A stretch of 49,807 nucleotides of DNA from a virus. Where the stretch lies: positions 1 through 49,807 of IMG/VR virus record IMGVR_UViG_3300009155_006780; one strand, given 5' to 3'. Of this stretch, positions 1-49,807 are shown in pieces (position 1 is the stretch's first letter; every line of letters starts with the position of its first letter). Both the position numbers and the translations under genes were made by a program. The notes under the pieces are model-generated. The model ran no database searches, was not told where the DNA came from, and saw nothing but the letters and a program-made list of their open reading frames with translations.

Positions 1-2
1 AA

Positions 3-155
3 GTAGAATTAAAACGTAAATTTGCAAATGATTTTTTTGAAAAAATAGGATTACAATTTGTAATAGTCACTGAAATTGATTTTCAAAAAATAAAATTTGA
101 AGATGCTCTTGTTGATGCAGATATTATCTTCTCAAAAAACACTAGAAACATTTAA
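3..155 (+). CDS. C-terminal end of an unknown gene, possibly TnsA-like nuclease
   Basis: Fifty codons are open from the window edge to a TAA at 153-155; the start lies outside the window. The visible peptide has a basic helix (ELKRKFANDFFEKIG) followed by a strand reading FVIVTEID. This helix then hydrophobic strand then TE arrangement resembles the end of TnsA-N-type PD-(D/E)XK nucleases, which occur in T4-like phages, but the catalytic residues would lie upstream and cannot be seen. It ends 10 bases before the helicase gene and is probably co-transcribed with it. The family suggestion is weak; that it is a real coding end is likely. Confidence 0.5.
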   Translation, partial: VELKRKFANDFFEKIGLQFVIVTEIDFQKIKFEDALVDADIIFSKNTRNI

Positions 156-165
156 AGGTAAATAA

Positions 166-1659
166 ATGACATCGTGTGAAATGTGGTCAAGTCATTTTCC
201 ATTTGAAAATATTCGTGAAGAACAAGAAAAGGCAATTAATTTTGCTCTTGATGCTTACAAATCAGGAAAAAAATTTGTTATTTGCGAAATTGGAACAGGT
301 GGAGGAAAATCTGCTATTGGTGTAACAATTTCTCGCGCTCTTGGCGAGATGTTGAATCAGTCTGACGACTATACTCGAGGTGCATATTTTATCACAACCC
401 AAAAGATTCTTCAGGAGCAATACTTGAGTGACTTTGGCGGTTGCAATGGTCCAATGGTTTCACTTAAGTCAAGTGCAAATTATCAATGCAAGTTTCACAA
501 GAAGCAAACTTGTGCTGAAGGCCAGCGTCTGGTCAATTTAGAGCAGGATAAGTCTTCTAACTTCTACAAGTCTTGTATGTTTGGCTGTAGATATAAGGAG
601 CAAAAACAGAAGTTTATTGCATCACCTGAAGGTATTACAAACTTCAGTTATTTTTTGGCTGAAACAACATATTCTGGTAAGTTGACTCCTCGTGATGTTC
701 TTGTAATTGATGAGGCACACAACACTGACTCTGAACTTAGCAAGTTTATTGAAGTGACTGTGTCTGAGCGCTTTGCCAATGCAGTTTTGAACATTGACAT
801 GCCTGATAATCTACATGATGAGAATTCGGCATTTCTTTGGATTAAAGACGTTTATTGTGTAAAGCTTTCAAGTCATCTTGCTCATATTAAGTCTATGTTT
901 GAAAAATTCACAGGCCTTAGAGATAAGGTTGCTGAATTTGAAAATCTTTCTAAACAGCTAGAAATGCTTGATAAGCATTTGTGCAAAATCAATCGATTCA
1001 TTGAGTTCTTTGACGTCAAGAATTGGGTGTTCAATATTATTGAATCACCTGAACAGAAAGTTCGTAAGCTTGAATTTAAGCCTATTGATGTTTCACAATA
1101 TTCCAATGACTCTCTTTTCTATCTTGGTAGAAAGGTTTTGTTGATGTCTGCTACGATTATCAATCATCAGGCGTTTTGTGAAAGCCTTGGAATCCCTCTT
1201 GCAGATTCAGCTTTTATTAGTATTCCGTCGCCTTTCCCAATTGAAAATCGTCCAGTCATTATCAGTCCAATTGGGAAAATGAGTGCATCGGAAATTGATA
1301 AAACGCTACCCACTATGCTTGAAGCTATTAAGCAAATTGTTCGTGAGCACGAAAATGAAAAGGGAATTATTCATTGCATTGATGAAAACGAGCCTGTAAT
1401 GATGTCAGATGGACATCATAAAGCTTTAAAAGATGTCAAAGTTGGAGATAACGTTATGACGTGGTCTGAAAAACTTCAAGTTTTTGAAAGTAAAAAGGTA
1501 CTTGCAAACCTTGATAGAGGGCAACGCCAATGTCTCAAAATTAGTTTTGAAAATAACAAAACTATTACTTGTACTCCAGATCATCGTTTGTTGACCTCAA
1601 ATCGAGGTTGGGTGGAAGCACAAAATTTGACCATAGACGATGACATTATTTCTGTTTAA
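166..1659 (+). CDS. DinG/XPD-like Fe-S helicase, N-terminal half fused to Int-N of a split intein
   Basis: Residues 1-403 are the first part of a superfamily 2 Rad3/XPD/DinG-type DNA helicase, and residues 404-497 are an N-terminal split-intein half. Visible motifs are Walker A GTGGGKS (43-49) and DEAH (182-185). Four cysteines between motifs I and II (C108, C116, C137, C141) match the position of the XPD/DinG Fe-S cluster, and SAT (328-330) looks like motif III. The protein breaks at GIIH, in motif IV of the second RecA-like domain. Motifs V and VI are therefore missing here and are encoded by the next gene. The predicted spliced protein is 403 + 142 = 545 residues, a normal size for the family. 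The start is an ATG behind AAAGGTAAATAA. A role in phage replication, recombination or repair is inferred from the family. Confidence 0.85.
   Translation: MTSCEMWSSHFPFENIREEQEKAINFALDAYKSGKKFVICEIGTGGGKSAIGVTISRALGEMLNQSDDYTRGAYFITTQKILQEQYLSDFGGCNGPMVSLKSSANYQCKFHKKQTCAEGQRLVNLEQDKSSNFYKSCMFGCRYKEQKQKFIASPEGITNFSYFLAETTYSGKLTPRDVLVIDEAHNTDSELSKFIEVTVSERFANAVLNIDMPDNLHDENSAFLWIKDVYCVKLSSHLAHIKSMFEKFTGLRDKVAEFENLSKQLEMLDKHLCKINRFIEFFDVKNWVFNIIESPEQKVRKLEFKPIDVSQYSNDSLFYLGRKVLLMSATIINHQAFCESLGIPLADSAFISIPSPFPIENRPVIISPIGKMSASEIDKTLPTMLEAIKQIVREHENEKGIIHCIDENEPVMMSDGHHKALKDVKVGDNVMTWSEKLQVFESKKVLANLDRGQRQCLKISFENNKTITCTPDHRLLTSNRGWVEAQNLTIDDDIISV
1375..1656 (+). other. split intein Int-N (helicase)
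   Basis: This is the 94-residue Int-N at the end of the upstream helicase gene. It begins with Cys1 (codon 1375-1377). It has a block A pattern (C, then VMMSDG, then the turn KDVKVGDNVMTW) and a block B TxxH motif in CTPDHRLLT. The length is close to that of gp41-1-type split inteins (about 88 residues). After block B it runs into a TAA, and a second in-frame TAA follows at 1669-1671, so a single base error cannot join it to the C-terminal half. Confidence 0.88.
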
Positions 1660-1706
1660 CAGAGTGTTTAATTGGCAATGAATGATATTAACATGTTGGA
1701 GAAAGA

Positions 1707-1808
1707 ATGCGAATTAAAAACATCGAAAATGATTCTATTAGAAAAGTTAGAGATCTTACGATCGAAGATAATCACAACTTTGTAGTTTCTGGAATTGTAG
1801 TTCACAAT
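1707..1808 (+). other. split intein Int-C (helicase)
   Basis: This is a 34-residue Int-C. Block F (VRDLTIEDNHNFVV) and block G (SGIVVHN) are intact, including the penultimate His and terminal Asn needed for Asn cyclisation. The +1 residue is Cys (codon 1809-1811). All residues expected for an active class 1 intein are present across the two halves. Confidence 0.88.
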
Positions 1809-2237
1809 TGTCATAGCTACAAAGTCGCAAATTACATCATGAAGAATTTTAAGAGCAAGCGTTTGCTTACTCATAACTCTGATAATAGAGATGAAATTCT
1901 TGAAAAGCATCTTAAGAGCAAAGAACCAACTGTCATTGTTTCTCCTTCTATGACTGAAGGTGTTGACTTAAAGGGTGACCTGAGTCGTTTCCAGATTCTT
2001 TGTAAGGTTCCATATCCTTATCTTGGTGATAAGCTTGTTCAAAAGAAAATGAAAAAGTGGACTTGGTGGTATCCTCTTCAAACTTCCAAGACTATTATTC
2101 AATCACTTGGCCGATCTGTTCGTTCAAGCACAGACCACGCAATCAGTTACATTCTTGATTCTGACTGGAATCGATTCTATGGACAGAATCGGGAAATGTT
2201 CCCGGTTGATTTTAAGGATTCAATTCAAAAGGTGTAA
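1707..2237 (+). CDS. Int-C of split intein fused to helicase C-terminal half
   Basis: Residues 1-34 are the C-terminal intein half and residues 35-176 are the C-extein that completes the helicase. The C-extein starts at Cys35 (CHSYKVANYI), continuing motif IV. It carries SPSMTEGVDLKGD (motif V region, 79-91) and QSLGRSVR (motif VI with the arginine finger, 132-139), both typical of DinG/XPD helicases. The gene has its own ATG and a good ribosome site (GGAG, 5 bases before the ATG), so the halves are translated separately and must be joined by protein trans-splicing. The frame differs from that of the N-half. Only 47 bases separate the halves and there is no endonuclease gene between them. Confidence 0.87.
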   Translation: MRIKNIENDSIRKVRDLTIEDNHNFVVSGIVVHNCHSYKVANYIMKNFKSKRLLTHNSDNRDEILEKHLKSKEPTVIVSPSMTEGVDLKGDLSRFQILCKVPYPYLGDKLVQKKMKKWTWWYPLQTSKTIIQSLGRSVRSSTDHAISYILDSDWNRFYGQNREMFPVDFKDSIQKV

Positions 2238-2238
2238 T

Positions 2239-2745
2239 ATGAAGATTTTTTCAAGTGTTAAAGAGTTGCGGAAGTATTGTGATGAGCATAATGAAGTCCT
2301 GGTTGCCACGTCAGGTGGATTTGATCCTATGCACGTAGGTCATTTACGATGCATTCAAGGAACAGCTGATCACGCAAAGTGGATGAAAGGTCAAATGCCC
2401 GTATGGGCTAACAAGACTTTTAAAGTTGTTGTCATTGTGAATGGTGACGGATTCCTTAATAGAAAAAAGGGATATGCTTTTATGCCCGAAGCAGAAAGAA
2501 TGGAAATCATCGCCGGCGTTGCGGGTGTTGATTACGTAGTCCCATGGGATGATGGTAGCCAGACAGTGACAGACGCTTTGAAGATACTCAGGCCTGTTGC
2601 CTTTACAAAAGGTGGTGATCGTGATGCTGCGGCCAATGTTCCAGAATTTGATCTTTGTAAAAGCATTGATTGTTGGGTCGTTTTTAATGTTGGCGGCGGA
2701 AAAATTCAATCTTCATCTGCTTTGGTAGAGCGTCATATGAGTTGA
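2239..2745 (+). CDS. cytidylyltransferase-like nucleotidyltransferase
   Basis: A 168-residue protein of the HxGH nucleotidyltransferase superfamily (cytidylyltransferase-like, as in the RfaE/HldE C-domain or glycerol-3-phosphate cytidylyltransferase). It shows GGFDPMHVGH (26-35) with the HVGH catalytic motif, a central GGD (KGGDRDA), and a late SSSALV (158-163) in the position of the family's second nucleotide-binding signature. Family members join a nucleotide to a phosphorylated small molecule, often a sugar phosphate. The start at ATG 2239 follows AAAAGG and lies one base after the helicase stop. A larger open frame extends upstream, but it overlaps the helicase and lacks homology-like content. 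It may make an activated sugar used by the glycan island; the substrate is unknown. Confidence 0.8.
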   Translation: MKIFSSVKELRKYCDEHNEVLVATSGGFDPMHVGHLRCIQGTADHAKWMKGQMPVWANKTFKVVVIVNGDGFLNRKKGYAFMPEAERMEIIAGVAGVDYVVPWDDGSQTVTDALKILRPVAFTKGGDRDAAANVPEFDLCKSIDCWVVFNVGGGKIQSSSALVERHMS

Positions 2746-2770
2746 TATTTTTGGAGATGATGCATATATA
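2742..2770 (+). promoter_or_regulatory. candidate sigma70-like promoter
   Basis: TTGATA (2742-2747) is followed by a 17-base spacer and TATATA (2765-2770). Transcription would begin at or next to the ATG at 2777, which would make the message leaderless. In such AT-rich DNA this could occur by chance. Confidence 0.35.
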
Positions 2771-2776
2771 TTTTTT

Positions 2777-3250
2777 ATGAAACAATCATCTCCATTGAAA
2801 ATGTTGATGTCCATCCTCAATAAAAAGAAGATGGACCAACATTCAAAGAAAAAAGTAAAGATCATGAGATCTAGTGGTCTTGATCTTACTAATAAGCAAC
2901 GCAAGATGATTTATGATTTTGTGAATTTTGTTTATGATTCTTTAAATTTGACAGGTGATTATAAGTGCTATCTTAGCGCTAATCGAAAGTCTGCGGGAAT
3001 CAAAACAACTGCTGTTTGTGCTTATAGTGAAAAACGTATTAGCGTTTATTGTAAAGAAAGAGCTTTGGCAGATATTCTTAGGTCTATTGCGCATGAAATG
3101 TTTCACCTAAGACAACATGAGTTGGATATTGTTCCTCATGATATGCCACCGCACCACTTGAACCCGATTGAATGGGAAGCAAATATTGCTGCCGGTTCAA
3201 TGCTTAGTTATTTTGCCCAAAAGGTTGGTCGTAATCAAGTTTATGAATGA
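2777..3250 (+). CDS. HExxH zinc metallopeptidase-like protein
   Basis: A 157-residue protein with a zinc-peptidase motif HEMFH (106-110) and a downstream acidic residue in IEWEANIAAG (E132/E134) that could be the third ligand, as in gluzincin-like peptidases. It has no signal peptide or membrane segment, so it is likely cytoplasmic. The first 30 residues are Lys-rich and may not be part of the fold. The start is uncertain: the ATG at 2777 is preceded directly by six T bases and has no Shine-Dalgarno sequence, and internal ATGs at residues 10, 11, 19 and 30 are possible. Small HExxH proteins of unknown role are common in large phages. A substrate cannot be proposed. Confidence 0.65.
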   Translation: MKQSSPLKMLMSILNKKKMDQHSKKKVKIMRSSGLDLTNKQRKMIYDFVNFVYDSLNLTGDYKCYLSANRKSAGIKTTAVCAYSEKRISVYCKERALADILRSIAHEMFHLRQHELDIVPHDMPPHHLNPIEWEANIAAGSMLSYFAQKVGRNQVYE

Positions 3251-3272
3251 TAATAGTTGTTTATGATTTTTT

Positions 3273-3632
3273 ATGAGAATCGTAAATAAACCTTGGGGCC
3301 ACGAAGAGATTTGGGCAGAATCTCCTCGCTATGTTGGTAAGTTTCTACATATTAAAGCAGGGCATCGCCTTTCCAGACAATATCATAATGTAAAAGATGA
3401 AACGATATGTGTCATGAGCGGCCACCTGCTTCTTGAGCTTGGAAATATTGAAGCTTGGAGTGCAAAAGATCCTACATGCATCTCAAAGGTAATGACTACC
3501 GGTGAGACATATAGAATTACTCCAGGAACAATTCATCGTTTCTGCGCACCAACTGATGACGTCGTTTTAGCTGAGGTTTCAACACCTGAGTTAGATGACG
3601 TCGTTCGAATTTCAGACGATTACGTTCGTTAA
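3273..3632 (+). CDS. cupin, type II mannose-6-phosphate isomerase-like
   Basis: A 119-residue single cupin domain resembling the C-terminal isomerase domain of GDP-mannose pyrophosphorylase/PMI type II. It opens with VNKPWGHEEIWAES and contains HIKAGHRLSRQYHN (metal-binding H-x-H-like part of cupin motif 1) and YRITPGTIHRF (cupin motif 2). PMI interconverts fructose-6-P and mannose-6-P, the precursor of GDP-mannose, which would feed the Gmd/Fcl pair encoded at 18-20 kb. Assignment as a sugar-phosphate cupin is fairly secure; the exact reaction is inferred. As with the gene before it, the ATG directly follows six T bases and there is no clear ribosome binding site. Confidence 0.7.
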   Translation: MRIVNKPWGHEEIWAESPRYVGKFLHIKAGHRLSRQYHNVKDETICVMSGHLLLELGNIEAWSAKDPTCISKVMTTGETYRITPGTIHRFCAPTDDVVLAEVSTPELDDVVRISDDYVR

Positions 3633-3710
3633 TGCGATAAACTTCAGACTTTGCTGAAAAATATTGCATTTGCTTCAAGTAATCTCTGGCAAGATTCGTA
3701 ATCATTGGGC

Positions 3711-3738
3711 CCCTTTCTCACTATAATGAGATAAGAGG
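3711..3738 (+). promoter_or_regulatory. SD-sequestering hairpin with TATAAT in its loop
   Basis: The 5' arm is CCCTTTCTCA (3711-3720) and the loop is CTATAA (3721-3726). The 3' arm (3727-3738) is TGAGA, a bulged T, AAG, a bulged A, then GG, giving ten base pairs. The 3' arm contains the AAGAGG ribosome site of the Nudix gene, 5 bases from its ATG. The loop holds a perfect -10 box TATAAT (3722-3727). A transcript started from it (near 3734) would lack the 5' arm and leave the ribosome site free. The pairing was found by eye. Confidence 0.5.
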
Positions 3739-3743
3739 TTTAT

Positions 3744-4169
3744 ATGTCAAGCAAAAATAAAAAAGAAAGATCCGCAGGCTTTGTCATTGTTACAAAAAGC
3801 AGCGGATCTTTTCGTGTTTTAGGGCTCTATTTAAATGGAAAAATAGACATTCCTAAAGGTCACGTTGAAATTGGAGAAAGTAATTTAGAAGCTGCAAAGC
3901 GTGAATGTCTTGAAGAAGCAAACATTGTTGTCAAAGACAGTGACATGAAATGGGGAAATGAATGCTTTGTTATAAGACGCACAAAAAAAGATGTTGTAGT
4001 TTATATTGCTGAGACAACACAGACTCCTAAAATTATGATGAATCCTGAAACTGGCATATATGAGCATGATGAGTATGCGTGGTTGACATGGAGTGACATG
4101 AAAGCTAATTGTTATCCACATCTTCGGCGTGCAATTGACTGGGCGCAATCAAAAATTGATGGGATATAA
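3744..4169 (+). CDS. Nudix hydrolase
   Basis: A 141-residue Nudix hydrolase with the box at 39-61 (GHVEIGE, seven residues, RECLEEANI), matching Gx5Ex7REUxEExGU except that the last Gly is Asn. The overall size and the YEHDEYAWLTWSDM segment near the C-terminus resemble diadenosine-tetraphosphate (Ap4A)-type and related Nudix enzymes, which cleave nucleoside diphosphates linked to another group. It could act on nucleotide sugars, dinucleotides or capped RNA; the sequence does not decide this. Translation is probably controlled by the hairpin immediately upstream. The stop codon overlaps TATAAT at 4165-4170, followed by the structured block. Confidence 0.88.
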   Translation: MSSKNKKERSAGFVIVTKSSGSFRVLGLYLNGKIDIPKGHVEIGESNLEAAKRECLEEANIVVKDSDMKWGNECFVIRRTKKDVVVYIAETTQTPKIMMNPETGIYEHDEYAWLTWSDMKANCYPHLRRAIDWAQSKIDGI

Positions 4170-4170
4170 T

Positions 4171-4311
4171 TTAACCGGCCAGATTGCATTCTGGCACCAT
4201 TTGCCGCCTAACCATAGGCAACTACAGGTAGTGGCCAGCAAACCAACCAGACCATACTACAGGCCCAGGAATGGCCACTCCTGCCCATCCTGCCAAAACA
4301 ACAAATCAGGA
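4171..4311 (+). ncRNA. GC-rich structured intergenic block, candidate RNA element
   Basis: Hand counting gives about 53% GC over 4171-4310 in an AT-rich genome, with a pyrimidine-rich plus strand. It contains several inverted repeats: GCCAGA/TCTGGC (4178-4183 with 4190-4195), GCCTA/TAGGC (4206-4210 with 4215-4219), AGTGGCCA/TGGCCACT (4230-4237 with 4272-4279, a perfect 8-bp stem), CAGGA/TCCTG (4266-4270 with 4279-4283) and TCCTG/CAGGA (4288-4292 with 4307-4311). Some stems exclude each other. A 60-codon frame crosses the block but has no convincing ribosome site. It could be a structured leader for the chaperonin-like gene, a small RNA or a DNA site. Confidence 0.4.
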
Positions 4312-4330
4312 CAAATAATTAAGGACCATA

Positions 4331-5554
4331 ATGGAAAGCTATAAGAGAAAAGTATCATCAATGAATGCAGGTACTATTAAGAAATACTCAAAAATAGCAA
4401 AGTCTCTTATTGAGAGTATTTCTAATAGATTGCTATCAACTCCATTGTATGACAGTCTTTTCACATACACTGAAGCTGATTGCATTAGAGCTTTCTCAGA
4501 CTCAGCGGAAGAATCTAGCATTAGAAACATGATACTAGAAAGCATGGTAAGTTGTGAAAATGTTTCAGCTGGTGCAAGCCTTGTATTTTTGTATTGTTTG
4601 GCAGGCAATCAGCTTGAAGTGAATGAAGGGAAAAGATTTAATTTAGAAATTTTGAAAAACAGCATTTCAACTTTGACTGATGAATTCACAGGAAACATCG
4701 TTTCTGATGCAATGAAAATATCAGGCAGGAGTGGAAGAGTTCTTTTAGACTCAGGTGATTTTAGAACAACTGAGATTGTCCATGGCACTCAATCTTGCAA
4801 ATGGAAGCCTGATCAAAAATTCTTTTCATCACTTGGCTCAACGAAAGTTCAATTGCAAAAATGTGCGGTTGTTTTCATAGACGGAATCGTTGAAAGCATA
4901 TCAGAATTTCATAGAATTCTGAATGATTCATATGAAAAAGAAATTCCTGTTGCCGTCTTTGCTCGAGGATTTGGAGATGACATTTATAGTACAACAGCTT
5001 TGAACATTATGCGAGAGACAGCCGTTGTTGTTCCTATTACTATTCCATTTGATGAAGTTGGCGTGAATGGAATGGCTGACATGGCAAGCTGCTTTGGTTC
5101 ACACGTTATATCTTCAGATAAAGGTGAGCTCATATCAAATGTCAAAATAGAAAATGCAATATTTGCTGATCGTATTATTTGCACACCATCAATGACTGAA
5201 ATTGAACACACTGGAAGTCTTGTGGATTCCGTTGTTTCTAGACTATCAACTCGCCTTTCACAAGCTGATGAAAATCAATCAGCGCTTATAAGAAAAAGAA
5301 TTGAATATATTGGATCAGGAGTTGTCACGATAAAGATTGGAAATGACAAAAAGTCTTCACTCGGAATTATACGTGATAGAATAGATTTTGGGTTAAGATT
5401 TTCTAGATCGTGTCTTAGAACAGGAATTTCAAAAGTTGGTAAATATAATTTGCCTTCATCTTCTTTAAAAGCAGGGCTAAATTCATTTAACTCTTTCAAA
5501 AAAATAATAGAAAATAGTAGCACAATACTGGAGATTGACAAACATGTGGAATGA
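4331..5554 (+). CDS. shortened, divergent GroEL-like chaperonin
   Basis: A 407-residue protein with a GroEL-like plan. Residues 205-270 (EIPVAVFARGFGDD... then MADMASCFGSHVISSDKGE) match the GroEL apical domain, including the PGFGD-like turn and the ILTGGTVIS-like strand. Residues 320-366 (RIEYIGSGVVTIKIG, then IRDRIDFGLRFSR) match the RVAKLAGGVAVIKVG...RVEDALHATR region. GroEL is about 548 residues; here the equatorial domain after this point is largely missing. The GDGTT ATPase motif aligns with SAGAS (79-83), and the Asp equivalent to GroEL D398 aligns with Phe353. Both key catalytic Asp therefore appear lost. It could be a regulator, a substrate adaptor or a decoy for host GroEL. The ATG 4331 start sits behind AAGGACCATA. 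Confidence 0.75.
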   Translation: MESYKRKVSSMNAGTIKKYSKIAKSLIESISNRLLSTPLYDSLFTYTEADCIRAFSDSAEESSIRNMILESMVSCENVSAGASLVFLYCLAGNQLEVNEGKRFNLEILKNSISTLTDEFTGNIVSDAMKISGRSGRVLLDSGDFRTTEIVHGTQSCKWKPDQKFFSSLGSTKVQLQKCAVVFIDGIVESISEFHRILNDSYEKEIPVAVFARGFGDDIYSTTALNIMRETAVVVPITIPFDEVGVNGMADMASCFGSHVISSDKGELISNVKIENAIFADRIICTPSMTEIEHTGSLVDSVVSRLSTRLSQADENQSALIRKRIEYIGSGVVTIKIGNDKKSSLGIIRDRIDFGLRFSRSCLRTGISKVGKYNLPSSSLKAGLNSFNSFKKIIENSSTILEIDKHVE

Positions 5555-5987
5555 TCCAAGTGGTAACCAACACACAATAGAAGAAGTTGTTTCATATATT
5601 GAAGATGAAACAAGCGTCTTTATTGGTTCAGACTCACAGCTAGTTGGTGGAAAGTGGAACTTCGCAACTGCAATTTGTCTTTATCGAAAAGGCAAAGGCG
5701 GCCGCTTTTTCTATAAGCGTGACAAAAGAGAAAAAACAACGTACAAGAGCCTTGACGTAAGATTGATGGATGAAGTACATGGATCTGTTGTGGTTGCTGA
5801 TTTAATTCGTGAATTAAATCCCAATGCTGAAATCACTATTCATTCAGACATTGCATCAGATCCAGAGAGTTCTTCAAACAGAATCGCAAAACTTGCTCAA
5901 AGCTATGTTACAGGAATGGGATATGAGTCTATCATCAAGCCTGAAGCTTGGGCTGCATCGGCAGTTGCTGACAAGATCTCTAAATGA
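5544..5987 (+). CDS. RNase H-like (YkuK/DUF458-type) protein
   Basis: A 147-residue protein resembling the YkuK/DUF458 family of predicted RNase H-fold proteins. FIGSDSQ at residues 25-31 gives the first acidic position on strand 1, FATAICLYRKG follows as the next strand, and HSDIASDPESSSN gives later acidic residues in the expected central position. Its length is close to that of YkuK. The role is unknown; a nucleic-acid processing function is inferred from the fold. The ATG at 5544 is preferred over an in-frame TTG at 5535 because GGAG at 5530-5533 lies about 10 bases before the ATG and only 1 base from the TTG. It overlaps the end of the chaperonin-like gene by 11 bases. Confidence 0.65.
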   Translation: MWNDPSGNQHTIEEVVSYIEDETSVFIGSDSQLVGGKWNFATAICLYRKGKGGRFFYKRDKREKTTYKSLDVRLMDEVHGSVVVADLIRELNPNAEITIHSDIASDPESSSNRIAKLAQSYVTGMGYESIIKPEAWAASAVADKISK

Positions 5988-6031
5988 TTTACATCTGTAA
6001 TGTATTGATTAATTTTTACAAGGAGTGTTAA

Positions 6032-6250
6032 ATGAGTCTAGAAGCCAAGGTTGGAAATCTTACACGTGATGTTGCAGGTGCTATGACTGATAGCGTGATT
6101 TCAAATGTTAATGTTCTTTTAAAGAATGAGTTTGGAATGACAAACGATCAAGTTCTTAAGGTTGATGGTGTCATTAGAAATGCTATTGAGCAAATGGCAT
6201 TTAACTCAGTTAAGCATTATGTAAATCTCATGAGTACTGAGCGTATGTAG
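6032..6250 (+). CDS. small unknown protein
   Basis: Seventy-two residues, mostly predicted helical, with no recognisable motif. It contains a DQVLKVDGVIRNAIEQMAF amphipathic stretch. There is a strong ribosome site (AAGGAG, 7 bases before the ATG) and the gene sits in the same direction as its neighbours, so it is likely real. A 4-bp TTAC/GTAA hairpin lies upstream at 5989-6000. I do not recognise the family. Confidence 0.6.
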   Translation: MSLEAKVGNLTRDVAGAMTDSVISNVNVLLKNEFGMTNDQVLKVDGVIRNAIEQMAFNSVKHYVNLMSTERM

Positions 6251-6257
6251 GTTTAAC

Positions 6258-6704
6258 ATGGAAGGTCTCAAGCATCTTATACAATGTCATTGCATTTTGC
6301 CCCAGTTTAAGAATGCTGAGAATCCTGTTTTTCATAAATTTGTTGTATTTTCAATAATCGACGACTCTGACACTGTTCAACCAAAGTTTGCGCAATGCAA
6401 TAACTGTGGTGTGGTGCACAAAGTCGTCGATATTTGCAAGTCTGAGCTTACAACAAAAGAAGAATCACGAGCGATTCAAGGAATCGAAGATATTAAATTC
6501 TCTCTCAGCCCAGAGCTTGTTCGTGTTTTAGAATCTTACAATTGTGATCTTGCAACTTGGGAACAAGCCGAGTGGATTTATCTTACAAAACGAATTTCAG
6601 ACTCTATTATCTTAACTCGTGAAGAGTCAAAAGATGATGATGAAGTTCACGGAAAAAGATTGATCTTTTTAGAAGACAACAGATTTAGAATTGAGGCATT
6701 TTAA
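6258..6704 (+). CDS. unknown protein with Cys/His clusters
   Basis: A 148-residue protein with C10-H11-C12, C47-x2-C50, H54 and C60, arranged like a zinc-binding module, followed by a mainly helical acidic C-terminal half. QCHCILPQF near the start and the QCNNCGVVH knuckle are the most distinctive features. Zinc ribbons of this kind occur in phage proteins that bind nucleic acid or host RNA polymerase, but no specific family is recognised. It overlaps the next gene by one base (TAATG), suggesting translational coupling. Confidence 0.6.
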   Translation: MEGLKHLIQCHCILPQFKNAENPVFHKFVVFSIIDDSDTVQPKFAQCNNCGVVHKVVDICKSELTTKEESRAIQGIEDIKFSLSPELVRVLESYNCDLATWEQAEWIYLTKRISDSIILTREESKDDDEVHGKRLIFLEDNRFRIEAF

Positions 6705-6931
6705 TGAGTGAAAAGATTGGAAACACAAAGACTGATAAGTGGGCAAATGACCAACTTGTTTGTAGAAAGATAGTCAGTGAGATTAGTAAGTTTGGTGTGA
6801 CTGATGAACAAAGACTTGAAATAATCAGGTTGCTTGCACTTGAACTTAATAATCATGAGCTTATAGTTTCTATTCATGAAATAGTTAAAGATGCTAAAGA
6901 GCAAAAAGAGTCATCAAAGATTCTTTCTTAA
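6704..6931 (+). CDS. small unknown protein
   Basis: Seventy-five residues, charged and helical (EQRLEIIRLLALELNNHELIVSIHE), with a Lys/Ser-rich tail. It is translationally coupled to the preceding gene through TAATG. No known family is recognised and there are no cysteine clusters or membrane segments. The conserved direction and tight spacing support a real gene. Confidence 0.55.
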   Translation: MSEKIGNTKTDKWANDQLVCRKIVSEISKFGVTDEQRLEIIRLLALELNNHELIVSIHEIVKDAKEQKESSKILS

Positions 6932-6940
6932 GGAGAAATT

Positions 6941-7144
6941 ATGGCAAATGACAATATCGTTAAGTTGTGGAATGAGCTAAAGGTTATTTTTGATTCAATT
7001 GAAAATGACATTCAAAAGAATGCTGCTGGCAATGCTTCAGCAGGTGTTCGCTCAAGACGTGGATTGCGTTTTTTGAAGAAGAGACTTACCAATCTCATTA
7101 AAGAAACAATTGAAGTTGAAAAGGCTCGTAGGGAGGCAGAGTAA
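6941..7144 (+). CDS. small basic helical protein
   Basis: Sixty-seven residues. A helical N-terminus is followed by an Ala/Gly/Ser hinge and the basic segment VRSRRGLRFLKKRLTNLIK, ending in a charged helix. Short basic proteins of this shape are frequent in T4-like and jumbo marine phages and may bind DNA or other phage proteins; the function is unknown. There is a good ribosome site (TAAGGAG, 8 bases upstream), and it overlaps the next ATG by one base. Confidence 0.55.
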   Translation: MANDNIVKLWNELKVIFDSIENDIQKNAAGNASAGVRSRRGLRFLKKRLTNLIKETIEVEKARREAE

Positions 7145-7458
7145 TGCCTGCATCATTATATAGATTAGCTGGTAAACCTCATCACACAGAGCCACCTGTT
7201 GTTGTAGAGACAATTGTTGCTCCAAATGAACCTGAAGTTCAGCAGGTTGTCGAAGAGGTTATTCAGCCACCAGAAGTAACAGTTGAAGAAGTTGTTGAGT
7301 CTGCACCTGAGATTGTTGAGCCACCAAAGATTGTTTGGGACTCAACGTGGACACGAACTAAATTGTATCAGGTTACAATTGATGCAGGACTGAGTGTTGA
7401 TGCAACAATGACTAAGGCAAACATTATCAATGTTTTGTCTAAATCAAATATGAGCTGA
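7144..7458 (+). CDS. Pro/Glu/Val-rich linker protein with small C-terminal domain
   Basis: 104 residues. Residues 15-65 are low-complexity Pro, Glu and Val (repeated EVV, PPE and VEE units), suggesting an extended spacer. The last 35 residues (TWTRTKLYQVTIDAGLSVD...TKANIINVLSK) look like a small helical domain of the LEM/SAP/Rho-N type, in which a helix, a turn and a TKANIINVL helix recognise partners or nucleic acid. This resemblance is only structural in feel. The gene converges with the minus-strand gene, and the two overlap by 15 bases at their 3' ends. Confidence 0.55.
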   Translation: MPASLYRLAGKPHHTEPPVVVETIVAPNEPEVQQVVEEVIQPPEVTVEEVVESAPEIVEPPKIVWDSTWTRTKLYQVTIDAGLSVDATMTKANIINVLSKSNMS

Positions 7459-7689
7459 CATTTTGTTGATTGCGATTTTTTCGATTTGACAGATTCTCAT
7501 TCTTGTAACATCAAAAATTTCGCCAACTTCTTGTAGAGTTAAACCAGCTTCATTTCTCTTAGCAGCAATAAGAGCACAGTTTAAATGACAGTTGGAATTC
7601 ATCCATTGACGGCAGCCATTCTTTTCACAGGGGATGGCTGCTTTTTCATGCTCTGCGAAACAGGTAGTATTTTTAACAACATTACTCAC
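7444..7689 (-). CDS. sigma-70 region 4-like small protein with Cys/His clusters
   Basis: An 81-residue protein and the only convincing minus-strand gene in the window. The C-terminus (GLTLQEVGEIFDVTRMRICQIEK, 49-71) is a helix-turn-helix in the style of sigma-70 region 4. The N-terminal half has C10, H14, C21, C26, C34, H35 and C38, which may bind zinc. The start is a GTG at 7689 with GGGAG 7 bases upstream. The open frame extends further but has no better start. It may redirect RNA polymerase at early or middle promoters; proteins with this HTH plus cysteine layout occur in marine phages. It is transcribed divergently from phoH. Confidence 0.7.
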   Translation of the reverse strand: MSNVVKNTTCFAEHEKAAIPCEKNGCRQWMNSNCHLNCALIAAKRNEAGLTLQEVGEIFDVTRMRICQIEKIAINKMSAHI

Positions 7690-7734
7690 ATTTATCTCCC
7701 GGCGGCAGGTTATTTTGTCGCCAACTGATATATC

Positions 7735-7740
7735 ATTATA
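7735..7740 (-). promoter_or_regulatory. candidate -10 box for the sigma-4-like gene
   Basis: On the minus strand this reads TATAAT followed by GAT. It lies 46 bases before the GTG start, leaving a leader of about 38 bases with a good ribosome site. It is followed by a perfect 10-base palindrome TGATATATCA (7726-7735). I see no good -35 box. Confidence 0.4.
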
Positions 7741-7778
7741 CCAAGCGGTGTGTATTTTCACTGCTCTTGGAGGAATAG

Positions 7779-9080
7779 TTGCACGTCCGTAAGATTCTTG
7801 TTGTTGATACCTCCGTTCTGTTGCATGATATGCACAGTATCCATTCATTTCCTGGGAATGATGTCTTTCTTCCACTCATCGTTTTAGATGAGCTTGATCG
7901 ATTCAAAGAAAGACAGGATCTTGTAGGTTCGTCAGCGCGATATGTTAATCGATTCCTTGATTCACTTCGCAAAAAGGGTGAAAAGCTTTTTGATGGAGTT
8001 CATCTTGAAAATGATCAAACAATTAAAGTTGAAAGTGAGCTTTCAAAAGCAAGCATTACTTTGCCAGATGGACTTGATCCTAAGAAGGGTGATAATCAGT
8101 TAATTGCTGTTGCACTTGGTCTGCAAGCAGCTAATCCGTTAACTCCTGTTAAAGTTGTTACCAAAGATATCAACTTAAGAGTTAAGTGTGATGCACTTGG
8201 TCTGATAGCTGAGGATTATTACAAAGATCATATCAAGAGTGTTAAAGAAGGTGGACAGATGTATTCTGGACAGACCCACCTTGAAATTGATGACTATCTA
8301 ATTGATAAGTTCTATTCAGACAGTTACATCAATTTAAAGTCACATGATCTACTTCCCAACCAATTTGTTGTTGCTACATCCAATATAAATCCAAAGAAGT
8401 CTTTCATTGGAATTCACAAGAATAATGTGATTAGTCAGGTGAATTTGACTTGCAGTGGATTTACAGGCAGAAGCAAAGAACAGAATTTTGCTATCCATAT
8501 GTTGATGGATCAAACAATTCCTCTTGTTTCATTGTCAGGATTGGCTGGTAGTGGTAAGACGTTTCTTACACTTGCTGCTGCAATGCAAGGATACAACGAC
8601 AAAAAGTATAAGAGAATTGTAATCACACGATCAATTGAGCCTGTTGGAAAGGAAATTGGGTTTCTTCCCGGTGATCTTGAAGACAAGATGGCTCCTTGGC
8701 TTGCTCCAATTGTTGATAACTTTAGACAAGTCTATCGTGATGTGAGTTATTTTGAAGCAATGAGAAGAAAGGGTGATATCGAAATTGCTCCACTCGCATT
8801 TATTCGCGGAAGAACATTCAGCGATGCATTTATAATTGTTGACGAAGCTCAAAATACAACTATTCATGAGTTGAAGACAATCATCACTAGAACAGGTCAT
8901 AACAGCAAGATTGTTCTTCTTGGTGATACTGATCAGATTGACACTCCTTATATTGACAGTTATAGCAATGGTCTTACCGTTGCTGTAGAAAAGTTAAAGT
9001 CTTCTGATTTGACAGCACACATCACTCTTGAAAAGGGAGAGCGCTCTGAGCTTGCAACTCTAGCAGGTCAAATGCTCTAG
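7779..9080 (+). CDS. phoH: PIN domain-PhoH ATPase (PhoH2-like)
   Basis: A 433-residue fusion. Residues 1-150 are a PIN ribonuclease domain (VVDTSVLLHD with D10, LDELDRFK 36-43, GDNQLIA 104-110, TKDINLRVK 128-136, the usual acidic positions). Residues 230-433 are a PhoH ATPase with Walker A GLAGSGKT (254-261) and Walker B IIVDEAQN (352-359). PhoH2 proteins couple RNA unwinding to cleavage. PhoH genes are widespread in marine phages, though their role is unsettled. The start is TTG, supported by GGAGG 5 bases upstream and by the PIN strand starting at residue 6. Confidence 0.92.
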   Translation: MHVRKILVVDTSVLLHDMHSIHSFPGNDVFLPLIVLDELDRFKERQDLVGSSARYVNRFLDSLRKKGEKLFDGVHLENDQTIKVESELSKASITLPDGLDPKKGDNQLIAVALGLQAANPLTPVKVVTKDINLRVKCDALGLIAEDYYKDHIKSVKEGGQMYSGQTHLEIDDYLIDKFYSDSYINLKSHDLLPNQFVVATSNINPKKSFIGIHKNNVISQVNLTCSGFTGRSKEQNFAIHMLMDQTIPLVSLSGLAGSGKTFLTLAAAMQGYNDKKYKRIVITRSIEPVGKEIGFLPGDLEDKMAPWLAPIVDNFRQVYRDVSYFEAMRRKGDIEIAPLAFIRGRTFSDAFIIVDEAQNTTIHELKTIITRTGHNSKIVLLGDTDQIDTPYIDSYSNGLTVAVEKLKSSDLTAHITLEKGERSELATLAGQML

Positions 9081-9081
9081 T

Positions 9082-9101
9082 TTTGAATATTTAGATTCAG
9101 G
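9082..9101 (+). promoter_or_regulatory. hairpin overlapping a ribosome binding site
   Basis: TTTGAAT (9082-9088) pairs with ATTCAGG (9095-9101) around a 6-base loop: 7 bp, two of them G-T. The 3' arm covers half of the AGGAGG ribosome site (9099-9104) of the gene starting at 9114. Weak on its own, but it fits a pattern seen at other starts in this window. Confidence 0.3.
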
Positions 9102-9113
9102 AGGCTGCTTGTC

Positions 9114-9440
9114 GTGCCTACAAGAATTGACTTACAACGTTATAAAAAGACGTATCCTTTTCTACGTCAGCAGCCTAGAATCTTTTATTTAAACGAAACT
9201 GAGGACACTTTGGCTCAAGCTACTATTGAAACAGCTACAGTAAGTTTTGGTGGAAATGATAGCATCACGTACACTTTCACCAAAACTTTTACAACAACAC
9301 CAACGGTGACAGTTTCACCAATTGGAACTACGTCAAATTTCAATGTCTATATTGATTCATCATCAATTACACAAGTTGTTATAAAAGCATCAGTGCCAAA
9401 TACTGACTCAGTTAATATTAGCATTATGGAAGTTACCTGA
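9114..9440 (+). CDS. small virion-surface protein (fibre or lectin-like)
   Basis: A 108-residue protein with a short basic N-terminus and then Thr/Ser/Val-rich alternating beta sequence (TVSFGGNDSITYTFTKTF, then TPTVTVSPIG). The FTTTPTVTVSP...VVIKAS pattern resembles H-type lectin-like modules found in phage tail proteins. It starts at GTG behind a consensus AGGAGG. It is immediately followed by two tail-fibre-like genes and overlaps the first by one base, so it probably belongs to the same structure. No close family is recognised. Confidence 0.55.
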   Translation: MPTRIDLQRYKKTYPFLRQQPRIFYLNETEDTLAQATIETATVSFGGNDSITYTFTKTFTTTPTVTVSPIGTTSNFNVYIDSSSITQVVIKASVPNTDSVNISIMEVT

Positions 9441-10423
9441 TGGCATCAAATGATTTTCAAACTCGTGTAATACGAACAAATCAAATTATTTATTCAGGTT
9501 CTTCAAATTCAAAGCCTTTGCTTGTTTATGGAACTGGATCAGCAATTGATAACATTGGTGGAATACTTTCAGCCCATTTTACAACTGGTAGTGACACCTG
9601 GCTTTTCATATCAGGATCTAAATCATCAAAAGGAACATCAACAAGAGGAGTTGCAACATTTGGTGGTGATGTTGTTGTTTCAGGAACAATATATGACATA
9701 AATGGAAATTCATACACAACTTCTGGGTCAACTCCAGGAGGTATAAATTTACAGGTTCAGTTTAATGATGGTGGGTCAACGTTTGGCGGAAATTCAAATT
9801 TCACATTTAATAAAACAACTGGTAATACAGCAATTGGTGGAACTCTTGCACTCGGAGGAGATTTAGGAGTTAATGGTGGTGATATCACATCAACATCAAC
9901 AACTGCAACAATTTTTTCAACCAATGTTACATCTCTTAGTCTTGCAAATGTTGCATCAACAGTAACTGTTGGAGGTTCATCATCATCGTCAACAGCGTTC
10001 ACATTTAATCTTGCTACAAACAGAATTAATAATTCAACATTAAATCTTGGAACTGGCGCTGCAGGTCTTGGGTCTACAAAAACTTTAAACATTGGCGTGG
10101 GTGGATTACAAGGATCAACAACAATAATCAATCTTGGAAATGTTAATACAACAGGTTCTGCCACCATCAATATGTCAGGATCATTTAATGTCACTGGAAC
10201 AATGACAATGAGTGGTTCAATAATTCCTTCAGCTGACACTGCATATACTCTTGGAACTGCAACAAAGAGATGGGCACATGTTTATACAGGTGACCTTCAT
10301 TTAAGAAATGATCGTGGTGACTGGACAATCATTGAAGAAAATGATTACTTAAGAATTAAAAATAATAAAAATGGTAAAAACTTCAAAATTGTTATGCAAG
10401 AGATCGATTACATAGATACTTAA
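9440..10423 (+). CDS. tail fibre-like structural protein A
   Basis: A 327-residue, Gly/Ser/Thr/Asn-rich, repetitive beta protein typical of phage fibres. A linker SGSTPGGINLQVQFND near residue 95 starts a repeat-like region. The last 64 residues (264-327) form a module with W, TGDLHLRNDRGD and a KNGKNFK end, which is shared with the next gene. Such modules recur in fibre and neck proteins of T4-like marine phages. It has no visible adhesin or enzyme motif. The sequence downstream of 9114 forms a tight three-gene unit, probably expressed late. Confidence 0.75.
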   Translation: MASNDFQTRVIRTNQIIYSGSSNSKPLLVYGTGSAIDNIGGILSAHFTTGSDTWLFISGSKSSKGTSTRGVATFGGDVVVSGTIYDINGNSYTTSGSTPGGINLQVQFNDGGSTFGGNSNFTFNKTTGNTAIGGTLALGGDLGVNGGDITSTSTTATIFSTNVTSLSLANVASTVTVGGSSSSSTAFTFNLATNRINNSTLNLGTGAAGLGSTKTLNIGVGGLQGSTTIINLGNVNTTGSATINMSGSFNVTGTMTMSGSIIPSADTAYTLGTATKRWAHVYTGDLHLRNDRGDWTIIEENDYLRIKNNKNGKNFKIVMQEIDYIDT

Positions 10424-10444
10424 GTTTTGTACTGAGGTGTTATA

Positions 10445-11794
10445 ATGGCTTTTGTAGGTTCTCTTTCATCTTCACTTGGTGGTTCAACGATTGTTGTAAC
10501 AGGATCTCTTATTCCTGATGTCGCTACCGCCAACTTTAATCTTGGTGACCCTTCCAATAAGTGGAGAACAATCAATTCAACTTATATTACTGGAACATTG
10601 AGAAAAGTTGACGCTTCAAATGATATTTTGGCTGCAGGTACTGGCATCACTCTAAATTATAACGCTTTAGGGCAATGGGAAATTACAGGAGCAGCAGGCT
10701 CCTCTCCAGGTGGCGCCAACACACACGTTCAGTTTAATAACAACGGTGCGTTTGCCGGTAATGCAAACTTAGCATTTGCAACTGGAACAAACACACTTTC
10801 AACAACAAATGTATCTGCGACCACCGTATCGGCGTCAAATATTGTTCCAACTTCAACTAAGATATTTGTAGCTGGTCAAGGCAAGGTGGTTCCTTCAAAT
10901 TTTGGATCTGATGCACTCATTTTCGTTTCTGGAACTGATGCTGATAGAATGATTGTTGGCGGAACGCTTGTTCTATCGGGTGATGTTTATGCTAAGAACG
11001 CATCTGGTGCAAACACTGTTCAGATTAGCGCACTTAATGGAACAGTAAGCGGGTCTGGTAACTTTTCAACAGCTGCCGACCTTGCAGTCCAGGGTAACGC
11101 AACAATTACAGGGAATGCGACAGTTACAGGCGATCTCACCGTAAATGGAACAACAACAACAGTGAATGTTAATAACATGACTGTTGAGGATCCTATCATT
11201 GGTCTTGGATTCACCAACTCTACAACAGGTTCAGCAGGAGATCGTGGTTTTATTGGTGGAATCACTGGCGGCCAAAACGTTGCATTTGCATGGTCTGAAG
11301 GCAACTCATCATTCGTTCATGCTAGAACAACAACAAACCCAGACACAGCTGGTGCAATAACAATTTCATCATACCTTCCTACACGAGCAAGTGTATTCCA
11401 GGTAAATGGAACAAACGCAGTTTTGACATCATCTGACGGTAGCAACCTTGATTTGCTCTCAGCTTCACGCCTTAGAATTTCAGGCTCAACAAGCGTTCAG
11501 GTAACTGGATCAGTGTATGTTGGTGGTGCTGGAAGAACAGTAAGTTTCCTTGCTGATACTGTGTCGTTCACATCTTTGGTCAATTCAAACTTTGTTCCAC
11601 AGGCCGATGTAACATATGATCTTGGATCTTCAGGAAGTCGTTGGAGAAACATTTACACTGGTGACTTGCATCTTAGAAATGATCGCGGCGACTATACATT
11701 GATCGAAGAAGCTGACTTCCTTTCAATTAGATTTAACAAGACAGGTAAGCGCTACAAGTTCCTTCTTGAACGTGTTCCAGAACTTGATGAGTAA
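10445..11794 (+). CDS. tail fibre-like structural protein B (paralogue of A)
   Basis: 449 residues with the same plan as the preceding gene: an N-terminal unit, a PGGANTHVQFNNNGAF linker, Thr/Val/Ala-rich beta repeats and the 64-residue C-terminal module (386-449, TGDLHLRNDRGD). By hand count, 33 of 64 residues of the module match protein A without gaps. The N-terminal segment (DVATANFNLGDPSNKWRTI) looks like a second copy of the start of the module. It is probably a virion fibre or collar protein and a candidate acceptor for sugars made by the adjacent island. Confidence 0.75.
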   Translation: MAFVGSLSSSLGGSTIVVTGSLIPDVATANFNLGDPSNKWRTINSTYITGTLRKVDASNDILAAGTGITLNYNALGQWEITGAAGSSPGGANTHVQFNNNGAFAGNANLAFATGTNTLSTTNVSATTVSASNIVPTSTKIFVAGQGKVVPSNFGSDALIFVSGTDADRMIVGGTLVLSGDVYAKNASGANTVQISALNGTVSGSGNFSTAADLAVQGNATITGNATVTGDLTVNGTTTTVNVNNMTVEDPIIGLGFTNSTTGSAGDRGFIGGITGGQNVAFAWSEGNSSFVHARTTTNPDTAGAITISSYLPTRASVFQVNGTNAVLTSSDGSNLDLLSASRLRISGSTSVQVTGSVYVGGAGRTVSFLADTVSFTSLVNSNFVPQADVTYDLGSSGSRWRNIYTGDLHLRNDRGDYTLIEEADFLSIRFNKTGKRYKFLLERVPELDE

Positions 11795-11808
11795 ATAATG
11801 TAATGATT

Positions 11809-11836
11809 TAGGTAATCGTTTGACGGCGATTACTTA
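11809..11836 (+). promoter_or_regulatory. hairpin enclosing a TTG start codon
   Basis: TAGGTAATCG (11809-11818) pairs with CGATTACTTA (11827-11836): 10 bp with one G-T. The TTG start (11820-11822) lies in the 8-base loop and the AGG ribosome site lies in the 5' arm. This would limit translation of the glycosyltransferase until the stem opens. Found by eye. Confidence 0.4.
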
Positions 11837-13430
11837 TAATCAATACATGTTCACAAGTCCTTTTACAATAGAATCCGTGCCTAAAGTCCTGTTTGTGCAG
11901 GACTTTTTGCTTTCTGATCTTGTTGGCGGTGCTGAGTTATCGATGGATGCTCTTCATAGATCAGCTCCCGTTAAGTTTGGTGTTGTCAGATCAAATCAAC
12001 TCACTAGAGAAATAGTAGAAGCTAACGCAAAAGCGCACTGGGTTTTTGGTAATTTTGCTAACCTTGATCCATACTTAATTGCTGCTTTTAGCCAGTCATC
12101 TGTTAGTTACTCTGTGTTTGAACATGATTATAAATTTTGCCGCTGGAGATCTGTTGAAAGACATCTAATAGAAAGTGGAGAGGAGTGCGAGTGTGAGACA
12201 GAGCCTTGGGGTAAGCTTGTTGAAAAATTTTATCTGAATGCAAAGCAAGTTTGGTTCTGCTCACAAAAGCATATGGAAAGATATTTTCAAAGATTTCCAA
12301 GTTTAAAAACCGCCAATTGCTCAGTCTTATCAGCAGTTTTTGGGGATGAGTTCTTTCAAAAAATTGTCCCTCTCATTAATTCATTGCCAAACCGCAAGAA
12401 AAGTGGGTGGCTTACCCTTGACTCTAGTAGTTGGATAAAGGGGACAGATACAGCTAAATTGTGGCTTGAGGCCAATGGCAAAACATATAAATTAATTAAA
12501 GAATTAACTCCTGAACAGGTTCTTGAAGAGATGGCAAATGCTGAGGGGTTTGTTTGTCTTCCTAAAGGAGCTGATGTTTCAAACAGAATGGTTACTGAAG
12601 CTAAGTTACTGGGTTGTAAGATAGTCACAAACGAAAATGTTCAGCATGTAGGAGAAGAGTGGCTGAATTATGATGTAAATAATTCACTTTCATGGCTACA
12701 CAATAGAAAAAATGTATTCTGGCAAAGAACACTTGATATCATAAATGAAAAAAATGATATTGGACAAAGACTATTGATCAAATTTCCAACGCGTGGTCGT
12801 CCTGAAAAATTCTTTAATGTTCTTGACAAATACGTCAGCATGAGTAGATCAAAAAATGTAAGATTTTTAATAAGTTGTGACTTTGATGATCAAACAATGA
12901 ATAATGACAATGTAAAAGAGCGTCTGAAGACTTATTCAAATCTTGAATTCCATTTTGGAAATAGTAAGACCAAAATTCAGGCAATTAACGCTGACTTAGA
13001 GGGTCAGGATTTTGATATTTGTCTTCTTGCATCTGATGATATGATACCTCAGGTAGACGGATACGATTTAATCATACAAAAGATGATGAAGGTTAATTAT
13101 CCAGATCTTGATGGTGTTATCTGGTTTTCAGATGGATATCAAAAGAAAAAGTTGAATACTTTGACAATTGTTGGTAAAAAATATTACGACAGGTTTGGTT
13201 ATCTTTACCATCCTGACTATACGTCATTTTACTGTGATAATGAATTTATGTCAGTTGCATTTATTTACGGGAAACAAACTTATGTTGATGATGTAATAAT
13301 CAAACATGAGCATCCTGATAATACACATGACAACATTGACATGACCTATGCAATTAACAATCAACATGTTATGAGAGATCAAATGGTATTTATAAATCGA
13401 TCAAAATTGATGTTTGGAATTAAAATATGA
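11820..13430 (+). CDS. two-domain glycosyltransferase
   Basis: A 536-residue protein that appears to join two glycosyltransferase folds. Residues about 20-300 resemble a GT-B domain (KVLFVQDFLLSDLVGGAELSM, then SWIKGTDTAKLW, then EGFVCLPKGADVSNRMVTEA, like the sugar-nucleotide-binding part of GT4). Residues about 310-536 resemble GT-A/family 2 (LLIKFPTRGRPEKF, a strand with SCDFDD, then LASDDMIPQVDGYD, a possible metal-binding DD motif). It opens the glycan island and overlaps the next gene by 4 bases. The TTG start is favoured by an upstream AGG; the next ATG (11847) has no ribosome site. Donor and acceptor are unknown. Confidence 0.7.
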   Translation: MTAITYNQYMFTSPFTIESVPKVLFVQDFLLSDLVGGAELSMDALHRSAPVKFGVVRSNQLTREIVEANAKAHWVFGNFANLDPYLIAAFSQSSVSYSVFEHDYKFCRWRSVERHLIESGEECECETEPWGKLVEKFYLNAKQVWFCSQKHMERYFQRFPSLKTANCSVLSAVFGDEFFQKIVPLINSLPNRKKSGWLTLDSSSWIKGTDTAKLWLEANGKTYKLIKELTPEQVLEEMANAEGFVCLPKGADVSNRMVTEAKLLGCKIVTNENVQHVGEEWLNYDVNNSLSWLHNRKNVFWQRTLDIINEKNDIGQRLLIKFPTRGRPEKFFNVLDKYVSMSRSKNVRFLISCDFDDQTMNNDNVKERLKTYSNLEFHFGNSKTKIQAINADLEGQDFDICLLASDDMIPQVDGYDLIIQKMMKVNYPDLDGVIWFSDGYQKKKLNTLTIVGKKYYDRFGYLYHPDYTSFYCDNEFMSVAFIYGKQTYVDDVIIKHEHPDNTHDNIDMTYAINNQHVMRDQMVFINRSKLMFGIKI

Positions 13431-14068
13431 GAGTTGTTTCATACTCACTTTGGGGTGATAATCCCAAATATAACATTGGTGCAATACGAAATGCTGAACA
13501 AGTAAAAAAATTCTATCCTGGATGGGAAGCAAGATTTTATGTAGGATCTAATACGCCTCAGGCTACTATTGCATCTCTAAAAGACAAAGGCGCCAATGTA
13601 ATTGAAATGAACACACCAGGTGATTGGACAGGTATGTTTTGGAGATTTTATGCTGCCTCTGATCTTGAAGTTGATGTTATGATTAGCAGAGATTGTGATA
13701 GTAGGATTACACATCGAGAAGTAACAGCAGTAAATCAATGGCTGCAAAGTAATTTGATGTTTCATATTATGAGAGATCATCCTCATCATGCTATTGAAAT
13801 TCTTGGCGGAATGTGGGGTGTTCGAGCTCCATTATTAAGAAATATGAAAGAAATGATTGACAATTATGTAAAAGGAAATTTTTGGCAAGTTGATCAAAAT
13901 TTCTTAAAAGAATTAATATATCCGCAAGTTGCACCATACTCTATGGTGCATGATGAGTTTTTTCAAGGAGCAAAGTTTCCTACTCCTAGAATAGGAAAAG
14001 AATTTGTAGGTCTTTCATTTGATGAAAATGATATTCCTGTACAAGAGCAACTGGATTCTTTGAAATGA
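13427..14068 (+). CDS. GT-A-like glycosyltransferase
   Basis: A 213-residue protein with MRVVSYSLWGDNPKYNIGAIRN at the start, FYVG as a Rossmann-like strand, and a DxD-type motif in SRDCDSRITHRE (87-98). GGMWGVRAP and HDEFFQG (with its acidic residues) are typical of small GT-A transferases found in marine phage and bacterial glycan clusters. It probably transfers a hexose from a nucleotide sugar with divalent metal. ATGA overlaps at both ends couple it to its neighbours. Confidence 0.65.
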   Translation: MRVVSYSLWGDNPKYNIGAIRNAEQVKKFYPGWEARFYVGSNTPQATIASLKDKGANVIEMNTPGDWTGMFWRFYAASDLEVDVMISRDCDSRITHREVTAVNQWLQSNLMFHIMRDHPHHAIEILGGMWGVRAPLLRNMKEMIDNYVKGNFWQVDQNFLKELIYPQVAPYSMVHDEFFQGAKFPTPRIGKEFVGLSFDENDIPVQEQLDSLK

Positions 14069-14925
14069 AATTTCTTATCATTCAAGAAAAAGGTCGACAT
14101 GAGGCAAATCGTGAATTTCGTGAAGCTTTATGTTTAAAGCGAGGAATTGAGCGAGCAGGTCATCACGCAATTGTCTGGGGGTTAAACTACGACAATTTTT
14201 TAATATCTTTTGATGATATATCAAAAGATTGCGACGCACTTATCAGTTTAGAAAACTATGACACAGGATGGCATCCTAATATTTCAAATTTCAAAGGAAA
14301 GAAAATATTTTGGAGCATAGATTCTCATTGCGCTCTTTATAACCATCAGCAACATTGTAGAAAAAATAAATTTGATTTACTTTTACTTTCTAATATTCAT
14401 CATGCTGAATATTTTAAAGGATTAGTTGATTCAATTTCATGGTTTCCAAATGGATATCCAAGTGATTTAATAAAGCCAGATGAAACAATCATTCGCAACG
14501 TTGATGTAGGGTTTTGTGGATCACTTATTGGAAATCGTGACCAATGGTTAAAAATGCTTGAATCTAAATTTCAAGTTAAAAGAGACATTTTTAAACTTGG
14601 GAATGATATGGTAAAATCATTATCAAGTTATAAAATTGCTTTTAATTTGAATATCGCTGATGATATAAACTTTAGAACATTTGAAGCTACTGGCTCTGGT
14701 GCTTTACTTATAACAAACTATACTCCTAACTTAGAAAAACTTTTTAAAATTAATGAAGAAATTGTAATATTTGAAAGTTGTGAAGATCTTCTAGAAAAAA
14801 TTAGATTTTTGCTTAATAATGATGATATTAGAAATAAGATTTCACAAGCTGGATTTAAAAAATCAAAAGAACATCATTCTTACGATGTTCGATCATTATC
14901 ATTAATTCAAATGACTGAAGGATAA
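14065..14925 (+). CDS. CgeB-like glycosyltransferase
   Basis: A 286-residue protein resembling the CgeB/Glyco_trans_1_2 type of GT-B fold. It shows KIFWSIDSHC (95-104), a middle strand LLLLSNIHHAEYF, then SWFPNGYP, DVGFCGSLIGNRDQWL, and a C-terminal FRTFEATGSGALLITNYTPNLEKLF with the Glu typical of the nucleotide-sugar pocket, followed by the LLNNDDIRNKISQAGF end. It is coupled to the preceding gene by a 4-base overlap. The local base composition is very AT-rich. Acceptor and donor are unknown. Confidence 0.75.
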   Translation: MKFLIIQEKGRHEANREFREALCLKRGIERAGHHAIVWGLNYDNFLISFDDISKDCDALISLENYDTGWHPNISNFKGKKIFWSIDSHCALYNHQQHCRKNKFDLLLLSNIHHAEYFKGLVDSISWFPNGYPSDLIKPDETIIRNVDVGFCGSLIGNRDQWLKMLESKFQVKRDIFKLGNDMVKSLSSYKIAFNLNIADDINFRTFEATGSGALLITNYTPNLEKLFKINEEIVIFESCEDLLEKIRFLLNNDDIRNKISQAGFKKSKEHHSYDVRSLSLIQMTEG

Positions 14926-14928
14926 ATA

Positions 14929-15711
14929 ATGAATTACGGATTTGATAGACTTATAGTGAGTTCAGATCATTCACACTTTATTCAATTTGCGCCAATAGTT
15001 TCAAAAGCGTGGAGAACTTTATTTCCAAGTCTAAAGTTAACTTTAGCGTATGTAACTGATGATTTAAGTCTTAAAAAAGATCTTGAAACTATGTTTGATG
15101 ATGTATTAATTTTCAATAACATTGAAAATGTTCCATCAGCTAATTTAGCAAAAATTGCAAGAAGATTTGCATGCTCATTGTATGATAATGAAGTTTGTAT
15201 GATTGAAGATATTGATACTGCGCCGCTAAGATCAGATTACGTATTAAATTATGTTAAACAACGAAGCCCAAACACTATGGGAATGGTTGGACTTGAAGTT
15301 TACCAAGGAACTCCAGATTACGGAAAAGTTCCTGCAAGTAACACATTTGCCGAGTCTTATATTTGGAAAAATATAATAAATCCTTATAATTTTAATTTTA
15401 GTGAATGGGTAAAATCTTTAAAAGGATTAAACATTTTTGATTTAAAAGAAGATCCATACTCACATCCATCTTTATTTTCAGATGAATCATTAATGAGAGC
15501 CTTAATAAAAATTAATAATGTAAACAAAGAGTCGATAACACACATTAATAGAAATTGTGTGCCATTTCGTGATTGGATAGATAGAAGCTGGTGGTCAATT
15601 GATGAAAAAAAGCTTAATAATCACGAATATATGCTTGTAAATTTCAAACGACCTATTGGCGCTGAAGCACAACCTGTTGTTTTCCATATTTTTAACTTCT
15701 TAAACCAGTGA
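14929..15711 (+). CDS. GT-A-like glycosyltransferase
   Basis: A 260-residue protein with an N-terminal Rossmann-like region (LIVSSDHSHFIQFAPIVSKAW, then LTLAYVTDD) and a central EDIDTAPL (93-100) that fits a metal-binding DxD motif, followed by a long helical C-terminal region with SDESLMRAL. It resembles unclassified GT-A transferases in marine phage and bacterial surface-glycan clusters. There is a 4-base spacer to the gene before, and AAGGA provides the ribosome site. Specificity cannot be read. Confidence 0.6.
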   Translation: MNYGFDRLIVSSDHSHFIQFAPIVSKAWRTLFPSLKLTLAYVTDDLSLKKDLETMFDDVLIFNNIENVPSANLAKIARRFACSLYDNEVCMIEDIDTAPLRSDYVLNYVKQRSPNTMGMVGLEVYQGTPDYGKVPASNTFAESYIWKNIINPYNFNFSEWVKSLKGLNIFDLKEDPYSHPSLFSDESLMRALIKINNVNKESITHINRNCVPFRDWIDRSWWSIDEKKLNNHEYMLVNFKRPIGAEAQPVVFHIFNFLNQ

Positions 15712-15719
15712 GGAATATT

Positions 15720-16277
15720 ATGCTTAATGGATCTACAATTAGATTTGATGATGTTTGTATAAATTGTGACATGGAATCTCTTAATGAGATGGGAAAATTT
15801 GCCCATGATTTAGGAGCTCGAGTTCTTTATTGTATCTCACCATTGGTACATAATATGATTGGTGAAAATAAAAAAAATAGCCAAAGAATTTATCCTAAGA
15901 TAATGAATGCTTATTCCGACTATCGAGACTTTTTTAAAGTTGATATGGCTGGAACTCCGGAAATTCCCGACTTTGCAGTTCGCGCTAGTCATGGATTAAT
16001 TCATGTTGATCATAGATTACTTGATGAACATGCCCAGGAAATGAGTGTTATTGTAAGTTGTTCAATCGCAAAATCAAAAATTTTTGTTCCACCATTCAAC
16101 AAATGGAATAAACTTACAGAAAAAATTTGTTTTGAAAATGGTATAGAACTTGTGAAATTTGAAGATGGTTGGAAATGTATTGAGTATAATTCTTTTGATC
16201 CTGATCAAAAGCTTTGGTATATCCATCATCGAGAATTAAGCGTTGAAAATTTTAAAGCATGGTTTAATGCAAAATGA
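15720..16277 (+). CDS. polysaccharide deacetylase-like protein
   Basis: A 185-residue protein with a (beta/alpha)-barrel deacetylase feel. IRFDDVCIN near the start fits the first catalytic Asp motif. ASHGLIHVDHRLLDEH supplies metal-ligand histidines, and PPFNKWN lies where the family has its catalytic Pro/Arg strand. The likely reaction is removal of N- or O-acetyl groups from a sugar, or a related sugar modification. The ATG at 15720 is preferred over an in-frame GTG at 15708 because GAGG lies 6 bases before the ATG. It overlaps the next gene by 4 bases. Confidence 0.55.
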   Translation: MLNGSTIRFDDVCINCDMESLNEMGKFAHDLGARVLYCISPLVHNMIGENKKNSQRIYPKIMNAYSDYRDFFKVDMAGTPEIPDFAVRASHGLIHVDHRLLDEHAQEMSVIVSCSIAKSKIFVPPFNKWNKLTEKICFENGIELVKFEDGWKCIEYNSFDPDQKLWYIHHRELSVENFKAWFNAK

Positions 16278-16840
16278 AAATTGCAATACATCAGCCAAAT
16301 TTTTTTCCATGGCTTCCTTTTTTTCTAAAAATGCAAGCCGCCGATAAATTTGTGATTTTAAACCACTGTCAATTTGAAAAAAATAACTATCAAAATAGAT
16401 TTTTTTATAGAGATTCATGGCAAACAATGTCGGTTCATAAAGGACTTGACTCAATCATTAGCAAAAAATACGTAAACCCAATAGAAGATTGGTCAAAAAT
16501 AAAAAAAAGATTATTTGATAAAAGCTTGCTTATGAATAAGTTTGATCACTGTATTACTGAAAACTTGGCAATAACAAACTCTAATTTAATATCAGCAGTA
16601 GCTTCTGAGCTTAAAATTTCAACAGACATTTTATTTGATAGTGAAACTGATTTAAAAAGCACTGATCGTTTGATTTGGATTTGTAAGAATTTAGGGGCTG
16701 ATGTTTATATAGCTGGGTCAGGTGGTAAAAACTATATGGATTTGAAAAAATTTGAAGAAGCTAACATAGAAGTCATATTTCAAGAAACTTCTGATCAAGA
16801 AAAGATTCATATTCTTGATGTGTTAGGAGGTAATTCATGA
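16274..16840 (+). CDS. wbqC: WbqC-like protein
   Basis: A 188-residue protein matching the WbqC family. It has the N-terminal signature AIHQPNFFPWLPFFLKMQAADKFVIL region (key residues H6, Q7, P8, P12, W13, D24), then FEKNNYQNR with the conserved Asn/Arg, and a late YIAGSGGKNYMD. WbqC proteins occur in O-antigen and other surface-glycan clusters and are thought to take part in amide or sugar modification; the exact reaction is not established. ATGA overlaps at both ends put it in the same operon as the glycosyltransferases. Its AT content is among the highest in the window. Confidence 0.8.
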   Translation: MKIAIHQPNFFPWLPFFLKMQAADKFVILNHCQFEKNNYQNRFFYRDSWQTMSVHKGLDSIISKKYVNPIEDWSKIKKRLFDKSLLMNKFDHCITENLAITNSNLISAVASELKISTDILFDSETDLKSTDRLIWICKNLGADVYIAGSGGKNYMDLKKFEEANIEVIFQETSDQEKIHILDVLGGNS

Positions 16841-17325
16841 ATAATTGGGGAGATTCCGGCATTGAAAAAATAACATTTGATTATATTTCAAATAAAATTT
16901 CTCATGGCTCTACATTTGTTGAATTAGGAGCAGGAAAAGTTTCAACTAGAGAATTTTCAAAAGTCTTTGATTTATACTCTGTGGAACAAAATCAAGAATA
17001 TTGTGGACTTTACTCACCAGTAAATTATATCCACGCTTCTATAAAAAATGGATGGTATGATGTTGATGTCTTGAAAGACAAACTTCCAAAAAACATTTCA
17101 GGAATTTTTGTTGATGGACCATTAGGGGCAGGAAATCAACGTGGATTTTTAGAAAATGTAGAGATTTTTGACTTATCAAGTGATGCTATGATTATTTTTC
17201 ACGACACATATCGTGATGAAGAGTACAAATTAGCAGAGGAAGTTGCCAATAAGCTTAATTTTTCTATGAAGTCATATTCAAATGGTGATTATTACGTTGT
17301 TGTTTCTAATAGAGATGATATGTAA
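16837..17325 (+). CDS. SAM-dependent methyltransferase-like protein
   Basis: A 162-residue small class I methyltransferase-like protein. STFVELGAGKVS (25-36) fits motif I of the SAM-binding Rossmann fold, and LYSVEQNQEY fits the acidic end of strand 2. GIFVDGPLGAGN and AMIIFHDTYRD are later strands. The size suggests a compact fold without a separate substrate domain. In a glycan operon the likely substrate is a sugar or a glycan end, but it could be a protein. It is translationally coupled to wbqC and is the last gene before a 61-base gap. Confidence 0.6.
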   Translation: MNNWGDSGIEKITFDYISNKISHGSTFVELGAGKVSTREFSKVFDLYSVEQNQEYCGLYSPVNYIHASIKNGWYDVDVLKDKLPKNISGIFVDGPLGAGNQRGFLENVEIFDLSSDAMIIFHDTYRDEEYKLAEEVANKLNFSMKSYSNGDYYVVVSNRDDM

Positions 17326-17358
17326 ATCTTTATTTTTTGTTAATAAAATTTAAAGATA

Positions 17359-17374
17359 TGATGTAATATCATCA
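17359..17374 (+). promoter_or_regulatory. small hairpin upstream of the UGD-like gene
   Basis: TGATG (17359-17363) pairs with CATCA (17370-17374) around a 6-base loop. It lies in the 61-base gap at 17326-17386. An overlapping TATGAT (17357-17362) could be a -10 box, but the nearest -35-like TTGTTA is only 14 bases away. It does not cover the AGGA ribosome site. Confidence 0.2.
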
Positions 17375-17386
17375 ATAGGAAAAAAA

Positions 17387-18124
17387 ATGAAAATTGGAAT
17401 TTTAGGGTATGGAGAAATTGGCAAAGCAATTCATCAGTTGTACTCATTGTCAAATGAACATCAAATCTTTATCAAAGATATCCATCGTGATGATGGACTA
17501 ATAAACATTGACGTGTTAAACGTCTGCATACCTCAGATTAAAAATTTTGAAGAGGTTGTGATAGATATTGCAAATCGTTCAAACAGCAAAATGATAATCA
17601 TACATTCTACCATAAAAGTAGGAACAACTGAGTCAATTTCAAAAAAAACAAATTGTGATGTAGCACATTCACCAGTTCGAGGAATTCATCCAAATCTTCT
17701 TGATGGAATATTGACTTTTGTAAAGTACGTAGGAAGTGACAATATAGAAAGCAGTTCAAGAGTTGTCAATCATCTAAAAAGCTTAGGTGTAAAAGCTGTT
17801 TCATTAAAAAGCTCACGTGAAACTGAAATTGGAAAATTGTTGGATACAACATACTATGGAATTTGTATTTCATGGCATGGTGAAATGAAAAAAATGTGTG
17901 ATGAAATTGGAGCAGATTTTGAAGAGGCTGTTACACTTTTTAATGAAACTTACAATTCTGGGTACATCAAACTAGGGAAAAGTAATGTTGTAAGACCTGT
18001 TTTATTTCCTCCTGAATCAAAAATTGGTGGACATTGTGTTGTTCCAAATGCAAAAATTTTAAATGAAACATTTAAATCTGAAGGTCTTGATATGATCTTG
18101 AAATATTCAAGAGATAATGAATGA
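17387..18124 (+). CDS. short UDP-glucose/GDP-mannose dehydrogenase-like protein
   Basis: A 245-residue member of the nucleotide-sugar dehydrogenase superfamily. It shows the NAD-binding GILGYGEIG (4-12), IIHSTIKVGTTE (the STVxxGTT motif), AHSPVRG and a terminal GGHCVVPNA (214-222) that includes the catalytic-Cys motif. It ends 28 residues after that Cys and lacks the C-terminal UDP-sugar domain of full-size (about 390-450 residue) enzymes. PKD of the usual GGxCxPKD is replaced by VPN. It may be inactive, accept another substrate, or need a partner. Its GGHC site is uninterrupted, unlike the intein-split paralogue at 20-21.7 kb. Confidence 0.65.
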   Translation: MKIGILGYGEIGKAIHQLYSLSNEHQIFIKDIHRDDGLINIDVLNVCIPQIKNFEEVVIDIANRSNSKMIIIHSTIKVGTTESISKKTNCDVAHSPVRGIHPNLLDGILTFVKYVGSDNIESSSRVVNHLKSLGVKAVSLKSSRETEIGKLLDTTYYGICISWHGEMKKMCDEIGADFEEAVTLFNETYNSGYIKLGKSNVVRPVLFPPESKIGGHCVVPNAKILNETFKSEGLDMILKYSRDNE

Positions 18125-19056
18125 ATTTAATTACAGGTGCCACTGGTCTTCTTGGTAGTGAGATTTTGAATCTTTCTAAAGATTCAATTGGATTAAATTC
18201 ATCTCAGTACAATTTAGTAAGATCAACAAAATGCATTGAGCATATATTCCAAAATGATAACAGAGTAAAAACTGTTATTCATTGTGCTGCTCGCGTTGGA
18301 GGAGTAAAAGCTAACACTGACAAAGTTGCTGAATTTTTTGATGACAACATTAAAATGAACATGAATGTATTAGAAAATTGCAAAACCACAAATTTAAAGC
18401 TTGTCTCTGTATTATCGACATGCATTTATCCTGATGTTGGATATGTAAAATACCCTCTTACTGAAGACCAATTACATCTTGGTCCACCTCATGATTCTAA
18501 TTTTGGATATGCATATGCAAAACGTATGCTTGAAGTTCAAACTCGAGCATATCGCCAGCAATATGGATGCAACTTTGTATCAGTAATTCCTAATAACCTT
18601 TATGGAATTAATGACAATTATGATCTTGAAAGTGGTCATGTGATTCCTGCTCTTATTAGAAAGATTCATGAAGCTAAGATAAATGACAAATCACAGGTTG
18701 AAATATGGGGAAGTGGTCGTCCACATCGTGAATTCACATTTGCTCGTGACGCTGCAAAAATAATTTTGTGGATTGCAGAAAATTATAACGGTGCTGAACC
18801 TGTGAATATTGGAAACCCTGAAAGCATTTCAATTGCTGAACTTGCAAACATGATAGCTGAAGAAATTGGTTATACGGGCAATTTGGTATTTAATACTTCT
18901 AAGCCCGATGGGCAGTTTGAAAAACCTTCATCAAATCAAAAGCTTAGAGATCTTGGGTGGAATGGTGATTACACACCTCTTCAAGTAGGTCTAAAAGAAA
19001 CAATTAAATCATTTCAAGATAGATACCCGAGCGTAAGAGGGGTTAAAATAGTTTAA
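18121..19056 (+). CDS. fcl: GDP-L-fucose synthase
   Basis: A 311-residue short-chain dehydrogenase of the GDP-L-fucose synthase (Fcl/WcaG) family, which epimerises and reduces GDP-4-keto-6-deoxymannose to GDP-L-fucose with NADPH. Signatures are ITGATGLLGSE (4-14), CAARVGGVKAN (55-65, very typical of Fcl), a Ser-Thr-Cys at 99-101, the catalytic YAYAK (Y130, K134) and PNNLYGINDNYDLESGHVIP. Its length is normal for the family. It overlaps the gene before by 4 bases and gmd by one base, an arrangement that fits sequential enzymes of one pathway. Confidence 0.93.
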   Translation: MNLITGATGLLGSEILNLSKDSIGLNSSQYNLVRSTKCIEHIFQNDNRVKTVIHCAARVGGVKANTDKVAEFFDDNIKMNMNVLENCKTTNLKLVSVLSTCIYPDVGYVKYPLTEDQLHLGPPHDSNFGYAYAKRMLEVQTRAYRQQYGCNFVSVIPNNLYGINDNYDLESGHVIPALIRKIHEAKINDKSQVEIWGSGRPHREFTFARDAAKIILWIAENYNGAEPVNIGNPESISIAELANMIAEEIGYTGNLVFNTSKPDGQFEKPSSNQKLRDLGWNGDYTPLQVGLKETIKSFQDRYPSVRGVKIV

Positions 19057-20021
19057 TGAAAACAGCTTTTATCACAGGCGTAACCGGACAGTCCGGATCA
19101 TATCTTGCCGAGTTGCTCCTTCAAAAAGGTTACAAAGTAATTGGAATGAAGCGCCGCACATCGCTTCTTGCAACTGACAGAATTGATCACTTGTTGTCTA
19201 ATCCCAACTTTCATCTTGTTTATGGATCAATGAATGACTCAGGAGCATTTTATAATGTCTTTATGAATCATCGTTTTGATGAAGTGTACAACCTTGCAGC
19301 CCAGTCGCATGTAAGAGTGTCCTTTGAAGTTCCAGAAGAAACAGTTGATGCTGTTGCAATGGGTCCTCTTAGACTTCTTGAATGCATTAGAATGACGCAA
19401 CCACATTGTCGTTTTTATCAAGCATCATCATCTGAGATGTTCGGCGATAATCCTGAATATCCGCAAAGTGAACTTACACGCTTTATGCCAGCGTCTCCTT
19501 ATGCTTGTGCCAAGACATTTGCACACGGAATTGTAAGAAATTACCGTGAAGGTTATAAGTTGCATGCATCATCAGGAATACTTTTCAATCATGAAAGCCC
19601 ACGTCGTGGCGAAACATTTGTAACACGTAAAATTACAATGGCCGCTGCGCGTATTAAGCTTGGCATGCAAGATAAGATTGCACTTGGTAATCTTGATGCA
19701 AGGCGCGATTGGGGATATGCAAAAGATTATGTTGAAGCAATGTGGTTAATGCTTCAGCAAGATCATCCTGATGACTATGTTATTGCAACAGGTGAAACTC
19801 ACACTGTTAGAGAGTTTCTTGAAGAAGTCTTTGACATTGCTGGTCTTGATGTTGATAAGCATCTTGTGATTGATGAGAGGTTGAAACGTCCTCATGAAGT
19901 TCCGCTTTTGCTTGGTGACATGTCAAAGGCAAAAAATGTTCTTGGATGGGAACCAAAAACAAAATTTAAAGAACTTGCAAAATTGATGTATCATGAAGAT
20001 CTGAATTATTTGCAAAAGTAA
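19056..20021 (+). CDS. gmd: GDP-mannose 4,6-dehydratase
   Basis: A 321-residue GDP-D-mannose 4,6-dehydratase, producing GDP-4-keto-6-deoxy-D-mannose, the Fcl substrate. Visible are the NADP-binding AFITGVTGQSGSYLAELLL start, YNLAAQSHVRVSFE (78-91), QASSSEMFG (122-130), the catalytic YACAK (Y149, K153), NHESPRRGETFVTRKI and RRDWGYAKDYVEAMW. Length and motif order match bacterial Gmd. The base composition is visibly richer in G+C than the 14-18 kb glycosyltransferase genes, suggesting a separate origin. GDP-mannose must come from the host or from genes outside the window. Confidence 0.95.
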   Translation: MKTAFITGVTGQSGSYLAELLLQKGYKVIGMKRRTSLLATDRIDHLLSNPNFHLVYGSMNDSGAFYNVFMNHRFDEVYNLAAQSHVRVSFEVPEETVDAVAMGPLRLLECIRMTQPHCRFYQASSSEMFGDNPEYPQSELTRFMPASPYACAKTFAHGIVRNYREGYKLHASSGILFNHESPRRGETFVTRKITMAAARIKLGMQDKIALGNLDARRDWGYAKDYVEAMWLMLQQDHPDDYVIATGETHTVREFLEEVFDIAGLDVDKHLVIDERLKRPHEVPLLLGDMSKAKNVLGWEPKTKFKELAKLMYHEDLNYLQK

Positions 20022-20024
20022 TAT

Positions 20025-20048
20025 CCTCACCTTATAATAAGGTAGAGG
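20025..20048 (+). promoter_or_regulatory. SD-sequestering hairpin overlapping TATAAT before ugd
   Basis: CCTCACCTTA (20025-20034) pairs with TAAGGT, a bulged A, then GAGG (20038-20048) around a 3-base loop: 10 bp. The 3' arm hides the AGAGG ribosome site, 5 bases before the ATG at 20054. TATAAT (20033-20038) sits in the loop, and TTGCAA (20010-20015) lies 17 bases upstream as a possible -35 box. It has the same layout as the element before the Nudix gene. A transcript begun from this box would lack the 5' arm. Confidence 0.55.
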
Positions 20049-20053
20049 TAAAA

Positions 20054-21172
20054 ATGAGTGTTTGTGTAATTGGCCAAGGCTTTGTCGGCGGTAGCCTTAC
20101 AACTGTTTTGTCTGAAGCTGGTGAAACTGTCTATGCATATGACAAGCTTAAAAAGCGGGCAAAAGGAGCAGTTGAATCTTGGTGGCCTTCTTCATTAAAT
20201 GAAGCCATTAATTTTCTTGAAAATGGTATTTCCGGCCGCTCCCCAAATAACTTTTCTAAAGTTTATTTTGTTTGTCTTCCTACGCCAATGTATGAAGACG
20301 GCGCTGCCGACCTTTCTATTGTTCAAGGTGTTTTGGATGAGTTAGCATCTTTTCCTGGTGAAAGAATTGCAGTTGTGAAATCAACTGTTCCTCCAGGAAC
20401 AACTGAAAATTGGAACAAAATGTATGAAAATACTGGATTGAGAGTAATCTTTAATCCAGAGTTTTTGACTGAAGCAAATGCCTTGAACGACATGCGCAAT
20501 CAAAATAGAATTGTTTTGGGCGGACCACGTCCACAAATTAACACAGTTAAGAATGTTTTTCAGCGTGCATTTCCTAATATTCCTATCATTAAGACAAGCT
20601 CAACAACAGCTGAAATGATTAAGTACGTTACTAATTGTATGCTGGCTGTAAAAGTTTCCTTTGCAAATGAAGTTGCGCAGATTTGCGAAAAGCTTGATGC
20701 TGATGGTAAGAATATCGACTATGATAAGGTAGTTGAATATGCAAAGTTTGATAAGCGCTTAGGTGATACGCATTGGTCTGTTCCAGGCCCAGTTCCTACT
20801 CATGATGGTAGATACGTTCGTGGATTTGGAGGACATTGTCTTGTTGCTGACACAGTAGTATCTACTCCAAATGGAGACTGTCTTGTTCAGGATATCAATC
20901 CTGGTGATATAGTAACAAGTACAACACACAATCTAAATGATATTGATTTAAAAGTTGTAAATGAAGTTTCAACAAGAGAATATAATGATGAAATTATCAC
21001 ATTCTCCATAAACGTAGATGGAAAAATAAAACAAGTTTCTTGTACACCATGCCATCTTTTTCCTATTTTACGTGAAGAAAAACAAATGCTTTGTCAAGCT
21101 AAAGATATTTTAGAAACTGATGAACTATTTTTCTTAGTGGAAAGCAAAGATTTCACACAAAGGAAGAATTAG
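20054..21172 (+). CDS. ugd: UDP-glucose 6-dehydrogenase N-terminal part fused to Int-N of a split intein
   Basis: Residues 1-261 are the NAD-binding and central part of a UDP-glucose dehydrogenase, and residues 262-372 are an Int-N. Motifs are GQGFVGG (7-13), YFVCLPTPM (71-79), VVKSTVPPGTT (107-117), NPEFLTEANALND (134-146), the central helix NCMLAVKVSFANE (194-206, with the conserved Lys), and RGFGGH (256-261). The family motif GFGGxCxPKD breaks exactly before its catalytic Cys. The predicted spliced protein is 261 + 54 = 315 residues and lacks the usual C-terminal UDP-binding domain, as the paralogue at 17.4 kb also does. It should oxidise UDP-glucose, or a related sugar, to the uronic acid. 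Confidence 0.87.
   Translation: MSVCVIGQGFVGGSLTTVLSEAGETVYAYDKLKKRAKGAVESWWPSSLNEAINFLENGISGRSPNNFSKVYFVCLPTPMYEDGAADLSIVQGVLDELASFPGERIAVVKSTVPPGTTENWNKMYENTGLRVIFNPEFLTEANALNDMRNQNRIVLGGPRPQINTVKNVFQRAFPNIPIIKTSSTTAEMIKYVTNCMLAVKVSFANEVAQICEKLDADGKNIDYDKVVEYAKFDKRLGDTHWSVPGPVPTHDGRYVRGFGGHCLVADTVVSTPNGDCLVQDINPGDIVTSTTHNLNDIDLKVVNEVSTREYNDEIITFSINVDGKIKQVSCTPCHLFPILREEKQMLCQAKDILETDELFFLVESKDFTQRKN
20837..21169 (+). other. split intein Int-N (UGD)
   Basis: A 111-residue Int-N beginning at Cys262 (codon 20837-20839). Block A is CLVADTVVSTPNGD followed by VQDINPGDIV. Block B contains the TxxH motif in SCTPCHLFPI. The tail after block B (LETDELFFLVESKDF) runs into a TAG at 21170-21172. Its first residue, block A turn and block B residues fit an active intein half. 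Confidence 0.87.
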
Positions 21173-21371
21173 TTACATAGACGAAAATAATAATGAAAGA
21201 TCATATTATCCTGACTTCTTTCTTCCTGAAACTAATGAATATATTGATATTAAAAACAAATATCACTTTAGTTTGAATGAAAAAAAATGGGATTTAATTC
21301 GTAAATCAAATCCTGAAGTTAAAATAACTTTACTATTTGAAGAAGACTTAAAACAAAAGGAAATTTTATGA
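21138..21371 (+). pseudogene. remnant of a PD-(D/E)XK homing endonuclease inside the split intein
   Basis: In a third reading frame between the intein halves, 77 codons are open and end in a TGA that overlaps the Int-C ATG (ATGA). The peptide includes RSYYPDFFLPETNEYIDIKN, a PD...DxK nuclease core typical of phage homing endonucleases, then a helix (EKKWDLIRKSNPEV) and a final strand. There is no ATG or GTG start, and the 5' end overlaps the last 11 codons of Int-N in another frame. This looks like the C-terminal remainder of an endonuclease that was once joined to, or encoded between, the intein halves. Confidence 0.7.
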
Positions 21372-21499
21372 AAAGTTTTAAAATTGAAAAAATTGAAAAG
21401 TCAACATATTCTGGAAAAGTCTACAATCTAGAACTTAGAACAAATGATAAAACAAATGATGATTTATTTTGGGTGTGCAATGGAATCATTGTTCATAAT
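21368..21499 (+). other. split intein Int-C (UGD)
   Basis: A 44-residue Int-C. Block F is GKVYNLELRT...DDLFWV and block G is NGIIVHN with the penultimate His and terminal Asn. The +1 residue is Cys (21500-21502), the UGD catalytic nucleophile. It is about 10 residues longer than the helicase Int-C, the extra length being the TNDKTND loop inside block F. Confidence 0.87.
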
Positions 21500-21664
21500 T
21501 GCTTTCCAAAAGACATCAACGCTTTAATGTATCTTGCGAAAAGTTACAATATTGATCCAACCGTGATGAGTGCTGCCTGGAAAAAGAATCTTGAAGTTAG
21601 ACCTCAAGAAGATCGAGACTGGGAAAATCAAATAGGAAGAGCTGTTAGCAGGAGGAAAGAATGA
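21368..21664 (+). CDS. ugd: Int-C of split intein fused to the UGD C-terminal part
   Basis: Residues 1-44 are Int-C, and residues 45-98 continue UDP-glucose dehydrogenase from its catalytic Cys (CFPKDINALMYLAKSY), finishing the GGxCxPKD motif. The gene has its own ATG, with AAGGA upstream, that overlaps the stop of the endonuclease remnant. The C-extein has only 54 residues, so the spliced enzyme is short. It overlaps the epimerase gene by 4 bases, keeping all three in one transcription unit. Without trans-splicing neither half can be active, because the nucleophile is in one half and the cofactor site is in the other. Confidence 0.85.
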   Translation: MKSFKIEKIEKSTYSGKVYNLELRTNDKTNDDLFWVCNGIIVHNCFPKDINALMYLAKSYNIDPTVMSAAWKKNLEVRPQEDRDWENQIGRAVSRRKE

Positions 21665-22539
21665 AAGCGCTTGTAACAGGAGGCCATGGTTTTATTGGTT
21701 CTCACATTGTCGATAAGTTGATTGAAGATGGTCATCAAGTTGTTGTAATTGATGACAATTCAGCTCCTCAAAATGAAACGTTTTATAAAAACGCGCATGC
21801 CCTAAACATTATAGGTGATATTAGAGACACTAGCTTACGAAAACATTATGAAGGTGTTGATGTTGTGTTTCATCTTGCCGCAAGGTCAAGAATTCAACCA
21901 ACGATTAATTCACCAGGTGAATGTTTTTCAGTTAATGTGATGGGGACTCAAGAAGTTCTTGATGCTTCACGTGTTGCAGGTGTAAAACGAGTTGTTTATT
22001 CTGCATCATCATCATACTATGGGCATGCATCGAAACCTCCATTTTTGGAGTTTGCTCCAAAGGGCTGTGCAACTCCTTACTCATTGTCAAAGTGGCAAGG
22101 TGAAGAACTTTGTGATCTATACACAAAGCTTTATGGTTTATCAACAATTTCTCTTCGTTATTTCAATGTGTATGGACCAAGAGAACCTCTTAAGGGTGAA
22201 TATGCACCTGTTATGGGATTGTTTAAAACACAAAAAGCTTTAGGTCTTCGTATGACCATAGTTGGTGATGGAGAGCAGCGAAGAGACTTTACACATATTT
22301 CTGATGTTGTGAATGCAAATTTGCTAGCTGCAAAACACCTCTCCGTCACCGGCCCAGTGAATATTGGAACAGGAAGAAACTACTCAATTAATGAGCTTGC
22401 TAAAATGATTGGAGGTGAAACTGTAAATCTTCCTAATCGAATTGGTGAAACTCTTGTTACATTGGCTGATGTAACAAGAGCAAAAAATGAGCTTTTGTGG
22501 GAAGCTAAAGTTAAGTTAGAAGATGTCATCAACTCTTAA
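21661..22539 (+). CDS. NAD-dependent nucleotide-sugar epimerase
   Basis: A 292-residue extended short-chain dehydrogenase of the UDP-sugar 4-epimerase/UDP-glucuronate-modifying group. It shows LVTGGHGFIGSHI (4-16), HLAARSRIQPTINSP (71-85), SASSSYYG (114-121), the catalytic YSLSK (Y140, K144), RYFNVYGPRE and VGDGEQRRDFTHISDVVNANL. The overall pattern resembles WbpP-type UDP-GlcNAc/GlcA 4-epimerases more than UDP-xylose synthase. It follows UGD by a 4-base overlap, so UDP-glucuronate to UDP-galacturonate is a reasonable guess. UDP-glucose/galactose and UDP-GlcNAc/GalNAc remain possible. Confidence 0.85.
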   Translation: MKALVTGGHGFIGSHIVDKLIEDGHQVVVIDDNSAPQNETFYKNAHALNIIGDIRDTSLRKHYEGVDVVFHLAARSRIQPTINSPGECFSVNVMGTQEVLDASRVAGVKRVVYSASSSYYGHASKPPFLEFAPKGCATPYSLSKWQGEELCDLYTKLYGLSTISLRYFNVYGPREPLKGEYAPVMGLFKTQKALGLRMTIVGDGEQRRDFTHISDVVNANLLAAKHLSVTGPVNIGTGRNYSINELAKMIGGETVNLPNRIGETLVTLADVTRAKNELLWEAKVKLEDVINS

Positions 22540-22556
22540 ATTTAAGGAATAAACTA

Positions 22557-23345
22557 GTGAGTGAACTTCTGCCTAATGGCAAAAAGCATGTTTCATATTC
22601 TGAAGTTAGAAATTGGGTAGAGTGTGGTTGGCGCCACTATCTCCAACAGATTAAAAAGATCAATCTTGATAAGCCATCTGAGCATCTTGATTTTGGAACA
22701 ATTGTTCACGCTGCATGTGAAAATTACTTAAAAACTCGAACGATGGATTCTGAAAAATGTGTAATGGAAATTGTTCAAGCCTGGGATAACAAAGGTTTTC
22801 CAGAAGCTGAAAAGTGGGCTAATTGGGCCAACAATATTGTTGCAGACGTTCCTGCATGGCTTGATGAAACATTTCCTGGTTGGGAGACAGTTGCTGCCGA
22901 GCAAAGTCTTTATGAAAACATTGAAGGTTACAATGCTTATTTTAAGGGTTTTGTAGACTCAATCATAAAGGTTCCAAAAGGTGATAAATACGAAATTTGG
23001 ATTCTTGACTGGAAGACTGCAGGTGCGGGCGGATGGTCACCTGATAAGAAGCAAAATCCACTTACCATAGCTCAGCTTTCTCTTTACAAATACTTTCTTA
23101 AGGACAAGTATCCTGAGCTATTTGAAGGAGCAAAATATGTAAAGTGTGGATTTGTTCTCCTTAAAAAGGGAGCAAAGCAAGGAAAGTGTGTTGAGTTATT
23201 TACAGTATCAGTTGGTCCTGTCACAATGGAAAAAGGAATAAAGCTTGTAAAAAATACTGTGGCAGGTATGAGACGAGGAATCAAGCTAAAAAATAGAGAA
23301 TCGTGTAAGTATTGCCCATATTTTGAAACCGAACACTGTACGTAA
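22557..23345 (+). CDS. PD-(D/E)XK nuclease with Cas4/AddB-like Fe-S cysteines
   Basis: A 262-residue RecB-family nuclease. FGTIVHAACE supplies H51, FKGFVDSI supplies D134, ILDWKTA supplies the DxK pair (D151, K153), and AQLSLYKYF is motif QxxxY (Q173, Y177). C23 near the start and C250-x2-C253-x7-C261 at the end match the one-plus-three cysteine Fe-S layout of Cas4 and AddB. These enzymes trim DNA ends in recombination or repair. It starts at GTG (22557) behind AAGGAA. It sits among sugar genes but is more likely part of phage DNA metabolism. No Cas1 or CRISPR repeats are present in the window. Confidence 0.85.
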   Translation: MSELLPNGKKHVSYSEVRNWVECGWRHYLQQIKKINLDKPSEHLDFGTIVHAACENYLKTRTMDSEKCVMEIVQAWDNKGFPEAEKWANWANNIVADVPAWLDETFPGWETVAAEQSLYENIEGYNAYFKGFVDSIIKVPKGDKYEIWILDWKTAGAGGWSPDKKQNPLTIAQLSLYKYFLKDKYPELFEGAKYVKCGFVLLKKGAKQGKCVELFTVSVGPVTMEKGIKLVKNTVAGMRRGIKLKNRESCKYCPYFETEHCT

Positions 23346-23363
23346 TTTACTTATGCTTTTTTT

Positions 23364-23393
23364 AAAGTATCCTTTTAAATGAGAGGGTGCTTT
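23364..23393 (+). promoter_or_regulatory. hairpin covering ribosome site and TTG start
   Basis: AAAGTATCC (23364-23372) pairs with GGGTGCTTT (23385-23393): 9 bp with two G-T pairs and a 12-base loop. The 3' arm covers most of the GAGGG ribosome site and the first two bases of the TTG start at 23392. Found by eye. Confidence 0.35.
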
Positions 23394-24630
23394 GCCTAAA
23401 AAGAAGATTTTGGTTCTTTCTGATCATGCTCTATCGACATCAGGTGTTGGAACACAAACACGACACCTGATTAACGGCCTCCTGAAAAAAGGTGAATGGA
23501 CTTTTAGACAGTTTGGGGCCGCTATCAAGCATAATGATTATAGAACAATTGTTGTAAATGATGATTTTATTATCAAGCCAATAGATGGGTTTGGAAATAA
23601 AGATTTGATCAGGATCACATTGGCCACGGAAAAGCCAGACTTGATTCTGATTTTTACTGATCCCAGGTTTTTTACCTGGCTGTTTGATATGGAAGATGAG
23701 ATCCATCAGGTATGCCCAATTGCGTGGTGGCACGTTTGGGACAACTGGCCAAAGCCAAGTTTCAACATGCCTTTTTATCATTCAACTGATCTCATCAATT
23801 GTCATTCATACTTAACATATGAAATCTGCAAGCAGGATTTCCCTGAAAAGACAAATTTCGTTCCTCATGCTCTACCGAACGACATGTTTTTTCCACTTAC
23901 TGCTGAACAAAGAATTGAGCAAAAGAAAGCTATCTTGAAAGATAAGGCTGACAATTTTGTTTTGTTCTGGGTAAATAGAAATGCAAGAAGAAAGAGGCCT
24001 TCAGACCTCATTCACGCTTGGTCATTGTTCCGCAGGCGAATTGAAGCACTTGGTAAAAAAGATGCAACTTTGATTATGCATACTGATCCATTGGATCAGG
24101 AAGGTCCAAACTTGCATGAAGTGACCAAGCTTTATAATGTCCAAGACAGCGTTGTTTTTTCAACAGACAGAATTGATTTTGACAAAATGAATGTGTTGCA
24201 TAACATTTCAGATGCATGTATCAATATTTCATATGCTGAAGGATTTGGACTTTCTACTCTTGAAGCAATGCAGTGTGGTCGCCCAATCATTGCGGCAAAG
24301 ACTGGTGGTCTTACTAGACAAGTTGTAGATCATCGTGATGGAACTGAAAACGGCGTTGCTCTTCCAATTGAGTTTAAGACATGTGTAGGATCGCAGGTCG
24401 TTCCATACATTTATGAAGATTACACATCTGTTGAAACAATTGCCAATGCAATTGAAAAGATGTATAATATGCCTGTTGCTGAGCGTCAAGCACTTGGTGA
24501 AAAAGCTCAAGCATATGTCAAGAGTGAATTTTCATATGACATGATAATTGATCGCTGGCATGATACACTAAATGAAACAATAAAAAATTGGAAGAGTAGA
24601 AGAAAAAATTGGGAGATGGTAACACTATGA
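23392..24630 (+). CDS. GT4-family glycosyltransferase
   Basis: A 412-residue GT-B fold glycosyltransferase of the GT4/RfaG type. It starts with KKKILVLSDHALSTSGVGTQTRHLI, the glycine-rich acceptor-domain loop. FVLFWVNRNARRKRPSDLIHAW (phosphate-binding basic patch) comes at about 188-209. The C-terminal EGFGLSTLEAMQCGRPIIAAKTGG contains the EX7E motif that binds the sugar-nucleotide. Retaining enzymes of this family use UDP- or GDP-sugars made by neighbouring genes. The TTG start with GAGGG is supported because the first beta strand begins at residue 4. It overlaps the next gene by 4 bases (ATGA). Confidence 0.88.
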   Translation: MPKKKILVLSDHALSTSGVGTQTRHLINGLLKKGEWTFRQFGAAIKHNDYRTIVVNDDFIIKPIDGFGNKDLIRITLATEKPDLILIFTDPRFFTWLFDMEDEIHQVCPIAWWHVWDNWPKPSFNMPFYHSTDLINCHSYLTYEICKQDFPEKTNFVPHALPNDMFFPLTAEQRIEQKKAILKDKADNFVLFWVNRNARRKRPSDLIHAWSLFRRRIEALGKKDATLIMHTDPLDQEGPNLHEVTKLYNVQDSVVFSTDRIDFDKMNVLHNISDACINISYAEGFGLSTLEAMQCGRPIIAAKTGGLTRQVVDHRDGTENGVALPIEFKTCVGSQVVPYIYEDYTSVETIANAIEKMYNMPVAERQALGEKAQAYVKSEFSYDMIIDRWHDTLNETIKNWKSRRKNWEMVTL

Positions 24631-25784
24631 GAATTCTTGTTCGTGGTCCATTGCTTAGCGAATCTGGGTATGGAAATCATGCTCGACAAGTTTTTCGCTG
24701 GCTTTTGAAAAAGCATTCAAATCATGATATCACAACGCAGTGTCTTCCATGGGGAACAACCAGCTGGTACGTAAACACTGATGCTGAAGATGGTTTAATT
24801 GGTGAAATCACAAAGCGCTCAAAAGGAATTGAAGGCCAGTATGATATATCATTTCAGATTCAACTTCCTAATGAATGGGATCCTGCTTTAGCAAAATATA
24901 ATGTAGGAATCACTGCACTTGTTGAAGCTGATAAGTGTAATCCTGCATGGGTGCAAGCATGTAAGAGAATGAACACTGTTATTGTCCCTTCTACTTTTTG
25001 CAAAAAAACTTTGGAAAACACTGGGTTTGATCAAGACAATTTGCATGTCATTCCTGAAAGCTTTATGCCTGAAGTTCTTAAGAATGTTCAAAAATCAAAG
25101 CTTAACTTTAGCACTAAGTTTAACTTTCTTATGCTTGGAACAATGACTGGCAATAACCCACATAATGATCGTAAGAATATTCTTTTTGGATTAAAGTGGT
25201 TGTGTGAAGAGTTTAAAAACGACCCTGAAGTTGGAATTGTTATTAAGACAAACGTCGGTCGTGGAACTCGAATGGATTGGCAAGGTGTTGAAAATATGTT
25301 CAAGGGTGTTCTTAATGAAGTAAGAAAAGGACCCTACCCAAAAGTTCATCTTATTCATGGCATGATGTCAAGCGAAGAAATAGTTGCAATGTATAAGCAT
25401 CCAGATATCAAGGCATTGGTTGCTCCTACACGCGGTGAAGGGTTCGGACTTCCTTTGTTAGAAGCATCAGCTTGTGGATTGCCTGTTATTTCAACTAATC
25501 ATAGTGGCCATCTTGACTTTATGGATCTTGGACGTTCAATTAAGTTTGACTATGACATGATAGAAATTCATGAAACAAGAGCTGATCCTCATATTTGGAT
25601 GAAAGGAACTAAATGGGCTCATGTAAAAGAAAGCGATTTCAAGAGTAAGATAAAAAAGTTTAGAAACAATCATTCTATTCCTGAAACGTGGGCAAAAGAT
25701 CTTTCTAAAAAATTGATTACTACCCATAGCCCTGACGCAATCGATGAAATTTATGAGCAAAAGCTATGTCACCTACTGCGTTAA
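24627..25784 (+). CDS. GT4-family glycosyltransferase
   Basis: A 385-residue GT4/GT1-like glycosyltransferase. MRILVRGPLLSESGYGNHARQ forms the N-terminal acceptor loop. FNFLMLGTMTGNNPHNDRKNI and VIKTNVGRG belong to the C-terminal Rossmann domain, and GEGFGLPLLEASACGLPVISTNHSG carries the EX7E motif. It resembles its upstream neighbour in plan but not closely in sequence. The ATG at 24627 is chosen because it overlaps the preceding stop (ATGA); an in-frame TTG at 24609 is possible. It is the last glycan gene before the sigma and baseplate block, and its end overlaps the membrane protein gene by 19 bases. Confidence 0.87.
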   Translation: MRILVRGPLLSESGYGNHARQVFRWLLKKHSNHDITTQCLPWGTTSWYVNTDAEDGLIGEITKRSKGIEGQYDISFQIQLPNEWDPALAKYNVGITALVEADKCNPAWVQACKRMNTVIVPSTFCKKTLENTGFDQDNLHVIPESFMPEVLKNVQKSKLNFSTKFNFLMLGTMTGNNPHNDRKNILFGLKWLCEEFKNDPEVGIVIKTNVGRGTRMDWQGVENMFKGVLNEVRKGPYPKVHLIHGMMSSEEIVAMYKHPDIKALVAPTRGEGFGLPLLEASACGLPVISTNHSGHLDFMDLGRSIKFDYDMIEIHETRADPHIWMKGTKWAHVKESDFKSKIKKFRNNHSIPETWAKDLSKKLITTHSPDAIDEIYEQKLCHLLR

Positions 25785-26095
25785 TAGCAATCATTTCTAC
25801 ACTTTTATTAGTTGAAACGATCGCTCTCATTTTTATTTCAAAATTTGCATATCAAAGTGCAATGACAATACTACGTATTCAAGATGCGGTCGAAGAGTCA
25901 CTTGACGTTCTTGATAATAGATATGAGTCAATCACAAAAATATTGAAGATACCTCTTTTTTATGATTCTCCTGAGATCAAAAGGGCTGTCAATGATATTT
26001 CAAAATCAAGAGATGCTATACTTTACGTTGCAAATCAATTGACATCAATACAGGAGCAGGAAGAGGAAGATGACGGGAACGAAGAAAGTAATTAA
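25766..26095 (+). CDS. small single-pass membrane protein
   Basis: 109 residues with one hydrophobic segment at about 4-29 (ALIAIISTLLLVETIALIFI) and a charged, helical cytoplasmic-type C-terminal part ending in an acidic run (QEQEEEDDGNEESN). The topology is probably N-out/C-in, but this is not certain. No family is recognised. It overlaps both neighbours, so it belongs to the unit that leads into the late sigma gene. A role at the host membrane, such as takeover or assembly anchoring, is only a guess. Confidence 0.55.
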   Translation: MSPTALIAIISTLLLVETIALIFISKFAYQSAMTILRIQDAVEESLDVLDNRYESITKILKIPLFYDSPEIKRAVNDISKSRDAILYVANQLTSIQEQEEEDDGNEESN

Positions 26096-26798
26096 GCGCA
26101 CCCCCGGCACCGGTGGGAAGATGTATTTTGATGCATCTGCACAAACAGCTATTGAAAAATTTCAGCTTACAACTGATAGGAAAGAAGCTGAGCAAATTTA
26201 TTTGACAAAAATAATGCCTGCATTTGAAAGGTTGGTAGAAAGCCTAATTTTTGTTTATGGGTTTTCATCTCCAAATGAACCAATAGACGTTATGAAGAAT
26301 GATTGCATCAGTTTTTTGTATGAAACATTGCATAAATTTGATGCTACAAGAAACACAAAAGCCTTTTCATATTTCAACGTTGTAGCAAGAAATTGGCTAA
26401 TCATAGCATCTAAAAATAGACAAAAAAAGCTTAAACGTTTTGTGTCTCTTGAAGATTTAAAGAACTTTGATACTCTTGACTCTGAGTTGTATCGCAACAA
26501 TCAGGCAAATCCAACACCTGAAGAGCAACTTGAAAATTATGACCAACGTGATTCTATCATGAAGGTATTAAAAAAGATTAAGAAACAAATATCTCAGCCA
26601 CACGAACACGCGTGCATGGACGCCATTATAACAGTTTTTGATCAAATAGATGATTTGGATTTTCTTAATAAACGAGCCGTGTTTGTTTATGTTAAGAATA
26701 TATCTAATTTAAATCAAAAGCAAATGAGTGTTGCAATGTCGGTTATTAGAAGACATTATAGAAACATTTTGAAGCAAAATGGTGGAGTGATGAAATGA
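26070..26798 (+). CDS. 55: late sigma factor, gp55-like
   Basis: A 242-residue sigma-70 family protein. PIDVMKNDCISFLYETLHKFDATRNTKAFSYF (key pattern KFDATRN..AFSYFNVVARNWL, about 90-112) matches sigma region 2, the -10-recognising and core-binding segment. A basic stretch SKNRQKKLKRFVSLED follows. The C-terminal helices are less clear. T4 gp55 (185 residues) directs RNA polymerase to late promoters together with gp33 and the sliding clamp; this protein is longer. Its place directly before the baseplate genes fits that role. The start is ATG 26070 behind GAGGAAG, overlapping the membrane protein gene. Confidence 0.75.
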   Translation: MTGTKKVIKRTPGTGGKMYFDASAQTAIEKFQLTTDRKEAEQIYLTKIMPAFERLVESLIFVYGFSSPNEPIDVMKNDCISFLYETLHKFDATRNTKAFSYFNVVARNWLIIASKNRQKKLKRFVSLEDLKNFDTLDSELYRNNQANPTPEEQLENYDQRDSIMKVLKKIKKQISQPHEHACMDAIITVFDQIDDLDFLNKRAVFVYVKNISNLNQKQMSVAMSVIRRHYRNILKQNGGVMK

Positions 26799-27145
26799 AT
26801 GATGAAAATGATGTAATGAAAAAGAACAATATCAAGCGTGATCAATTCAATGACTTGATTGAATCAATTGAAAGTACGAGTGATAAAAAGAAGTTTTTGT
26901 GGAAAGAAATTTATAACAATGCACTATCAGATAGATCAAGTGCTGAGATTCTTTTTTTTGAACTTATATCATTAATGGATAAAAGTGTTGAAGCGCATGA
27001 AAAATATGGAAATGTTCTTACAAAGTATATTGATAAAATGAACAAAAGTAATGAGCAGCTCCTGGCACTTGCAAAATTGATATCAGAAGCTGAGTCACAA
27101 AGTGCTGTAACTGAAGATGACATATTCAATAGGATTGCACAGTAA
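26795..27145 (+). CDS. small helical protein, possible partner of the late sigma factor
   Basis: 116 residues, acidic and largely helical (DQFNDLIESIESTSDKKKFLWKEIYNN, then ALAKLISEAESQSAV), ending in DDIFNRIAQ. Its size equals that of T4 gp33 (112 residues), the late co-activator, and it is translationally coupled to the gp55-like gene (ATGA). I see no sequence match that proves this. The alternative is a small structural or assembly protein belonging to the baseplate genes that follow, with which it also overlaps by one base. Confidence 0.5.
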   Translation: MNDENDVMKKNNIKRDQFNDLIESIESTSDKKKFLWKEIYNNALSDRSSAEILFFELISLMDKSVEAHEKYGNVLTKYIDKMNKSNEQLLALAKLISEAESQSAVTEDDIFNRIAQ

Positions 27146-28467
27146 TGTCATTTGTGTTTCTAAGAGGCGTTGTTGTTGATGTCATTGGTGGGTTGTCTGA
27201 AATTTCTTTGCTAAGTCGTCAGCTTAGTTCATTTCAGTCAAAAGTGAATGTCGAAAACTTAAAAGCTTTTCCAAGAAACACAATCATTGTTAAAAAGTTA
27301 ACGCAAGGAACTTCAAAAACATCATCAGATGAAATCATTTGCTATCCATTTTTTTCATCGCACCTTTCTTTGCCAGTAAAGCCTGGTGAGCAAGTTTGGT
27401 TTGTGTATGAAAATCCTGAAAATCCTGGTCCAATAGCATTTTGGTTTTCAAAAGTTCATGAACCAGCTCACGTAGAAGATGCAAACTATTCATTTTTTAC
27501 AAGATCATATAGAAATGCAACTGAAAAAGACAAATCGACTGTTTCTAAATGGGACAAACAAACAGGTAATTCAGCCGAAAAAGATGTTGATGAACTAAAC
27601 GCGTTAGTCAGCCCAACTGATGATCCAACTGAGCTTTTAGATATTGTGAAATACACAAAAGGTATTCACAAATTTGAAGCAGTTCCAGCATATACTAAAA
27701 GAATGGGTGACCTTGTTCTTCAAGGATCAAACAACACGCTTATTATGCTTGGTGAAGAAAGAGGACATTCATCGTCAAATGCATCTTCAATTGTTACCAG
27801 CGCAAACAAATTAAATCAAGATGATAGAAGCTCTGCCATTGACATAGTTGTTGGACGTGGTAAAACTACTTCAACATCATGCACGGAAATAAAGGGTCCG
27901 CTTGATATCAAAATGTCAGATAAAAAGGTAAGAAAAGTAACTGAAGGTGATGCCCACTTTCAATATGATTCAGCCAGAATCTATTTGACTTCAAAATCAA
28001 ACAAATTTGCGTCACACAATCCTGATAATCTTCTTTCATTGATCAATCCAAATAACAAAAATTATCCAAATGCAAACTATCTTCCAAGTGAAGGTTCATT
28101 TGCAGTAATGAAAGCTGACAACTTACGACTTGTTGCCAGATCATCAGGTTTGATTAAAATTGTGAAAGAGCCTGATCCAGGTAAGACAAATGGATCAGCC
28201 ATTGTTATGCATGAAGATGGAACATTGCAGTTGAATGGAAAAAAGATTTTTCTTTCAACGTATTCTTCTGAAGATCAATTGCAGCCGTATGTTTTGCATG
28301 ATGGATTACAAATATTTTTAACACAACTTTTAGTTGAATTACAAGCATTTTGCGTAGCAGCTGCTCCAATAATTCCAAATAGTTTGGCAGCAAGTTTAAC
28401 TGCAACAATAGCAAAATTGCAAACTAAACAGGCAGGTATTAACTCGACAGTGATTTTTGGTCAGTAA
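27145..28467 (+). CDS. 5: baseplate hub/spike OB-fold protein, gp5-like
   Basis: A 440-residue protein whose N-terminal region resembles the gp5 OB-fold domain of T4-like baseplate hubs: SSDEIICYPFFSSHLSLPVKPGEQVWFVYENPENPGPIAFWFSK (key pattern SLPVKPGEQVWF, 74-85). Later parts contain beta-strand repeats such as HFQYDSARIYLTSKS and GSAIVMHEDGTLQLNGKKIFLST, typical of the spike or its collar. The muramidase domain of T4 gp5 is absent. It begins the baseplate block and is followed by gp25 and gp6 homologues. Confidence 0.7.
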   Translation: MSFVFLRGVVVDVIGGLSEISLLSRQLSSFQSKVNVENLKAFPRNTIIVKKLTQGTSKTSSDEIICYPFFSSHLSLPVKPGEQVWFVYENPENPGPIAFWFSKVHEPAHVEDANYSFFTRSYRNATEKDKSTVSKWDKQTGNSAEKDVDELNALVSPTDDPTELLDIVKYTKGIHKFEAVPAYTKRMGDLVLQGSNNTLIMLGEERGHSSSNASSIVTSANKLNQDDRSSAIDIVVGRGKTTSTSCTEIKGPLDIKMSDKKVRKVTEGDAHFQYDSARIYLTSKSNKFASHNPDNLLSLINPNNKNYPNANYLPSEGSFAVMKADNLRLVARSSGLIKIVKEPDPGKTNGSAIVMHEDGTLQLNGKKIFLSTYSSEDQLQPYVLHDGLQIFLTQLLVELQAFCVAAAPIIPNSLAASLTATIAKLQTKQAGINSTVIFGQ

Positions 28468-28469
28468 AA

Positions 28470-28500
28470 ATCTCTCTATTGCTTACTTAGTATAGGAGAT
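28470..28500 (+). promoter_or_regulatory. hairpin hiding the gp25 ribosome site
   Basis: ATCTCT, a bulged C, then TAT (28470-28479) pairs with ATAGGAGAT (28492-28500) around a 12-base loop: 9 bp. The 3' arm contains AGGAG, the ribosome site of the gp25 gene. The site also decides the start: it is 9 bases from the GTG at 28508 but directly abuts the in-frame ATG at 28499, so GTG is preferred. Confidence 0.4.
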
Positions 28501-28507
28501 GATTCTA

Positions 28508-28990
28508 GTGTCTCAAGCAAAATCATATAGTTTTAACAGCGTTGGAAACAAAAAATCAACGTATGATCAAAACGAACAATTAAAAAAGAAGACACCTCCG
28601 ATTGGAATTAAAACTCCCGTCGAACTCGGTTCATCTGATGATGGCATTTTTAAGATGAATTATGAGTTAAAAGATCAAATTCGAGATAACCTTTCTAATT
28701 TGATTCTTACGAATCATAATGAAAGATTAAACTTTCCTGATTTTGGAGCAAACCTCAAACCACTTCTTCATGAGTTAGCAACAGAAGATGGAGACACTGA
28801 GGCAATGCGAAGAATTCAGCAAGCAGTCGCAAAATATTTACCTTATGTCTCGTTGGAAAATTTTATTATGTCACCTGAAGATGCTGGAACATCCGCCACA
28901 TCACAGATTAAAATGACAATAACATATTCGATACCAACTGTGAATGTGACAAATCAGTCGCTTTCAATAACATTCAACTTCACAGGGTGA
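28508..28990 (+). CDS. 25: baseplate wedge protein, GPW/gp25 family
   Basis: A 160-residue protein of the GPW/gp25 family. The C-terminal half has the diagnostic KDQIRDNLSNLILTN, then ERLNFPDFGANLKPLLHELA (the PxFG region), then an AMRRIQQAVAKYLPYVSLENF helix. These proteins sit in the inner baseplate wedge and help to attach the sheath. The N-terminal 50 residues are extra and low in complexity. The GTG start is used as explained for the upstream hairpin. The gene ends 3 bases before gp6. Confidence 0.88.
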   Translation: MSQAKSYSFNSVGNKKSTYDQNEQLKKKTPPIGIKTPVELGSSDDGIFKMNYELKDQIRDNLSNLILTNHNERLNFPDFGANLKPLLHELATEDGDTEAMRRIQQAVAKYLPYVSLENFIMSPEDAGTSATSQIKMTITYSIPTVNVTNQSLSITFNFTG

Positions 28991-28993
28991 TGA

Positions 28994-30832
28994 ATGGCCG
29001 GTGATCAACAGATAAAAAATTCACGTAATCGCTCATATGTTGCAAAAGATTTTGATGCAACTCGTGCTGAGCTGCTGACATATGCTAGAACATATTTTGG
29101 CGATAAAATTCAAGATTTTTCAGAGGCAAGCCTTGGCGGATTGCTGCTAGATTTAGCTGCATCAGTGTCAGATAATATGTTTTTTTATCTTGATCATCAA
29201 TTTAAAGAGTTGTCATGGTCAACAGCAATTGAAAATTCAAATATCACAAGAATGATTCGTGAGGCAGGCGTCAAAACTGGTGGTGCGGCCCCTGCAGTTG
29301 CAACAGTTTCAATCTTTGTTGAAGTTCCTTCAAAGCTTGTAGATGATGAATACATTCCTGATGAATCAACGTTACCATCTATTCGTCAAAATTCACAACT
29401 AAATTCTAGAAATGGTGTGATTTTTTCCATAGCTGAAGATGTAGATTTTTCTGAAAAAACAAGGCTTGGTATTTTAAAGGCGCAATACGTTGTTGGAAAT
29501 GTTGATGTAGCCGGAAATCCATCAACATTTATTCTAAAAAGAGATGTAAAGTGTATATCAGGTCAAGTTGTAACAGATAACTTTACAATCACTTCAAATC
29601 CTTCACCTTTTACTTCAATCTCTCTTTCAAACATTGATGTAAATGAAATTATGAAAGTTGAAGACAGCGAAGGATATGAATATTATGAAGTTCAATCACT
29701 GTCACAGGACACAGTTTTTAAAACATTCCCAAACATGTCTTCAGATTCTGAAGAAGTCCCACGTTCAATATCAGTAATTCCTGCTCCAAGAAGATTTATT
29801 AGAGTCACAGATCCTCTTACTAGAATAACAACAATTCAATTTGGATCTGGCAATGCTTCAACAACAGATGATGATGTTCTTCCTGATCCTGAAACACTTG
29901 CTCTTCCATTGTATGGAAAGACTGTGTTGAATAGATTCACTCTTGATCCGAATTCTTTGTTGAACACTAACACGTTGGGAATACTTCCAAAATCAACAAC
30001 TATTAGTATAACATATCGAGCCGGTGGAGGTGCCAATCACAATGTTGGAGCGCTTTCTATTCGCGGAATAACAAGCATGATTGTTGATTTTCCTGATGAT
30101 TGCATTGCTTCAATCGCGTCATCTATTAGAGCATCAATTGATGTAAGAAATGATGCGCCGGCATCAGGTGGTGCATCTGCACCAACAATTGAAGATCTTA
30201 GATCACAAATTCCAATTGCTAGAATGCAGCAGGACAGAATTGTAACAAAAGAAGATCTTATATCACGAGTTTATACACTCCCAACAAAGTTTGGAAGAGT
30301 GTTTAGGGCAGCATCACGCCCAAGTCCAGACAACCCTCTATCAAGCCAGCTTTTCATTTGTTCAAAAGATAGTAATGGCTTTTTGAGCACAACAACTGAT
30401 ACACTAAAGAAAAATTTAAAAGTTTATCTCAATGAATATCGTCTTATTAGTGATGCAATAGACATTCTTGACGCTAGAATTATAAACTTTCGTGTAAAAT
30501 TTACCGTGTTCATTAACCCAAACTCAAACAAGTCATCAACAGTTCAAAGCGTTGTTGCTAGAGTTTCTGATATTATGAATATTAAAAACTTTCAAATCGA
30601 TCAACCAATCATTATTTCAGATATTCAAAACGTGATTATCAACACTCCAGGTGTTCTTACACTTGTTGATATAAAAATTGAAAGTTTAAATGGAACTATT
30701 CAAGACAGAAATTATTCAAATGTGACGCACAATGTGAAGCAATATACTCGAAAAGGAATAATTTACGGTCCTCCAGGTAGTATTTTTGAAATGAGATATC
30801 CACAATATGATATAGTCGGGACGGCACTCTAA
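28994..30832 (+). CDS. 6: baseplate wedge protein, gp6/baseplate J-like
   Basis: A 612-residue protein whose N-terminal part (YVAKDFDATRAELLTYART, then FSEASLGGLLLDLAASVSDNMFFYLD, 16-66) is the signature of baseplate-J/gp6 proteins. The middle is beta-rich. TKEDLISRVYTLPTKFGRVFRA (about 417-438) and the last part, which carries LVDIKIESLNG, match later parts of the family. It forms the wedge ring with gp25. Its length is close to T4 gp6 (660 residues). It overlaps the next gene by one base. Confidence 0.88.
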   Translation: MAGDQQIKNSRNRSYVAKDFDATRAELLTYARTYFGDKIQDFSEASLGGLLLDLAASVSDNMFFYLDHQFKELSWSTAIENSNITRMIREAGVKTGGAAPAVATVSIFVEVPSKLVDDEYIPDESTLPSIRQNSQLNSRNGVIFSIAEDVDFSEKTRLGILKAQYVVGNVDVAGNPSTFILKRDVKCISGQVVTDNFTITSNPSPFTSISLSNIDVNEIMKVEDSEGYEYYEVQSLSQDTVFKTFPNMSSDSEEVPRSISVIPAPRRFIRVTDPLTRITTIQFGSGNASTTDDDVLPDPETLALPLYGKTVLNRFTLDPNSLLNTNTLGILPKSTTISITYRAGGGANHNVGALSIRGITSMIVDFPDDCIASIASSIRASIDVRNDAPASGGASAPTIEDLRSQIPIARMQQDRIVTKEDLISRVYTLPTKFGRVFRAASRPSPDNPLSSQLFICSKDSNGFLSTTTDTLKKNLKVYLNEYRLISDAIDILDARIINFRVKFTVFINPNSNKSSTVQSVVARVSDIMNIKNFQIDQPIIISDIQNVIINTPGVLTLVDIKIESLNGTIQDRNYSNVTHNVKQYTRKGIIYGPPGSIFEMRYPQYDIVGTAL

Positions 30833-32316
30833 TGTATATTATTGCAACTGCATCAGCAGATACTTACATCACTAATAAAATCGTTGATGGATCAAGAGTA
30901 GAAGATGCAAATGTAGGCCGAGCTGGCACGCTTGATCTTTTTAAACTTTATGATGAAACGCTTTCTGGTTCAACAGGTGGCCACACTGAGCTTTCAAGAA
31001 TATTGTTGAAATTTGATCTTGGAACAATTGCAAGCATGGCAAGCAGCTCTTTTGATGTCAATAGCAGCAATTTTGGAGCAAGAATAAGACTACAATCTGT
31101 TCAAAGTAATCTTCCTGTTCCTAAAAATTTTACGGTTTCCTTATTTCCTCTTGCAAGAGAATTTTCAGAGGGAGACGGCCGCGATGTTGCAGGGTTTGTT
31201 GACGTAGATAGCGCAAGCTATTTATCACCTAAATCTGGCGAAACTTGGTATGTTTCTGGTGCATATCAATCAGGAAAAATAGGAGATTCTAATATTGATT
31301 ATTACGCGTCAGGCAATCTTGGTGCTGGCATTGTTTCACTTGAGTCTAAACAAGATTTTAATGATGGAACTGAAGACTTACTAATCGATGTAACAAATTT
31401 TGTCTCTGCTACTATTTCTAATACAATAGAAAATCATGGATTTATTTTAGCATTTACATCTAGCCAAGAACAAGATCAAACAACAAGATTTGTTAAAAGA
31501 TTTGCTTCTAGACATGTCAAAAACGAATTTTTAAGACCTCGTCTTGAAGTTTATGATAGCACATATATCATAGATTCTCACTCAATTGCTATGTTTGATG
31601 CAAGTGGTTCAATTTATCTTAAAAATATAGTTGGTGAAAGATCTACAAACATTTTGTCATCATCGTTGGAAATTACAGGCAACAATTGCTTGACTATGAG
31701 ACTTTCAACAGGATCATATGTCAATAATGCATATGCATCACAGGTGTCAGATGGATTGTATAAAGCAAATTACTTTTTCTCAGCTCAAAATAGCAGCACG
31801 GTAACGGGTTCATTAAAATTGTCAGACTATTTGTCGGCATCAGGTTCTGTAACATTTAATGAATCATGGGTGTCGCTAGATAATTCTGTCACATTTTATA
31901 CTGGTTCATTGAAGCTTTCAATGCCAACAAGAACTTCAACGGGCGATACAACTCGTAGGTTGATTGTTAAAACGACTAATGCAAAATCAAAGTATTCAAA
32001 GAATACAACATATAGAATGAAATCATTTGCTTATGATCCAGACTATGAAGTTTCTGTATCAAAGTTTGCAAAACCTGTAAGTAACGTAATTACTACTGTG
32101 TTTTATCAAATCAGAGATAATGAAGGAAACATTTTAATACCATTTGAAAAAGAAAATAATGCAACGAGATTATCATCTGATGAAAACGGAATGTATTTTG
32201 ATATGCATACACATGGATTTCCAACAGGCAGATTGCTTACTATCGATTACCTTGTAAATGATAGAGGATCTGATTACGTAATTGAGGACAAAAGCGCTAA
32301 ATTTATTGTGGAGTGA
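30832..32316 (+). CDS. baseplate or tail structural protein with DNRLRE-like N-terminus
   Basis: A 494-residue beta-rich protein. The start (ATASADTYITNKIVDG, then ANVGRAGTLDLFKLYD, and LSRILLKFDLG) resembles DNRLRE-type beta-sandwich domains, which often bind carbohydrate. A second part (about 260-494) has SGSIYLKNIVGERS and TGSLKLS repeats. It comes directly after gp6, where T4-like phages carry wedge genes such as gp7 and gp8, so a baseplate position is likely. I do not recognise a named homologue. Confidence 0.6.
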   Translation: MYIIATASADTYITNKIVDGSRVEDANVGRAGTLDLFKLYDETLSGSTGGHTELSRILLKFDLGTIASMASSSFDVNSSNFGARIRLQSVQSNLPVPKNFTVSLFPLAREFSEGDGRDVAGFVDVDSASYLSPKSGETWYVSGAYQSGKIGDSNIDYYASGNLGAGIVSLESKQDFNDGTEDLLIDVTNFVSATISNTIENHGFILAFTSSQEQDQTTRFVKRFASRHVKNEFLRPRLEVYDSTYIIDSHSIAMFDASGSIYLKNIVGERSTNILSSSLEITGNNCLTMRLSTGSYVNNAYASQVSDGLYKANYFFSAQNSSTVTGSLKLSDYLSASGSVTFNESWVSLDNSVTFYTGSLKLSMPTRTSTGDTTRRLIVKTTNAKSKYSKNTTYRMKSFAYDPDYEVSVSKFAKPVSNVITTVFYQIRDNEGNILIPFEKENNATRLSSDENGMYFDMHTHGFPTGRLLTIDYLVNDRGSDYVIEDKSAKFIVE

Positions 32317-32319
32317 TAG

Positions 32320-35300
32320 ATGGCTGGAGTAATTTATAATGGTGGATTTTCTTTAAATTCATTTGTTGAAAATCTACAGAATAGTAGTCCTGTAAGGGAT
32401 GTAATTGCAGTTGATATCAACAACACAGGAATTTCAACAGGATCATTCAGGTTAAATCAGCCTGGAACTGGATTTAAATCAACACAACAACTTCCAATAG
32501 ATTGGTCAAAATTTGAAAATCATACATTTTTCAACTCTGCTCAAGCAAAGACGAACGTAGCATTTGAAAGAGTGTTTAATGCTTTCCCATTTGATGGAAC
32601 AAAAGTTGAAATCGAAGATTTTCTAGACACGCTTACAGGATTTGAAAAGTATATCTACGATTCTTTCCCTAAAAGTGTTGGTTATTTAAATTTTGATGGA
32701 ACAAATTACATAAGCGTTAATGACAAAGCCGGAATTGAAGTTCCTGTAATGTCTCGTGACACCTCAGGCGCATCAAAGATTGATCCTGGTTTGAAATCAA
32801 TAACATTTGAAATGCAACTTTTTATACCCGAGATATCAAACGATAATCAAGTCATATTGCAAAAAATAAATGGAACTGATGAAGGAATAACTCTCGCAGT
32901 TTCATCTAGTGCTTCAACATCAAATTGTGATTTAGTTTTTGCAATTTCATCTGGACAATCATGGATGAGTGCAAGCTATCCTTTAGAAAAAGGAAAATTT
33001 AAGTCAGTATCCGCGCAATTCAATAGAAGTCCTGGAGTTGATAGGCTGTTTTTGTATGTAGACAGCGAGCTTGTTACTTCATCTAGTAATTCAACTTACA
33101 TTGGACAAATAAATTTTAAATCAAGCCCTCTTACATTGGGATCAGGCTCAGCGCATGTTATTAGTGGAACAAGCTTTTTGCCAACCAGTAACCTTAGTGC
33201 TTCAATTGATGATTTAAGAATTTATCATTCATTAAGAACACCAACAATGATAAGTTCTAGCATGTTAAAGACGGTGTATGCTGACGAAAATCTAAAAATG
33301 TTGTTTAGATTCAATGAACCAACTGGTTCATATACTAGCAATGCAAGAGTAATTGACCATTCTGGAAATGGACTTCACGCAAATATCACAAATTATAATC
33401 AGACACAACGAGTGAAACATGTTGATTCACCATTGACACTTGAAAAAGATATTTTTTCACCAGTTTTATTCCCAGATCATCCAGACATCACATCTTTAAA
33501 CTCTGATCTTTTAGAACAAGCCCTTGTCTATGATAGAAATAATCCAAATCTAATAACAAAGCTTATTCCGCAGCATTATTTAACAAGAGAGCAGGAGTTT
33601 TATGTTCTTCCTTCATCTGAAGGTGGAGTAGGAAATTCAATATCTGATGGAAACGTCAACCCTGGCGGCGTGAAACTGGGTTCAATCCAGTTGATCAGTT
33701 CTCTTTTGTATGTGTGGGCAAAGCAGTTTGATGAAACAAAGTGCTACATTGATCATATGTCAAAACTTAAGTCAGCAGGATATGATGACTTGGGAAATAT
33801 TGCTGATCAAATGCTTCCTTCACTTGCAAGTTATTATGGTTTAGACCTGCCTAATTTGTTTAAGAGTGTTAATGCAAATAGATTTATTTTGGGTGAATCA
33901 ACAAATGAAAATGTGATAGATGATAGCGTCACAATGCAACGTGTTCAAAACGTTATTTGGAGAAGAATACTGCAAGAGCTTCCTGTGATTATGAAATCAA
34001 AAGGAACAACTCATGCAATAAAATCTTTGATTAGAGCTGCAGGAATTGAGCCAAATAGTCTTCTAAAATTTAAAGAATATGGTGGAACACGTGACGGCTA
34101 CATTTTGCCAAATAGATCACAAAGGTCAGTCATTGCTAGTGATATAAACTTTAGCGGGTCTTTATTTGATGGAGCGGTAAACTATGACGTCACAACAGGT
34201 ATACCAGACACTCTTCCGTTTTTAATTAGTCCTTATTTGAGTGCTTCAAGAATTGAACCTGGTTTACCAATAGCATCAGGTCTTCAAAATGATGGGCTTT
34301 TCACATCGGGTTCATGGTCATATGAATCATTTTATAAGTTTGAAAAAAATGTGACCCACCCTTCTGTTCAAAGTCTTGTAAGATTTCATCTTACGGGAAC
34401 GTCAACTCCAAGTAATAATCATGCAATCATAATGAATTTGATTGCTTCAAAAGGATCAACAACATCATCACTTGAATTGCACATGTCTGCAAAAACAAGT
34501 TCAGATTCTTATGCAAGCGTAAGAATACCTGACGTCGATATTTTTGATGGAAGTAGATGGTACATATCATTTGGAAGACTTAAGTCAGAACAAGATGTCA
34601 GTTCATCATATTACTTGTGGGCTTCAAGACAAGACAATATGACAAACGACTATTTTAGTGCTTCATCTTATTTTGATGATAAAAATTCAGCAATTGACAC
34701 AAAGTCTTCATACAACACATCAGGCTCATTTTTTTGCATCGGCCCACAGTCGTTGTACGTTGGTGGAACGAAATTTTTGAATAGTACAAATGCTCCAATT
34801 GATTCCCAGGAATCAATTTTTACAGGCAAAGTGAGTGGAATAAAGTTCTGGACAAAGTGCTTAACTCAAAATGAATTAATAGAGCATTCTAAAAATGTTG
34901 AATCAGTAGGTGTTGAAAACCCTCTACTAAACTACAATTTTACATCACATCTTTCTGGATCATGGGAAAGACTTAGAATCGATGCAACAGCAAATCAGAG
35001 TGTAACATCATCTAATGGATCAGGAAATCTGAACATTTTTGATTATTCACAAAACAACTTCCACATCTCTGGATCAGGATTTGGCCCTAATCAAAGTGTG
35101 ATACAACCAGAGCGTATAAATTCGTCAGTTATATCAATGCAATTTGATGAGGCTGTAACTGATAACAAAATTAGAATTAGAGGAATGCAAGATTACGATT
35201 CCGCCATTTTTGAAAATGCGGAAATATCTCCAGTTTATGAAGTAAGAAAATCTGAAACACCTCTTGATGATCTCAGGTTTTCAATTGAAATTTCGGCATC

Positions 35301-35694
35301 TAGAATTTTAGATGAAGATATTGCAAAGATATTTGCTACTTTGGATGAAATGGATAACGCAATTGGACAACCTGAATTGCAGTTTTCTCCTGACTATCCA
35401 AGACTAGAAGTGATAAGAGATATTTACTTCAATAGATTAACAGAAAAAATTAAGATAAAGCAACTTTATGAATTCTTTAAATGGTTCGACACATCAATGA
35501 CAACACTCATTGAAAAATTTATACCCAGCAACACACGTTTTCTTGGTGTAAATTACATTGTTGAGCCTCATTCTCTTGAAAGAGCAAAGTTCAATTATCA
35601 GCAAAGTGGAATATATTTAGGTGAAAACGAGAGACGAGGTTTGAAAGGAACTGTCACTCTTGGACAAGTATCAACACGAGTGAGGAGGTTCTAA
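32320..35694 (+). CDS. large baseplate-type protein with two LamG/ConA-like domains
   Basis: 1124 residues. The N-terminal part leads to a LamG/concanavalin-like sandwich (about 118-345: VGYLNFDGTNYISV, then IDDLRIYHSLRTP and FRFNEPTGSY). A helical middle (about 460-600) contains LPVIMKSKGTTHAIKSLIRA and LLKFKEYGG, a signature common in wedge-like proteins of marine and gut phages. A second LamG-like domain (about 665-870) follows, and the C-terminus (IKQLYEFFKWFDTSM, then IEKFIPSNTRF) looks like an assembly domain. It is probably a wedge or tail-tip protein that also touches host glycans. T4 gp7 (1032 residues) is similar in size only. Confidence 0.65.
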   Translation: MAGVIYNGGFSLNSFVENLQNSSPVRDVIAVDINNTGISTGSFRLNQPGTGFKSTQQLPIDWSKFENHTFFNSAQAKTNVAFERVFNAFPFDGTKVEIEDFLDTLTGFEKYIYDSFPKSVGYLNFDGTNYISVNDKAGIEVPVMSRDTSGASKIDPGLKSITFEMQLFIPEISNDNQVILQKINGTDEGITLAVSSSASTSNCDLVFAISSGQSWMSASYPLEKGKFKSVSAQFNRSPGVDRLFLYVDSELVTSSSNSTYIGQINFKSSPLTLGSGSAHVISGTSFLPTSNLSASIDDLRIYHSLRTPTMISSSMLKTVYADENLKMLFRFNEPTGSYTSNARVIDHSGNGLHANITNYNQTQRVKHVDSPLTLEKDIFSPVLFPDHPDITSLNSDLLEQALVYDRNNPNLITKLIPQHYLTREQEFYVLPSSEGGVGNSISDGNVNPGGVKLGSIQLISSLLYVWAKQFDETKCYIDHMSKLKSAGYDDLGNIADQMLPSLASYYGLDLPNLFKSVNANRFILGESTNENVIDDSVTMQRVQNVIWRRILQELPVIMKSKGTTHAIKSLIRAAGIEPNSLLKFKEYGGTRDGYILPNRSQRSVIASDINFSGSLFDGAVNYDVTTGIPDTLPFLISPYLSASRIEPGLPIASGLQNDGLFTSGSWSYESFYKFEKNVTHPSVQSLVRFHLTGTSTPSNNHAIIMNLIASKGSTTSSLELHMSAKTSSDSYASVRIPDVDIFDGSRWYISFGRLKSEQDVSSSYYLWASRQDNMTNDYFSASSYFDDKNSAIDTKSSYNTSGSFFCIGPQSLYVGGTKFLNSTNAPIDSQESIFTGKVSGIKFWTKCLTQNELIEHSKNVESVGVENPLLNYNFTSHLSGSWERLRIDATANQSVTSSNGSGNLNIFDYSQNNFHISGSGFGPNQSVIQPERINSSVISMQFDEAVTDNKIRIRGMQDYDSAIFENAEISPVYEVRKSETPLDDLRFSIEISASRILDEDIAKIFATLDEMDNAIGQPELQFSPDYPRLEVIRDIYFNRLTEKIKIKQLYEFFKWFDTSMTTLIEKFIPSNTRFLGVNYIVEPHSLERAKFNYQQSGIYLGENERRGLKGTVTLGQVSTRVRRF

Positions 35695-36566
35695 TGGCGT
35701 CAACCGCAATAATGATAGGTGATGATTCAATATCGGGCAGTCTTCAAGGTGTTGAAATAAAGACATTTGGTCAAATGTATCAAGGTCTTGCTCCTAAAAT
35801 AAGACCACTAAATGATCCTATCATGGTGGTGGGCGGAAAGCGCATTGACAATATCAAAATATTTGATGAAAATTTGTCAATTGAAGTTGGAACAAAAAAG
35901 ATTGAACTGTTTCCAAACTTTGAAAAAGATGATTTATCACTTGGTTTAGGAGAAGAATATAAGCACGATACTATCTTTAAAGATATATCGACTTACAGTC
36001 CTGTTACATATATTCAATCATCTACACCAGCTTCAAGTGTTGAATTAGCATTTGAAGATGAAATATACCCAAGAGTTTTTACTGCTAACTCATATCAAAA
36101 CTTAAGTGATTATGATGGTGTTATTGAACCTCTTACAATAAGATCACGCGCTAGTAACACTTCTATTGATGGTCCTTTTGAACCACATGGCGTAAGAGCT
36201 GCAATTTCAAACGCAGCTGAAGATGTTCGCAGAAGAAACAATCCAATTGTAGACTATGTTTATCCAACTGACGTTTCAGTAGAGCCTTATCTCGATGAAA
36301 TTTTTGAACAAGACACACTCGGATTGCCCGCACAAGGATTTTTTTCTGACCCATCTGATCTTTCACCACCATTTAGAGATGGATCAGATTGGCAAGATTT
36401 AGCAGATCAACTTGAAGGCGAAATAAACGAAGCTCTTATTGTTGCAACTACATCTGTTGAGCAAATGTTTCCTCGTGGAGCAATATCTGCTACATGCGGA
36501 CAAGTCGTAAATTTGTCAGATTCACCTGGAACTGATTCAATAACATACGCAGGAATGAAAAGATAA
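35694..36566 (+). CDS. unknown structural protein
   Basis: A 290-residue acidic protein without a recognised domain. The first 100 residues are beta-like (GSLQGVEIKTFGQMYQGLAPKI, then IKIFDENLSIEVGTKKIELF); the rest is Pro/Asp/Ser-rich with low predicted order. It overlaps by one base with both large structural genes around it, so it is probably a connector or chaperone-like part of the same baseplate or tail complex. Confidence 0.5.
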   Translation: MASTAIMIGDDSISGSLQGVEIKTFGQMYQGLAPKIRPLNDPIMVVGGKRIDNIKIFDENLSIEVGTKKIELFPNFEKDDLSLGLGEEYKHDTIFKDISTYSPVTYIQSSTPASSVELAFEDEIYPRVFTANSYQNLSDYDGVIEPLTIRSRASNTSIDGPFEPHGVRAAISNAAEDVRRRNNPIVDYVYPTDVSVEPYLDEIFEQDTLGLPAQGFFSDPSDLSPPFRDGSDWQDLADQLEGEINEALIVATTSVEQMFPRGAISATCGQVVNLSDSPGTDSITYAGMKR

Positions 36567-39500
36567 TGCCACGTATAAACCAAGAAATACCTGTAAATTT
36601 GACTAAGACTTTTGTTTTAAGTCCAGAAGTTCCAATTAATTCTATAGCGCAGCTAACAAGAAATGTTAGCCAAGATCTTGTGTCTTATTATGTTCCTTCA
36701 CCACAAGAGCCAAAAGTTTTGTTTGACAAAACATTTAGAGGCAATGATCTTTATGCATTTCCAGGTCAAATCTCTCCAGAAATAATTGATGATAATCCTG
36801 AAAAATCAACTGTCCAAGCCTCCGCGGCCTGGAGCTTCAAATATTCTGGAATAAAAAAAGATCATTTTAAGTCTTTGGTTAGTTTGCTTGATCATGTTAT
36901 GAGAGCTGATGTAGGCGGAACCTACAAGTATTCATCATTTAGCATTTCTGCATGGGTAAAAATAGGCGACCTTGCGCACCCAAATATTATCATATATCGT
37001 GGAACACCCTCAGCTCTTGAATTTGAACTTCGATATGAAGGACAAAAAATTTGGTTTAGAATTGGAAATGGATCAAATTCAACCAATTACATAGGCGTCA
37101 AAAATGCGCTAAATCCAATATCAACGTCAGATTGGTTTCATGTTGTAATAACATATGACAATTCATTAAATGCTCCTATTGATAGATTCAAAATTTATAT
37201 AGATTCGCAAGATCAAGCAATATCTTCTTATAACAACGGATCAGCTCCTACTGTAACAGTAGACTCAAGTGGACCAACATGTTTTGGTTGCAAGGTTGGA
37301 TATGAAAGCACTAACGACCTTGACGGAAGAATGTATGCTGTAGGAATTTGGAAAAGATGTCTTACTTCATCTGAAGTTTTTGCGATTTATCATGCTACAG
37401 CGACCGGACTTGACTTAGAAACTAACTCAGGATATGTTTCGACGCCTGCCAGATTAAAGCTTCGTGAATTGGATGATCATTCTAATTCATATTCAACAAT
37501 TAGACGAACTGGTGATTCTCGAAAAGGAACACTTGAAACAAATTTCTATGATGATCACACTGTTGTGTTTTCTAATCAAAGAATAGACTTTCCATCAATG
37601 ATTCCTGCATCAAGTCGTTTTAATAATCAAACAACAAGAATAATTGGTGAAAACTCTGATATAAAAAGTGCAATACCTGTTAGATCACATCAAGTTCCAA
37701 ACTTTCTTCATTTTTCTCCTGAAGAAAACATGGGACCATTTGACGACAAAAAATCATTACCAGCAAATGATTTCTTTCTTAGTGGAACTGACTCGTCAAT
37801 TATTCAAGGATTTAGCTCCCCACTCAGATCTAAAACATCTATTGAAATCGATATTACACCGTCTTCTGAAAGTGTTTTCACTCGAAACGTGAGAGCAAGA
37901 AATGTTATAGAGTCAAATCCTGTTTCACCTGATAATACGGGTTTTAAGTATTTCAATTTTGAATTGCAAGAATGGCAGGAAATTGGAAAATACAGCTTTG
38001 CATCTAATCAAAGCATTCGTTATGATTATGCATATAATCCTTCTATGGGTTATGGGTCAGGCACATTTCCAATGCAATTTGTGCCTTCTAACCATGATTC
38101 TAATTTTGAGCAAAGCACATTTGGTTATGAAAAGATTGGATCTCCAACAATGGTTGGAGCTGCTCCTCTAAGTCAAAGTTATCACGCAACAAGTTCGCAA
38201 TGTTTGAGATTATCAAATTATATTTCTGATCCATTTCTTCTAGAAGCTGTTGTTGTTGAATTTGATGATGTAAATGCCCAAAGATTAAATGGCTCAACAT
38301 CACCATCAAATCCAGTTGACAGCGCAATCTATGCAAGTGGATCTACTAGAGACATAGACAATTATATGTTTTTCATATATCGTCAAACAAGAAAAAATGG
38401 TGATGACGATGATGTACGCGCAGCAGCTAATTCATCACAGCGATTTCTTGTTGTATCGGGTGCAATGACATTTTGGAATTCACCATCTTTATATGGTGGA
38501 GAGCTGTTACATTCACCAGCATTTTCATATGATTTTGACCTTCCGTATACTAATGCTTTTGCAGTAGGAGAATATACTGGGTCTATTAAGATGAATTTAA
38601 CACCCGGAGTAGCTTCATCACAATTTGAAGGATACTCTAGAATACCTGACAACTCAGGTGGTGGAACACAATTTTTAACACACATCTGGAATGGTGGAAC
38701 CAGCAATAAAAACTTTGTAAGAAAATTCGGATTTGGTGGAATTTCTCCTTTGTTGGATAACGCAAGTTATCAAGAACTTATTTCTACATCTCAAAATTAT
38801 GATGCAAGAGCATCTAGAGCATATGGTCTTCAAAATAATGAAACATATGAAGTTGAAGATTGGACAGGCTATGATATCAAATCTAGTGCTAACACATCAT
38901 GCAAGTCTCCATATCTTCTATTTCCAAGCGATGAGTTAATTTTTGGTATTGAAGCTGGTATAAGTCCCGCAAAATCAATGAGTAATGTATCTCATTTAAC
39001 AGGTTCTTTCTTAAAGATTAACACTGGAGCATGTAAGATTACATTGATTGGTTCATTGATAAAAAATGGAGCTGAATTGCTTCCATCTTTGAATCAAAAT
39101 CTTTCATCAAATTCTGTCCACGAGATTGTTGGTGCCGAGTCTGTTGTAGATCAATTTCAAATTGAAGGTGCAGGTTCATATTATGGATCTTATCTTGATG
39201 AAATCTTGGCAGGTAGCTTAGTTGAATATTCGACTAAAAACAATCAATATACTGTTTTTGAACAAGGAGATTCAGGAGCACGCCGAGTTATTTCAAAAGC
39301 TTCAGCTGGTAATGCCGGAACAACTGGTTCATTACAACGCTTTTCTATAAAATCTGATATGAATGAAAGAATTTATGATAGTTGTCTTCCTGACTATGGT
39401 GAATATTTTTCAAATAGCGCAACATTTTCTACTGATCCTGCAACCAAAAAGTTGTCAATTTTAATGAATAGCCCATTTATACATGAAAGCGTTGGTTTAT

Positions 39501-40042
39501 TACCTGATCAATTTCCATATGTTAATAATCCGACTCGTATCAAAAATAATTCAGCATTTGATGTTACATTGGTTAGTGATAGTGGTAACCCTGTTCATGA
39601 AATGACTCTTGAAATAGATAAAAAAATTAGAAGTGCGGTTTTTAGAGTTGGTTGGAAAATAAAAAACGGAGGCTCATCTGATCTTTTAGGTCATAGATAT
39701 AGCACTTACAATTCTTCATTACGCAGTCTACGACCAGTTTCATCAGGTTCAGCGTATCGTTATGGAATTTCAAACGTAGAACCCCAATTTTCAAGATCAG
39801 CATGGAAGTCAGATCACTTTGGTTATTTTAGAGATATGCTTGAACAGCGACATCTCACAGCAAATCAAGGATCTGAACCGCCTGTCAAGTGTATATTTCT
39901 TTCTGGGTCAACACATGTGAATCCAATCTACACAATTTCTCAAAACTTAAGTGTATTTGCAACATCATCATTACCTTATTTTGATGACGGCACATCACAT
40001 AACCGTGATACTGAGCTTCTTGATATGCTTGAAGTTGTTTAA
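36566..40042 (+). CDS. large virion protein with a LamG/ConA-like domain
   Basis: 1158 residues. A LamG-like domain lies at about 85-275: YSSFSISAWVKIGD, IWFRIGNGSNSTNYIGV, DWFHVVITYDNS and RMYAVGIWKRCLTSSEV are its characteristic strands, including the WFHVV and W-x-R-x-L ends. The remaining 880 residues are Ser/Asn-rich beta sequence without a known motif, with several Tyr-rich patches. It is probably displayed on the baseplate or tail and may bind carbohydrate. Like the 1124-residue protein, it pairs the sandwich with a large phage-specific body, suggesting shared ancestry of the sandwich only. It is followed by a 62-base gap with regulatory signals. Confidence 0.6.
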   Translation: MPRINQEIPVNLTKTFVLSPEVPINSIAQLTRNVSQDLVSYYVPSPQEPKVLFDKTFRGNDLYAFPGQISPEIIDDNPEKSTVQASAAWSFKYSGIKKDHFKSLVSLLDHVMRADVGGTYKYSSFSISAWVKIGDLAHPNIIIYRGTPSALEFELRYEGQKIWFRIGNGSNSTNYIGVKNALNPISTSDWFHVVITYDNSLNAPIDRFKIYIDSQDQAISSYNNGSAPTVTVDSSGPTCFGCKVGYESTNDLDGRMYAVGIWKRCLTSSEVFAIYHATATGLDLETNSGYVSTPARLKLRELDDHSNSYSTIRRTGDSRKGTLETNFYDDHTVVFSNQRIDFPSMIPASSRFNNQTTRIIGENSDIKSAIPVRSHQVPNFLHFSPEENMGPFDDKKSLPANDFFLSGTDSSIIQGFSSPLRSKTSIEIDITPSSESVFTRNVRARNVIESNPVSPDNTGFKYFNFELQEWQEIGKYSFASNQSIRYDYAYNPSMGYGSGTFPMQFVPSNHDSNFEQSTFGYEKIGSPTMVGAAPLSQSYHATSSQCLRLSNYISDPFLLEAVVVEFDDVNAQRLNGSTSPSNPVDSAIYASGSTRDIDNYMFFIYRQTRKNGDDDDVRAAANSSQRFLVVSGAMTFWNSPSLYGGELLHSPAFSYDFDLPYTNAFAVGEYTGSIKMNLTPGVASSQFEGYSRIPDNSGGGTQFLTHIWNGGTSNKNFVRKFGFGGISPLLDNASYQELISTSQNYDARASRAYGLQNNETYEVEDWTGYDIKSSANTSCKSPYLLFPSDELIFGIEAGISPAKSMSNVSHLTGSFLKINTGACKITLIGSLIKNGAELLPSLNQNLSSNSVHEIVGAESVVDQFQIEGAGSYYGSYLDEILAGSLVEYSTKNNQYTVFEQGDSGARRVISKASAGNAGTTGSLQRFSIKSDMNERIYDSCLPDYGEYFSNSATFSTDPATKKLSILMNSPFIHESVGLLPDQFPYVNNPTRIKNNSAFDVTLVSDSGNPVHEMTLEIDKKIRSAVFRVGWKIKNGGSSDLLGHRYSTYNSSLRSLRPVSSGSAYRYGISNVEPQFSRSAWKSDHFGYFRDMLEQRHLTANQGSEPPVKCIFLSGSTHVNPIYTISQNLSVFATSSLPYFDDGTSHNRDTELLDMLEVV

Positions 40043-40053
40043 GTTGTAGTAAC

Positions 40054-40061
40054 TATAAACA
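40054..40061 (+). promoter_or_regulatory. candidate T4-type late promoter
   Basis: TATAAACA differs from the T4 late -10 box TATAAATA at one base. It lies in a noncoding gap, 44 bases before the ATG at 40105. Transcription would begin a few bases before the hairpin at 40076. A gp55-like sigma factor is encoded in the window. Confidence 0.4.
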
Positions 40062-40075
40062 ACTTTTTTGATTTG

Positions 40076-40105
40076 TCGATAATTACATTTAATGGTGATT
40101 ATCGA
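40076..40105 (+). promoter_or_regulatory. hairpin overlapping the start codon at 40105
   Basis: TCGATAATTAC (40076-40086) pairs with GTGATTATCGA (40095-40105): 11 bp with one G-T and an 8-base loop. The stem ends on the A of the ATG and includes the only weak ribosome site (GGTG). It is the strongest perfect stem I found at a gene start here. It could control translation or protect the 5' end of a late mRNA. Confidence 0.5.
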
Positions 40106-41010
40106 TGGCTGGAATACTTGACTCAAAATCGAGAATAATGGATGTTGTGATCACTGAGCAAGGAAGACGACAACTTGCCAGTGGTCAAATGAAAATTGAG
40201 TTTGCAACATTCACTGATATTGGTTCTTTTTACCAAGCATCAGGTAGCATACTCGATGATCCTGGAAATAGAATATATTTTGAAGCTGCGGGTGATCTTC
40301 CTAGTGACATGATCACATTTGAAACCGACGACAGCGGATTGTTGATTCCTTATCGATCAGATGGTCTGGTCGCCGCGGGAACAAACTTGATATTGTCAAG
40401 TTCTACGACAAGTGATCCAGCAAATATTGATTCAGTCACTCAAGCTGTATTTGATAGTTGGCAACAACTTCAAGTTATAGGAACTGACGATCCGCTTGAT
40501 GACAATCAAGAGTTTAAACTCTCAAGAACATCAGCAACTTTTTCTATAAGAGACGACTTTCCTTTTGATGAAAGTGATGTTCAAGAAGCATGTGTAGATG
40601 ACATAGAAAGTTTGTTCAACGATTTTCGTTTGTCACACCTTGACAATTTCAAGTATCTTCCACCTGTTAATGCACGCGGAGTTTTAGCAGGAAAAACAAT
40701 TGGAGATTATCGCGATTCAAATGAAAAGCTTGACAATGACATTAATAACTTTGAAAAAAGAATATCAAGCCTTGAGCATATAGATTTTGAATTTATTAAC
40801 ACGTCACTTGAAAACAACTTCATAATGCAAATGTTTGAAATGTCGGGTGATGCAGGTCTAATAAAATTAGACGTTATAGATTATGGAGAACGCAAATCAA
40901 GCTCTGATAAGACAAAAAATGTTAGAACTTTGTTTGCAGGGAAAATACTAAAAGACGGATATGGAAATCCTACGTTCATAAACATATTCACAATCGAGCT
41001 AGAATCATAA
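40105..41010 (+). CDS. virion structural protein of unknown family
   Basis: A 301-residue acidic protein. The opening AGILDSKSRIMDVVITEQGRRQLASGQMKIEFATFTD region (key pattern ILD..SRIMDVVITEQGR) is a type of start I associate with virion proteins of large marine phages, but no function is known. The last 60 residues form beta strands (GLIKLDVIDYGERKSS, then NPTFINIFTIELES). The gene is followed with no gap by another structural gene. Translation may be controlled by the hairpin covering its start codon. Confidence 0.55.
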   Translation: MAGILDSKSRIMDVVITEQGRRQLASGQMKIEFATFTDIGSFYQASGSILDDPGNRIYFEAAGDLPSDMITFETDDSGLLIPYRSDGLVAAGTNLILSSSTTSDPANIDSVTQAVFDSWQQLQVIGTDDPLDDNQEFKLSRTSATFSIRDDFPFDESDVQEACVDDIESLFNDFRLSHLDNFKYLPPVNARGVLAGKTIGDYRDSNEKLDNDINNFEKRISSLEHIDFEFINTSLENNFIMQMFEMSGDAGLIKLDVIDYGERKSSSDKTKNVRTLFAGKILKDGYGNPTFINIFTIELES

Positions 41011-43302
41011 ATGAAAACTCAAAAAAATGAACAGATTCAAATTCTTAGCATCAGCAACACTCTTCATGAGGTTGTAGATGTAAAAGATGGCATTGTAACA
41101 TTTAGAATTTATTTTGGATTTGAGTTTCAATCTTCTGTCTCTAATTTGATAACAACTTGTGATTACACAATTAGAAATGATGAAGAGCTTGCTAAGTCGT
41201 CAGTTGTAATTTCACCATTGAAGTCTAGAAATCTTCTTAATTCATCAAATAGAATTAAGACTCAGCCAATAAAATCAGGCAAAATAGATCTTAGCAAATT
41301 TCTTCCTAATAATATAGCAACAACAAAAAAGATCATAAAAAAGAAGCTGGTTACTGACTCAACTACAACGGCTGTATCTACCAACAGCACCCAGCCACCT
41401 GGCTCTACAACTGATATTGATAGTAGCGCTGATTTTGATCTATCAGACATTTTTTATAGAGAACTTAAAGATCCTGCTGATGAAATCAACAAAATCGATC
41501 ATCACATTGCAATTGACAAAATGATGCAAGGGACTGATAAAAGAAACAACACTACAACAAATTCAAGAGTCATAGCATCTACGTCAAGCTCTAAATCTTC
41601 AACAACAACTTCAGGTAAAAAAATCATAACAGAAGAGACGGGAGTTATCGACGCATATTTTGATGTGAATTTTAAGAAAAGTGAATTAAAAACTTACAAA
41701 GTTCAAATTAGTGGCGGGAATCAACAAATATCATTTGTTTTAGATCTAAAAAAGATGTATGACGAATACATCATTCCTGTTCACCCACCTAAGCTAACAG
41801 TTTCAAGAGTTGGAAGCAAAAGAATAGTTGAAGTTCAGCAAGTCGACAAAAATTGTGAGTCAGTTGTTGTATTCAAAAAGTCTACAACCGACAATTCATT
41901 TAAAATGTTGAATACATCATCTTTAAAAACACGCAATACGTTAAAGTTTATAGATGATGCATTTATAAGCCCTGCCATTTATAGAGCAATTTCTCTTAAC
42001 GAAAATTTTGTTGGATCAGGAGTTTTTAATAGCGCCGTCGGAAAAGGTGACAAAAACTTTCGACCATCGGAACCTGACACATTAACATTGAACACTTTTG
42101 AAAATTTTAATAGCGTAAAGATTTCAATCTACAATATTCCAAAAGAAGTAATCAGCGTCCATGCAGTAAGAAGAAATCTTACATTGCATGAAAAGAATTT
42201 TGTTGACATAAATCCCGTTCTCAATATGAAAAAAACAGGTACAGGAATTTCAAGAGCAAATCTTTCTTTAAGTAAAATTGACGTTGATTTAGTTGATAAG
42301 CAAGTAAGATCAGATTCAATTTATGAATACAAAATAAAAATGATTGATGTTTATGGAAATGAAAAACTATCAAAAGCAAATAGCATCATCCATTATGAAG
42401 GAAGCTCATCAAGTGTTGAATCAAACACATTGCAAATTTCTAAATTGAATGTTGAAAACAATAGAAATGTTTCATTTTTCATTGAATCTTCGAACAATGA
42501 CAACTCATTCAATCTAATTTATGATGCTCTTGTAACAGCAGGATATGATTCATTTTATTTGAATGAAGTGAAATCTAATAGAGAGCAACTTAAAAATTTG
42601 TTAGCAGTTGAAGTTTCTAGATTTGACACAACAACAGGACTTGACGAGTATTTTGGAGTCACTAAAATAGGCAACTTTTCAGATTCTTCTACATCTCGTG
42701 TCAACAAAAATATATCACAAATCAAGGCAGGAAGAACATACATTTATCAACTTAGATTGCTTACAAGATCTCCAAGTTCACTTATAACTGGCTCGACAAA
42801 AGCATCAGCAGATCTTGAGACGTCAAAGACTTACACAATCAATATGAAAAAATTTGCTGGTCCAACAACTCTAAAGAGAGGAAGTATAGCATCTAATGCG
42901 ATACAAAAGGGATCCATTTATAAAAATGGATATATTCTAAAAAGAACTGAATCAGCCGAAAGCGAGTTTCAAAAAGGAAGGACATCCATCACTTCCAAAG
43001 TTGTAGTAAAGATACCAGCAAGTCAAACAAAAATTTCATCGGCAAATGTAAGCTCAACAGCAAGAGGAAATATCATACACTGGTCTATTCAACAAGGTGA
43101 TCAAGAAATTGATAGTGTTATCATATATGCCGATTGTGATGGTTCACTTGCGCCTCTAAAAGCCGTTCATCAATCAGCAACCGAGCAATCATTTTTAGAT
43201 ACAAAGTTAAATGTAAGCTTAGACAATGTGAAGTATTATTTACAAATAATCTATTCAAACTATACAAAAGGGCCGATGGTTGGTCCTCTCAAGGAGATTT
43301 AA
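41011..43302 (+). CDS. multi-domain beta structural protein, FN3-like
   Basis: 763 residues. A disordered Ser/Thr/Asn/Lys-rich linker lies at about 105-215. The rest looks like a chain of fibronectin III-like sandwiches: PPKLTVSRVGSKRIVEVQQ, then SIYEYKIKMIDVYGNEKLSKANS and YIYQLRLLTRSPSS have the typical Y-x-Y/L strand spacing. Phage tails carry such domains, perhaps for weak binding to cell-surface sugars. It ends one base into the next gene. I see no enzyme motif. Confidence 0.5.
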   Translation: MKTQKNEQIQILSISNTLHEVVDVKDGIVTFRIYFGFEFQSSVSNLITTCDYTIRNDEELAKSSVVISPLKSRNLLNSSNRIKTQPIKSGKIDLSKFLPNNIATTKKIIKKKLVTDSTTTAVSTNSTQPPGSTTDIDSSADFDLSDIFYRELKDPADEINKIDHHIAIDKMMQGTDKRNNTTTNSRVIASTSSSKSSTTTSGKKIITEETGVIDAYFDVNFKKSELKTYKVQISGGNQQISFVLDLKKMYDEYIIPVHPPKLTVSRVGSKRIVEVQQVDKNCESVVVFKKSTTDNSFKMLNTSSLKTRNTLKFIDDAFISPAIYRAISLNENFVGSGVFNSAVGKGDKNFRPSEPDTLTLNTFENFNSVKISIYNIPKEVISVHAVRRNLTLHEKNFVDINPVLNMKKTGTGISRANLSLSKIDVDLVDKQVRSDSIYEYKIKMIDVYGNEKLSKANSIIHYEGSSSSVESNTLQISKLNVENNRNVSFFIESSNNDNSFNLIYDALVTAGYDSFYLNEVKSNREQLKNLLAVEVSRFDTTTGLDEYFGVTKIGNFSDSSTSRVNKNISQIKAGRTYIYQLRLLTRSPSSLITGSTKASADLETSKTYTINMKKFAGPTTLKRGSIASNAIQKGSIYKNGYILKRTESAESEFQKGRTSITSKVVVKIPASQTKISSANVSSTARGNIIHWSIQQGDQEIDSVIIYADCDGSLAPLKAVHQSATEQSFLDTKLNVSLDNVKYYLQIIYSNYTKGPMVGPLKEI

Positions 43303-46300
43303 TGCCTGCCAAGTCTGCCACGGGTAAATCAACACAGATAAATTCACAGCCAACAGGTCAAAGTAAAAGAAATTCGGCTGCTCCAAGTATGAAGCTGTCA
43401 AAGCAATCATCAGGTGGCGGATCATTCATAAAAAAATCAGATGGAGTTGAACCAACTGAGATTGTTGCGCTTGCAGATTTTAATAGAGCATATGAAGATC
43501 GACTTTGGACAAAGTATGGTTTGTATTTCAAAGCACTTGAAACTGTGCATTCAGTTTCAACTGATGACGTAAAGTACATTATTGAAAAAGCTCTTGCTAA
43601 TGACTCAACAGGTACTTGGAAATCTCTCCTAACATCAGTTGAGTCTGATATAGCAAATGCTGATGATTTAATTAATGATATTGTTAAAATTGATGAAGCA
43701 ATTGAGAGAGCAACTGAATCGTTTGATATTGTTAGAGTAAATGATGATGAGTTGCAAAAGCAAGCTGAAGATTATCTTTCAAATAGATTGAAATCTTATG
43801 AAAGAAAAGTTGATGTAAGAAAATTTGATATCAATAGCGTTATAGCAGTTGCGCCCGGAGAATCGCCTGCATCAGAAACATATGCTACAACCGCAATGAG
43901 AGTTGAAGCGTTTAAAGAAGTCATCAATAAGATAAAAAATATATTCGAAGAAAAAGAAAACGATCAAGTTTTGATTGATGCAATCAGCTATAAAAACATT
44001 AAGGACTTAAACCCCACTGATCGTCTTGATGGAGCTGAGGGCATTTGGGATACTATAAAAAGTTATGACATAAGCAATATTTTTAGTGTTCTTTCTAAAA
44101 TATTTGGAATTTCAAGTGGAGCACAAATTGTTAAAAACAGTCCGCTTGGAAATAAGCTAAATTTTCAAACTTCAAATATTACATCAATATTTGGTGGATT
44201 GTCTTTTACACCTTACAAAGGTGTTGCGTCATATTCAAGTGTAGTAGCATTAACACTTTTTCAATACCTTGACTCAAATAAAAAATACGTCATCACTCCT
44301 GAAGTTGATGAACCTGGAAATGCAGCATGGACACCTGGCCCTGCTTCTCTTGTAAAAAGTTCAATTTTAACAGGAGATTATAATTTCACAGATTTTACCA
44401 AATATCTTGATTCATATAATGAAGCTTTTAATGACTTAGAGTCATATACAAATGCCATGTTTGGAATTGTGTCAAGCGAAAGTTCTCTTTCGCAAGCTGA
44501 GATTGCCAGAATAATTTTTAAATCATTTTCAGAAGGATTGACAAGTGCTCTTACTGATGAAGCATCGAAATATCAACTTTTGTACACATCACAATGCAAT
44601 GGCTCGAATGAGTTAAGCCAGCATCTTGTGAAGGCATTGTCAAAAATACAATACTACAATGCATTTTCAGATTTTGATGAAGGCGAAGATAATAAAAGCA
44701 AGCGTTCTCGAAATAAAAAGACATCAGACAAAAAATATGAATCAAATCCAGTCACCGATGCTGGTGAGTCAATGACAACTGATTCAGAAGACCAAACCCC
44801 TGAGTCAAAAAGAGCAATTGAAAGACTTTCATCATCTAGCTTACAAAGAGATGATCTTGCGGTTATGATGATTGCATTGATAAACAAAATTTCTTTAAAA
44901 GATCCAACGAGTGCTCTTCGTGAATCATTAAAAACATATAAAAAAATACGCGATGATATCAAACAACAAATAAGTGAAACAAGTAAAATTCGACTTATAA
45001 AAATTGCTACATTAAAAACTCAACTTGATGTTGTTGAATTCCTTATTAAGGGAATAAAAAACGCGCTTGAAGAATCATCAAGTATATCTACTAAGTCTTT
45101 TAAAGAAAGCAAAATGGGTCAGCAGTTGGCTGACAGCATGAAAATTACCAAAGGAACTTTTTGGTCATCAGCAATATCAGCTTACAATGAACTAATCAAA
45201 AGATCAACAAGTAAATTACCTGATGGATCTAAAATAGTTGATGGTGTTGGAGTAACAAACTATGGTCAAGTTGATGAATTTGGGATTTTGTCTTTAATTG
45301 CTAAGTGTTACATACACATGTCATCTAAGCTTGGTATTGAAATCTATCTTTATGACAATAAAGAAGGAACCAGCTATGATTCTATTTTAAGCACAATAGA
45401 CAAAAATGGTGAATTAACACAAGATCAAAGAGATGCATTTTATGAAGGAAAAAGTATATTAGATATTGACAACAGTGAACTTATAAAGTTATACTCTACA
45501 AGTCTTTTAGATTTCGTTGCAGACGATAAAACACTTGATGATCTTGAAATTTATTTTGGGACATTGCTAACTGAGTATTACTTTGATTATCAAAGAATAA
45601 TCAAGGCAACAGAGACTCAGCAAAACGCATTTGCGCTTCTCTCTGCTTATGGTAGCATTTTGACGCAATCACGAGATAATTTGAAATCTACATTTGCTGA
45701 TATTTTTCAGACACCTGACAGAAAGACTCTTTTAGATAATATTGACGGTAGATTCATGATCTACAATTTGTCAAAGCAACAAAGCATTGTTAAAAGAGCA
45801 ATGCTAGACAAATATCGCCCTGATTCTTCAAAGGGATATCTTCCAACACGCCTAACTTACTCTTTTGAAGAAAGTGTTGCGTTAAATGAAATGTTGAAGC
45901 ATTCTAGTTTTTCTGATAAAAAATCTGAAAACTTGCGAATTGTTGCTGTAGGAATGCCTGTTAACACGATCACTTCAACAAAAAGTATAGATCGTGATGC
46001 CGGAATTCAGCGATATACAGATCTTGTCGAATTGGCAATTTTTAAACGAGATCATGAACTAAATGAAGTTATCTTTAAAGAAAAGATAATGTTGTTTGAT
46101 CCTACTTTGTTTATTGATCCATCATCATTTGAAAGTTTTACACGCAAGAAAAAAACTTCATCAAAAGATGTTGGTGTTCAAATAGGAAAAAATATTAAAT
46201 TTAAGCTCTATAATCGTGATGGCGTAGAAACACTTTCTTACAATGAACTAATCTTAAATCAAAGATACGTTTCACTAACTGTTGAAATGAGAGAAAAGCT

Positions 46301-47006
46301 AATAAGCAACGCTGTCATCTCATATTTGTTGGAAACATATCTTTATATGACAACGGGAATGATCTATGATGAAATGATTTCGCCAGCATTGCCTGATTTT
46401 AATGTTTCATCAGCTGCGCGAGGAGCCTTGAATAATCTTTCAACAAAAGTGATACAAGGACTCCAGTTGCCAAATCAGCAAACAATTTCCTCAATCATAG
46501 ATGAATCAGGAAATTTGAACCTTGATGCTTTGGAAGATACCGGAGACGTTGAATTGATAGCTAATCTATCACAATCAGCATTAATGAAACAACAGAAGCA
46601 AGTTGATATCATCACAAGAGAATCAAAGTTTGATCGTGTATTCTTAGTTGCAATTGACCCTGATTCATTTTTTGTTGATGTAAATGAAACATACAATGTG
46701 AATGGAGATTCTGGATTCCGAATGTTAGCGTCGGTTTCAGGGCAAGGAATGCTATCTACACAAAATGGCGAGACAAGCATTGCGTCAAGAGATCCAATTG
46801 TTGGAGGATATTCAATTGGAGACATTACATGTCAATTTATACCTCACACTGCAAATGCTGATGAAGGTTCAATGTTGAAAGCAGGCAGACTTTCATCAGA
46901 AACAAATGCAAAGATGGCTGGGTCATATTCATCAGCATCTAAATCACGTGATGAGATGCAAAACAAAGTTGTAAGTCAGCACATTACAAACAATTTAACA
47001 AGGTAA
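43302..47006 (+). CDS. very large unknown structural protein
   Basis: 1234 residues. The first 50 are basic and disordered (SATGKSTQINSQPTGQSKRN). Most of the rest is helical and charged, with a Lys/Asp/Ser linker near 460-500. The last 200 residues are beta-like (FDRVFLVAIDPDSFFVDVNETY, then GGYSIGDITCQFIPHTA) and may form an assembly domain. It has no long heptad repeats and no membrane segments, so it does not look like a tape measure. By position it belongs to the late virion genes, perhaps as an internal or baseplate component. Confidence 0.5.
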   Translation: MPAKSATGKSTQINSQPTGQSKRNSAAPSMKLSKQSSGGGSFIKKSDGVEPTEIVALADFNRAYEDRLWTKYGLYFKALETVHSVSTDDVKYIIEKALANDSTGTWKSLLTSVESDIANADDLINDIVKIDEAIERATESFDIVRVNDDELQKQAEDYLSNRLKSYERKVDVRKFDINSVIAVAPGESPASETYATTAMRVEAFKEVINKIKNIFEEKENDQVLIDAISYKNIKDLNPTDRLDGAEGIWDTIKSYDISNIFSVLSKIFGISSGAQIVKNSPLGNKLNFQTSNITSIFGGLSFTPYKGVASYSSVVALTLFQYLDSNKKYVITPEVDEPGNAAWTPGPASLVKSSILTGDYNFTDFTKYLDSYNEAFNDLESYTNAMFGIVSSESSLSQAEIARIIFKSFSEGLTSALTDEASKYQLLYTSQCNGSNELSQHLVKALSKIQYYNAFSDFDEGEDNKSKRSRNKKTSDKKYESNPVTDAGESMTTDSEDQTPESKRAIERLSSSSLQRDDLAVMMIALINKISLKDPTSALRESLKTYKKIRDDIKQQISETSKIRLIKIATLKTQLDVVEFLIKGIKNALEESSSISTKSFKESKMGQQLADSMKITKGTFWSSAISAYNELIKRSTSKLPDGSKIVDGVGVTNYGQVDEFGILSLIAKCYIHMSSKLGIEIYLYDNKEGTSYDSILSTIDKNGELTQDQRDAFYEGKSILDIDNSELIKLYSTSLLDFVADDKTLDDLEIYFGTLLTEYYFDYQRIIKATETQQNAFALLSAYGSILTQSRDNLKSTFADIFQTPDRKTLLDNIDGRFMIYNLSKQQSIVKRAMLDKYRPDSSKGYLPTRLTYSFEESVALNEMLKHSSFSDKKSENLRIVAVGMPVNTITSTKSIDRDAGIQRYTDLVELAIFKRDHELNEVIFKEKIMLFDPTLFIDPSSFESFTRKKKTSSKDVGVQIGKNIKFKLYNRDGVETLSYNELILNQRYVSLTVEMREKLISNAVISYLLETYLYMTTGMIYDEMISPALPDFNVSSAARGALNNLSTKVIQGLQLPNQQTISSIIDESGNLNLDALEDTGDVELIANLSQSALMKQQKQVDIITRESKFDRVFLVAIDPDSFFVDVNETYNVNGDSGFRMLASVSGQGMLSTQNGETSIASRDPIVGGYSIGDITCQFIPHTANADEGSMLKAGRLSSETNAKMAGSYSSASKSRDEMQNKVVSQHITNNLTR

Positions 47007-47010
47007 CACT

Positions 47011-48756
47011 ATGAAGCCTACCTACATCAGTCGCCCAGTTCAAGTATTTGATATTCCAATACCAGAGAAGCCATCACTTGGATTCGTCTATAATTTCTTT
47101 TTAAAAGATGAAAGACTGAATGACTCAGCGCCAAGCCTCCGAACGCCTTTTAACAATTTGAGTGAAAGAGATATTCAGCAATATATTCCAAGATACATCA
47201 CAGTTTCATGGAAGAAGTCAACATTTGATAAAATTCACGCGACAGAAATGGTTGTAAATCAATCACTCGTTGAATCAAATTCTGACAAAATCGTTGATGA
47301 ATCAAATATCTTGCAAGATTATCACATGCTCTATTTCCAGGATCTTGATTACAAAAATCGAATTGGAAAAAGATTTGAGTCATCAGCTAAGATGAGAGGT
47401 TTTAGCGATGGATCTGGAACTGATATAGCTGCTAATTTGATGATGTCAAGAATTGAAGCTGCGCCAAATTCATATGATGATGATAATTCTGAAATGAAGC
47501 GCCAAGGTGCTATCATACAAAGATATATTAGCACATCACTACAATCAAGAGATTACATTCTAAAAGATGGCATGCTCATTGAGCCATCTGCGGCAGCCGC
47601 CGATGATCAAATTGCTCTGGTTGTTGACAACAATTATTCTGGCAAGTCTTCAAAGCACTCTGCATTTTCTCCAGTTTCATCGGCTGCACTTGCATTCAAA
47701 AAAAACACAAGCGCAATGTCAAGCAAGGTGAAAAAGAGAAAAGACAAAATGATGAATAGCGAAGAAGCTGAAATTGTGTTTCCATCCATTTCACAAGAAA
47801 AGATATCTTCAGCCGACAATAGCTTTCCAAAAATATTCCATATTGGACATGTGCTAGAAAGATATGAGGTTGGCAATCAGGATGTCATAGGCTCAAAAAA
47901 AGTAAGATATTTCACTAACCCAAATATAACAAGCTTTGTAGATCTTGAAGTAAAGTATGGTGCTGAGTATGTCTATAATGTAAGATCGTTGATCATGATG
48001 ACAGCTACAACAGTCATTGACGATGAGTTTTATAGATCAACTTTTTTAATTGCTTCACGACCATCTACATTTTCATCAATTATAGGTGAAGAGCACGTTC
48101 CACCACCTGTCCCACCTGACTTTAATTTTCATTGGGATTATTCAAACGCTTCTTTGCAATTGAATTGGTCATTTCCAGTTAATAGACAAAGAGATATAAA
48201 GGGATGGCAAGTATTTCGTAGAAAGAGCATAAAAGATCCATATGAATTAATTGCTTATCTTGATTTTGATGATTCAATGGTCAAAACTCCAATGAAAGAA
48301 ACTATTGACAAGAGTCTTATTAAGAAATTCAAATCATCCACGTCTTTCTTTGTTGATAATGAGTTTGATAAAGATTCAGATTACATTTACGCAATTTGCG
48401 CGGTTGATGCTCATGGAATGACGTCAAATTACAGTCAACAATTTAGAGTAATGTTTGATAGAATCCAAAATAAAATCATTAAACATCTTATCTCACAATC
48501 AGGAGCTCCAAAGCAATACCCTAACATGTATTTAAAAAGAGAGCTTAGCATTGACAGCGTTAAGTCATCAAAGTGCGTGAAAATGAAAGTTTATTTTGAC
48601 CCAGAGTATCTAAAAGTTACAAACAATGAAGGAAGTGACCTGAAATTTTTGAAAACTCAAAATAGAGATGGGTTGTATAGAATTATGATGCTGAACACTG
48701 ATAGACAGCTTCAATCAAATATTGACATTAGCGTTTTAGACTTAAGAAATATTTAG
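47011..48756 (+). CDS. structural protein with FN3-like domain
   Basis: 581 residues. An FN3-like domain lies at about 365-490 (PPPVPPDFNFHWDYSNASLQLNWSF pattern, then KGWQVFRRKSIKDPYELIAYL and DYIYAICAVDAHGMTSNYS). The C-terminal 90 residues (KMKVYFDPEYLKVTN, RDGLYRIMMLNTDRQLQSNIDISVLDLRNI pattern) form a beta-rich end. The last 14 codons and the stop lie inside the first copy of a 49-bp tandem duplication; the second copy follows as noncoding DNA. It is probably part of the same complex as the preceding proteins. Confidence 0.55.
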   Translation: MKPTYISRPVQVFDIPIPEKPSLGFVYNFFLKDERLNDSAPSLRTPFNNLSERDIQQYIPRYITVSWKKSTFDKIHATEMVVNQSLVESNSDKIVDESNILQDYHMLYFQDLDYKNRIGKRFESSAKMRGFSDGSGTDIAANLMMSRIEAAPNSYDDDNSEMKRQGAIIQRYISTSLQSRDYILKDGMLIEPSAAAADDQIALVVDNNYSGKSSKHSAFSPVSSAALAFKKNTSAMSSKVKKRKDKMMNSEEAEIVFPSISQEKISSADNSFPKIFHIGHVLERYEVGNQDVIGSKKVRYFTNPNITSFVDLEVKYGAEYVYNVRSLIMMTATTVIDDEFYRSTFLIASRPSTFSSIIGEEHVPPPVPPDFNFHWDYSNASLQLNWSFPVNRQRDIKGWQVFRRKSIKDPYELIAYLDFDDSMVKTPMKETIDKSLIKKFKSSTSFFVDNEFDKDSDYIYAICAVDAHGMTSNYSQQFRVMFDRIQNKIIKHLISQSGAPKQYPNMYLKRELSIDSVKSSKCVKMKVYFDPEYLKVTNNEGSDLKFLKTQNRDGLYRIMMLNTDRQLQSNIDISVLDLRNI

Positions 48757-48757
48757 C

Positions 48758-48765
48758 TATAAATC
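48758..48765 (+). promoter_or_regulatory. candidate late promoter, repeat copy 1
   Basis: TATAAATC, one base from the T4 late box TATAAATA, lies 61 bases before the ATG at 48826, directly after the upstream stop codon. Confidence 0.35.
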
Positions 48766-48806
48766 AAATATTGACATTAGCGTTTTAGACTTAAGAAATA
48801 TTTAGC

Positions 48807-48814
48807 TATAAATC
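48807..48814 (+). promoter_or_regulatory. candidate late promoter, repeat copy 2
   Basis: A second TATAAATC, produced by the tandem duplication, lies 12 bases before the ATG at 48826. A transcript from this copy would begin at or inside the AAAAGG ribosome site, so the first copy is the better candidate for making a translatable message. Confidence 0.3.
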
Positions 48815-48825
48815 AAAAGGTCAAT

Positions 48826-49807
48826 ATGAAAATCACCGAATCACAACTTAGAATTCTCATAAAAGAAATGCTTCTGCAGGAAAGATCAACACTTCCTCCA
48901 GGGGTTGATCTATATCATAGAAGCAGACATGAGTTCAAAGTTGGTGATATCGTTGACGGCTCACACTCATCCAGATTCAGAGACATGTCAACAGTAGAAA
49001 AAGTCATTGAAATTGGAAGAGTCAATATAATCAATTCTGAATGGAAGCGTGAAAATCCTTCATTTTACAAGACAATAAAACGAAAGCGCACGTTAATAAC
49101 TCCTGAACCTCCTGCTGTTGATCCTAATCAAAAACCTCTATCAAGATTAAATTGTGTATATGCGTCTCTTATTCCAAGAAGCAGATTCATGAATTATGGA
49201 AAGCTTTATAGAGTCAAACTGCTTGATGACAACTATCAAATAACGAATTCAATGGAAATTGATCGTTTGCATGATATGATAAGCAGAAAAGCGCATGACT
49301 ATGATTATCAAATGTTTAAAGAAAATGAAGCGGCTATTACAGAAGATTTAGCACGTTGGTTTCGTTCTGATATTGAAAGATACTTTCAAGAACCAAAAAT
49401 CGACAAACTCAATCTTCAAGACATCGAAGTCTATGCACGAAAAATGCAGGTTGTTGAAGCCATTGATGAAAAAGACAAGATTCTATCCGGCGATTCATTC
49501 ATTTCTAGCGAACCTATAACAGTAATGGCTAATTTATATGTAGATGAGAATACAAAAAGCAAGCTCAAGCAAATGTTTGCAGACATTGGTGTAGAAATTG
49601 AAGACCACAATTGGAAGGGATACAAAGTAGTTATTCCTGCAAACAAAAAATTCACGTTAAGCAGCATTAACAAAAGAATCGCAGACAAAACAAAAAACCC
49701 TTCAAGCTATGATTATGATGACAGTAAATACCCTGTGAAAGATATGAAAATCAACTTTGAGGAATATCCAAAAATTTATCTTTCAATATCAGGTGGAGTC
49801 ACGGATC
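48826..49807 (+). CDS. unknown protein with ITES-type N-terminal peptide, 3' end outside window
   Basis: 327 codons are open to the window edge. The start MKITESQLRILIKEMLLQE is an amphipathic peptide of the ITESxLRxxIRE type that I associate with many otherwise unrelated proteins of large marine phages; it could be a targeting or packaging signal. Next come LYHRSRHEFKVGDIVDG (26-42) and LNCVYASLIPRSRFMNYGKLYRV, which together resemble ADP-ribosyltransferase-like folds such as DUF2441 (a YHRS-like strand, then GxL or YxV strand). This is a pattern guess. T4-like phages inject such enzymes from the head. The ribosome site AAAAGG lies 5 bases upstream. Confidence 0.55.
   Translation, partial: MKITESQLRILIKEMLLQERSTLPPGVDLYHRSRHEFKVGDIVDGSHSSRFRDMSTVEKVIEIGRVNIINSEWKRENPSFYKTIKRKRTLITPEPPAVDPNQKPLSRLNCVYASLIPRSRFMNYGKLYRVKLLDDNYQITNSMEIDRLHDMISRKAHDYDYQMFKENEAAITEDLARWFRSDIERYFQEPKIDKLNLQDIEVYARKMQVVEAIDEKDKILSGDSFISSEPITVMANLYVDENTKSKLKQMFADIGVEIEDHNWKGYKVVIPANKKFTLSSINKRIADKTKNPSSYDYDDSKYPVKDMKINFEEYPKIYLSISGGVTD

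What the first reader, a model, noticed from the sequence alone, without database searches (positions are those of the whole stretch)
20054..21664. Split intein placed exactly before the catalytic cysteine of UDP-glucose dehydrogenase
The UGD family motif GFGGxCxPKD is cut between GGH and CFPKD. The upstream gene ends with an Int-N (Cys1, block A, TxxH), and the downstream gene begins with an Int-C (NGIIVHN) followed by the catalytic Cys as the +1 residue. Neither half can be active alone, so trans-splicing would act as an on-switch for uronic-acid sugar production. Each half has its own start. I know of split inteins in phage helicase, nucleotide reductase and IMPDH genes (the fractured genes reported from marine metagenomes), but I do not recall one in UGD.
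Basis: partly seen in the sequence, partly recalled or inferred. Interest (0 to 1): 0.9.

Follow-up and report, generated by a model that had tools for sequence, protein, structure and literature searches.

The report
Split intein in phage sugar-dehydrogenase gene
A phage gene for a sugar-oxidising enzyme is broken in two exactly at its catalytic cysteine by a split intein (two protein pieces that stitch the enzyme halves together and cut themselves out), and related phages show the element intact with its DNA-cutting gene, decayed, or absent, so it looks like a mobile parasite and not a switch.

Summary
In this 49.8-kb virus fragment a short UGD-type dehydrogenase is encoded as ExtN-IntN (20054-21172) and IntC-ExtC (21368-21664), cut at GFGGH|CFPKD. 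Profiles built only from relatives find IntN, IntC and a piece of an endonuclease at exactly these places (E 6e-26, 1e-22, 9e-31).

About 19 other distinct viral loci have UGD split at the same site; nearly all whose gap is seen carry an intact HEN there. A syntenic relative has an unbroken allele, 84% identical. Two divergent phages share the element at 79-86% nt identity inside exteins only 57% identical, so it moves as a unit.

Best reading: a 'fractured gene' (split intein plus HEN) at the HEN-eroded stage, kept because excision must be precise and trans-splicing restores the enzyme. The 'on-switch' idea has no support. Contiguous inteins at this site are known in cells; I found no report of a split one in UGD. 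Splicing itself is untested.

The parts
20054..20836 (+). N-extein of the short UGD-type dehydrogenase (261 aa, ends ...YVRGFGGH)
   Evidence: PF03721 E 5e-26, PF00984 E 4e-15, phrog_9148 E 7e-46; AlphaFold model best matches solved UGDs
20837..21169 (+). IntN: Cys1, block B TPCH; last ~12 residues (VESKDFTQRKN) are probably out-of-frame endonuclease sequence left by the deletion
   Evidence: leave-one-out profile E 6.4e-26; Cys1 and TxxH in 22 of 22 split loci; alignment to L069/L077
21138..21371 (+). remnant of a homing endonuclease: C-terminal catalytic half only (HKGRISY..YYPDF..DIK), +1 frame relative to IntN, no start codon, stop TGA overlapping the IntC ATG (ATGA, 21368-21371)
   Evidence: 69% identity to the HEN of L052/L053; profile E 8.9e-31 over model positions 191-261 of 263; phrog_945 endonuclease E 2e-8
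21357..21361 (+). Shine-Dalgarno-like AAGGA six nt before the IntC start
   Evidence: direct sequence
21368..21499 (+). IntC (44 aa, ends GIIVHN)
   Evidence: leave-one-out profile E 1.1e-22; TIGR01443 20.3 bits, cut-off 15.6; HN at the end in 29 of 29 loci
21500..21661 (+). C-extein of UGD (54 aa, starts CFPKD; the +1 splicing Cys is the enzyme's catalytic Cys)
   Evidence: PF00984; 87% identical to the C end of the unbroken UGD of L004

Best explanation
The UGD-type gene is a 'fractured gene': a split-intein mobile element sits at the catalytic-cysteine codon. IntN and IntC are made as separate chains with their exteins, associate, and splice in trans, with Cys1 as first nucleophile, the terminal Asn cyclising, and the enzyme's own catalytic Cys as the +1 nucleophile, giving a seamless 315-aa dehydrogenase. 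The element spreads when a homing endonuclease encoded between the halves cuts uninterrupted UGD alleles at the GFGGH-CFPKD coding sequence and repair copies IntN-HEN-IntC in. In this phage the HEN has lost about 530 nt (its zinc-finger/DNA-binding part and first catalytic residue), so the element here is splicing-competent by sequence but no longer able to home by itself. Shown by sequence: anatomy, conserved splicing residues, HEN decay, empty alleles, lateral transfer. Inferred: that trans-splicing occurs, that the HEN cuts this site, that the enzyme is active.
For: Anatomy and leave-one-out profiles. Cys1 and TxxH in 22/22 IntN, HN|C in 29/29 IntC. Same split with intact HEN in L052/L053/L069, L057, L066, L074, L075, L077-L080, L209, L220, L234, L246. 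Empty syntenic allele L004: extein 84% aa identical, dN/dS 0.08, neighbouring genes 74-94% identical. Occupancy needs 8 changes on the extein tree; window and empty L004 are sisters, 100/96. Window's intein groups with L069/L077/L209 (98/93) although its extein groups with L004 and L059; window+L059 rejected as an intein clade, p-AU 3e-6. L079 vs L246: IntN/HEN/IntC 79/86/81% nt identity between exteins and flanks of 57-60%, falling at both intein junctions. HEN family found mostly beside or inside NDP-sugar dehydrogenase genes.
Against: No splicing or cleavage assay. IntN scores below TIGR01445's curated cut-off and the AlphaFold model of IntN is only moderately confident. The extein topology that conflicts with the intein tree is not firmly rejected (AU 0.10), so the window's own acquisition history is less certain than that of L079/L246. 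The HEN target is inferred from gene position only.
Confidence: 0.87

Rival explanations
1. The split is a regulatory on-switch: the phage keeps the enzyme in two halves so that trans-splicing controls uronic-acid sugar synthesis.
For: Each half alone lacks part of the active site; IntC has its own ribosome site and its start overlaps the HEN stop, which would allow its expression to be set separately.
Against: Close relatives run the same cassette with an unbroken UGD; presence is patchy and follows a mobile element with a nuclease; no conditional element was found; both halves lie in the same direction in one gene cluster.
Confidence: 0.04
2. The gene is dead: a former contiguous intein plus endonuclease broken by frameshift and deletion, leaving two useless fragments.
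For: The HEN is a real pseudogene; a UGD-like paralogue lies at 17387-18124 and could replace it.
Against: The split at this point is ancestral, since relatives with an intact HEN are also split with separate starts; all splicing and catalytic residues are kept; extein dN/dS 0.08 against L004 and IntC dN/dS about 0.15-0.18 against L077/L069.
Confidence: 0.07
3. Programmed frameshifting or readthrough joins IntN, the HEN remnant frame and IntC into one chain, so splicing is in cis.
For: The three reading frames overlap or abut (21138-21172; 21368-21371).
Against: Two different frame changes would be needed; IntC has a good ribosome site and ATG; relatives have 30-870 nt gaps with complete stop codons and separate genes.
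Confidence: 0.02

Closest known systems
Fractured genes with split inteins and free-standing homing endonucleases (Dassa et al. 2009, doi 10.1093/nar/gkp095; not held here, known from memory and citations)
   Same: Host gene broken by a split intein with a separate endonuclease gene between the halves, in phage sequences; IntN ~100 aa, IntC ~35-49 aa
   Different: As I recall the abstract, those host genes were eight types of DNA synthesis/repair enzymes and half had a Vsr-like (EDxHD) nuclease; here the host is an NDP-sugar dehydrogenase and the nuclease carries PD-(D/E)xK residues with best sequence match to T7 endonuclease I. In the window itself the nuclease is eroded
Contiguous UGD ('udp') inteins of halobacteria, methanococci and bacteria (PMC4071816)
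   Same: Same insertion point, GGxC...HN|CFPKD
   Different: One chain, 368-490 aa in most sampled (170-178 aa mini forms too). Splicing domains form a separate branch from the phage split ones (92/95), so the site was probably colonised more than once
gp41-1 split intein (PDB 6qaz)
   Same: Only PDB sequence match to the window IntN+IntC, with the same block order and an HLFP motif after block B
   Different: Very distant (E 0.19); helicase host; not the same allele
I-Bth0305I homing endonuclease and T7 endonuclease I (nuclease domains)
   Same: HEN profile hits T7 endonuclease I at E 1e-6; AlphaFold model of the L069 HEN matches the I-Bth0305I catalytic domain, probability 0.97, TM (target) 0.55
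   Different: Foldseek E 0.11 is not significant; HEN has an N-terminal Cys4 zinc-finger-like part and conserved D-x-K
Collaborative homing / intronless homing (reviewed in PMC2988022, PMC10448857)
   Same: Stand-alone HENs lie next to the gene they are thought to target, and the same HEN lineage occurs with the intervening element
   Different: Here the intervening element is a split intein and the gene is UGD; cleavage is untested

Membership tests
Inteins (Hint splicing domains) | Nucleophile at intein position 1 (Cys/Ser) | tested here: met
   Cys1 at 20837; 22 of 22 split loci
Inteins (Hint splicing domains) | Block B TxxH | tested here: met
   TPCH in window; TxxH[LI]xP in 22 of 22
Inteins (Hint splicing domains) | Block G His-Asn plus Cys/Ser/Thr +1 | tested here: met
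   HN|C in window and all 29 loci; TIGR01443 over cut-off
Inteins (Hint splicing domains) | Curated N-terminal and whole-domain profile cut-offs | tested here: not met
   TIGR01445 15.3 vs 24.5; PF14890 24.2 vs 35.8; Hint_2 25.5 vs 28.4 bits, all below. Relatives-only profiles give E 6e-26 and 1e-22, so I read this as divergence
Inteins (Hint splicing domains) | Splicing activity | not testable with these tools
   needs co-expression
Fractured genes (split intein + free-standing HEN) | Conserved enzyme gene broken in two by IntN and IntC on separate ORFs | tested here: met
   unbroken allele L004
Fractured genes (split intein + free-standing HEN) | Separate endonuclease gene between the halves | tested here: inconclusive
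   Window: only a remnant. Relatives with the same intein: intact HEN ORF
Fractured genes (split intein + free-standing HEN) | Mobility | tested here: met
   L079/L246 identity contrast; patchy occupancy
Vsr-like/EDxHD homing endonucleases | EDxHD catalytic motif and fold | tested here: inconclusive
   Conserved residues fit PD-(D/E)xK instead; weak fold match to I-Bth0305I
UDP-glucose dehydrogenase | N-terminal NAD and central domains with catalytic residues | tested here: met
   PF03721, PF00984, motifs present; fold match to UGDs
UDP-glucose dehydrogenase | C-terminal UDP-binding domain | tested here: not met
   No C-terminal-domain match in the joined 315-aa protein; most intact phage homologues collected are about equally short (~280-330 aa). 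Hence 'UGD-type'

The most novel reading that the evidence does not exclude
One endonuclease lineage specialised on NDP-sugar dehydrogenase genes switches between two lives: stand-alone directly downstream of an intact UGD whose active-site target is altered (GFSLSC, GFSGSC, GFAGSC, FCKD, FVKD..., giving self-immunity), and inside a split intein at an unaltered target. That would be collaborative homing building a fractured gene, caught at every stage in one gene family.
Probability: 0.4. Interest if true: 0.75.

Novelty: new member of a known kind. Interest (0 to 1): 0.6.

Why it matters
It extends fractured genes from DNA-metabolism enzymes (as recalled from Dassa et al.) to carbohydrate genes, with about 20 natural split inteins to test for fast trans-splicing. 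Empty, full, eroded and stand-alone-endonuclease states exist in related phages, so the proposed route from a free-standing homing endonuclease to a composite mobile intein can be tested directly. It also warns against reading broken phage metabolic genes as either dead or regulatory.

Tried and rejected
(1) 'On-switch': no supporting feature. (2) Chance or misassembly: rejected by leave-one-out profiles and ~20 independent contigs. (3) A close link between phage split and cellular contiguous UGD inteins: they fall on separate branches (92/95), but deep support is modest (split clade 83/86), so single versus double origin is not settled. (4) Altered active-site motif and stand-alone HEN: 12 of 12 versus 5 of 20, Fisher p 3e-5, but only 5 independent pairs on well-supported branches, all in the predicted direction or tied, sign test p 0.25: suggestive only. 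(5) Naming the HEN family by fold: no significant Foldseek match. (6) A first pattern was too degenerate and one later pattern ended too strictly. (7) Dassa et al. 2009 is not in the library, so its host-gene list was not checked. (8) The scan for IntC relatives returned UGD and related dehydrogenases plus one unrelated hit (L303), so it gave no donor gene for the intein. (9) Window-intein search alone found only a different split intein in a UvsW-like helicase (L049-L051).

Full report
WHAT IS THERE. The window is a 49,807-base linear virus record. ORF 20054-21172 encodes 261 aa of a UGD-type dehydrogenase, then a 111-aa IntN starting at Cys (20837) with a TPCH block B. ORF 21368-21664 encodes a 44-aa IntC ending GIIVHN, then CFPKD and the rest of the enzyme. 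The joined exteins make 315 aa with all the named catalytic motifs, and the Pfam central domain is completed only by joining (56.2 and 20.8 bits apart, 83.1 joined). Profiles built from relatives, window excluded, find IntN at E 6.4e-26 and IntC at E 1.1e-22 in the six-frame translation; the only other IntN hit is the helicase intein at 166-1656.

The gap between the halves carries an open frame (21138-21371) in the +1 frame relative to IntN, encoding HKGRISY...YYPDF...DIK. It is 69% identical to the C-terminal part of a 233-aa endonuclease in L052/L053 and matches the HEN profile at E 8.9e-31 over positions 191-261 of 263. The N-terminal Cys4 part, the NUMOD3-like part and the QGTWE catalytic segment are gone. 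Compared with L069, the stretch between IntN and IntC is about 530 nt shorter. The remnant stop overlaps the IntC start (ATGA), and IntC has AAGGA six nt upstream of its ATG.

RELATIVES. Scans of viral contigs with the UGD half, the HEN remnant, the junction HN|CFPKD, a HEN alignment and an IntC alignment give about 21 other contigs (about 19 distinct) with the same split at the same point. Most have an intact 240-290-codon HEN between the halves with conserved QGTWE, HxGR, YYPDF and (D/E)xK; L059, with the most similar extein among split carriers, has its own eroded HEN. A sister set (L235, L239, L241, L247, L249, L252-L254, L296) has the same intein type at the matching Cys of another NDP-sugar dehydrogenase (GMGDGG[AG]|C..HN|CHPRD). 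Contiguous inteins at the same UGD site occur widely in bacteria and archaea and in a few viral contigs, and are known from the literature.

MOBILITY. L004 is an uninterrupted allele: extein 84% identical, dN/dS 0.08, and the downstream epimerase, exonuclease and two glycosyltransferase genes 74-94% identical. On the extein tree the window and L004 are sisters (100/96) and occupancy needs 8 changes. On intein trees the window groups with L069, L077 and L209 (98/93; 99/98), not with L059; window+L059 is rejected (p-AU 2.7e-6). The converse extein test is not significant (0.10), so I do not claim a proven transfer into the window itself. The clearest case is L079/L246: extein 57% nt identity, flanks 59-60%, but IntN 79%, HEN 86%, IntC 81%, with the change at both intein junctions. 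The split element moves as one unit.

STAND-ALONE ENDONUCLEASE. The same HEN family lies directly downstream of intact UGD genes in L005 and L210-L218 (about a dozen contigs, including L221, L222, L236, L258). The split-intein HENs of L209/L077/L052 share a starred branch (98/91) with six of these stand-alone ones. In all 12 non-redundant cases scored the GGHC[FL]PKD motif of the neighbouring UGD is altered, against 5 of 20 HEN-less ones (Fisher p 3e-5), but phylogenetic pairing leaves too few independent contrasts. This is the most novel lead and remains unproven.

MECHANISM. From established intein chemistry: association of IntN and IntC, acyl shift at Cys1, transesterification to the +1 Cys, Asn cyclisation, ligation. 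The +1 residue is the enzyme's catalytic Cys, so the phage cannot lose the element imprecisely without losing the enzyme; the argument that insertion at critical sites protects such elements is in PMC2988022. HEN-driven homing into empty UGD alleles is inferred from position, phylogeny and the L079/L246 pattern. In the window the HEN is dead, so only splicing is expected to persist. IntC dN/dS of about 0.15-0.18 against L077/L069 fits continued function; several of the other synonymous estimates are saturated.

CAUTIONS. The joined protein lacks the C-terminal UDP-binding domain of cellular UGDs, so substrate and activity are uncertain. The AlphaFold model confirms the UGD fold of the N-extein but the IntN part is only moderately confident; the HEN model gives no significant PDB fold match, although its sequence profile hits T7 endonuclease I. 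In the searched library no paper joins split inteins with UGD, and none joins inteins with sugar dehydrogenases under that name; the key 2009 paper could not be read.

Noticed in passing
window 166-1659 and 1707-2237: A second split intein in the same fragment, in a DinG/Rad3-type helicase: IntN Cys1 at 1375 (94 aa), IntC 1707-1808, junction KGIIH|CHSYK, 47-nt gap and no endonuclease; both halves pass the NCBIfam intein cut-offs.
   Followed up: partly
window 17387-18124: A second, shorter UGD-like gene (245 aa) with GGHCVVPN and no intein, also found upstream of UGD in L210 and, by its site motif, in L006/L007.
   Followed up: partly
L210-L218, L221, L222, L236, L258 and L005: Stand-alone endonuclease genes directly after intact UGD genes whose active-site motif differs from GGHC[FL]PKD.
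   Followed up: partly
L235, L239, L241, L247, L249, L252-L254; L296 (IntN stop near 2928, IntC from about 2959): Same split-intein family at the catalytic Cys of another NDP-sugar dehydrogenase (CHPRD type); L296 has only a 30-nt gap and no endonuclease.
   Followed up: partly
L049 684-2020 (also L050, L051): UvsW-like helicase gene split by IntN and IntC at DE|CFHPD..AN|CHQAK with a different endonuclease between the halves.
   Followed up: no
L008 5992-6738: A UGD gene that has lost the stretch just before the catalytic Cys (YVTNVHSCFCKD), next to a truncated UGD-like paralogue.
   Followed up: no
L204 (crAssphage cr131_1) and L205 (cr7_1): Terminase large-subunit gene carrying an intein whose C-terminal part resembles the window IntC at 46-49% identity.
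   Followed up: no
window 18121-25784: Nucleotide-sugar and glycosyltransferase cassette (epimerases, GDP-mannose dehydratase, two probable glycosyltransferases) with an exonuclease in its middle.
   Followed up: no
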